From: a virus
DNA length: 31,641 nucleotides
Reading direction: 5' to 3' (one strand)
Virus record (IMG/VR): IMGVR_UViG_3300027962_000003
Location: 1-31,641 of that record
Below the pieces are notes generated by a model. That model saw only the letters and a program-made list of their open reading frames with translations. It did no database searches and was not told where the DNA came from. The translations under genes and the position numbers were made by a program. This document shows positions 1 to 31,641 of this stretch, one piece after another. Positions within the stretch are counted from its first letter, which is position 1. Every line of letters begins with the position of its first letter.

Positions 1-15
1 GAGGATGAATAATTT

Positions 16-387
16 TTAATCCGCATACAGAGCTCCTTTCCCTGAATATTCTCGTCCGGTATAAAACCCATACCAGACACCTTCAAAAGCGTCTCGATAG
101 AGAGTAAAATGGGCTGAATCGGGATAGTGCCTGCGAATCCGAAGTGTCTGATCGATACTATCGGTGAGAACTCGAATCATCGAATCCGGTATTGTCCGTC
201 CATAGTCGGCGCTGCGCTCCTGAAACAGTGGATGATTAGGTAGACCCTTTTGTAGTTCTGGTCGTTTGAATTTGCCTTGCTGATGCGCTCGAGAGAACGT
301 TTCTCCCTCTTGCTGTAATAGCAAGAAGAGTACAACTCCCCCACAAACACCAAGAAGAATCACAAGTATTCCTATCCACTTCTCCAT
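16..387 (-). CDS. Membrane-anchored small protein, function unknown
   Basis: This 123-aa protein has one N-terminal hydrophobic segment (about residues 5-24, GILVILLGVCGGVVLFLLL), then a polar domain of about 95 residues with many Arg, Tyr and Asp and a C-terminal YGFYTGREYSGKG stretch. The topology suggests an inner-membrane anchor with one soluble domain, as seen in spanins and some superinfection-exclusion proteins, but no family is recognised. The start is supported by GGAG about six bases upstream of the ATG. It is the first gene after the duplicated leader at 397-585 and probably opens a separate transcription unit that continues leftward out of the window. I am sure it is a gene and unsure of its role. 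Confidence 0.75.
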   Translation of the reverse strand: MEKWIGILVILLGVCGGVVLFLLLQQEGETFSRAHQQGKFKRPELQKGLPNHPLFQERSADYGRTIPDSMIRVLTDSIDQTLRIRRHYPDSAHFTLYRDAFEGVWYGFYTGREYSGKGALYAD

Positions 388-396
388 AACCCTCTC

Positions 397-585
397 CTTT
401 CTGCCCTTTCTATAGAGGCATTATAAGTACCGTCGTTCGAATTAAAGTCTCTACCCGACTGTGGAAAAAAGTTTTTCTCTGTGTAGTAATTACCACCTTA
501 TTATTACTACATAATTACTATACGCTAATTGTTTGTTTTTCCTCTTCTTAACCAACCCTTGTAGTAAGAAAGTAACAAAGTAATC
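397..585 (-). promoter_or_regulatory. Duplicated leader/control element, copy A
   Basis: This non-coding AT-rich stretch shares six blocks in the same order with 31335-31518: CTTTCTGCCC (397), TATAGAG (411), TCTCTACCCGACTGTG (448), GTAGTAATTACC (483), TAATTACTATACGCTAA (512) and GTAACAAAGTAATC (572). On the minus strand the block at 512-528 contains TATAGT (517-522), a plausible -10 without a recognisable -35, which would fit an activator-dependent promoter for the gene at 16-387. TAGTAATTA and TAATTACTA form an inverted repeat (485-520). An origin or partition site is an alternative reading. Confidence 0.65.
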
Positions 586-614
586 AGTTTTATTTCTGTT
601 GAGTGGAGAAATAT

Positions 615-628
615 CTCTATATATAGAG
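615..628 (-). terminator. Perfect 14-bp palindrome just past the primase stop
   Basis: CTCTATATATAGAG lies three bases beyond the primase stop codon. It could form a short AT-rich hairpin at the 3' end of the replication operon, but there is no long U-tract, so true terminator activity is doubtful. A regulator site is the alternative. Confidence 0.3.
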
Positions 629-630
629 GG

Positions 631-2289
631 TTACGAGAACTCTGCCGGAAGCATCCACACACTCCGTGAGGTGGGAGTATCTTCTACCCGAATATGTTCT
701 TTATCCGGGACCGCATCAATTAAGCGGAGCATTGCACCTAAGGTTTTCGGGGCAATCCGTTCGTTCTGTGCTCGTTTCAGCCAATCCCGTAATCCTGTTC
801 CAAAGATATACGTCCGTCCATCTTTCTCATAAGGGGATTGCGCAAGGACCGTCTCTTCATCCAATCCCTCTGCCGGGGGGTGCTCAGAGAGGTATTGATA
901 CAACCACATACGAATCATCCCTTCATCAGTGCTCTCGTCACCAATATCCACAGCCTCTGTGGCATCTAACAACGCCTGTGCAATACTATCCCATTTCGAG
1001 GACTTAAATTTCGGGATATATACTCCGGCTGCTGCTGCGATTTTCCGGCGCAGGTAGGTTTGCGAAATAAGATTCCGGACCTCTCCAAGCATAATACTTC
1101 CCCGCGCGGTTTCCAGTCGATAGATTGGTTCATCTGCGGTATATTTGACAATCCGTTGAATGTGAATATTTAAGAGATTCGAGAGATGTTCGCAGTATTC
1201 TTCTCGCTTACTTTCCCAGTCCTCTCGGTCCTCTTCCCCGGCGGTGGATGAAAGCGTCAGATCCTCAATTTTCTCTTTAGAGCGTTCCTTCTCGACCCAT
1301 TTTTTGGCTTTCCGAATTGTGCGTTCATAGTAATCTTCCCGCAGCTTCAGATCTTCATTGTTCTTCCGGCGTTTTGCAATAATCAGATTGGCAATTTCTT
1401 GATCGGTCCATCCGACCTGTGCCGCGCGTGTAGCTAATGCCATATCATAGGCAGAGGGTGAGGTGTCAGACATATCACTCCGATTGCCCTGCCATGTTGC
1501 CTGAAACTCCGGATCAATCTCGGCTAAGATCTGAAATTTATCGAAATTCGGTTGTGCGTCAGGATTTAGTGTGAGGTTGGTTGAATGCACATGCTTATAA
1601 TCCTGCACTTGGACTTGAATATCCTCCGGAATAATCTCCGCAAAGTCCTCTGGTTCATACCGCCGAATCGGGGTCTCCCACATCGGTGTAACTTCCGCCG
1701 GAGCGCGTTTATAATTCCATGTCCCCGGAACACGCAAGACCCGCGAGAGATCAAACGTGGAATCCAGCTCCCGATGCATCCGTTTCGCATGTGCCTGTAA
1801 TGTCCAGTTCCAGCGAGCGACCAGATTCGCTCCGAAGTGTCGTTCCTCCTCTGTCGGAAACGTAAGAAACTCATGGAATAACCAATAGACGTGATACCCG
1901 CCTCCGGTCTGGACAACAATAGATGGTGGAGCTCCGCAGCGATCGAGCAGTTCCCAAACCTCTTCTGCATCGTGGAAGAGATTCGTTTTTTGATGCCCCT
2001 CCTTTTGGAGATCTATATCAGCCCAGAGCCCCGGAATCCCGGTAATATCCTGCGGTTTACACCGTCGATGTGCTCCAAAATTCTGTGGAGCAGTGCCGAC
2101 ACCAAAGTAGATGTCTTTTCCCACCGTTTCTGCCGGGTGCTCAGGTAGGAGTGTCTGCGCCGTTTCAGCTACATCAGATACCTCTTGGAGCCAATAACTC
2201 CGTTTGTCCGGGAGTGTCCAGAGAAGGATCCAATCGGAGTGGGGTTTATCTGCGTAGAGTGCCTCCATAAAACGTGCTGTCTGTTCCAT
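631..2289 (-). CDS. AEP/RepB-like DNA primase
   Basis: This 552-aa protein has an archaeo-eukaryotic-type primase core. WADID (residues 89-93) supplies the metal-binding acidic pair, GGGYHVYW (129-136) the conserved His motif, and RVPGTWNYK (about 186-194) the third motif typical of RepB-like phage and plasmid primases. A PriCT-like helical segment follows (about 285-345), then a C-terminal half without a recognised domain. It presumably makes primers for phage replication. The ATG has AGGGAG ten bases upstream. It is the last gene of the replication operon, separated from its upstream neighbour by a structured spacer. No helicase domain is fused to it; the SNF2-type protein in the same module is a different kind of motor. 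Confidence 0.85.
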   Translation of the reverse strand: MEQTARFMEALYADKPHSDWILLWTLPDKRSYWLQEVSDVAETAQTLLPEHPAETVGKDIYFGVGTAPQNFGAHRRCKPQDITGIPGLWADIDLQKEGHQKTNLFHDAEEVWELLDRCGAPPSIVVQTGGGYHVYWLFHEFLTFPTEEERHFGANLVARWNWTLQAHAKRMHRELDSTFDLSRVLRVPGTWNYKRAPAEVTPMWETPIRRYEPEDFAEIIPEDIQVQVQDYKHVHSTNLTLNPDAQPNFDKFQILAEIDPEFQATWQGNRSDMSDTSPSAYDMALATRAAQVGWTDQEIANLIIAKRRKNNEDLKLREDYYERTIRKAKKWVEKERSKEKIEDLTLSSTAGEEDREDWESKREEYCEHLSNLLNIHIQRIVKYTADEPIYRLETARGSIMLGEVRNLISQTYLRRKIAAAAGVYIPKFKSSKWDSIAQALLDATEAVDIGDESTDEGMIRMWLYQYLSEHPPAEGLDEETVLAQSPYEKDGRTYIFGTGLRDWLKRAQNERIAPKTLGAMLRLIDAVPDKEHIRVEDTPTSRSVWMLPAEFS

Positions 2290-2321
2290 ACAACCAGAGC
2301 TCCCTCTGTCTGTAAAGTAAA

Positions 2322-2379
2322 GGGGGACCTACAAGTGAACCATCCATGGAGGGTGTGTGGTTGCATAGGTAGGCCCCCC
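2322..2379 (-). ncRNA. Structured intergenic spacer before the primase gene
   Basis: Arms at 2322-2332 and 2369-2379 pair over 10 of 11 positions (GGGGGACCTAC with GTAGGCCCCCC). Inside them AACCA (2338-2342) pairs with TGGTT (2358-2362), and TCCATGGA (2343-2350) is self-complementary. In the minus-strand transcript the outer helix is followed by CCCCCTTTACTTT, a weak U-rich run, so it may be an attenuator, an RNA-processing site or an mRNA-stabilising stem between the zinc-protein and primase cistrons. Confidence 0.5.
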
Positions 2380-2385
2380 GGTGAG

Positions 2386-3135
2386 TTATTCTGTTTCTGT
2401 TGCCGTTTCTGCAACCTCTTGCCAATCATCCTCCATCCGAACACTGGCAAGGGTGTCTTGAATTGTCTCACGATAGTTTTGAATGAACTGAACCGCCTCC
2501 GTCTCTAACTGCGCCTCAGCACTGAATGTTGCCGTACTATACTGAATGCCGGCATCATTCTTCGTCTGTTCTAATCCGATTGAGGACACTACACTATAGT
2601 ACGCAATGCCCTTACTTGCGAGCCGGATGAAATACTGTTTCAGGTTTCCAATACTCGTTGGAGGAAGGATCACAGCTATGGGGATCAAACTATCTTCCGG
2701 AAGAACAAAGAGTAAGCGCATTTCTTTACACGCTTTTCCGTTGCCCCCTTTAAGATCACTACCCCATTCGTTCATAGGACAGGTCCGACACTCCCCGCCC
2801 GGATCACCGATACCGACTTTGCCATCATCACTAAAGCAGTCCGGGACGTGATTCCCTTCGGATTCCTCAAAAGGGACACTCCAATACGCGCGTTGCGGTC
2901 GCCATTGGACAATCACACCGGAAAGCGTTTTCCGAAAATCTGAGTCCTCTCCTAACCCCGGAATTTCCCATTGCTTCCCTCCTCCGGAGGGAATTTTGAC
3001 ACGATCCAGATCCATCGGAGAAATCGAGTCCTCTCCGATATTGGCGTGGAGCGTTTCCAGAATTTCATCCGGATCAAACTGCATTACCTTATAGTTCTCC
3101 AGCTTCTGCAAGGCGGTCGACTGTGACTCACTCAT
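2386..3135 (-). CDS. Zinc-binding phage protein, possible ssDNA-binding accessory factor
   Basis: This 249-aa protein has an acidic C-terminus (EVAETATETE) and a cysteine cluster near its centre (PDCF, then ECRTCP, then KACKE), which could bind one zinc ion. It is followed by a beta-rich segment with ILPPTSIGNLKQYF. The acidic tail and its position between a coiled-coil protein and the primase resemble phage ssDNA-binding or recombination mediator proteins, and I recall similar cysteine-containing proteins in phage replication modules, but I cannot name a family. AAGGAG lies well placed before the ATG. A strongly structured spacer precedes it. Gene certain, function inferred. Confidence 0.6.
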   Translation of the reverse strand: MSESQSTALQKLENYKVMQFDPDEILETLHANIGEDSISPMDLDRVKIPSGGGKQWEIPGLGEDSDFRKTLSGVIVQWRPQRAYWSVPFEESEGNHVPDCFSDDGKVGIGDPGGECRTCPMNEWGSDLKGGNGKACKEMRLLFVLPEDSLIPIAVILPPTSIGNLKQYFIRLASKGIAYYSVVSSIGLEQTKNDAGIQYSTATFSAEAQLETEAVQFIQNYRETIQDTLASVRMEDDWQEVAETATETE

Positions 3136-3162
3136 GGTAGTCTTTCTCCTTTGTTTCGATTA

Positions 3163-3256
3163 TTCCGCGTTCCCCGGCAGCGGGTTGAATACCGGGGAGG
3201 GGGTAACCCTTTCGATGAGCAGAGGCTCCCACCGTCAACCACCCCGAAACGCGGAA
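3163..3256 (-). ncRNA. Candidate structured RNA with pseudoknot, 5' of the zinc-protein gene
   Basis: A perfect 9-bp closing helix (TTCCGCGTT, 3163-3171, with AACGCGGAA, 3248-3256) encloses a 6-bp hairpin (CCCCGG 3172-3177 with CCGGGG 3192-3197). The 14-nt hairpin loop contains GGTTGA (3183-3188), complementary to TCAACC (3235-3240), a possible pseudoknot. A GAGC/GCTC hairpin (3217-3228) also forms. The element starts five bases after one stop codon and ends 28 bases before the next start, where AAGGAG is exposed. It could be a cis-regulatory leader or a processed small RNA. It matches no riboswitch class that I recognise. Confidence 0.55.
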
Positions 3257-3260
3257 ATGA

Positions 3261-3713
3261 TTAGTTTGCACTTCGTGCGCGGATCTGCACTTTTTTCTGC
3301 AGCCGTAAAGCCTCCCGGAGTTCGTGCGGGACAGCAGCGAATTCATCATCCTCTGTTACATCAACGGTCTCAGCTTCCTGCTCATATTGCCGGACCAGTG
3401 CTGAAACGCTCATCACATTGAAATCCTCATAGACGTAATCCTCAAACCCCGCTTTTCGGAGGCGTGTGATACTCTCTTGCTTCCCCCCCTCATCCTTCGG
3501 AAGTGCATACGCCCATGTCTGCCGGTGGATATAAAACGTAAACCCGTTCATCGTCATCGACTGAACACCAATCTCCATGAAATCCTCCATGAGATCCTCA
3601 TCCAGCTCATCTTTCTCATCTTCCAAAGCGCTCAGCTGTGTTTTGAGCTTCCGGACCTCAGCCTCAATCTCAGCCCGGCGTTTTAGACGGTCTTGCATTG
3701 TGCGTTGTGACAT
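3261..3713 (-). CDS. Coiled-coil protein, possibly Gp157-like
   Basis: This 150-aa protein starts at the ATG preceded by GGAGG six bases upstream; a longer reading would need a TTG inside that site. Residues 8-50 form a charged heptad-like coiled coil (RRAEIEAEVRKLKTQLSALE), followed by a compact domain with FTFYIHRQTW and an acidic C-terminal part. The arrangement resembles siphovirus Gp157-type coiled-coil proteins of replication modules, though the match is only by general shape. It follows an intra-operon terminator and a GTTA-N6-TAAC operator, so it probably heads its own transcription unit with the zinc protein and primase. Confidence 0.6.
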   Translation of the reverse strand: MSQRTMQDRLKRRAEIEAEVRKLKTQLSALEDEKDELDEDLMEDFMEIGVQSMTMNGFTFYIHRQTWAYALPKDEGGKQESITRLRKAGFEDYVYEDFNVMSVSALVRQYEQEAETVDVTEDDEFAAVPHELREALRLQKKVQIRARSAN

Positions 3714-3743
3714 AACACCCTCCAAGGTTACTGGTTTATACTC

Positions 3744-3759
3744 TGTTATTACGTTAACA
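3744..3759. promoter_or_regulatory. Operator TGTTA-N6-TAACA
   Basis: A palindrome matching the sites at 6848-6863 and 7181-7194. It lies 30 bases upstream of the coiled-coil gene start. TATAAA (minus strand, 3735-3740) just downstream is a candidate -10, with TTGTTA of the operator as a poorly spaced -35. Confidence 0.55.
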
Positions 3760-3763
3760 ATTT

Positions 3764-3787
3764 AAAAAGATTGCATCTTCAATGCAA
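3764..3787 (-). terminator. Rho-independent terminator after the zinc-finger gene
   Basis: TTGCAT (3771-3776) and ATGCAA (3782-3787) form a 6-bp stem with a 5-nt loop. On the minus strand it is followed by TCTTTTT. It lies six bases past the stop codon of the 71-aa gene and immediately before an operator, so it separates two transcription units. The stem is AT-rich, so read-through is likely. Confidence 0.55.
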
Positions 3788-3792
3788 CGACT

Positions 3793-4008
3793 TTATTCCC
3801 GAAGGTCTCGTCCGTAGGGGTGTCCCGCGCGCTTTGCTCGAACGCAGGGCGGACAGAGAAAGTAGGTCTGGCGCGAAGTGAAAAACTGCCGTCCACAGTA
3901 GCAGGTTTTCCGGTATCGCCCCTGTCCGTGTAACCGGCGAAACTCGGCTTGTACCAGCTTGCGCTGTATCCTATTCCAGTGCTGTACTTGCTCTTTAATC
4001 GTTAGCAT
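3793..4008 (-). CDS. Small zinc-ribbon protein
   Basis: This 71-aa basic protein has a CYC motif (residues 36-38) and CPPC (52-55), giving a four-residue zinc ribbon (CxC-x13-CxxC). Its N-terminal half is a basic helix (NRIQRKLVQAEFRRLHGQG). It probably binds nucleic acid, perhaps as a small regulator or replication accessory factor. Its start lies inside the last codons of the helicase gene (14-base overlap) with AAGGAA upstream, so it is translationally coupled to it. The product is not otherwise recognised. Confidence 0.65.
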   Translation of the reverse strand: MLTIKEQVQHWNRIQRKLVQAEFRRLHGQGRYRKTCYCGRQFFTSRQTYFLCPPCVRAKRAGHPYGRDLRE

Positions 4009-6031
4009 AGATCGTATTCCTTTCCGCTAAGATTGCTGTGACCACATCTTTCCGGTCTTGGAGTGCTGTATAGACCTTTTCATCAACGGAGCGCTCCGCT
4101 AAGAGATGAATATAGATGATAGTATGCTCTTGCCCCGGTCGATGAATCCGCTTGAGACTCTGCTCATAATCACCGAGTGAGAACCCTAAACTGTAATAAA
4201 TACAGTATCGCGCGCGGGTAAAATCAACACCAACTCCCCCGGATTGTATTTGCACCGCTAAGACGTCATACTCCCCAGCTTGCCATGCTGTAAGATCATC
4301 TCCCTGTCCAGAGAGTGTTCCGACGGTATAGCCTTGCGACTCACAGACTTCTGCAATGAGGTTCAGGTCATAGGTAAAGCGCGCGAAGATGACTAGTGGC
4401 TCCGCTTGATCAATCCCCTCTAAGACCTCTTCTAAGAGCTGCCGTTTCGCTGTTCCTAAGCGCGTAATCTCCCCCTCATCATTTGTAATAAATCCACTCG
4501 TGACCTGTTGCATCCGAAGCAGCTTGGTCAACGCATTTAACACGGTCACTTCCCCCTCGTCTACTTCGGCAAAGAATTCGCGCTCAATTCCGGTATAGAC
4601 CTTGCGTTCTTTCGCAGAGAGTTGACAGCTCCGGTAGATATGCATGGTTTCCGGGAGGTCTAAGACGTCCGAATCGACCTTATACGCAATCTTATAAAAC
4701 TTTTCATGGAGCTCGTCTTGATATTGGAATCCTAAGACCTGTTTATTTTTATATCCCCCCATCACCGCATAGCGCTGCTTAAAGCGGTGAAAGTTGGTCC
4801 CAAAGATACCGGGATCAAGAAAGCGATATTGTGCATATACATCTAGCGGAGAGTGTGGCATCGGCGTGCCGGTGAGACAGAGCCGGTAGGGCGTGCGTTG
4901 TCCGATCCGTTTACAAAGCAGACTGGTAACACCACCCGGCGCTTTAATTTTGTGACTCTCATCTAAAACGACCAGCTCAAACTGCCAGTCAGTCAGCTTC
5001 GTTTTCAGCGGTTCATATATTGCGGAGGTATAATTGCAGACCAGTACCAAGGGCTGTTCCGTGCGCTCCTGTCGCTGGAACTCCCGGACGGCTTGCTGTG
5101 TCTTTTCTTGTACACTCCCCCGCAACGTCACACAGCGGATACCCGTTGTATGTTTCGCGAACTCACTTTCCCAGACATGTAAGACAGACTTCGGACAGAG
5201 AATTAACGTGCGCTGATGTTCCCGGTTTTTAATTAGCCCGACAGTCACATAGGATTTTCCCGTGCCCATATCCATCGCCAGCATCGTTGCGTGTAAGTCC
5301 TTCGCGAACCAGTACGCCTGACGCTGGTGATGCCATGCCTCATACGTCATGTTCGGGATGTCCGGAAGTGTCTCGCGCGTTTTGAATCTCTGTGCTGCTG
5401 TCCGGGTTTGTGCGGATTCTAAAAGCGCTCCGTAGGCAGAGTCCGCTTGATCGGGATCGGGAAACTGCTGTGCGATCCGTTCGGCTATTGCCGGGGTTGC
5501 CGGGTATCGCCACGCTTTCTGGTTACGCTTTCCCGGCATCTTGCGCCATTGCCCTCCGGTAATCCGCTTACAGCGATCTTTCTCTGTATAATCTGATCGA
5601 AGGTAAATATAGCCGTCATGGACCTCAATCACTGTGGGGTCTTTTCCCCGGCGGACAGCCTCAGGTTGAAATATTCCGTTCGATTCGAGAATCGTTACCT
5701 GCGATTTCGGCAGCCACGTTTCCATCCGCGTCTGTTCAATGACCGTTGTTTGAATTTCCGTGAGATCATCCGGGTCAAAATCCCGGGGAATGCCTAGCTT
5801 CGCAGAGCACTCCGGACCATAGCCAACCAGAATTGAGACCGGGTTCGTAATCTCTAATCCGCATCGATGGCAGTGTTGTGATTGCCGAACGGTCGCATGC
5901 ACTTGTACAAGATAGGCTTTTTGCGTCGATTGCTTCACCGATTCAACCGTCAGTATAGAGGTCTCTAGCTGCTTCTCACGCGCTAACCATCGGGGAATCT
6001 TAATGAGTGCGGTCGTTTCGTTCTCTATCAT
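3995..6031 (-). CDS. SNF2-family DNA helicase/translocase with N-terminal zinc motif
   Basis: The 678-aa reading starts at an ATG with GGAGG six bases upstream; an ORF extension of 40 codons upstream overlaps another gene and is not used. Residues 54-75 hold CHRCG and GYGPEC, a DUF6011-like zinc motif. Residues 130-190 form a small domain with KAWRYP, like the accessory regions of annealing-helicase-type proteins. The motor follows: walker A MDMGTGKS (253-260), DESH box (357-360), LTGTP (386-390), then GGVGVDF and RIHRPGQ near residues 600-640. SNF2 proteins translocate on duplex DNA; in phages they are linked to replication or recombination. It sits in the replication operon upstream of the primase. 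Confidence 0.9.
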   Translation of the reverse strand: MIENETTALIKIPRWLAREKQLETSILTVESVKQSTQKAYLVQVHATVRQSQHCHRCGLEITNPVSILVGYGPECSAKLGIPRDFDPDDLTEIQTTVIEQTRMETWLPKSQVTILESNGIFQPEAVRRGKDPTVIEVHDGYIYLRSDYTEKDRCKRITGGQWRKMPGKRNQKAWRYPATPAIAERIAQQFPDPDQADSAYGALLESAQTRTAAQRFKTRETLPDIPNMTYEAWHHQRQAYWFAKDLHATMLAMDMGTGKSYVTVGLIKNREHQRTLILCPKSVLHVWESEFAKHTTGIRCVTLRGSVQEKTQQAVREFQRQERTEQPLVLVCNYTSAIYEPLKTKLTDWQFELVVLDESHKIKAPGGVTSLLCKRIGQRTPYRLCLTGTPMPHSPLDVYAQYRFLDPGIFGTNFHRFKQRYAVMGGYKNKQVLGFQYQDELHEKFYKIAYKVDSDVLDLPETMHIYRSCQLSAKERKVYTGIEREFFAEVDEGEVTVLNALTKLLRMQQVTSGFITNDEGEITRLGTAKRQLLEEVLEGIDQAEPLVIFARFTYDLNLIAEVCESQGYTVGTLSGQGDDLTAWQAGEYDVLAVQIQSGGVGVDFTRARYCIYYSLGFSLGDYEQSLKRIHRPGQEHTIIYIHLLAERSVDEKVYTALQDRKDVVTAILAERNTIYAND

Positions 6032-6146
6032 GTTGTCCTCCGAACTCGTCCTGTTCAATTTTGTCAATAATCTCCAATGTGCAAGCATTCCGGAATTGCG
6101 TTTGCAGGCATTTCGGAAGGGCGGTGAATTGAATTTCCTGTTCCAT
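6000..6146 (-). CDS. Small hypothetical protein (48 aa)
   Basis: The reading begins at an ATG with AGGAGG five bases upstream and overlaps the helicase start by 32 bases in another frame, which suggests translational coupling. The sequence begins MEQEIQFTALPKCLQTQF and has an acidic middle and a basic, charged tail (HDRERNDRTH). No domain is recognised. The strong ribosome site and the regular spacing after the preceding mini-gene support it as real. Confidence 0.6.
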   Translation of the reverse strand: MEQEIQFTALPKCLQTQFRNACTLEIIDKIEQDEFGGQHDRERNDRTH

Positions 6147-6166
6147 GACAACCTCCTGTGTTTGAG

Positions 6167-6244
6167 TTAATCCAGATCTATTTGAAAGCATCCATTCGGA
6201 CACCGTTCATCCGTTTTTTCCCAATGATCAATATTGTAGTTCAT
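6167..6244 (-). CDS. 25-aa mini-protein with CPNGC motif
   Basis: The ATG overlaps the stop codon of the upstream gene (ATGA). GGAGG lies eight bases upstream, and the frame runs 25 codons to TAA. It fills an otherwise empty gap of about 95 bases in a tightly packed operon. The peptide starts MNYNIDHWEKTDE and carries RCPNGCFQ, two cysteines that could bind metal or form a disulfide. It is too short for most gene finders. Its function is unknown; it might be a regulatory or inhibitor peptide. Confidence 0.6.
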   Translation of the reverse strand: MNYNIDHWEKTDERCPNGCFQIDLD

Positions 6245-6483
6245 TGGTTTTCCCTCCGGGCTTCGTGTTTCCATCGGCGTTCATCTGCTATAACAGCGTT
6301 CCCCGCTTCTGCCAAGAGCGCAGCAAGGTCGAGCATTTCATTGATCGGGAACACGAGCTCCTGTCGTTCCCCCTGTCCCCACTTGGCCTGTTTGTTCACG
6401 ATGGAAATCATCTGCCCACCGTCCAGTCCTCCATAAAAGCGCGTAATCTCAAAGCGTTCGTTTTCGGCTATCGTTGTACTCAT
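6241..6483 (-). CDS. Small hypothetical protein (80 aa)
   Basis: AGGAGG precedes the ATG by about five bases. The first half is beta-like with GGLDGGQMISIVNKQ; the second half is helical (EMLDLAALLAEAGNAVIADE) and ends in a charged tail. Small proteins of this kind are common in phage early regions, and no function can be assigned. It lies between the first gene of the early operon and the mini-gene, with which it shares an ATGA overlap. Confidence 0.65.
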   Translation of the reverse strand: MSTTIAENERFEITRFYGGLDGGQMISIVNKQAKWGQGERQELVFPINEMLDLAALLAEAGNAVIADERRWKHEARRENQ

Positions 6484-6504
6484 GACGCCTCCTCTGTGTA
6501 TGAG

Positions 6505-6801
6505 TTAATAGTCAACAGGATTCATTTCGAGTTCTGCAATCGCCTTCTCCCCGACGGTATCCATCGAGGTGAATCCCCGATCAAGGCAATCACAGGGCGT
6601 CTGGACATCCCCCACGTCATACATCCCATGCTCCGGTCCGAAGACCTCAACACCAATCGTCTCATCACACTCGGTCTCATCATACTGATCCCAATCCGCT
6701 GCGGTAAAATGCTGACTGGCTTCTAACGGTTGCCGGTCTCCGGTTGTCCGGTGCTCAAAGAATTCTCCGGGACAAGTAAGTATTATAGAATATGATCGCA
6801 T
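6505..6801 (-). CDS. Hypothetical acidic protein (98 aa), first gene of the early operon
   Basis: A highly acidic 98-aa protein (ADWDQYDETECDETIGVEVF) with no membrane segment and one CDC pair. GGGAG precedes the ATG at suitable spacing. It is the first gene downstream of the GTTA-N6-TAAC operator at 6848-6863, so it probably opens the early operon and should be among the first products made. Its acidity would fit a DNA-mimic or inhibitor role, but that is speculation; it matches no family I know. Confidence 0.65.
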   Translation of the reverse strand: MRSYSIILTCPGEFFEHRTTGDRQPLEASQHFTAADWDQYDETECDETIGVEVFGPEHGMYDVGDVQTPCDCLDRGFTSMDTVGEKAIAELEMNPVDY

Positions 6802-6847
6802 AGGGCGCTCCCTTCGCTACTCTCGCTATGTCTTTGCTCTCTCAATC

Positions 6848-6883
6848 TGTTACTACATTAACAAAATTGGATTTAAAATGCAA
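6848..6883 (-). promoter_or_regulatory. Early-operon promoter with GTTA-N6-TAAC operator
   Basis: The palindrome TGTTA-CTACAT-TAACA (6848-6863) lies 46 bases upstream of the gene at 6505-6801. On the minus strand TTGCAT (6878-6883) is a fair -35. With a 17-base spacer the -10 falls at 6855-6860 (TAATGT, a weak match), at the same offset in the palindrome as the -10 of the repressor promoter at 7187-7192. Confidence 0.55.
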
Positions 6884-6919
6884 GAGGTTTTTTGACTTTT
6901 TTCTCAGAAAAGCGGGAAC

Positions 6920-7177
6920 TTAGTCGGAAGGGGAGGGGATGTGTGCTTCGAGCCAGTCCGGATTGACATGGAGTTCTGCGCCAAGATCTTCCAGAATATC
7001 CCGATAACTGTTCCGTTGTCCGGTCAGGCACATCACTACCTGCGACGGATGCCGACCGGTTGCACGCGCGAAGGCAGCAAGGCTGTCATACCCTCGCGCT
7101 TGCAACGCTTTCCGAACAGACTCTGAAAGGGAGAACCCTAACATGAGTGAGGTCTGTATTTGCTCTTGTGCTTCCAT
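6920..7177 (-). CDS. HTH repressor-like regulator (XRE/Ner-type)
   Basis: This 85-aa protein has a helix-turn-helix in its centre (SLAAFARATGRHPSQVVMCL) followed by GQRNSYRDILEDLGAEL, as in XRE or Ner-type phage regulators. The ATG at 7177 lacks a Shine-Dalgarno site but lies about three bases from the start point expected for the promoter at 7187-7215, so the mRNA is probably leaderless, as for lambda CI from PRM. An in-frame GTG at 7198 lies upstream of that -10 and is less likely. A GTTA-N6-TAAC palindrome covers its -10, suggesting autorepression. The same palindrome occurs before two other units, making this protein the obvious candidate to bind all three. Confidence 0.7.
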   Translation of the reverse strand: MEAQEQIQTSLMLGFSLSESVRKALQARGYDSLAAFARATGRHPSQVVMCLTGQRNSYRDILEDLGAELHVNPDWLEAHIPSPSD

Positions 7178-7180
7178 GTC

Positions 7181-7215
7181 GTTAACAATATAACGCACAA
7201 GAGAGGTGATTCCAA
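7181..7215 (-). promoter_or_regulatory. Repressor promoter with overlapping operator
   Basis: On the minus strand, TTGGAA (7210-7215, 4 of 6 matches) and TATATT (7187-7192, 5 of 6) are spaced by exactly 17 bases. The palindrome GTTA-ACAATA-TAAC (7181-7194) covers the -10. A start point near 7180 would place transcription almost at the ATG. This is the best promoter match in the window. The -35 also overlaps a small hairpin (about 7201-7224) formed by GATTC and GAATC. Confidence 0.65.
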
Positions 7216-7267
7216 AAAGAATCTCGGTTAGGATGCGTCCGCGATGTACGGTCGCACTTTAATTGGG

Positions 7268-7468
7268 TTATAATGTGGATTTTATTACCCATTCATTCAA
7301 GAAATCAAATGTGGATTGAGCCACTTCGGCTATTGTCATAATATCCTTCCCGTTCGACTTCAACAAAGTGAGTTCCTTCGTCTTCCCGTCATAATTATCA
7401 ATCAGCCAGCCCCTTTCAAGCCTTGTGTAGATATACTGCAGCTGGCCGAGCGGCACTCCGAGACTCAT
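7268..7468 (-). CDS. Small hypothetical protein (66 aa), moron pair
   Basis: The ATG overlaps the stop of the membrane-protein gene (ATGA) and has GGAGG five bases upstream; a longer in-frame reading from 7576 lies wholly within the membrane gene and is rejected. The protein begins MSLGVPLGQLQYIYTRLERG and looks soluble and mixed alpha/beta. Its base composition is lower in GC than the membrane gene it follows. Together they form an accessory pair between the tail genes and the repressor. Function unknown. Confidence 0.6.
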   Translation of the reverse strand: MSLGVPLGQLQYIYTRLERGWLIDNYDGKTKELTLLKSNGKDIMTIAEVAQSTFDFLNEWVIKSTL

Positions 7469-7839
7469 AGCGCCTCCACCACCCAGAAGAGGACCGACAA
7501 TCCCACAGCAAGGACATACGTGTGTGGCAGCCACAGTGATGCCACCCACCGGCCACCCAACCCAAAATTTACCCACGAGTCGGGGCCACGGACAGCCGAG
7601 GGGTGGAACAGAAAAAATGCACTATCCTCGATCACGAGCAGCGTTGGAATTACCGGCCAGTAGGTCAGGAGTCCCACGCCGATGAATAGCGGGCCCATCA
7701 CCAGCAAGTGATACCAAGCGAAGGGGCCAATAACTGGTCTCGGCCTCCAGCCCGTCATCCGGAAGAGAACCTGTTCACCCCACCCGTAGATTAGAGCGAC
7801 CAGGATAGCGACACTAAGACGCATCCGCAATCTCTTCAT
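7465..7839 (-). CDS. Multi-pass membrane protein (accessory or holin-like)
   Basis: A 124-aa protein with about four hydrophobic segments (about residues 8-21, 43-60, 63-78 and 105-122) and GWRPRP in a loop. The start may instead be the second ATG at 7824, which is better spaced from GAAGAG; both lie inside the end of the upstream gene. Base composition looks richer in GC than neighbouring genes, and it sits at the end of the structural cluster, a usual place for holins and for acquired moron genes. It could be a holin, a superinfection-exclusion protein or a host-derived membrane protein. No endolysin gene is adjacent. Confidence 0.6.
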   Translation of the reverse strand: MKRLRMRLSVAILVALIYGWGEQVLFRMTGWRPRPVIGPFAWYHLLVMGPLFIGVGLLTYWPVIPTLLVIEDSAFFLFHPSAVRGPDSWVNFGLGGRWVASLWLPHTYVLAVGLSVLFWVVEAL

Positions 7840-8203
7840 CGAAAGCGTTCACCGTTGCGGTATTTCCGGCAGTGACCGATTGCGCTGATACGGTTGTCAC
7901 CAGCAAGAGCTCCGTATTGGTATCATCGACAATCGCAACATGATCCCATGTGCCGTCAACATCAATCGTAATACCTGACTGCTGTGCAACCGTCGCTTTC
8001 CGCCCCGACGTATCACCATCCGCTAAGGTAATATCGGCAGCACCGATAGCGGTTTCTCCTAAGGCATTGCCCCCGGACCCGGAATCGGTGGTCGCATCCG
8101 CATAGGTCGCCGGTTGCCCTGCACAGAGGACTAGTTGATCGGCATTATTTTTCAGATAGTTTAACGCTGCATCCAGAATCGTGTCTGTGACGTATTTTGG
8201 CAT
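7814..8203 (-). CDS. Phage structural protein, tail-associated
   Basis: A 129-aa protein of a type common near tail-fibre genes. It has an N-terminal helix (TDTILDAALNYLKNNADQL), a CAGQP turn, and a beta-rich remainder of short strands and Ser/Thr/Ala turns ending with INV-like repeats. AGGAGG lies at ideal spacing from the ATG. It follows the large LamG protein directly and probably belongs to the virion or the adsorption apparatus. No enzymatic motif is visible. Confidence 0.6.
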   Translation of the reverse strand: MPKYVTDTILDAALNYLKNNADQLVLCAGQPATYADATTDSGSGGNALGETAIGAADITLADGDTSGRKATVAQQSGITIDVDGTWDHVAIVDDTNTELLLVTTVSAQSVTAGNTATVNAFDEEIADAS

Positions 8204-8212
8204 GAGTACCTC

Positions 8213-10873
8213 CTATGTATTATACGGCTTGATCTGAACCGCGCCCTGTAACGCCGGATAAAGAACCGGCGTAGCAGTCAGCGCTGGAACAACGGTCACG
8301 GTATCGACGCAAAGTACGCCGTATCGTGGCGTTGTGGTTGCTACGTGATGTGTATGGAAGAGCTCTGCAGGGAGTCCTTGATGCTGCTGGATAATTGCGG
8401 GCTGTGCCAGTTGGTAGGTATGGAAGAGCTGCCCCGGCGTTGCCTGATGACGCTGTGTCACTCCGGGGAGCGCCAGCGCATGCGCATGTGTACATTCTGC
8501 CGGAGTGACAATATACGTAAGCACCACTCCGGGCGCAGCGACTGTGTGTGTATGGAGTAACGCTTCCGGATCAGCAATAATCGCTGTTCCGGTTCCAGCG
8601 GAGGCAAGCGTATGCGTATGTCCAATATCCACCGGGGCCGTCCGATGCACCTGTATAATCGCCGGACTGGTAACGGTCTGTCCGTGAAAGAGCGTTTCCG
8701 GAACGGCACTGATAGTCACCGTATAACCGGGCGCCTCAAGCGACTGTCCATGGAGCACCTCTGCCGGACTACTTATATGGGTCTGCGTAATACCAGGACT
8801 GGCAAGCGTCTGGTCCTGCAGTATCTCAGCCGGTGTGACTCTATAGGTTAGTGCCGTCTCTGGACTGGCAAGTGCCTGTGTATGCGTCAGCGCTTCGGGA
8901 GTTATCACATGCTGCTGCTGAATTCCCGGGCTGGCAAGCGTCTGTGCAAAAATGAGGTCTGCCGGAGTGCTGATATACGTCTGCTGAATCGTGGGGCTGG
9001 CGAGTGCATGGGAAGAGGCGATCTCCCCGGGCGTGCGAAGATACGTCTGTTGAATCGCCGGACTCTCAAGAGTATGCGCGTGGCTGCTTTGTGCCGGGGT
9101 CGCAAGATACGTCAGCCAAATAGTCGGACTGGCGACCGTATGCGTATGAGCAATTCCCGCCGGGGTCGATTGCGCAATGTGGACGCCTTCCACAACAACG
9201 GTCCCCGCAACCCAGGTCTCTGAGCTGGCTAACGTGAAAGAATCCGGATCGTCAGAGGCACTAATGGTAGTCCGATCCGCGATGGCTGCCTCGGTCGAAT
9301 TATCAGTCCCGCTGGCGCTGACAACGTACGTGAGGTTCCCGTATCCGGTTGGCGCGTCCGTAAAGTCAATACTATCGTTGCACGCAGCAGCGAAGGCCAG
9401 GAACAGGTTCTTGTCTGCCCCCCATTCGGCAGTCACACTCGGGGGATCCGGGGAGGACGTTGATGTATTGTAAGCCGTAGTGGCGATATCCACCGAATCC
9501 GTAAGAGAACCACCCCAACCTGATATCCGAACAACAATTGCGACAGCAGTCGTGGTAGTATCGGTCGTCAAGTCTACGGTCGTCCCACCTTCAGTGCCCT
9601 CCGCGACCATGGCATACATCCCCACCCGGGTACGACCGTTGTAAAGATAATCGGAGGAGAGCTGAGTCCAACCCGCAGGAGTGTTTTGTTGGTTATCCTT
9701 CGCAACACTCGAGAAGAGGACCAGCAGTAAATCACCGGCGTCTACCACCTCGGGAAGGGATACGGTATGTGAGGTTGTCGCCGAGGAAAACTGGTATGTC
9801 AGCCGATCCTGGATTGTGGGGAAAGCGGCGGTGTCCTCCTGTGTACTAGAGACGGTGTAGAAGGTAGCGGGGTCGGATTGGTTAGCATGCGTGGCTGATA
9901 TTTCGTCAGCGGATACCGGACGGGTGTATATCCGCACTTCATCCATCAGCCCGTTGAACCAATATTGATCTCCGAGATAGTCGCCGGATTGCCCGGAACC
10001 AATGCTGTAGGAGGATGCTCCGAATATGGCGGAAGACGCACCGTCGGAGGCTCCGTTTAGGAACACCTCCATAGCGTCATTCGAAAAGTCGTTTACTCCG
10101 GCAATGTGGTGCCAAGTATCGGTCGATAAGACCGTGTTCCCATATAGGGACTGCTCGGAATCGCTCGGCTGACTTCGGCCATACAGGTAGAGCTCTCCCG
10201 TATCTTCAGTGAGGAATCCTAACCCCCAACTCCCTCCATCAATGTGCGACTTCACCAGTAAATTGCGAGCAGAGACCGAGTTTATGTTGACCCACCCGGC
10301 TACGGTGATTCCAGACGCACCTTCAAGGGCCGGAGCAAGGTTGGTGAGGGATATCTCGTCGTCCGAACCGTCGAACTCCTGACCGGCTCCAACCTGTCCT
10401 TGTTGTCCGGTCGCTGAGATGTTATCTGTGCCGTGGTACCCGTTCCCTACTGAATTCGTGTACAGGTCGGCATTTCCGGTCCCCGCTGCCTCCTCCTGCA
10501 AGTGCCAGACACCGGCATATCCATTGGACCAGACCGCATTCCGTCCGTGGGGATCGGTGGGTGCATAGTCGTTGAGGGTCGTATCTCCGTAATAGAGCCG
10601 AATAACCGTGTTCGAGGTACTCGACAGTGTCCCAGTGTATTTAACATGCACTTCCCCGGTCTGCGCTCCGGTATCTACTGCCACGATTTCGCGTGGTAAC
10701 TCTGTTGTCCCGTCCGCCTTAAAGCACCGGAGTTCTCCTCCGGTTGCGGAGAGCCGATTCCAGAACGCGGTATCTGTAATTTGAGAGAGGTCTAAGTACA
10801 CCGGAAAATCGGTCAGATCCCCCGGAACCTGTGAGCTCTGGATCGTAAATGCAATATAGTATTGGTTGGCCAT
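8213..10873 (-). CDS. Large adsorption protein: DUF2341, LamG and HxH repeats
   Basis: An 886-aa protein. Residues 1-120 resemble DUF2341 (FPVYLDLSQ, VIRLYYGD). Residues about 120-335 form a LamG/concanavalin-like fold (GVWHLQE, WHHIAGV, LMDEVRIY) likely to bind sugars. Residues about 345-565 form a jelly-roll-like beta domain seen in phage tail proteins (DLLLVLFSS, GWTQLSS). Residues 569-854 are thirteen repeats of exactly 22 residues, described separately, followed by a 32-residue beta tail. It probably is a tail fibre or receptor-binding protein. The LamG and jelly-roll part seems richer in GC and differs in base use from the repeat part, suggesting a mosaic origin. AAGGG precedes the ATG weakly. 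Confidence 0.75.
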   Translation of the reverse strand: MANQYYIAFTIQSSQVPGDLTDFPVYLDLSQITDTAFWNRLSATGGELRCFKADGTTELPREIVAVDTGAQTGEVHVKYTGTLSSTSNTVIRLYYGDTTLNDYAPTDPHGRNAVWSNGYAGVWHLQEEAAGTGNADLYTNSVGNGYHGTDNISATGQQGQVGAGQEFDGSDDEISLTNLAPALEGASGITVAGWVNINSVSARNLLVKSHIDGGSWGLGFLTEDTGELYLYGRSQPSDSEQSLYGNTVLSTDTWHHIAGVNDFSNDAMEVFLNGASDGASSAIFGASSYSIGSGQSGDYLGDQYWFNGLMDEVRIYTRPVSADEISATHANQSDPATFYTVSSTQEDTAAFPTIQDRLTYQFSSATTSHTVSLPEVVDAGDLLLVLFSSVAKDNQQNTPAGWTQLSSDYLYNGRTRVGMYAMVAEGTEGGTTVDLTTDTTTTAVAIVVRISGWGGSLTDSVDIATTAYNTSTSSPDPPSVTAEWGADKNLFLAFAAACNDSIDFTDAPTGYGNLTYVVSASGTDNSTEAAIADRTTISASDDPDSFTLASSETWVAGTVVVEGVHIAQSTPAGIAHTHTVASPTIWLTYLATPAQSSHAHTLESPAIQQTYLRTPGEIASSHALASPTIQQTYISTPADLIFAQTLASPGIQQQHVITPEALTHTQALASPETALTYRVTPAEILQDQTLASPGITQTHISSPAEVLHGQSLEAPGYTVTISAVPETLFHGQTVTSPAIIQVHRTAPVDIGHTHTLASAGTGTAIIADPEALLHTHTVAAPGVVLTYIVTPAECTHAHALALPGVTQRHQATPGQLFHTYQLAQPAIIQQHQGLPAELFHTHHVATTTPRYGVLCVDTVTVVPALTATPVLYPALQGAVQIKPYNT
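8312..9169 (-). repeat. Thirteen tandem 66-bp repeats encoding 22-aa HxH units
   Basis: Each unit reads roughly TPAEhhHxHTLASPxIxQTY (residues 569-854 of the 886-aa protein), always 22 residues without indels. The metal-like pair at positions 8 and 10 is HxH in units 1, 2, 9, 10, 11 and 13, and becomes HxQ, QxQ, AxQ or HxY in others. At DNA level the units are diverged, so the periodicity is old and kept by selection. Confidence 0.85.
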
Positions 10874-10879
10874 CGCCCT

Positions 10880-11494
10880 TCACAGTGCGTTGAGCACTAA
10901 ACTACAATCATGCGCTTGAATTTCCCCGTTCGCGTCAACGTCTGCAAGTGTTTTCTGCCATGTGGTCCACTCCACCGAGCGCCCTAATACTCTGGCAAGA
11001 ATCTCCTGTGCATCTGCCAGCGTCACCGTACCATCTTGATTCACATCACCTGCAAGCCCGGATCGAACCGTAACGGTCCCGCCTTGGACTGGAAGCGCGG
11101 TAGTATCTGCATAAGCATAATCGAAGGTCAGTGTAGTCTCTCCCGGTGAGGTGAGTAGGACATCAAACCGAAGCGTAGCAAAGACCCCGGACCCCTGAAC
11201 GGCTTGCGTCCCTCCACCGGCGATCTTCAGTGTGTCTTGATCTTGGTGAAATCCAAACAACTCCCATCCGGTAATCCCCGCCCCCTGCTGGACCGTGTCG
11301 AGTTGGAGTGCTGATTGATCGTATCGAATCCCCGCTTCGAGTGCAATGCTCGAATCAATCCCGCTATACTGTACCTGCAGGAGAACAGACTGCTCGTCTA
11401 ACGTGAGCGTATGATTTGAGAGCGTCATCTCCTGTGAGACGAGGAACGGACAGGCAAAGAGCAGGAGCACAAATAAACTGAGAAGTTTTCGCAT
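10880..11494 (-). CDS. Secreted cohesin-dockerin protein in a phage tail-fibre cluster
   Basis: The 204-aa reading starts at an ATG with AAAGGGGA upstream; a longer frame from 11521 is not used. Residues 1-21 form a signal peptide (RKLLSLFVLLLFACPFLVS); an imperfect lipobox LFAC is present. Residues about 25-145 resemble a cohesin fold (ALEAGIRYDQSALQLDTVQ, GSGVFATLRFDVL). Residues 149-204 form a type I dockerin with two calcium loops: D150, N152, D154, D161 and D185, D187, N189, D196. In cellulosomes cohesins bind dockerins. Here one small protein carries both, so it could link to itself, to host scaffolds, or anchor the virion. The export signal is odd for a phage structural gene. Confidence 0.8.
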   Translation of the reverse strand: MRKLLSLFVLLLFACPFLVSQEMTLSNHTLTLDEQSVLLQVQYSGIDSSIALEAGIRYDQSALQLDTVQQGAGITGWELFGFHQDQDTLKIAGGGTQAVQGSGVFATLRFDVLLTSPGETTLTFDYAYADTTALPVQGGTVTVRSGLAGDVNQDGTVTLADAQEILARVLGRSVEWTTWQKTLADVDANGEIQAHDCSLVLNAL

Positions 11495-11504
11495 CGTTTC
11501 CCCT

Positions 11505-11822
11505 TTAGGTTGCACGGACACGCGCGGTAAGTGGAATCGTCCATGTGCCGATCAGATCCCCTCCGGCGTCTGCCGTAATTTTCGCTGTATAAATTGCACC
11601 CTCTGTTAACGCAAGCGCATCTTCTAATGTTGCGCGATAGACACCATTCGAGTCAGTCACGTAATTGAGCGTGAGCGGAAACGCTTGTCCGGAGACAGCA
11701 TCCCCCGCCTGATTAGTGAGCGTGACCGTTACCGTAGCATCGTTGATATACGAATCGTTTAGGGCATTTTGCAGCCCAGAGACCTCTAACAGATTATCAT
11801 TGCCGATATAAATCGCCTGCAT
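11505..11822 (-). CDS. Small Ig-like/beta-sandwich tail protein
   Basis: A 105-aa protein with alternating beta strands (ATVTVTLTNQAGDAVSG, GVYRATLEDALAL, YTAKITADAGG) in the pattern of an Ig-like or BppU-type fold used in phage baseplates and fibres. GGGGGTGT precedes the ATG. It lies between the small 159-aa protein and the cohesin-dockerin gene, and overlaps none. It probably is a structural adaptor in the adsorption apparatus. Confidence 0.6.
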   Translation of the reverse strand: MQAIYIGNDNLLEVSGLQNALNDSYINDATVTVTLTNQAGDAVSGQAFPLTLNYVTDSNGVYRATLEDALALTEGAIYTAKITADAGGDLIGTWTIPLTARVRAT

Positions 11823-11832
11823 AGGACACCCC

Positions 11833-12312
11833 CTATTGGATATAAATCTCCCAATCGATGATTAGCTCGTAATTCGTATCCAACGTGACAGCAGAGAAGT
11901 TCTGCTGTGCAAAGATCGGATCAAACGGTTCATTCGACGTATTATAGTTATGTCCTAAATACGCCCAGTTGACTGTAAAGCCATCCGCCGTTGCTACCCA
12001 TGATCCGTGCCACTTCTTCCCATACGTCTCTGTTGGTGTTGCGGTCGTTGTGACCATCGAATAATACGTCCCCTGATCATTGTATGCACAGATCCCATCA
12101 TTCCCATTCTCCGGTCCGCCGGTATCGGATTCAACGCCAGTAAAAAGCGAATTAATCGCGTTATCCACATTGGAATCCATCGAATTCATAAAATAGGTTC
12201 GTAATCCGGACCCGATGGAATTGTGCTCATCCTTTACTACTCGAATAATCCGCTGCTGCGGATCACGAACGGCGATAAATGTATGTCCGAATAACTGCAC
12301 ACGATCTTTCAT
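11833..12312 (-). CDS. Hypothetical tail-fibre-associated protein (159 aa)
   Basis: A 159-aa protein rich in Asn, Thr and Tyr with beta-strand character; the ATG follows GAAAGGATTCAG. It has FMNSMDSNVDNAINSLFTG, an aromatic-rich centre and a WEIYIQ terminus typical of a structural beta protein. No catalytic motif is visible. It lies in the adsorption cluster between the GEHF-repeat and Ig-like proteins. Confidence 0.6.
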   Translation of the reverse strand: MKDRVQLFGHTFIAVRDPQQRIIRVVKDEHNSIGSGLRTYFMNSMDSNVDNAINSLFTGVESDTGGPENGNDGICAYNDQGTYYSMVTTTATPTETYGKKWHGSWVATADGFTVNWAYLGHNYNTSNEPFDPIFAQQNFSAVTLDTNYELIIDWEIYIQ

Positions 12313-12324
12313 CCTGAATCCTTT

Positions 12325-12912
12325 CTACTGTGAGCGCACCTCATGGGAGAAATGTTCCCCTAAAGCTACGCCTTCTTTATAGGTTTGTGTTGTCCTTGGT
12401 GGTTCCTGTCGTTGCGAAGTAAAATGCTCTCCAATACCGACACCTTCCGTATAGAGTTTCTGTGTTGGTGCGGGAATGAGACTCTGGCTGAAATGCTCTC
12501 CGATGGATACACCCTCTGTATAGATATAGCGATAATACGGCGGTTCAACAACCTGTTTTGTGAAATGCTCCCCGGCACTGACCCCTTCGGTCCAGTCTGG
12601 AAGCGGAACCAAAACAAAGAGTTCCTGACTAAAATGCTCTCCTAGCTGTACCGCCTCTTTTGCAGCAAGCAGCTCCTGTACACCGGAAGGATCAAGGAAA
12701 TAATACGTCGTGCCTCCATAGGCAATCCGAATTGCCGGGAGTTCCGCATCCGCCTGTATCGACGTTAGGCGAATCGCGCCTATATCGGTACTCGCTGGAT
12801 GTTTCAAGCGGAGCGCCGGACCGGAAATTTCCGCAGCACGCCAGACCGGAACGCGCTGCGTCCCCTGCGGTGTTTGAATACTGAGGTATCCGATGAGCGT
12901 TGTCGTTGCCAT
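12325..12912 (-). CDS. GEHF-repeat tail protein
   Basis: A 195-aa protein whose stop-start junction with the tailspike gene is TAATG (12910-12914), so the start at 12912 is preferred to 12927. Residues 1-84 form a beta-rich domain. Residues 85-195 contain five repeats of 23-24 residues around EGVSIGEHFSQ. The conserved His and acidic residue in each repeat could support metal binding or trimer contacts. It probably is a fibre or adaptor of the adsorption apparatus. Confidence 0.7.
   Translation of the reverse strand: MATTTLIGYLSIQTPQGTQRVPVWRAAEISGPALRLKHPASTDIGAIRLTSIQADAELPAIRIAYGGTTYYFLDPSGVQELLAAKEAVQLGEHFSQELFVLVPLPDWTEGVSAGEHFTKQVVEPPYYRYIYTEGVSIGEHFSQSLIPAPTQKLYTEGVGIGEHFTSQRQEPPRTTQTYKEGVALGEHFSHEVRSQ
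12328..12660 (-). repeat. Five tandem repeats of about 72 bp (GEHF units)
   Basis: Units start at residues 85, 109, 133, 156 and 180 of the 195-aa protein, with conserved EGVxxGEHF. The linker between units is variable and proline-rich. The last unit is truncated. Confidence 0.75.
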
Positions 12913-15167
12913 TAATTTACAATCCACATTTGCCCGTCTTCCGGGCTGCTCGGATCACCTGATCGTACTTCAATCAGATTATTCAAGGTCATTGTCCCAA
13001 TCCCATCTCCATCATAATCGTATGAAATCGAACTGTTAATGCCGGGGAAGAGCTTCGCTCCTAACGTATCGTCTTTCGTATCATCGCCGGAAATACGGAC
13101 AGTTCCCCGGACTCGATCATGGTCAAGAGGCCAGAGATACCATGAATTGCCAGCATCCCGGACACAGAGGATTGCAGCCCCCTGTGAAATCCAGTTCCGA
13201 ATCCCTCCGGAGTTATATGATTGCAGATCCTCATTCCCCCATGCACATCGAAAATGAGGGTTCCCGTCAACAGCAAGAGAGGTATTATTGTCATTCACCT
13301 GTAAGATAAACCATTGCCCATCATGTCCGCCCTCAAACTGCGTAATCGTAGTTAATGTCGAGTTGTTCGTTCCATAGAGCCGTTCACCCGATGCAACGCT
13401 CGGGGTCGTATCCCCCTCAGCAAAGATCTCATAGGAATCATAGAGGTGTCTTTGCGTCTGCGGAACGTGGCAATGCCAATGTCCGGTATTATCTAAGACG
13501 GCATACACGAGATCTCCCGGCGTTCCTTTCCAGACATTTCCATCGAACCCGTGCAGATGGGTCTGTGTAAAATCAATCGAGGTGAATTCATCATTAATAA
13601 GAATCCAGATCGGATGTCCGGGGGTCCCTTCATCAAAATTCGTGATAGTAGTATTCGAGGTATTGACCGTTCGAAAATGACTCCCTCTGCCCACGCTTGG
13701 AGTACTATTATTGGCTGGATACAGCCCATTGAAATAAAATTCCCCGAGCTGGAGATGCGGTTTCGAAGTGTCAGCGGGGGCACCTGTCCCGGGATCAATG
13801 GTGTTTCCAACCATAACCGTCGTTGAGTCCAGATTTTCAATCCCGGAAATATATCCCCCCCAATTCTGAAACGAGTTGTTCGAGATGATCACATGATCGT
13901 TCGTAGCCGGTTCAACACGAATACCATGATAGCCCCCAAAATAATTTCCGCTCATTGTGAGATGTGAGAGCGTGGTTTCCCAAGCCTCACTGTACGTCGA
14001 TTCTTCGAGAGTTAACGCCCGACCATCTCCGTTCGCGACGGTATTGCCAAGAAACATCGTATAGGCTGCCCCGGAGATTTTCAGGGCTGGAGCGTATACG
14101 TGTGGATCTATGCCTGGTGTGTTGAAATAACACCCGATGATATTATTCAGTAAGGCCCCATCGATATGGCAGGCCACCGGATCACCGGCTTGAAAAGCCG
14201 TACTTCCATTTCCGGCAAAGTAGCAATTTTCAATCCGATAGAGCCGTCCACCGCGAAACCGTGCTGCTGGAGCCGGAGTCACGCCGTCTGTTCCCCCGTT
14301 CTCAAACCAGCATTGCGACATATGGATATCCCCTTTGGACGCGATATAGGCAGATTCTTTCCCGGCCCCGGTGAATCCGCAGCGATCAAAAATCCCTGGA
14401 AGTACGGTATGGGAGGCCCCTTCATTATCCCAAAACAGAGCATGTTCACAGAGGCTTACATCCGTATCCACTAAAACCGGCATATTGAGTACGGCCTCTC
14501 CCGATGCATCCTTCGTTGCATGGATGCCGTCTCCATGCCGTTGCGAATCCCCGCGCTTTTGGAGATAACAACCATACATATACATACGCTCTACATCACG
14601 GGTAATATGGAGCAGGTGGTTTGGTGCATCTTTGAACAGACACTCCCGGAAATACGCAACAGCCACTCCGCCAATATCAATGAGATTCCCGGAGCCAATC
14701 GTCTGGCTGCCCAGCACATGGATCCGGTCCAGTTGTACAATTTTTCGGAACCCATCATCGACATCACTGTGAATATTCAGAACGGTCTTGTTGGTAGGCA
14801 CATTGCGAGCATCAATTCGGACCTGCTGCCAGATCCCCGTCGCTGAAGGCTTCGCCATTGAGTGACTGATCAGTGAAATCGACCCCTCAATATCCAAGGT
14901 GTCACTGATGACGTAATCCCCCGGTGGAAAGTAGACTTCCCCTCCGCCAGCTTCCTTGATTGCATTAAAAGCCTTTTGTAATGCGTCGGTATCATCCGTC
15001 TGTGAATCCCCCTTCGCTCCAAAATCCCGCTGGACATCGATTGCTATTGAACTGCTTGCGTCAACCGCAAACGTATCAATTTGTGCCTGCAGATCTTCGA
15101 GGATCTTCCGGGTATACGGTCCTGTTTCCTCTGTTGCAATACCTAAATCCTGCCGTGAAAATGTCAT
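12912..15167 (-). CDS. Tailspike with pectate-lyase-like beta-helix
   Basis: A 751-aa protein. Residues 43-110 carry the Pectate_lyase_3 entry motif (DFGAKGDSQTDDTDAL, GGGEVYFPPGDY). A long right-handed beta-helix follows to about 480 with repeated short strands (SQCWFENGG, IENCYFAGNG, MSGNYFGGYHG, ISNNSFQNWG). Residues about 490-690 hold two related modules, each with TPSVxxG and TTIT followed by an IDFTQTH- or LAVDGNPH-like strand. It probably binds and cleaves a host surface polysaccharide, but catalytic residues cannot be assigned by eye. It is the largest gene after the tape measure in the tail cluster. Confidence 0.85.
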   Translation of the reverse strand: MTFSRQDLGIATEETGPYTRKILEDLQAQIDTFAVDASSSIAIDVQRDFGAKGDSQTDDTDALQKAFNAIKEAGGGEVYFPPGDYVISDTLDIEGSISLISHSMAKPSATGIWQQVRIDARNVPTNKTVLNIHSDVDDGFRKIVQLDRIHVLGSQTIGSGNLIDIGGVAVAYFRECLFKDAPNHLLHITRDVERMYMYGCYLQKRGDSQRHGDGIHATKDASGEAVLNMPVLVDTDVSLCEHALFWDNEGASHTVLPGIFDRCGFTGAGKESAYIASKGDIHMSQCWFENGGTDGVTPAPAARFRGGRLYRIENCYFAGNGSTAFQAGDPVACHIDGALLNNIIGCYFNTPGIDPHVYAPALKISGAAYTMFLGNTVANGDGRALTLEESTYSEAWETTLSHLTMSGNYFGGYHGIRVEPATNDHVIISNNSFQNWGGYISGIENLDSTTVMVGNTIDPGTGAPADTSKPHLQLGEFYFNGLYPANNSTPSVGRGSHFRTVNTSNTTITNFDEGTPGHPIWILINDEFTSIDFTQTHLHGFDGNVWKGTPGDLVYAVLDNTGHWHCHVPQTQRHLYDSYEIFAEGDTTPSVASGERLYGTNNSTLTTITQFEGGHDGQWFILQVNDNNTSLAVDGNPHFRCAWGNEDLQSYNSGGIRNWISQGAAILCVRDAGNSWYLWPLDHDRVRGTVRISGDDTKDDTLGAKLFPGINSSISYDYDGDGIGTMTLNNLIEVRSGDPSSPEDGQMWIVN

Positions 15168-15171
15168 ACCA

Positions 15172-16239
15172 TTAGCTCGTTGTTAATGTCAGTTGAACAC
15201 CGCGTGCTTGTGGATTCGTCCCCGGATCAGTCCATGTAACCCGTGCTAATACCAACCCCGGAGCGACTGAGACAATATCATACTGATGACTCCGCTGTAA
15301 CCAGCTCCCCTGTGTGTCAATCTCATAAGAATCGAATGAGGTCCATGTGCTGCCCCAATCGTGACTATACTGGATCGCTAGATAAATAGGGTCTTGGACA
15401 CTCCCTGTCGGAAAGAGCAGTTCGAACTCAAACGTAAGATACCGATAGGCAGTTGTTTTCCAGAACGGCACAACAACTAAATTCTCTACAGTACTTCCGT
15501 TCGTATGCGTATGGATAACCGGAGAAATCCCATCCGCACTATCCCCAGCTTGTCCGTCGGTATAAATCACCCGGCTCCGCGCCTGCTCTGTTGTCACCGC
15601 GTCTTGTAAGGACCGGTCCAACTTCCGAATCATTGCAGCAAGGTCTGTTAAGCCCTTCACATAAGCGGTATCCGGGACCGGAATCTTCCCATTCGAGAGT
15701 CCCATAAAATTAATAAGTGCGGTGGTTGCCTCTTCTTGTGTTCCAGTACTTTCTCCGAAGAGCGCTGTTGGATTGGCTGTTCCGTGTAAAGGAAGATGGG
15801 AATCATTAACCTCATTCGCTCCGCTATCCGTTCCGAAAAGAATATGGGTGCTATCGACGGCATCAGTTCCTAAGAGCTGCGCGTTCGAAGGGAGCGCCCC
15901 AACAATCTCGTCAATCGCTGCTTGCACATCCGTTGCAGCTAACCCACTGGATCCATTAGAGTAATTAATAAATGAGGCGTTTTTAAGCTCTAAGATTGCT
16001 TCATTGAGAAAAAAGAGCGACAGTGCCTCATTCTGTGACGTGAGTTTATTCCCGTTCTTATAGACATCATAGACATCGATTTTACTCCAATCACTGCCGA
16101 CATCAACTAACCAGACCCCATCATCATCTGCATCAGAGAGTGAAAGGATGGTAGACTCATCGGCATTTCGGAGGGAAATCGTATCCCCAACACCTTGATC
16201 TGCCACTGATTTATCAATTGGGACTGCATAGATAGCCAT
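15172..16239 (-). CDS. Tail-fibre-like protein
   Basis: A 355-aa protein. The N-terminal half has a beta-rich attachment domain, and GLAATDVQAAIDEI (about residues 103-116) is a motif widely found in phage fibre proteins. A helical segment follows (AMIRKLDRSLQDAVTTEQAR), then a beta domain from about 240 with HTHTNGS and WTSFDSYEIDTQ that could be a receptor-binding head. It probably anchors fibres or the tailspike to the tail tip. The adjacent genes are the tail-tip proteins and the tailspike. Confidence 0.7.
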   Translation of the reverse strand: MAIYAVPIDKSVADQGVGDTISLRNADESTILSLSDADDDGVWLVDVGSDWSKIDVYDVYKNGNKLTSQNEALSLFFLNEAILELKNASFINYSNGSSGLAATDVQAAIDEIVGALPSNAQLLGTDAVDSTHILFGTDSGANEVNDSHLPLHGTANPTALFGESTGTQEEATTALINFMGLSNGKIPVPDTAYVKGLTDLAAMIRKLDRSLQDAVTTEQARSRVIYTDGQAGDSADGISPVIHTHTNGSTVENLVVVPFWKTTAYRYLTFEFELLFPTGSVQDPIYLAIQYSHDWGSTWTSFDSYEIDTQGSWLQRSHQYDIVSVAPGLVLARVTWTDPGTNPQARGVQLTLTTS

Positions 16240-16240
16240 T

Positions 16241-16723
16241 CTATCCTCCTATTGTAAAATGCGTAGCATTACTCCCATCAGCAGAGATCACCGGACGCTG
16301 GGAAACAATAGCAGACTTCGCATAGAGTTTGTGGGGAAACCGCTGCTGACTTTCAACAAGAAATCCGTATTCTCCGACCTCCCGATCTTCTAGCTCATGA
16401 ATCGTTGCTTGAAACTTATACCCGACATCCTGATAGGGTTGCACGTAGACAGCGTGAGGCCATTGCGTAATTTCTCGCATACGCGCAAAATCTGTTTCTG
16501 ATTTCGCTTTCCAGATCATGCGTTCTCGATAACGATACCCGAAAAAGCGAGTTAATCGCTGTCCGTTCACCGCAGTTTGTCGCGCCCCTTCTTCTGTCCA
16601 CGGATCATGTTTCCGTCCGGGGATTTGTGGAAAGGTATACGATTCGGCAAGGTCTCCTTTTGCTGTCCGGAGCTCAATTAACGGACCTTGCGTCCCGATG
16701 ATTTTTTGATACTCAATAACCAT
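16241..16723 (-). CDS. Tail-tip protein, possible distal-tail type (160 aa)
   Basis: A 160-aa protein with a beta-rich outline (GPLIELRTAKGDLAESYTFP, YRYRERMIWKAKSETDF, YKFQATIHELED). It lies between the large hub-like protein and the fibre gene, where small baseplate or distal-tail proteins usually sit. No family is recognised. The start at 16723 is eight bases below the end of the hub gene. Confidence 0.55.
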   Translation of the reverse strand: MVIEYQKIIGTQGPLIELRTAKGDLAESYTFPQIPGRKHDPWTEEGARQTAVNGQRLTRFFGYRYRERMIWKAKSETDFARMREITQWPHAVYVQPYQDVGYKFQATIHELEDREVGEYGFLVESQQRFPHKLYAKSAIVSQRPVISADGSNATHFTIGG

Positions 16724-16731
16724 TGCTTCCC

Positions 16732-18210
16732 CTATTCAGTAATATTGGGAATTGGTGGTCCATATACAACCTGTCGATCTTTCCGAATCCGAATAGTTGC
16801 CGTAGGAAAGGCATTAGATCGTCCAGATTCTCCGTATTGTACTGACTCAATAATGCCGCTTTTATGCGGAGCAAACCGGAATCGTGCTCCGACATACGGT
16901 AATGGTGGCGGGGTGCGGAGTTGATAGATAATATCCGGTGCAAGGAAGCGCGTTGCGGATTGAATCACCCGCTGTAAGATCACCGCGCGATAATATAAGT
17001 CCGGAAAACCGGTTTCATTGAGATAATCCGGCGGTTGTACTTCCGGTAACGCCTGATTGTAATAGGCATCATTAACCTCTAAAAATGGGAGGAGTGGGAA
17101 ATCAATATCCAACATGCGCGAAGCGCTCGGATTCCCCACGAGAATTGTGCAGAAATCTCCCTCGACATACTTTGCGCCTTTGTAGTACCGAATCCGTCCA
17201 TTCGCATCAAGATTCAATTCCCCGGGAAAAACCGTTATATATGCTAAAACATCTAAGAGTGCGAGCTCCCCGCGTTCATCCGGTGTGAGAAAGTCCTTCC
17301 ATGCCTTTAATAGCGGATCTAATCGACTTCTATTAAAGTCCACGCTCTGTAACATATCCCAACTCGGACGTGGCGTAAAGCGGATTCGGACCCCCTGATA
17401 CCGATAAGGGTTCGATTCAGGCGTAATCTGCGTTGCTTGCTCGGCACTTTCTAATAAGGGTAATTCCCCACCAGAGGTAATCGGTGTCCGTAAGGCGAAC
17501 GTAAATTGATTAAACTGCCGTTCGAAGGTATAGAACCCTCCCCATGCTAAGCAGAGCTGCCGGAGGAGTTCTTTCACTGTCATCTCTGTATGCGTTTTAA
17601 AAAACTCATCGGCATTAATATAGGTAAAAATATTCCCTGAACTGTTCCGATCAGGAACGTCGGAGAGATCCACGGGTACATGAATCCGCTGAAAGAGTGT
17701 ATCCGGACGTTGTGTCTCAAAACGCGCTGGCTGTAGCCGCTTCCGTTCACGCCTCTCGGCTATTAATAACTGCTGGTAAACATTATAATTATAGGTGTCC
17801 ATTCCGGAAACTAACGTCAGTTTGGCTGTATATTCCGGCTGACTAATTTGCAACGCTTCATATTTTTCCGGCGTCTTTGCCATAACTAAAATCCCCTGAA
17901 AAAGAAGCCCTGCCAAGGAGATCATTGCAGAGGACTGTGAGGTAAAGAGCCGCATTTCAATTTGCGTATATTGGTTCGATTGCCATTCATGGAGTGTTTG
18001 GAGAAACCGATCATCCTTATCGAAAATCTCAATCGTTGCTTTGTTCTCGATCATTGTATACGGCTCATCTTCCAGATTCTCTTGCAGCTTCCAGCCGACC
18101 ATATACTCGGTGACATCCTCCCAGTCTGCGGTCACTGCTGCACCGGACCGTGGTCGCCAGAAAAGAAAAACGGGTCCTAAGAGTGGTCGTTGTATTGTCG
18201 TAATGCCCAT
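16732..18210 (-). CDS. Tail hub or baseplate protein
   Basis: A 492-aa protein downstream of the tape measure, the usual place of distal-tail and tail-hub proteins. It has an N-terminal beta domain (WEDVTEYMVGWKLQ, NKATIEIFDKDDRFL) like hub proteins that carry a tail-tube-type fold. Its centre contains TVKELLRQLCLAWGGFYTF, and the C-terminal part reads DIIYQLRTPPPLPYVGARFRF. The stop of the tape measure and this start share TAATG. A peptidase-type tip activity is not visible. Confidence 0.65.
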   Translation of the reverse strand: MGITTIQRPLLGPVFLFWRPRSGAAVTADWEDVTEYMVGWKLQENLEDEPYTMIENKATIEIFDKDDRFLQTLHEWQSNQYTQIEMRLFTSQSSAMISLAGLLFQGILVMAKTPEKYEALQISQPEYTAKLTLVSGMDTYNYNVYQQLLIAERRERKRLQPARFETQRPDTLFQRIHVPVDLSDVPDRNSSGNIFTYINADEFFKTHTEMTVKELLRQLCLAWGGFYTFERQFNQFTFALRTPITSGGELPLLESAEQATQITPESNPYRYQGVRIRFTPRPSWDMLQSVDFNRSRLDPLLKAWKDFLTPDERGELALLDVLAYITVFPGELNLDANGRIRYYKGAKYVEGDFCTILVGNPSASRMLDIDFPLLPFLEVNDAYYNQALPEVQPPDYLNETGFPDLYYRAVILQRVIQSATRFLAPDIIYQLRTPPPLPYVGARFRFAPHKSGIIESVQYGESGRSNAFPTATIRIRKDRQVVYGPPIPNITE

Positions 18211-20645
18211 TAGCGGACCTGTGCATCGCGTTCTTCACGCGCGCGAATAAACCATTCAATAAACTCATCGGGTAAAAATTCGCCGTGAATTTCCACCCGA
18301 CTTTCATCTAACTTCTGTCCCAGATAGGCAAAGCCGGAGGACAGTTCCCGACGGACACTCTGCAGTCCGCCTCCCGGTTGCCGGTCAACGGTTTGCTGAA
18401 CCTGTCGAGCCAATGTCGCCGTAAAATCCCGGAAATCCGATGCCGGAGCAACAATCTCTGGTTCTAATCCTTCTCCGAGCATTGCCAGTGTCGGGCGACG
18501 GATAAAGCCCCCGTGTTGCAGTCCGACAAGCCGGAGCAGATTAATTAAGCCGACTCCCGGACCACCGGCAGCGAATCCCGCCGGAATATTCAATGCTTGC
18601 ATCACTTGTTTTAGAACAATCGCGCGCGTTACCATCATACCTAAATCAACTATCAACCCCTTGAAAATATCTCCGGCGTTCTGTCCTTCGACGGCGATTG
18701 CCCGGAACGCCCCCAGAATCCGATCTGTAAGGTAAAAGGCTCCTTGCGCTAAGCTCTGATTCAGCCCCTCTATTGATGTCTGTATATAACCGACCTGATC
18801 ATCAATTTGCTGTGCCCGTTTCCAAATTTCTTCCCATTGCCCTGTCTCGGGATTCCACCGGAGCTCCGTTGCGCCAATCTTGGTAATATCCTGTAACCGC
18901 AGGGCCGTATTACTAAGCTCCGCATTCGCCAGCCCGGTGTTCTCTGCTAAGCGCTTCGCACTCATATTGAGTCGCTGAACGCCATGAGCCCCCTTCGCCG
19001 GAGTCGGATCGGTTTGCGCTAATAACCCTAATTCTTTTCGGTATTGTGCAATCTCCTCTGTCAAGGTCTGAATACGTTGCTTGAGCCGTTGCTGTTCCGG
19101 GGTAAGTGCGCCGGTTGCTTCATTCCATCGTTCGGTCTCTGCTGAGACACGCTCATATTCTTCTCGAGCTTTCCGGAGCGCCGAGCGCGTTGAATTTAAC
19201 TGTTTCATGAGATCGAACCGCAGACTCTCACGTTGCGATTCCGTGAGCGCCTTCATAGCCTCTTCTGCCGTCTCTGCGTCCGTGCCCATTGAACGTAGCG
19301 CAGAAGAAAATCGCTTAGCGTCTTTTGCGCGCTTCTGAAACGCTAACCCCAATGTCCCTAAGACCGCGATTCCACCAACAATCAATCCGACCGGACCGAA
19401 CAGGCTGCCAAGTACCAAGGCAAGCCCTCCCAAGATACCAGTAATCGTTGTCACCGTTCCTAACAATCCGCCGGTAGCTTCGTTCATTGCATTGAATCCC
19501 TGTACCGCATCACTCACAATGCCGACCACTGCTTCTAATCCGGGGACCATCCCCTCTGCCATATTCATTGTCATTTCTTCAACCTGTGACCCCAGTAAGT
19601 CCAACCGTGCCCCCAAAGATTTGAGTTGATTGGCAGCAACTTCTTTCGTTGTTCCCGAAGCCTCTCGCAAATCTTTCTCGTATTGCCGGATGGCCTCAGA
19701 GGTCCCTAACAGCGGTAAGATGACCTGCTGTACTCGTGCCTGAAAGCCCAGCATGTCCAATGTGGCGGCTTTCTGTTCATCCGACATACTTGCGGTAATT
19801 CGCTCTAAATCCGCAACAATATCGGCAAAGTTGCGCATCCGTCCGGACGCATCAAACACGGAGAACCCGAGCTCTTCATGTGCCTCCGCATTTTCTACCG
19901 CTGATTTTGTGAGCAGCCGAATAATCCGGGAGAGTCCAGAACCGGCACGTTGCGCTTTCACTCCCTGATCAGCCATTGCAGCTAAGACCGCGACACCTTC
20001 TTCCATATCTTTATTAAAGGCTTTCAGTGACGCCCCGGCCTGCGTTGTAAGTGCGGTTGAAAACTGCTCAACACTGGCATTCGCTATGGTGTTCGCTTTC
20101 ACAAGAACATCAGTGACATGCGTGAGATTCCGGAGATTCTGTGTTGCACCCTGCGCTTTTAATCCTAAGGCACTTTGCGCATCGGTCGCAAGATCTGTCG
20201 CCGTTGCCATATCAAACATCCCGGCTTGCGCAAATTGCGCGACCTGTGGAAGCGCTTGGATTGATTGTTGTGCATCTAATCCGGCGGAGGCCAGAAAGAA
20301 GTACGATTCAGCTGCCTGCTCTGCCGATATTCGCGTTGACGTTGCGACCTCACGTGCGGTCTGCGCCATATCTTCCCGCATCGACTCTCCCACGTCACCC
20401 ATAATTGCCAGCGATTGTGTCATTTCATCTTCAAAGCGAATCAATGAACTGACACCTTTACCGACCATGAGTGCGGAAAGTCCGGCAACCGCCGTCCCCA
20501 TAATCCCTGCCATCCGCTTAAAGGACCGCATCTTGGCAATGGCTCCTGCCATCCCGCTTTGAAAGGTTGCTGCATCAGAGTGAATACGGACTGCCAGTTC
20601 GCGGGTGACAAATCCGCCTCCACTTCCACCGCTGATTCCAAACAT
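18210..20645 (-). CDS. Tape measure protein
   Basis: An 811-aa TIGR01760-like tape measure protein that sets tail length and occupies the tail lumen. It has an N-terminal helix-rich Gly/Ala region (GVSSLIRFEDEMTQSLAIMG, STRISAEQAAESYFFLASAG), a hydrophobic segment at about residues 390-440 (TGILGGLALVLGSLFGPVGL) that may insert in the host membrane, and long coiled-coil regions (SALRKAREEYERVSAETERW). At about 0.15 nm per residue the tail would be roughly 120 nm long. It follows the tail chaperones with a TAATG junction. A peptidase domain is not evident. Confidence 0.9.
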   Translation of the reverse strand: MFGISGGSGGGFVTRELAVRIHSDAATFQSGMAGAIAKMRSFKRMAGIMGTAVAGLSALMVGKGVSSLIRFEDEMTQSLAIMGDVGESMREDMAQTAREVATSTRISAEQAAESYFFLASAGLDAQQSIQALPQVAQFAQAGMFDMATATDLATDAQSALGLKAQGATQNLRNLTHVTDVLVKANTIANASVEQFSTALTTQAGASLKAFNKDMEEGVAVLAAMADQGVKAQRAGSGLSRIIRLLTKSAVENAEAHEELGFSVFDASGRMRNFADIVADLERITASMSDEQKAATLDMLGFQARVQQVILPLLGTSEAIRQYEKDLREASGTTKEVAANQLKSLGARLDLLGSQVEEMTMNMAEGMVPGLEAVVGIVSDAVQGFNAMNEATGGLLGTVTTITGILGGLALVLGSLFGPVGLIVGGIAVLGTLGLAFQKRAKDAKRFSSALRSMGTDAETAEEAMKALTESQRESLRFDLMKQLNSTRSALRKAREEYERVSAETERWNEATGALTPEQQRLKQRIQTLTEEIAQYRKELGLLAQTDPTPAKGAHGVQRLNMSAKRLAENTGLANAELSNTALRLQDITKIGATELRWNPETGQWEEIWKRAQQIDDQVGYIQTSIEGLNQSLAQGAFYLTDRILGAFRAIAVEGQNAGDIFKGLIVDLGMMVTRAIVLKQVMQALNIPAGFAAGGPGVGLINLLRLVGLQHGGFIRRPTLAMLGEGLEPEIVAPASDFRDFTATLARQVQQTVDRQPGGGLQSVRRELSSGFAYLGQKLDESRVEIHGEFLPDEFIEWFIRAREERDAQVR

Positions 20646-21387
20646 TAGGTATATCCTCGTTGTGTTGTCTGCAAGGAGTCCTGAAACTCCCGAAAGGCTC
20701 GTAAATCAGAAGTGCGTGGCGAATGTGCGGAATACGATGAATCCGTCTCTTGATGGACGGTGAGAAATCCTGTAACTAAGCGTTGCATCTCTGTAATTGT
20801 CAACCGATAAAACGAGGTCTCACCAATATAATGATACCCCTGCTGATGCAACCAATACTCAAAGAACGCAACGTCATCTACTTTTTTTTTGGGTCGACTG
20901 CTTCCTGCAGATCAACCGCAACGCTCCCGTCTTTCTGCATCTGTGCATTCCCTAATAGATTCGATGCCTGAAAGACCGCCATTAAAAGAGAAGTCACCGC
21001 AAAGGGTTTCATTCCAGAGAGCATGGCATCAGAGAGCTCTTCGTAAAAGCCCCATTCGTAGAAGCCGTCAGACTCTTTCTCATATTGTTGAGACATTTGC
21101 GTACGGACCGGAGCCAAAATATCTGGTTCAATCACCTGATGGTGGAGGATAAACGCCACCTCCCGGGGATCTAACTCAAACATATTCCCCTTAGCGTTTT
21201 GCAACCGAAGCGTATCACCATACACCATCGGCTTGACACGCACTTCCCCGAAGCCATGTGCTGTAACGGTTACAGGAATCACATTGCCAGAACCATCACG
21301 TCCGACATAGAGCTCTTCCGGATCTAAGAACGCCTGCTGCTGTCCCGCGACGTCCTCTTTGCTCCGTGTGTGGTTCTCAATATCCAT
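20645..21387 (-). CDS. Tail assembly chaperone, -1 frameshift fusion product (GT-type)
   Basis: The frame downstream of the A9 run continues the 169-aa chaperone by a -1 shift. After the run the reading becomes GTA GAT GAC and runs (VDDVAFFEYWLHQQG) through the 68-aa frame to the stop at 20645-20647, giving about 247 residues. The extension contains YYxTxxExxRL-like aromatic and charged residues (SFYRLTITEMQRLVTGFL) typical of lambda gpT-type tails of chaperones. The 68-aa ORF has no good start of its own, which supports the fusion. In lambda, gpG and gpGT assemble tail tube on the tape measure. Confidence 0.75.
20878..21387 (-). CDS. Tail assembly chaperone (gpG-like)
   Basis: A 169-aa protein between the tail tube and tape measure genes with AAGGGG before the start. 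It ends in VDPKKK followed by TAG; those codons are CCA AAA AAA AAG, a homopolymeric slippery site. Most of the protein is alpha-beta with FELDPREVAFILHHQVIE and EELSDAMLSGMKPF. It plays the gpG role and is expected in excess over the fusion. Confidence 0.75.
   Translation of the reverse strand: MDIENHTRSKEDVAGQQQAFLDPEELYVGRDGSGNVIPVTVTAHGFGEVRVKPMVYGDTLRLQNAKGNMFELDPREVAFILHHQVIEPDILAPVRTQMSQQYEKESDGFYEWGFYEELSDAMLSGMKPFAVTSLLMAVFQASNLLGNAQMQKDGSVAVDLQEAVDPKKK
20882..20890 (-). promoter_or_regulatory. Slippery A9 frameshift site
   Basis: Nine consecutive A in the minus-strand mRNA, two codons before the zero-frame stop. A -1 slip joins the frames. Position, order and length fit the conserved tail chaperone frameshift. 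Confidence 0.75.
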
Positions 21388-21421
21388 ACTTTCCCCTTGT
21401 TTTAGTATTCGCAGCTAACGG

Positions 21422-22591
21422 TTAGCTGATCGTCAAACCTTCCCCGGCGAAGGTATTGTCCAGTGTCATTACCGCCTGCCCCGCTTCTTTCGACCGCGTA
21501 CCGGGATCGACCAAGGCGGCATTGGGAAGCGTCAACGTCCCGCCGGACAGTGTCCAAATAATATTGTTTTTCTGTTTCCGCAGGTATTCAATGACCTTTG
21601 CATACGTATCTGAAGGTCCGAACACCGTTGCTGAGAGCTGTGTTTCACGGTCTCCGACATCGATTGATTGCGCAAAGCCAGCCATCCGGGGGGTGAGTTC
21701 CAGATTATTCTCCACCGTCAGCTCCGCTGAATTTATTGCATACGCTAAATCCGTCCCGGAAGGACGCTCAATTGTATCGCCCAAGAACTTTTCATAGGCG
21801 GTCCCGATTGCAGCTGCCGGAAGACTCCCCGCGCCCAGAACCGGCGTTCCAAGATCGCCCTCAATCCCCTCATACTCATCAGCACCATAGATTGTAACGA
21901 AGTTCGTCCCGCTACCATCACTGATTGTGATATTCCCGGTCGGCGCGCTGGCAAGCTGCACCGCATCAATATTCGCGAACGACTCCGTTGACGTCACACT
22001 CGTAGTTCCGGTCAGCGTCAGTGTTTCAGAGACACTCGCGCCTTCATCTTCAATCGTAATATCCATGGTGTCATTACTGTCTGTTGAGACAACATCCAGT
22101 GTCGTACTGGACGGGGGCTGATCAATAGCATAGAGCCGCACTCTCTCAAACTGATACGACAGCGTAACGGTAATCGGTTGCGGTGATCCCGGATCACCGC
22201 TAAGCGTTACTGTCCCGATATGCCCTCCTAAGCCGACCAGATGGACATTCGTATTTGGAAGCTCTGTCCGAATCCATAAGAGATGCGTTGCCGGAAGATA
22301 GCCGTTACTTCGCGCGAGTCCATCATATGCTGGATCACCGGAGGCGGAAAACCACTGCTGTAGGTCATATGTCACCTCCACCGTATGGTTCTCTACACCC
22401 CGGACAAAATCAATCGGATCAGCACTCCCTAACCCGCGCTGTGCCTCAACGCTGGCGTCCGGGGTGAATGAAACTGATCGGATGACATCAGAAAAATAAT
22501 TGAACTCCGGATCAGTCTCCATCTGTCCGATTGTCGTTTCACGAGTAAAAACGACCCGGTGATTTCGTAAGCCTGTTTCCCCTCTAACCAT
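21422..22591 (-). CDS. Major tail tube protein with Ig-like insertion
   Basis: A 389-aa tail tube protein. The start at 22591 is chosen because AAGGAGG lies five bases upstream; the first ATG at 22606 lies before that site. Residues 1-150 and 250-389 form a tail-tube-type beta core (VSFTPDASVEAQRG, HTVEVTYDLQQWF, AELTVENNLEL). Residues about 155-245 form a Ser/Thr-rich beta domain (SETLTLTGTTSVTST) like the Ig-type decorations added to tail tubes. It lies immediately before the two chaperones. Confidence 0.75.
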   Translation of the reverse strand: MVRGETGLRNHRVVFTRETTIGQMETDPEFNYFSDVIRSVSFTPDASVEAQRGLGSADPIDFVRGVENHTVEVTYDLQQWFSASGDPAYDGLARSNGYLPATHLLWIRTELPNTNVHLVGLGGHIGTVTLSGDPGSPQPITVTLSYQFERVRLYAIDQPPSSTTLDVVSTDSNDTMDITIEDEGASVSETLTLTGTTSVTSTESFANIDAVQLASAPTGNITISDGSGTNFVTIYGADEYEGIEGDLGTPVLGAGSLPAAAIGTAYEKFLGDTIERPSGTDLAYAINSAELTVENNLELTPRMAGFAQSIDVGDRETQLSATVFGPSDTYAKVIEYLRKQKNNIIWTLSGGTLTLPNAALVDPGTRSKEAGQAVMTLDNTFAGEGLTIS

Positions 22592-22775
22592 CATGACCTC
22601 CTTCATCCGAATTGTCGGTTTCTACCGGCTCAATTGTCGCGCAGCGATCAATAAGTGCTTCTCCAACCGCCCTCGTTACTTGAGCCTTGCCTGTTGACGA
22701 AAACTCAACGGGCTGATCCATTAAATCACGCAGATAGAGTTTCCGTGTTGCGAGATTACGATTTTGTATCCACAT
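22584..22775 (-). CDS. Small protein upstream of the tail tube (63 aa)
   Basis: A 63-aa acidic C-terminal protein between the tail terminator and the tail tube. It begins MWIQNRNLATRKLYLRDL and ends DNSDEGGHDG; the first half has a short beta/helix pattern seen in small tail-completion or tube-associated proteins. Its stop overlaps the tail tube start by eight bases, indicating coupling. No firm family. Confidence 0.55.
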   Translation of the reverse strand: MWIQNRNLATRKLYLRDLMDQPVEFSSTGKAQVTRAVGEALIDRCATIEPVETDNSDEGGHDG

Positions 22776-22784
22776 AGATTCCCC

Positions 22785-23249
22785 TCACTTAATATAGCCG
22801 TATCCGATTTCGCACATCTGGCGAAACACTGTCGGAGAAGCCTCAGTATCCGGTGCGTCTGTTTTTCCGCCGAAACTCAGAAAAAAGTAATCGGCTAATA
22901 CACCCGGATTCGCATCGATAATGCGTTCAACCTCACACGCCATCTCATATGTTAATTGTTTGGGATTGGCTCCGACAGCTTCCGCCGCAGCGCGCGTTAC
23001 CCAACAGTTTAATTGGAGTGTTCCTAATATCGTCTGCACAATCCCCTGTGTCGTAATACCACTAAACCCGGTCATTCCGCCGTTAATCGGACCATCAGAC
23101 GGGTTCGTAAATGAGATCTGTGGCGTTTCATACGCTTCATCATACCATCCGGTCGTAAAATACGGCGTAACTCCAAACGTATTCCCGGGAGTCCAGTTAT
23201 CACGAATGAGGTTCCGAACTAAAATACGTATATCCTCTCTGCTACTCAT
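22785..23249 (-). CDS. Tail terminator-like protein
   Basis: A 154-aa protein at the position of tail-terminator proteins (after the HK97 gp10-like protein and before the tube). It starts with a helix (REDIRILVRNLIRDNW), has a beta-rich centre (ETPQISFTNPSDG), then a helix (LTYEMACEVERIIDANPG). The terminator ends tube growth and connects to the head. It overlaps the upstream stop by eight bases. Confidence 0.6.
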   Translation of the reverse strand: MSSREDIRILVRNLIRDNWTPGNTFGVTPYFTTGWYDEAYETPQISFTNPSDGPINGGMTGFSGITTQGIVQTILGTLQLNCWVTRAAAEAVGANPKQLTYEMACEVERIIDANPGVLADYFFLSFGGKTDAPDTEASPTVFRQMCEIGYGYIK

Positions 23250-23604
23250 GGCGCTGCATCTCCCCGTTCACAATCATCAGACCGTTCGGGGACGCATACG
23301 CAGAGAGTAGTTTGAATTCCTTGCCGTCAATGACCAGTACATCCGGATGCTTCGCTCCACCTTGATACGTCTGGAAGGCTTCTGATTGTGACGCATACCC
23401 TTTCATATGTGCGAAATGTTCTTCCCCGCGAATCGTGACAATGCGCTCATTCGAGGCATAATACCGAACATGCATCTGAATTTCGCGCTCAGTAGTTGTA
23501 TACTGCTGATCATTATAAGCATCCCGCCCATTCGGTATATACGTCCGCACCGTAACTGTTTGCCCGGCAGCCAAAATCCGATCTGCCCCAGTAGAAAGCT
23601 GCAT
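23242..23604 (-). CDS. Head-closure (stopper)-like protein
   Basis: A 120-aa beta-rich protein, with GQTVTVRTYIPNGRD, REIQMHVRYYASNERIV and KEFKLLSAYASPNG strands, which fits the head-closure/stopper type that follows the adaptor in siphoviruses. Assignment rests on its order between connector and terminator. A ribosome site is not obvious. Confidence 0.55.
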   Translation of the reverse strand: MQLSTGADRILAAGQTVTVRTYIPNGRDAYNDQQYTTTEREIQMHVRYYASNERIVTIRGEEHFAHMKGYASQSEAFQTYQGGAKHPDVLVIDGKEFKLLSAYASPNGLMIVNGEMQRHE

Positions 23605-23976
23605 TTATACCCGTTCTGCGGAGATGCTCCCCCGCAAGTTTCCCGTATCAACCGGCGCTCCGACCGGTGGCGGACGCTTTGCCTCTCGAACGACCTGCCA
23701 TGCGATCAGCTCTAAGAGCTTGTCCGGCGGATTCTGCTCTCGAAAAGCGGAAATTGCCCCAACCCCCGGAATCGCCTCAACGTTCCGAATCGTCCGATCA
23801 GCTGCTCGCCGGAGATAGAATTTTCCCTGCATTTTCTTGGTCCCAAACTCCTGATGCACCGCATAACTAACATCCGTATACGCCTGCCAGCCTGCAGGAA
23901 AGCGCCAACGATCCCGCACTTGCTGCAATGCCCCCAGCGCTTCTGTGTAGCCCAGTAGGGTAACGAAATCTTTCAT
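23605..23976 (-). CDS. HK97 gp10-like tail-completion protein
   Basis: A 123-aa protein with the family signature YAVHQEFGTKKMQGKFYLRR and a C-terminal VDTGNLRGSI. HK97 gp10-like proteins bridge neck and tail. ATGA overlap with the adaptor gene indicates coupling. Confidence 0.75.
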   Translation of the reverse strand: MKDFVTLLGYTEALGALQQVRDRWRFPAGWQAYTDVSYAVHQEFGTKKMQGKFYLRRAADRTIRNVEAIPGVGAISAFREQNPPDKLLELIAWQVVREAKRPPPVGAPVDTGNLRGSISAERV

Positions 23977-24341
23977 GTGAGCACTTTCAAGAGCACTTTC
24001 TTATTTTCTTTCACCCGTGCCAACGTCCCTGTATGATCAAGCATCATTGCCATCTCACCATACTGTGTCCGATGGAGGAAGTCACCGAAGTTTCCCGCAA
24101 CGCGGCGTGAGAATCCATCCAACGACTCACTCTGCATACGCGGATCTCGTGCGGTGGTAAAATGCGCTGCCAGATTGAGTTCGATATTCTCTAATTCCCC
24201 GGGATTCCACGTATATTCATCAGTGTTGAGATGCCGGTCGACAAGGAGATTTGCCAAATCAATAAATCGTTCGATATGCTCTGCTGAGACTGCTGTATCC
24301 ACAATCGCCTGTACATCGCTTGCTGTAATGCGTGCCATCAC
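23973..24341 (-). CDS. Head-tail connector (adaptor)-like protein
   Basis: A 122-aa mainly helical protein (ASDVQAIVDTAVSAEHIERF, IELNLAAHFTTARDPRM) that fits DUF4054- or gp6-type adaptors which attach to the portal. It overlaps both neighbours by ATGA. Its place before the gp10-like and closure proteins supports the call. Confidence 0.65.
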   Translation of the reverse strand: MMARITASDVQAIVDTAVSAEHIERFIDLANLLVDRHLNTDEYTWNPGELENIELNLAAHFTTARDPRMQSESLDGFSRRVAGNFGDFLHRTQYGEMAMMLDHTGTLARVKENKKVLLKVLT

Positions 24342-24613
24342 TCCCTCCGAAGAATTTCCCGAATCTTCCCATATGCCGGAATGACAATTTCGACAACATC
24401 CGCGATTTCCTGCAGAACGTCCTGCAGCTCTTGAAACGTTTGCTGCGCTTCCTCTGCCGTGAAATCGCCATCTTCAGCAAACTTCCGGACCTTTCGGAAT
24501 AGATTACGGGTTTCTTGTGAAACATCTTGCCCCTCCTCAATCAGATGCTCACTCTGTCGTAGAACCTCCGCAATCGCCAAGGCCTTCCGAAGAATCGTAA
24601 AAAACCGCATCAT
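24338..24613 (-). CDS. Small helical protein of the neck region (91 aa)
   Basis: The reading starts at an ATG with AAGGAG about eight bases upstream; the ORF extended to 24661 is not used. The protein is mostly helical with a mixed-charge coiled coil (ETRNLFRKVRKFAEDG, QQTFQELQDVLQEIADVV) and a C-terminal hydrophobic helix segment (VVEIVIPAYGKI). It could be a small coiled-coil partner of the next membrane protein. Its function is unknown. Confidence 0.6.
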   Translation of the reverse strand: MMRFFTILRKALAIAEVLRQSEHLIEEGQDVSQETRNLFRKVRKFAEDGDFTAEEAQQTFQELQDVLQEIADVVEIVIPAYGKIREILRRE

Positions 24614-24682
24614 ACATCCTTCTCCTTGTTTAGAATGAAGTGAGAGTGAGTAACGGCACAAGGAGAAAGTCAGGAAAGCGCA

Positions 24683-25039
24683 TTACCCACCCTCACGTTG
24701 TTCTCCTTGCGCTGACCTCTCCTGGTGATACCGCGAATAAAACCGCTGAAATTCCGGCTCCTTAATATGAATATCAGAGGCGTCTAAGAGCAAATCAATC
24801 TTATAATGCAGAATAGAGAGCATTGGCTCCAAGGCAGCATAGCCGACTTTCTGCTCCCGAAGCAGTCCAATCTCCTTCTCAGCCGCTGCAACGCGCTCTT
24901 TATTGGCTTTGCTCTTATCCAATTCCTTAATGTGCTCCTTATTGTCTCCGGTATCACGCTTTAAGATCCCATAGGCGATACCAACAATTACTGCCGTTGA
25001 GACAAGAGAGCCTAAAAGCGTCCAGAAAGTCATATCCAC
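24683..25039 (-). CDS. Membrane-anchored coiled-coil protein (spanin/holin-like)
   Basis: A 118-aa protein with one hydrophobic segment (residues about 5-25, FWTLLGSLVSTAVIVGIAY) followed by a charged coiled coil (about 33-65) and a helix with LHYKIDLLLDASDIHI. The GTG at 25039 is used here; an in-frame ATG at 25033 is possible. The topology resembles inner-membrane spanins or hemolysin-type holin accessory proteins, but it sits between head genes, which is unusual. Together with the 91-aa helical protein it may form a small lysis or membrane pair. Confidence 0.6.
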   Translation of the reverse strand: MDMTFWTLLGSLVSTAVIVGIAYGILKRDTGDNKEHIKELDKSKANKERVAAAEKEIGLLREQKVGYAALEPMLSILHYKIDLLLDASDIHIKEPEFQRFYSRYHQERSAQGEQREGG

Positions 25040-25062
25040 GGGGGGCGTACCTACCTATCCTG

Positions 25063-25434
25063 TTATATCTCTTCTTCCGTCTCGACTTCCGTCTCGACTT
25101 CCGTTTCTTCTTCCGACGGTGCCTCTCCGAAGTAGCTCCGTACATCCTGTGCGGTCACTTTGCCGATCCCCTTCACCTGTGTATAGTCTGTCAGCACCTG
25201 AATCGCTTCAAGACGAGTGAACCCTGCCTGAAAGAACTCCCGTCGACCAGGGAGATCCTCTGGTAAGGGGTTCGTTGGCGTTGGAGAGGTTTTAGCCTCA
25301 ATCGGTTCTATCTTGCCCTTCGCAGAGAGAATTCGGCGTTCCCGTTCTGTCGGTTCAAAGACATCTCCGGGAAAATATTCTGTCCCCTCTGCTGTCGTAT
25401 GCTTGCCACCGGTTAAACGAACCTGCTTTCCCAT
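25063..25434 (-). CDS. Small head protein with HhH-like motif and acidic repeat tail
   Basis: A 123-aa protein downstream of the capsid gene. The N-terminal part (VRLTGGKHTTAEGTEYFPGDVF) resembles small phage proteins that often follow capsid genes. Residues about 68-103 hold a helix-hairpin-helix-like segment (LEAIQVLTDYTQVKGIGKV). The C-terminus is a perfect short repeat (ETEVETEVETEEE), encoded by three near-identical 12-bp units that could change number. AAGGAG precedes the start. Function unknown. Confidence 0.6.
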   Translation of the reverse strand: MGKQVRLTGGKHTTAEGTEYFPGDVFEPTERERRILSAKGKIEPIEAKTSPTPTNPLPEDLPGRREFFQAGFTRLEAIQVLTDYTQVKGIGKVTAQDVRSYFGEAPSEEETEVETEVETEEEI

Positions 25435-25459
25435 GCTTTTCTCCTTGTATTAATGAAAC

Positions 25460-25504
25460 AGAGCCGGGGAGCCAGTATTAAATACTAAACTCCCCAGTAG
25501 CTCT
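25460..25504 (-). other. Long hairpin after the major capsid gene
   Basis: Nested complementary arms: AGAGC (25460-25464) with GCTCT (25500-25504), GGGGAG (25466-25471) with CTCCCC (25490-25495), and AGTAT (25474-25478) with ATACT (25482-25486). It begins seven bases past the capsid stop (25511). No U-tract follows, so it is more likely an mRNA 3'-end stabiliser or processing site than a terminator. Confidence 0.55.
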
Positions 25505-25510
25505 CCGCGC

Positions 25511-26545
25511 TTATGGTGTATCGGAATAAACGACGATACCGAGCGTCCCATTATAATCCGGCATGAGGCGGAGTGTGACTGCAGAAAAGACCTTATAATC
25601 CGTCACAAACCCTCCCTGCGAATCCCACTCAACCGGCTGAATATCTGATGCCTGATCAACGGCAATTTGCTCCGGAGACATATACACCATCACAACCTCA
25701 TCATCAGAGATCCCGGACATCGTTGAGTTGTTCAACCGATGTGCAACCTTGACATCATTGATGCCGTTGATTGCCAGAATCCGCTGCCGATAGGTTCGCT
25801 CCGAATATTGCTTATAGTCGTTTTCCAGAACATCTGAATAGTTCGAGGGCACGTACACATTATACGGTCCCTGCTCCGGAAACCCCATTCCGACCATCTC
25901 TTTCTTCATCTGAATGACGTCCTCAACCGGGTCCCGGTTCGTCGCATCATTCCACCCATCCGTTAGCGATCCCGTCACAACATTCGTATGGTTCATTATG
26001 CCGGAGATCGAGTTCCCATTAAGGGTGATACTGGAATCACCGTAGAGAAAGAGATCCTCAATGGATTCCGACACTTTCCGCGTTGCCAGTGCAACCATCC
26101 GCGTATCTAGTGTGGTTGCCCCCCCACCGGCGGAGGCCTGCAGCTGTCGCCACGGCAGATCGAAATCCATGTGCGTGATCGGAATCGGCACAGCGTTCAG
26201 TCCGAAATCAATGCCCTGATTCTCTCCGCGCTCCAACCCCATCATATCGCGTTGGGCATCTCCAATATCAGATACATCCTGCCATTCCGAAAGCAAGATG
26301 CCAATATTGTTAATCGGATTGAGAATTCCCGGAGTATTCCGGAGATCCTGTGCAACGACCAAGTTCTGACGCACGATGGTTTTCACCGTGCTGTCCAGTT
26401 GCTTCCACTGATCTTTTTGCAGCGTGTCATACGTCCGTAATGCCCTGCCGACATCACCCTCCGCTTCCATGATCCGCATAGCCATCTGACCACGAATCAT
26501 CTCGCGGGGAGACGAACGCTGCACTCGATAATTCTTTCCATCCAT
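25511..26545 (-). CDS. Major capsid protein (HK97 fold, encapsulin-like)
   Basis: A 344-aa protein with clean start (AGGAG, spacing about seven) after the decoration-like gene. Segments consistent with the HK97 fold in encapsulin-type capsid proteins are GMNHT-type turns, SVESIEDLFLYGDSSITL-like E-loop/P-domain motif (SESIEDLFLYGD) and DVVMVYMSPEQIAVDQASDI in the C-terminal half. It is expected to be the most abundant late protein. It follows the protease/scaffold in the usual order and is followed by a strong hairpin. Confidence 0.85.
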   Translation of the reverse strand: MDGKNYRVQRSSPREMIRGQMAMRIMEAEGDVGRALRTYDTLQKDQWKQLDSTVKTIVRQNLVVAQDLRNTPGILNPINNIGILLSEWQDVSDIGDAQRDMMGLERGENQGIDFGLNAVPIPITHMDFDLPWRQLQASAGGGATTLDTRMVALATRKVSESIEDLFLYGDSSITLNGNSISGIMNHTNVVTGSLTDGWNDATNRDPVEDVIQMKKEMVGMGFPEQGPYNVYVPSNYSDVLENDYKQYSERTYRQRILAINGINDVKVAHRLNNSTMSGISDDEVVMVYMSPEQIAVDQASDIQPVEWDSQGGFVTDYKVFSAVTLRLMPDYNGTLGIVVYSDTP

Positions 26546-26592
26546 AGTTCGCTCCTACGTTTCGTTTCGATTCTTACTCATGGTGATGCCGA

Positions 26593-27108
26593 TTACGCTG
26601 CACGGCATACAATTCTGACCGGATTCGAGCCGCCACTATTATCGACCGTTTCCATGGCATAGGCTTTTACCACGCCATCCATGATCGTATAGCTTGCCGA
26701 CCCACTCTCATCCACCGCCTGTCCTGAGTGGATCTGAAACGATCCGTCATCATGGAATTCCAGCGGTGTTTCCAGTGCAGTTACGTTTTCACCATCTGCC
26801 AGCCACCCATAAAAAAGGATGCCGGTCGGCAGATAGATCGACCGGACAAGCTCATTGGCAGCGATCTGCCCGTCAGCATCAGTCCAATCAGTCAACACAA
26901 GGACGGTGGGATCAATACCGTCAACCCCGCCGAGCGCGACACGAAGCGGTTGCGCGGCTCCCAGCGTTGATACATTCTGGACATCTGCTGATCCACCCGG
27001 CTCAATACAGGCTCCCGGTCGGATAATCTCACTTGCCTGCTCATCACTCTGGATGAGATACCCTTGCACTGCACCGGGAGATTTAATAATCCTACGAGTA
27101 TTCGTCAT
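26593..27108 (-). CDS. Head decoration or minor capsid protein (171 aa)
   Basis: A 171-aa beta-rich protein between the protease/scaffold and the capsid gene, with GPGACIEPGGSADVQN-like turns, RVALGGVDGIDPTVLVLTDW and a Ser-rich end. Decoration proteins and DUF2190-type capsid proteins occur in this position. AAGGGAG precedes the start. No enzymatic motif. Confidence 0.6.
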   Translation of the reverse strand: MTNTRRIIKSPGAVQGYLIQSDEQASEIIRPGACIEPGGSADVQNVSTLGAAQPLRVALGGVDGIDPTVLVLTDWTDADGQIAANELVRSIYLPTGILFYGWLADGENVTALETPLEFHDDGSFQIHSGQAVDESGSASYTIMDGVVKAYAMETVDNSGGSNPVRIVCRAA

Positions 27109-27169
27109 GGTTCTGCTCCCTTGCTTCCGTTAACACTCTGTTCACTTTCCCCTTGTTTCCCTGTGCAGC

Positions 27170-27718
27170 TTAGTCTTGTTCGCCGTTTTCGCGTTCAGCG
27201 CCGTAGGTCTGCAAACTTCCCGGACCATCATGCTCCTGCTGTGTCTCTTTCGGACCACTCCGCCGATACGACGGCACAGGCTTCTCAACTCGCGTCTTGA
27301 GTGTCTTGAGCGTCTCAAGATTGTACTGCTCAACTTCTGCAGTCTCAAATCCGTGCTTATCGACCAGCGTTTTCCGGAGCTGTTTCGCCTCTTCCTCCGC
27401 TTCCTGCTGCTGCGCCTCATACGCCTTAAGCGCCCGTTCTGCTTTCTCGAAATCGAACTGCTGCAGGTGCTCCGCTGTCGCCTTATCTACTTCCACTGTC
27501 ACCTTGTCCTCGACTGGCACCGCCTCTTTCCCGTCCACCTTGTTCTGAGTGGATTTCTCCGGAGTCTGCGTGGCGTTCTCTGGGTCGTCTTCAAGATAGT
27601 ACGCCCGAAACGCCACGAGCTCCTTACAATCGCGGTCGTTCAGCTGCTCTGTAGACAGCCCAAGATCCTCTACTTGAGCTAACTGATCAATCGTTTTTTG
27701 CCGTTCCTTCTCATCCAT
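27170..27718 (-). CDS. Nested in-frame scaffold protein (internal start)
   Basis: The ATG at 27716-27718 within the DUF2213 gene starts MDEKERQKTIDQLAQVEDL and has AAGGGAG about eight bases upstream. This matches the lambda C/Nu3 plan in which the scaffold is made separately in frame. The product would be 182 residues of mainly charged helix. The arrangement is seen in sequence; expression is inferred. Confidence 0.65.
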   Translation of the reverse strand: MDEKERQKTIDQLAQVEDLGLSTEQLNDRDCKELVAFRAYYLEDDPENATQTPEKSTQNKVDGKEAVPVEDKVTVEVDKATAEHLQQFDFEKAERALKAYEAQQQEAEEEAKQLRKTLVDKHGFETAEVEQYNLETLKTLKTRVEKPVPSYRRSGPKETQQEHDGPGSLQTYGAERENGEQD

Positions 27719-28792
27719 CTTGATCTCTCCCTTGTTTCCGTTAAATAGTTCCTGTAAACTGATTCCGGCTTGATGCAATCCCCGAAGCATCGCCTGTGCA
27801 AAGGATTCTGCCGTCTGGCGCTCTGTCTCAAACTCCCGATCAAACTCCTCCCGAAGTAAGCGCCGCGCCATACCGGTTGCACTGTTGATCGTAGACTCTG
27901 AGACACCCTCCATCCGGGGCGCAAGACGAATCACCGCATCCAAGGCCCCCTCATTGAGCCGCAATGTCCGGGGATTCACTACGGGGAGTGCAATCAGATC
28001 ATTTACACTGTTCGATTCCGTCTCTCCTAACAACGTTTTCTGCGCAATCCATGATTTCATGTTTGCCGACATTCCGCTAACAGTTGACGGCTTGCCCTCT
28101 TCCGGAGGGGTTGTCCCGGTCTGATCATAGTACGCATCAATGAAGGTCGAAAGCGACTTACTGACAGAGCTCCAATCCGTTGATTCCGTCCCGGAATAAT
28201 GCGGTGTGCGCGCCGAAGAAAGGACATGTACATTTAATTGACAGCCATCCTGTTGACTACATGCACCATCCGCATCTAAGAGTACCGCGATATGATCCGG
28301 AATGAGATCAGATTGCACCAAATCATATTCCTGCCCGTGATGCTCCCCAGATTTCTGGAATTCCCGGGCTAAATACCCGACTGAAACAGAAGCGTTTTTC
28401 CCGGCCTCAAAGTGTGGAATAACAGCGTCATCAACAGCATTCGTTCGCTCAATATCTAACCACATCTCATGCACAAGAAACTGTCCATCATACTGCACAT
28501 GGCGGTTTTGTCCAATTACATACTGCTGCCGAATCTCCGGCGAGGAGTTTACTAACACATAGGTCTCGCCATTATGGGGATGGTCTAACGTTACCTCCGT
28601 TCCCTCCCAATATGGAACAGAGTTCACGAGCTCTGATTCCGGAAGATATGCCGGAGCGGGGTTGTTCGCTCCTCTTAAAACCATCGATTTCAGAGACTTC
28701 GCCGGAATCACCAGATACTCACGCCCGTTCCATTTCTCCCGGCGTGTTTCTCCGGTCGTTAACAGAACTGAATACTGAAATAAGGGGTTCAT
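27170..28792 (-). CDS. DUF2213 prohead protease/scaffold protein
   Basis: A 540-aa protein. Residues 1-200 match the DUF2213 pattern (YLVIPAKSLKSMVLRGAN, GTEVTLDHPHNGE, ASVSVGYLAREFQKSG, DLIPDHIAVLLD), a phage capsid maturation domain, probably a protease. Residues 280-345 form a linker with a HAQ-like helix, and residues 358-540 are a charged scaffold-like helical region (DFEKAERALKAYEAQQQEAE) ending in a disordered C-terminus. An internal in-frame ATG with AGGGAG at 27718 probably yields the scaffold alone. It follows the Mu F-like gene. Confidence 0.8.
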   Translation of the reverse strand: MNPLFQYSVLLTTGETRREKWNGREYLVIPAKSLKSMVLRGANNPAPAYLPESELVNSVPYWEGTEVTLDHPHNGETYVLVNSSPEIRQQYVIGQNRHVQYDGQFLVHEMWLDIERTNAVDDAVIPHFEAGKNASVSVGYLAREFQKSGEHHGQEYDLVQSDLIPDHIAVLLDADGACSQQDGCQLNVHVLSSARTPHYSGTESTDWSSVSKSLSTFIDAYYDQTGTTPPEEGKPSTVSGMSANMKSWIAQKTLLGETESNSVNDLIALPVVNPRTLRLNEGALDAVIRLAPRMEGVSESTINSATGMARRLLREEFDREFETERQTAESFAQAMLRGLHQAGISLQELFNGNKGEIKMDEKERQKTIDQLAQVEDLGLSTEQLNDRDCKELVAFRAYYLEDDPENATQTPEKSTQNKVDGKEAVPVEDKVTVEVDKATAEHLQQFDFEKAERALKAYEAQQQEAEEEAKQLRKTLVDKHGFETAEVEQYNLETLKTLKTRVEKPVPSYRRSGPKETQQEHDGPGSLQTYGAERENGEQD

Positions 28793-28801
28793 AGGCGCCT
28801 T

Positions 28802-28816
28802 AATTCCTTTGGAATT
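28802..28816 (-). promoter_or_regulatory. Hairpin next to the DUF2213 ribosome site
   Basis: AATTCC (28802-28807) and GGAATT (28811-28816) form a short stem with a three-base loop. It directly precedes AAGG and nine bases later the ATG, so it may affect ribosome access. The 111-bp spacer (28793-28903) otherwise holds AT-rich sequence without a gene. Confidence 0.3.
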
Positions 28817-28903
28817 GACGGCGGATTAATGAAAAACAGCACCGATATGATTTGCAAATAAGATATTGAAAGGGAATTCAGGACGCAAGAAAAGAATTTA
28901 AGC

Positions 28904-29860
28904 CTAAAGAACTAAGTCTAACCGCATAAGGATCTTATCTAATGTTCCCTTTGGTAAGAAATCTTGGTGCTCATCAAAGGACGGCAGCCAAATACACCGA
29001 CACATCGGATGCAGGGGAATCGTTCCACGCGCCTCTTTTATTGTCACTGCAACGCCCTCCCAACCGAGACAAATCGGACAGACGCGCTCATCAGAGGCGG
29101 TGGAGAACTCGGCAAAGTTTGTAACCTTCTGGACTCCGGCAGCCTCATAGGTCGTTAACGACGCCTCCGCATGTGCACGAGTAATTTCTGTCCGGACGAT
29201 AGTAAGCGACCGCCGGAGCCCGACCTTATCAACCCGGTCATTGATTGCTCCGGCGAGATTGCGCGCCATCTGTCGGGGAGTCTGATGCTCTGCATAGCCT
29301 TGCACTAACGTATCGCGCGTCTTGCGAGCCGCCTGTGATACCGTCGCGTCTTGAACTGTTTTTAACCGGTCGTAGTGCTGAATACTCAATTCCCGCACGG
29401 TCCGAGCAAAATGCGGATGCCGGATTAATTCATGTGCAGAGGTGGCGAGGTTTTGTACTCCGGCACGGCGGAGAGCATTGAGCGCTGAATCCATCCCCTT
29501 AATAACTGCCCCCTGCACTAAAGGCTTTTGCCATGTATAGAGTGGGTCTTGTGTCGCCGCACGCGGAGAGACACCGCCGACTTCCTCTGCAACAACCTGT
29601 CGAAACCAGACCGCGAACTCATCGGAAAGCTGCTCCACGTTCCCGAAAGTGAAGGTTTCTGCGGGGGAGGCGTGAATATGAAGCGGACGATGCTTTTCCG
29701 GATCAGCTAATTCAGCAGCATCATTTTCAATAAAGGTCGTATTGACTAAGCCCTTTACCCGACGCCAGCGCCTTCGAAACTGCCCCCGATAGGATTGACG
29801 CAGCTTCCCGGTGCGGGTCGGATCAGCACGCGGAACTGTCTTATGAATTGCTAACGTCAT
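28904..29860 (-). CDS. Head morphogenesis protein (Mu F / SPP1 gp7-like)
   Basis: A 318-aa protein with the C-terminal Mu F-like signature: helix with RKTRDTLVQGYAEHQTPRQM, IVRTEITRAHAEAS, then ERVCPICLGWEG and PLHPMCRCIW (a zinc-like CxxC and CxC pair) near the end. Mu F-like proteins sit in or at the portal vertex and assist head assembly. Its start overlaps the portal stop as ATGA (29857-29860). Confidence 0.85.
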   Translation of the reverse strand: MTLAIHKTVPRADPTRTGKLRQSYRGQFRRRWRRVKGLVNTTFIENDAAELADPEKHRPLHIHASPAETFTFGNVEQLSDEFAVWFRQVVAEEVGGVSPRAATQDPLYTWQKPLVQGAVIKGMDSALNALRRAGVQNLATSAHELIRHPHFARTVRELSIQHYDRLKTVQDATVSQAARKTRDTLVQGYAEHQTPRQMARNLAGAINDRVDKVGLRRSLTIVRTEITRAHAEASLTTYEAAGVQKVTNFAEFSTASDERVCPICLGWEGVAVTIKEARGTIPLHPMCRCIWLPSFDEHQDFLPKGTLDKILMRLDLVL

Positions 29861-31275
29861 TCAACCGCACCATTCTCCCGGGCAATCTGCTGTAATCCCC
29901 GAAGAAGCTGCATCACTGTGACCGGCTTCTCATCCGTTCGAGCAAGGATCTGTTCTGCCATCACTTCATCCTCATCAATCATCTGCTCTAAGATATTGGT
30001 CGCTAAGCGCTCCGTCTCTGGTTCCGCGCTCCACCCGAAAATTTCTGTCCGGGCTTCTGCCTCATCCAAGAGATCCGGAATTGGTGTCGGAGAGAGGTTC
30101 TTTAACGCAGCCGTCAACGTCTGTGCGATTTCTGCCTGCTCTTTCTCTGACATCTCAAACAAGGGAGGCCATTCTGCCGTAATCCGGTTCCGAGGCGCCT
30201 CCAATATTCCGAGCCAAATTAAGCGATTTGTCAAGGCACGCAATATCCGGGGAAAGGCGTGTTTCTCCTGACGCATGGACATTTCACCATAGAGTGTAGC
30301 CGCATCCATCGAAGAAGCTAAATCACCGCGCTCCGATCCAGTTAAGAGCCGCTTCGGATACCCCTTCGCTCCGGCGATATTTTGCAGAATAATATCATAC
30401 GTCTCTTTCGGAGAACGAATATCCGAATCAATCGTATGGGGGGTAACTCCCTGCACCAAGGAATACTCTTTCATCTCATGCTGAAACTCTTCTAACTCTT
30501 GTTTCAGCGCGTCCTCATCCTCAACCTCAGCATCTGCATCGACGTTAAAAAGTACCCGGCGAAGGGCAGCCTTCATATAAATCTCCGGCGCAGCACCGGA
30601 AACTTTATAGAGATCCAAGAGGTCGTTATAAATCGCACGAAGACGAGGTGTCCCGTAAACCTCATCTTCCTCTAAATCCTCTGCAACATGGATTACGCGC
30701 GTCCAATGGACCTGCTGCTTCCGGTGTGCTTTATTGAATGCCTCATCCGAGGACATCTCAATCTCATACATCTCCGGACGCCCATAGCGCTCGGAGCGCA
30801 CATCAGTATCATATGAGAGAATTGTCACACTTCCCTCATGAAACGGAGAAAAATACAGGAGATCCTGCGGATCACTCAGCGCATTTTCTGTTAACGGTTC
30901 TGCTAAAGAATCGGACTCCGAGCGCAGCCCTAAGAGTAGCACACCGAAGCGTCCGATACCCGAAATCCGATCAATCCGCTCGAGATAATGGAATACGGCG
31001 AGCTGATCGTTATCGATAATCTGCTGCCATCCCTGTAAAAATGGCGTCTCTTCCTCATCACCATCCCGGAGAATCGGCTGTTCTTTCCACGTTAAACTCG
31101 CCGGGAGTGTGACCAGTCGGCGTGCCAGCCCCTTCCGATCATACATCTGATAGAAATGATCAAAGGTTAGCTTCTCCGGATACCCGAAAATCTTATTATA
31201 ATCACGCTTCCCTCCCAAGAGCCCTAAATATCCGGCGAGATAATAGCGATAGACAAGATCCGATTGGAATGTCAT
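29857..31275 (-). CDS. Portal protein (DUF1073-like)
   Basis: A 472-aa protein with the DUF1073 N-terminal pattern (DLVYRYYLAGYLGLLGGKRD, YDRKGLARRLVTLPASLTW) and the central FGVLLLGLRSESD and MKAALRRVLFNVDAD regions. Portals form the dodecameric ring for DNA entry and exit. AGGAGG precedes the start; the leader upstream is the duplicated element 31335-31518. It begins the head operon, with no terminase gene directly upstream on the same strand. Confidence 0.8.
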   Translation of the reverse strand: MTFQSDLVYRYYLAGYLGLLGGKRDYNKIFGYPEKLTFDHFYQMYDRKGLARRLVTLPASLTWKEQPILRDGDEEETPFLQGWQQIIDNDQLAVFHYLERIDRISGIGRFGVLLLGLRSESDSLAEPLTENALSDPQDLLYFSPFHEGSVTILSYDTDVRSERYGRPEMYEIEMSSDEAFNKAHRKQQVHWTRVIHVAEDLEEDEVYGTPRLRAIYNDLLDLYKVSGAAPEIYMKAALRRVLFNVDADAEVEDEDALKQELEEFQHEMKEYSLVQGVTPHTIDSDIRSPKETYDIILQNIAGAKGYPKRLLTGSERGDLASSMDAATLYGEMSMRQEKHAFPRILRALTNRLIWLGILEAPRNRITAEWPPLFEMSEKEQAEIAQTLTAALKNLSPTPIPDLLDEAEARTEIFGWSAEPETERLATNILEQMIDEDEVMAEQILARTDEKPVTVMQLLRGLQQIARENGAVE

Positions 31276-31334
31276 TGGAGCCTCCTCATTATCGTTATAA
31301 GAAAATAGCTCTCCCTATCACAGAAAGCAATCTT

Positions 31335-31518
31335 CTTTCTGCCCCCCCCCTATATAGAGAAGAAAAAGCCCTCACTACCTCTCTCCTCTCTCTACGCGAC
31401 TGTGAAAAGACGGAGTGCGTTCGTAGTAATTACCCCCTCTGTGATTACGACGTAATTACTATACGCTAACCCGTTGTTCTCCTTAGAATTATCTCTGGTC
31501 TGTCGTAACAAAGTAACC
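31335..31518 (-). promoter_or_regulatory. Duplicated leader/control element, copy B
   Basis: Blocks in the same order as copy A: CTTTCTGCCC (31335), TATAGAG (31353), TCTCTACGCGACTGTG (31389), GTAGTAATTACC (31423), TAATTACTATACGCTAA (31453) and GTAACAAAGTAACC (31505). Spacings differ from copy A by eight bases at most. A minus-strand TATAGT (31458-31463) could be the -10 for the portal operon. Confidence 0.65.
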
Positions 31519-31560
31519 AAAATTCAAATCACTCTATTCTCTCCGGCAAAAAACATAAAA

Positions 31561-31592
31561 TCTCGTTACGACATTACGAGAAACACTATAAG
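31561..31592 (+). promoter_or_regulatory. Palindrome overlapping a putative plus-strand promoter
   Basis: TCTCGT (31561-31566) and ACGAGA (31576-31581) are inverted arms. TATAAG (31587-31592) is a fair -10 for the plus-strand gene at 31625, with GTTACG (31565-31570) as a weak -35 at 16 bases. The centre GTTACGACATTACG matches the 6849-6862 operator at 11 of 14 positions. Confidence 0.4.
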
Positions 31593-31624
31593 AAACGGAA
31601 AAGACCACAAAAGCGGAGATAACT

Positions 31625-31641
31625 ATGTGGTTTTATTCTGG
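31625..31641 (+). CDS. Start of a plus-strand gene, cut by the window end
   Basis: An ATG with GGAG (31615-31618) six bases upstream, reading MWFYS before the window ends. It is divergent from the portal operon. The product cannot be identified from five codons. Confidence 0.45.

Follow-up and report, generated by a model that had tools for sequence, protein, structure and literature searches.

Gene and operon

The window, that is the whole stretch of DNA analysed here (31,641 nucleotides, IMG/VR record IMGVR_UViG_3300027962_000003), is a linear virus contig of 31.6 kb. Its minus strand carries an intact open reading frame of 204 amino acids, from the ATG at 11494 to the TGA stop at 10882-10880. 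Based on profile searches, a structural model, an SD-like sequence and the tight spacing of the genes, this gene codes for a signal-type N-terminus followed by a cohesin and a type I dockerin. The preliminary description had placed it at 10880-11494, which is exact, and the strand is minus, as it is for all the surrounding genes. The plus-strand reading of 10880-11494 was rejected, as stops occur throughout.

The ATG lies 10 bases past the stop of an upstream gene of 105 amino acids, and the SD-like AAAGGGGA, immediately 5' of the 204-aa gene, overlaps this stop. On the other side, the ATG of an 886-aa gene is found 6 nt past the stop of the 204-aa gene. The GC and GC3 contents (0.53/0.53) do not stand out from those of the other phage genes. 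The SD-like site, the gaps of 10 and 6 bases and the base composition, which is like that of the neighbours, show that the gene is an integral member of the operon, in which it is probably translationally coupled. Promoter and terminator scans at the gene gave chance numbers only, and no promoter of its own scored better than chance.

The gene had been described as lying between tail-fibre genes, and this is right in substance: a pectate-lyase-type tail spike is encoded upstream and a LamG protein downstream. The 105-aa upstream neighbour (11505..11822, minus strand) has a weak Ig-like match in Pfam, below the cut-off, and two small ORFs separate it from the tail spike. A motif of the type EGVxxGEHFxxx is repeated four to five times in a 200-aa ORF at positions 12325-12927 of the window. 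The tail spike itself (12912..15167, minus strand) is a pectate-lyase-like beta-helix recognised by PF12708 and by PHROG tail spike families. The downstream protein of 886 amino acids (8213..10873, minus strand) combines a LamG/ConA-like domain (PF13385, 74.7 bits) with long repeats, and lacks a signal peptide. It is a probable fibre or adhesin, and Pfam gave no match above cut-off to cohesin or dockerin in it. Its repeats include a run of about ten of the type TPA..(H/Q)T.xLASP, with no match in isolated phages.

The operon also contains the gene of a tape measure protein (18210..20645, minus strand; phrog_1533, E 2e-65), which identifies it as a tail module. A head module (25511..31275, minus strand) comprises major capsid, protease-like, Mu F-like and portal genes, assigned with PHROGs and, for the capsid and the portal, also through relatives in isolated phages. 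The portal and capsid are distantly related (28-35%) to those of haloarchaeal and Brevundimonas phages, and SNF2 helicase and primase genes are present as well. The contig is a real tailed phage. It is probably partial, since no terminase or endolysin was recognised in the record.

Dockerin and cohesin domains

The preliminary description had announced a cohesin and a dockerin in this protein, and the Pfam search detected both over their curated cut-offs. The type I dockerin occupies residues 148-204 (10883..11053, minus strand) and matches Dockerin_1 (PF00404) with 38.6 bits, against a cut-off of 22.9 (E 1.3e-9, or 4e-12 when the record alone was searched). The match spans positions 1-56 of the 57 of the profile. 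Two complete calcium loops of the form D-x-[DN]-x-[DN]-G-x6-D are found at residues 150-161 and 185-196, and the loop residues that had been named (D150/N152/D154/D161 and D185/D187/N189/D196) are all present in the translation, which together with the profile score supports the identity of this half. The solved dockerin 2ccl_B matches the protein with an E value of 5e-5, and the closest solved sequences are the dockerins of xylanase Y and scaffoldin B. In the structural model, helices are formed by residues 159-169, 178-184 and 194-203 with a pLDDT of about 81-92; fold searches with the model are dominated by the cohesin half. An EF-hand in place of the dockerin was rejected (13.1 bits, below the EF-hand cut-off). 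No further dockerin over threshold was found in the record besides that of the 204-aa protein.

The cohesin domain covers about residues 22-147 (11054..11431, minus strand), with a Pfam core at residues 36-132 that matches PF00963 with 29.2 bits, against a curated cut-off of 24.1 (E 1.2e-6). A model from the single sequence was poor (pLDDT 50). AlphaFold2 gave a model with a pLDDT of 83 and a pTM of 0.67 from an alignment of seven sequences, A1, whose six sequences besides the 204-aa protein, remote cohesins or cohesin-dockerin proteins from other loci, are Pfam-type cohesins or were picked as such and may bias the model toward the cohesin fold. The Pfam score of the cohesin is independent of this bias. 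Inspection of A1 for a conserved stretch that could be used for scanning yielded none.

In Foldseek, the model matches 2xdh best (E 2e-8); this entry is the non-cellulosomal cohesin of Archaeoglobus fulgidus, and cellulosomal cohesins come next. In the structure alignment (VIA), the top 41 matches are all cohesins, with Z scores from 14.8 to 12.0, and the nearest other folds are CLIPPER (Z 11.4) and pilins (Z 10.9). The cohesin assignment thus stands on the profile score over its cut-off and on the cohesin jelly-roll fold of the model. The protein has one cohesin and no CBM or anchor, and no second dockerin over threshold was found in the record. It does not qualify as a cellulosome component, for which a scaffoldin with several cohesins and a CBM or anchor, as well as glycoside hydrolases that bear dockerins, would be expected.

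Putative export signal

The N-terminus MRKLLSLFVLLLFACPFLVSQ (residues 1-21; 11432..11494, minus strand) consists of MRK, 16 hydrophobic residues and a small residue, with a hydropathy maximum of 2.69. The export signal that had been claimed is supported on inspection of the sequence, with its positive start, hydrophobic stretch and small residue, and by eye it looks like a typical Sec leader. The leader would be cleaved near the junction of LVS and QEM. The confidence of the model is low over these residues, as expected for a leader. No canonical lipobox, anchor or C-terminal membrane segment was detected in the 204-aa sequence; the mature protein should hence be soluble, and attachment to a surface would be possible by docking alone. 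Judged from the sequence, this Sec-type N-terminus is best read as a sign that the protein acts outside the cell, and not within a virion under assembly.

Relatives in other viruses

Searches of viral, phage and plasmid collections gave no close homologue of the 204-aa protein; among the plasmids there was one weak match. A protein-pattern search of viral contigs with the 204-aa gene, the capsid and the portal returned no close relatives. In tblastn searches of isolated phages, the protein had no match and a dockerin consensus had a single weak one. In a genome scan, the matches were for the most part to dockerins, in unrelated bacteria and archaea. An alignment-based search gave 50 viral records with related portals (31-43% identity), none of which has a dockerin over cut-off or a cohesin match. 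The gene therefore seems to have been gained by this lineage alone.

Dockerin-like sequences are nevertheless recurrent in viral contigs. A DNA pattern of two dockerin loops occurs in more than 200 stretches of viral contigs among the matches listed. A stricter protein motif located the double loop in no fewer than 156 viral loci, where lysins, tail tips and small exported proteins bear it. This number counts motifs rather than Pfam matches, and one family of short membrane proteins accounts for about 30 of the loci. Cohesins are rarer: of 100 viral records with dockerin-like motifs that were searched, 5 have a cohesin over cut-off and 95 have none, so that a cognate pair within a single phage is exceptional.

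Two of the five cohesin-positive records are convincing phage cases. In the 63.9-kb record IMGVR_UViG_3300017963_000283 (G037), terminase, portal, protease and capsid genes are followed by a tape measure and tail genes, and then by an exported ORF of 103 amino acids, a dockerin protein that is likewise exported (47 bits) and an overlapping cohesin ORF (32 bits), after which come DUF5675 and a GTA-type holin. The dockerin and cohesin ORFs may be joined by a frameshift fusion. G037 also has an ORF that is 38% identical to the 105-aa neighbour of the 204-aa gene, and BLASTP could not align the cohesins of the two phages. The second case is a prophage (G140), in which two exported cohesin proteins (227 and 348 amino acids) come after a portal-to-holin module, followed by a long peptidase-like protein with a terminal dockerin and by a 1508-aa multi-cohesin protein, before serine recombinases. 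This cohesin/dockerin region corresponds to L335:14590-19900 and L336:1-6345.

Records G045 (L210) and G029 (L211) were rejected as phage cases: they contain cohesins and look like host or mixed DNA. In L211, a ParA gene and genes for secreted proteins with LamG, LRR and cohesin domains lie in between the tail genes and the tape measure. L339, the one dockerin match from a scan with the alignment A3, looks like host DNA and is without a cohesin.

These results bear on the possibility, raised in the preliminary description, that the gene is a chance insertion in a single genome. It is half borne out at the level of the sequence, where the gene has no close homologue and both domains are missing from the 50 portal relatives. 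It does not hold for the architecture, which recurs: cohesin and dockerin genes end the tail/holin module in two unrelated phages.

Dockerins on other phage proteins

The dockerins of other viral contigs are found on several types of protein. A GH25 lysozyme (76 bits) with a terminal dockerin (43 bits) is encoded at L213:515-1522 (Pfam). Lysin-like proteins that end in a dockerin are seen in L213, L216, L137, L016, L102, L044, L076, L074 and L228; the assignment comes from Pfam for L213 and L228, and from inspection of the sequence for the amidase- and NlpC-like proteins. Such lysins may be tethered to host surface scaffolds by their dockerins. A large leaderless protein directly after the tape measure, at L215:1483-3399, has a C-terminal dockerin (42 bits), and further large proteins of this kind are found in L239, L221, L231, L108 and L115. 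A virion tip that bears a dockerin, of the L215 type, is plausible.

Siphophage tail appendage-like proteins with a C-terminal dockerin-like double loop occur at L126:4423-5505 and in L105 and L201. That of L126 is a clostridial-type tail appendage (phrog_6779, tail), whose dockerin is recognised by motif. Small exported proteins with a dockerin only are encoded after the tail module in L237 and beside a similar phosphoesterase ORF in L160, with weak Pfam support for both (18.8 bits for L237). A recurrent family of short membrane proteins (L019, L028, L090, L130, L173 and about 25 more; 93-145 aa) has one membrane segment, a Lys/Ala-rich tail and the dockerin-like double loop LDVNNDGKVDAADAKAAVQN. 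Papain-like proteins of about 290-425 aa (C10-like by eye) with a C-terminal dockerin are found in L030, L043, L084, L085, L124 and L151.

Possible role of the protein

An extracellular or surface-acting role is likely. We give about an even chance to a more precise proposal, namely that the protein is a host-derived, Sec-exported adaptor which acts outside the cell through cohesin-dockerin docking, to partners of the host or to its own copies. The phage would have acquired a minimal, one-cohesin "mini-scaffoldin" from a cellular organism and would produce it late, together with the tail proteins. The protein would be exported by Sec, lose its leader and fold outside the cell with calcium as a soluble protein. 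Its dockerin would then dock into a cohesin, while its own cohesin would offer a site to another dockerin protein. The partner could be a cohesin/dockerin system of the host surface, which the phage protein would extend or cap, or further copies of the protein itself, which would form chains. Candidate benefits are the masking of the infected cell from other phages, the tethering of debris or progeny, and the occupation of docking sites of the host.

This proposal is supported by the two domains over their cut-offs, the cohesin fold, the export-type N-terminus and the tail operon context. The unrelated G037 and G140 also have this pair of domains behind their tail genes, small exported dockerin-only proteins (L237, L160) exist in other viral contigs, and a non-cellulosomal pair, Archaeoglobus ORF2376/ORF2375, can bind strongly (PMC9705933), all of which argue in the same direction. 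What argues against it is that 95 of the 100 motif records are without a cohesin and that the 50 portal-related phages contain no homologue.

The foremost of the alternatives, which we regard as unlikely, is that the protein is a component of the virion or of its fibres, where the pair would join fibre proteins or hook the virion onto host surface complexes. In this case the hydrophobic N-terminus would be a segment that acts on membranes, or the protein would attach to virions once the cell has lysed. The position of a 204-aa gene between fibre genes in a tight operon is consistent with this, as are the leaderless proteins with a C-terminal dockerin in other contigs (that of L215 after the tape measure, and the tail appendage of L126, by motif). 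However, a classical leader would take the protein out of the cytoplasm, where tails assemble. Moreover, no partner is visible among the virion genes of the contig, since the flanking LamG protein has no cohesin or dockerin above cut-off. It is quite improbable that the gene is instead host-derived cargo (a "moron", as in lysogenic conversion), coding for a surface protein that serves the infected or lysogenic cell and takes no part in virus assembly or competition. The exported cohesin and dockerin proteins of prophage G140, between holin and recombinases, would fit cargo, and so would the cell-like architecture, the relatives among bacterial and archaeal surface proteins, and the portal relatives that lack the gene. 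Against cargo, the window ORFs that were tested included no recognisable integrase or repressor, and the gene is embedded in a late operon with no better-than-chance promoter of its own.

That a functionless sequence was recently inserted into the tail cluster is very unlikely: at the sequence level the gene is known from one genome only, but its ORF is intact, all the calcium ligands are kept, and the SD-like site, the short gaps and the neighbour-like GC and GC3 are those of an operon member. Hardly any weight can be given to an assembly artefact that would have fused host DNA with phage DNA. IMG/VR contigs are metagenomic, and other "viral" matches (L339, L210) do look like host DNA, whereas here the gene is flanked to either side by phage genes, all in a single co-directional operon that leaves almost no space between genes.

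A broader claim, which we consider doubtful, is that cohesin-dockerin docking serves phages with a variety of hosts as a common means of extracellular attachment. It would comprise exported adaptors like the present one, which polymerise with themselves or cap host structures, endolysins kept at the host surface by a dockerin tag, and tails whose dockerin tips catch on surface scaffolds. A virus with an exported, complete adaptor, along with the uncultivated phages in which lysins, tail tips and small exported proteins bear dockerins, would mean that phages exploit or jam the surface scaffolds of cellulosome-bearing or ANME-like hosts. Docking would also give access to the way phages and hosts recognise each other in anaerobic communities from which no phages have been cultured. 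The docking idea is directly testable, because each half of the protein can be expressed alone.

Comparison with known systems

Cohesin and dockerin act as a "molecular Velcro" with which some bacteria and archaea build surface complexes, and few non-covalent interactions between proteins are known to be as strong as their docking. To our knowledge, it has been regarded so far as a cellular device. Adaptor scaffoldins combine a cohesin and a dockerin in a single polypeptide. The 204-aa protein shares this layout, and the cohesin fold, with the adaptor scaffoldins of cellulosomes; unlike cellulosomal scaffoldins, it has a single cohesin and no carbohydrate-binding module, SLH or sortase anchor. 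No dockerin-bearing enzymes were seen in the window.

Non-cellulosomal cohesins and dockerins are known in archaea and bacteria (cited in PMC9012536). The adjacent native pair ORF2376/ORF2375 of Archaeoglobus binds strongly (PMC9705933). Like ORF2375/ORF2376 of A. fulgidus (2xdh), the phage protein has a single cohesin and a dockerin outside a cellulosome. In Archaeoglobus, however, the two domains are in adjacent cellular genes, whereas here both are in one small protein of a viral tail operon. ANME archaea have proteins with a dockerin and one or more cohesins, which were proposed to organise the outer cell layer (PMC9012536). They resemble the phage protein in that both domains are on one protein, and differ in that they are cellular and larger, have several cohesins and lack a viral context.

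Viral docking modules like these seem to be almost undescribed. Gene 40 of the Vibrio phage VvAW1, the one published phage dockerin-like gene that we found mentioned in the open-licence literature, is dockerin-like by BLASTP similarity and of possible bacterial origin (PMC3558961). It differs from the present gene in that its description mentions no cohesin and does not discuss its function beyond the possible origin. A mention of the E. coli phage HSE2 was discarded, as it concerns a carbohydrate-binding module (PMC5967307). The present case therefore brings known domains into an undescribed setting, that of a probably exported cohesin-dockerin protein in a phage tail operon. G037 is similar in that it encodes an exported dockerin and a cohesin between tail genes and holin, and shares the 105-aa neighbour gene; it differs in having two overlapping ORFs in place of the single 204-aa protein, and a larger genome.
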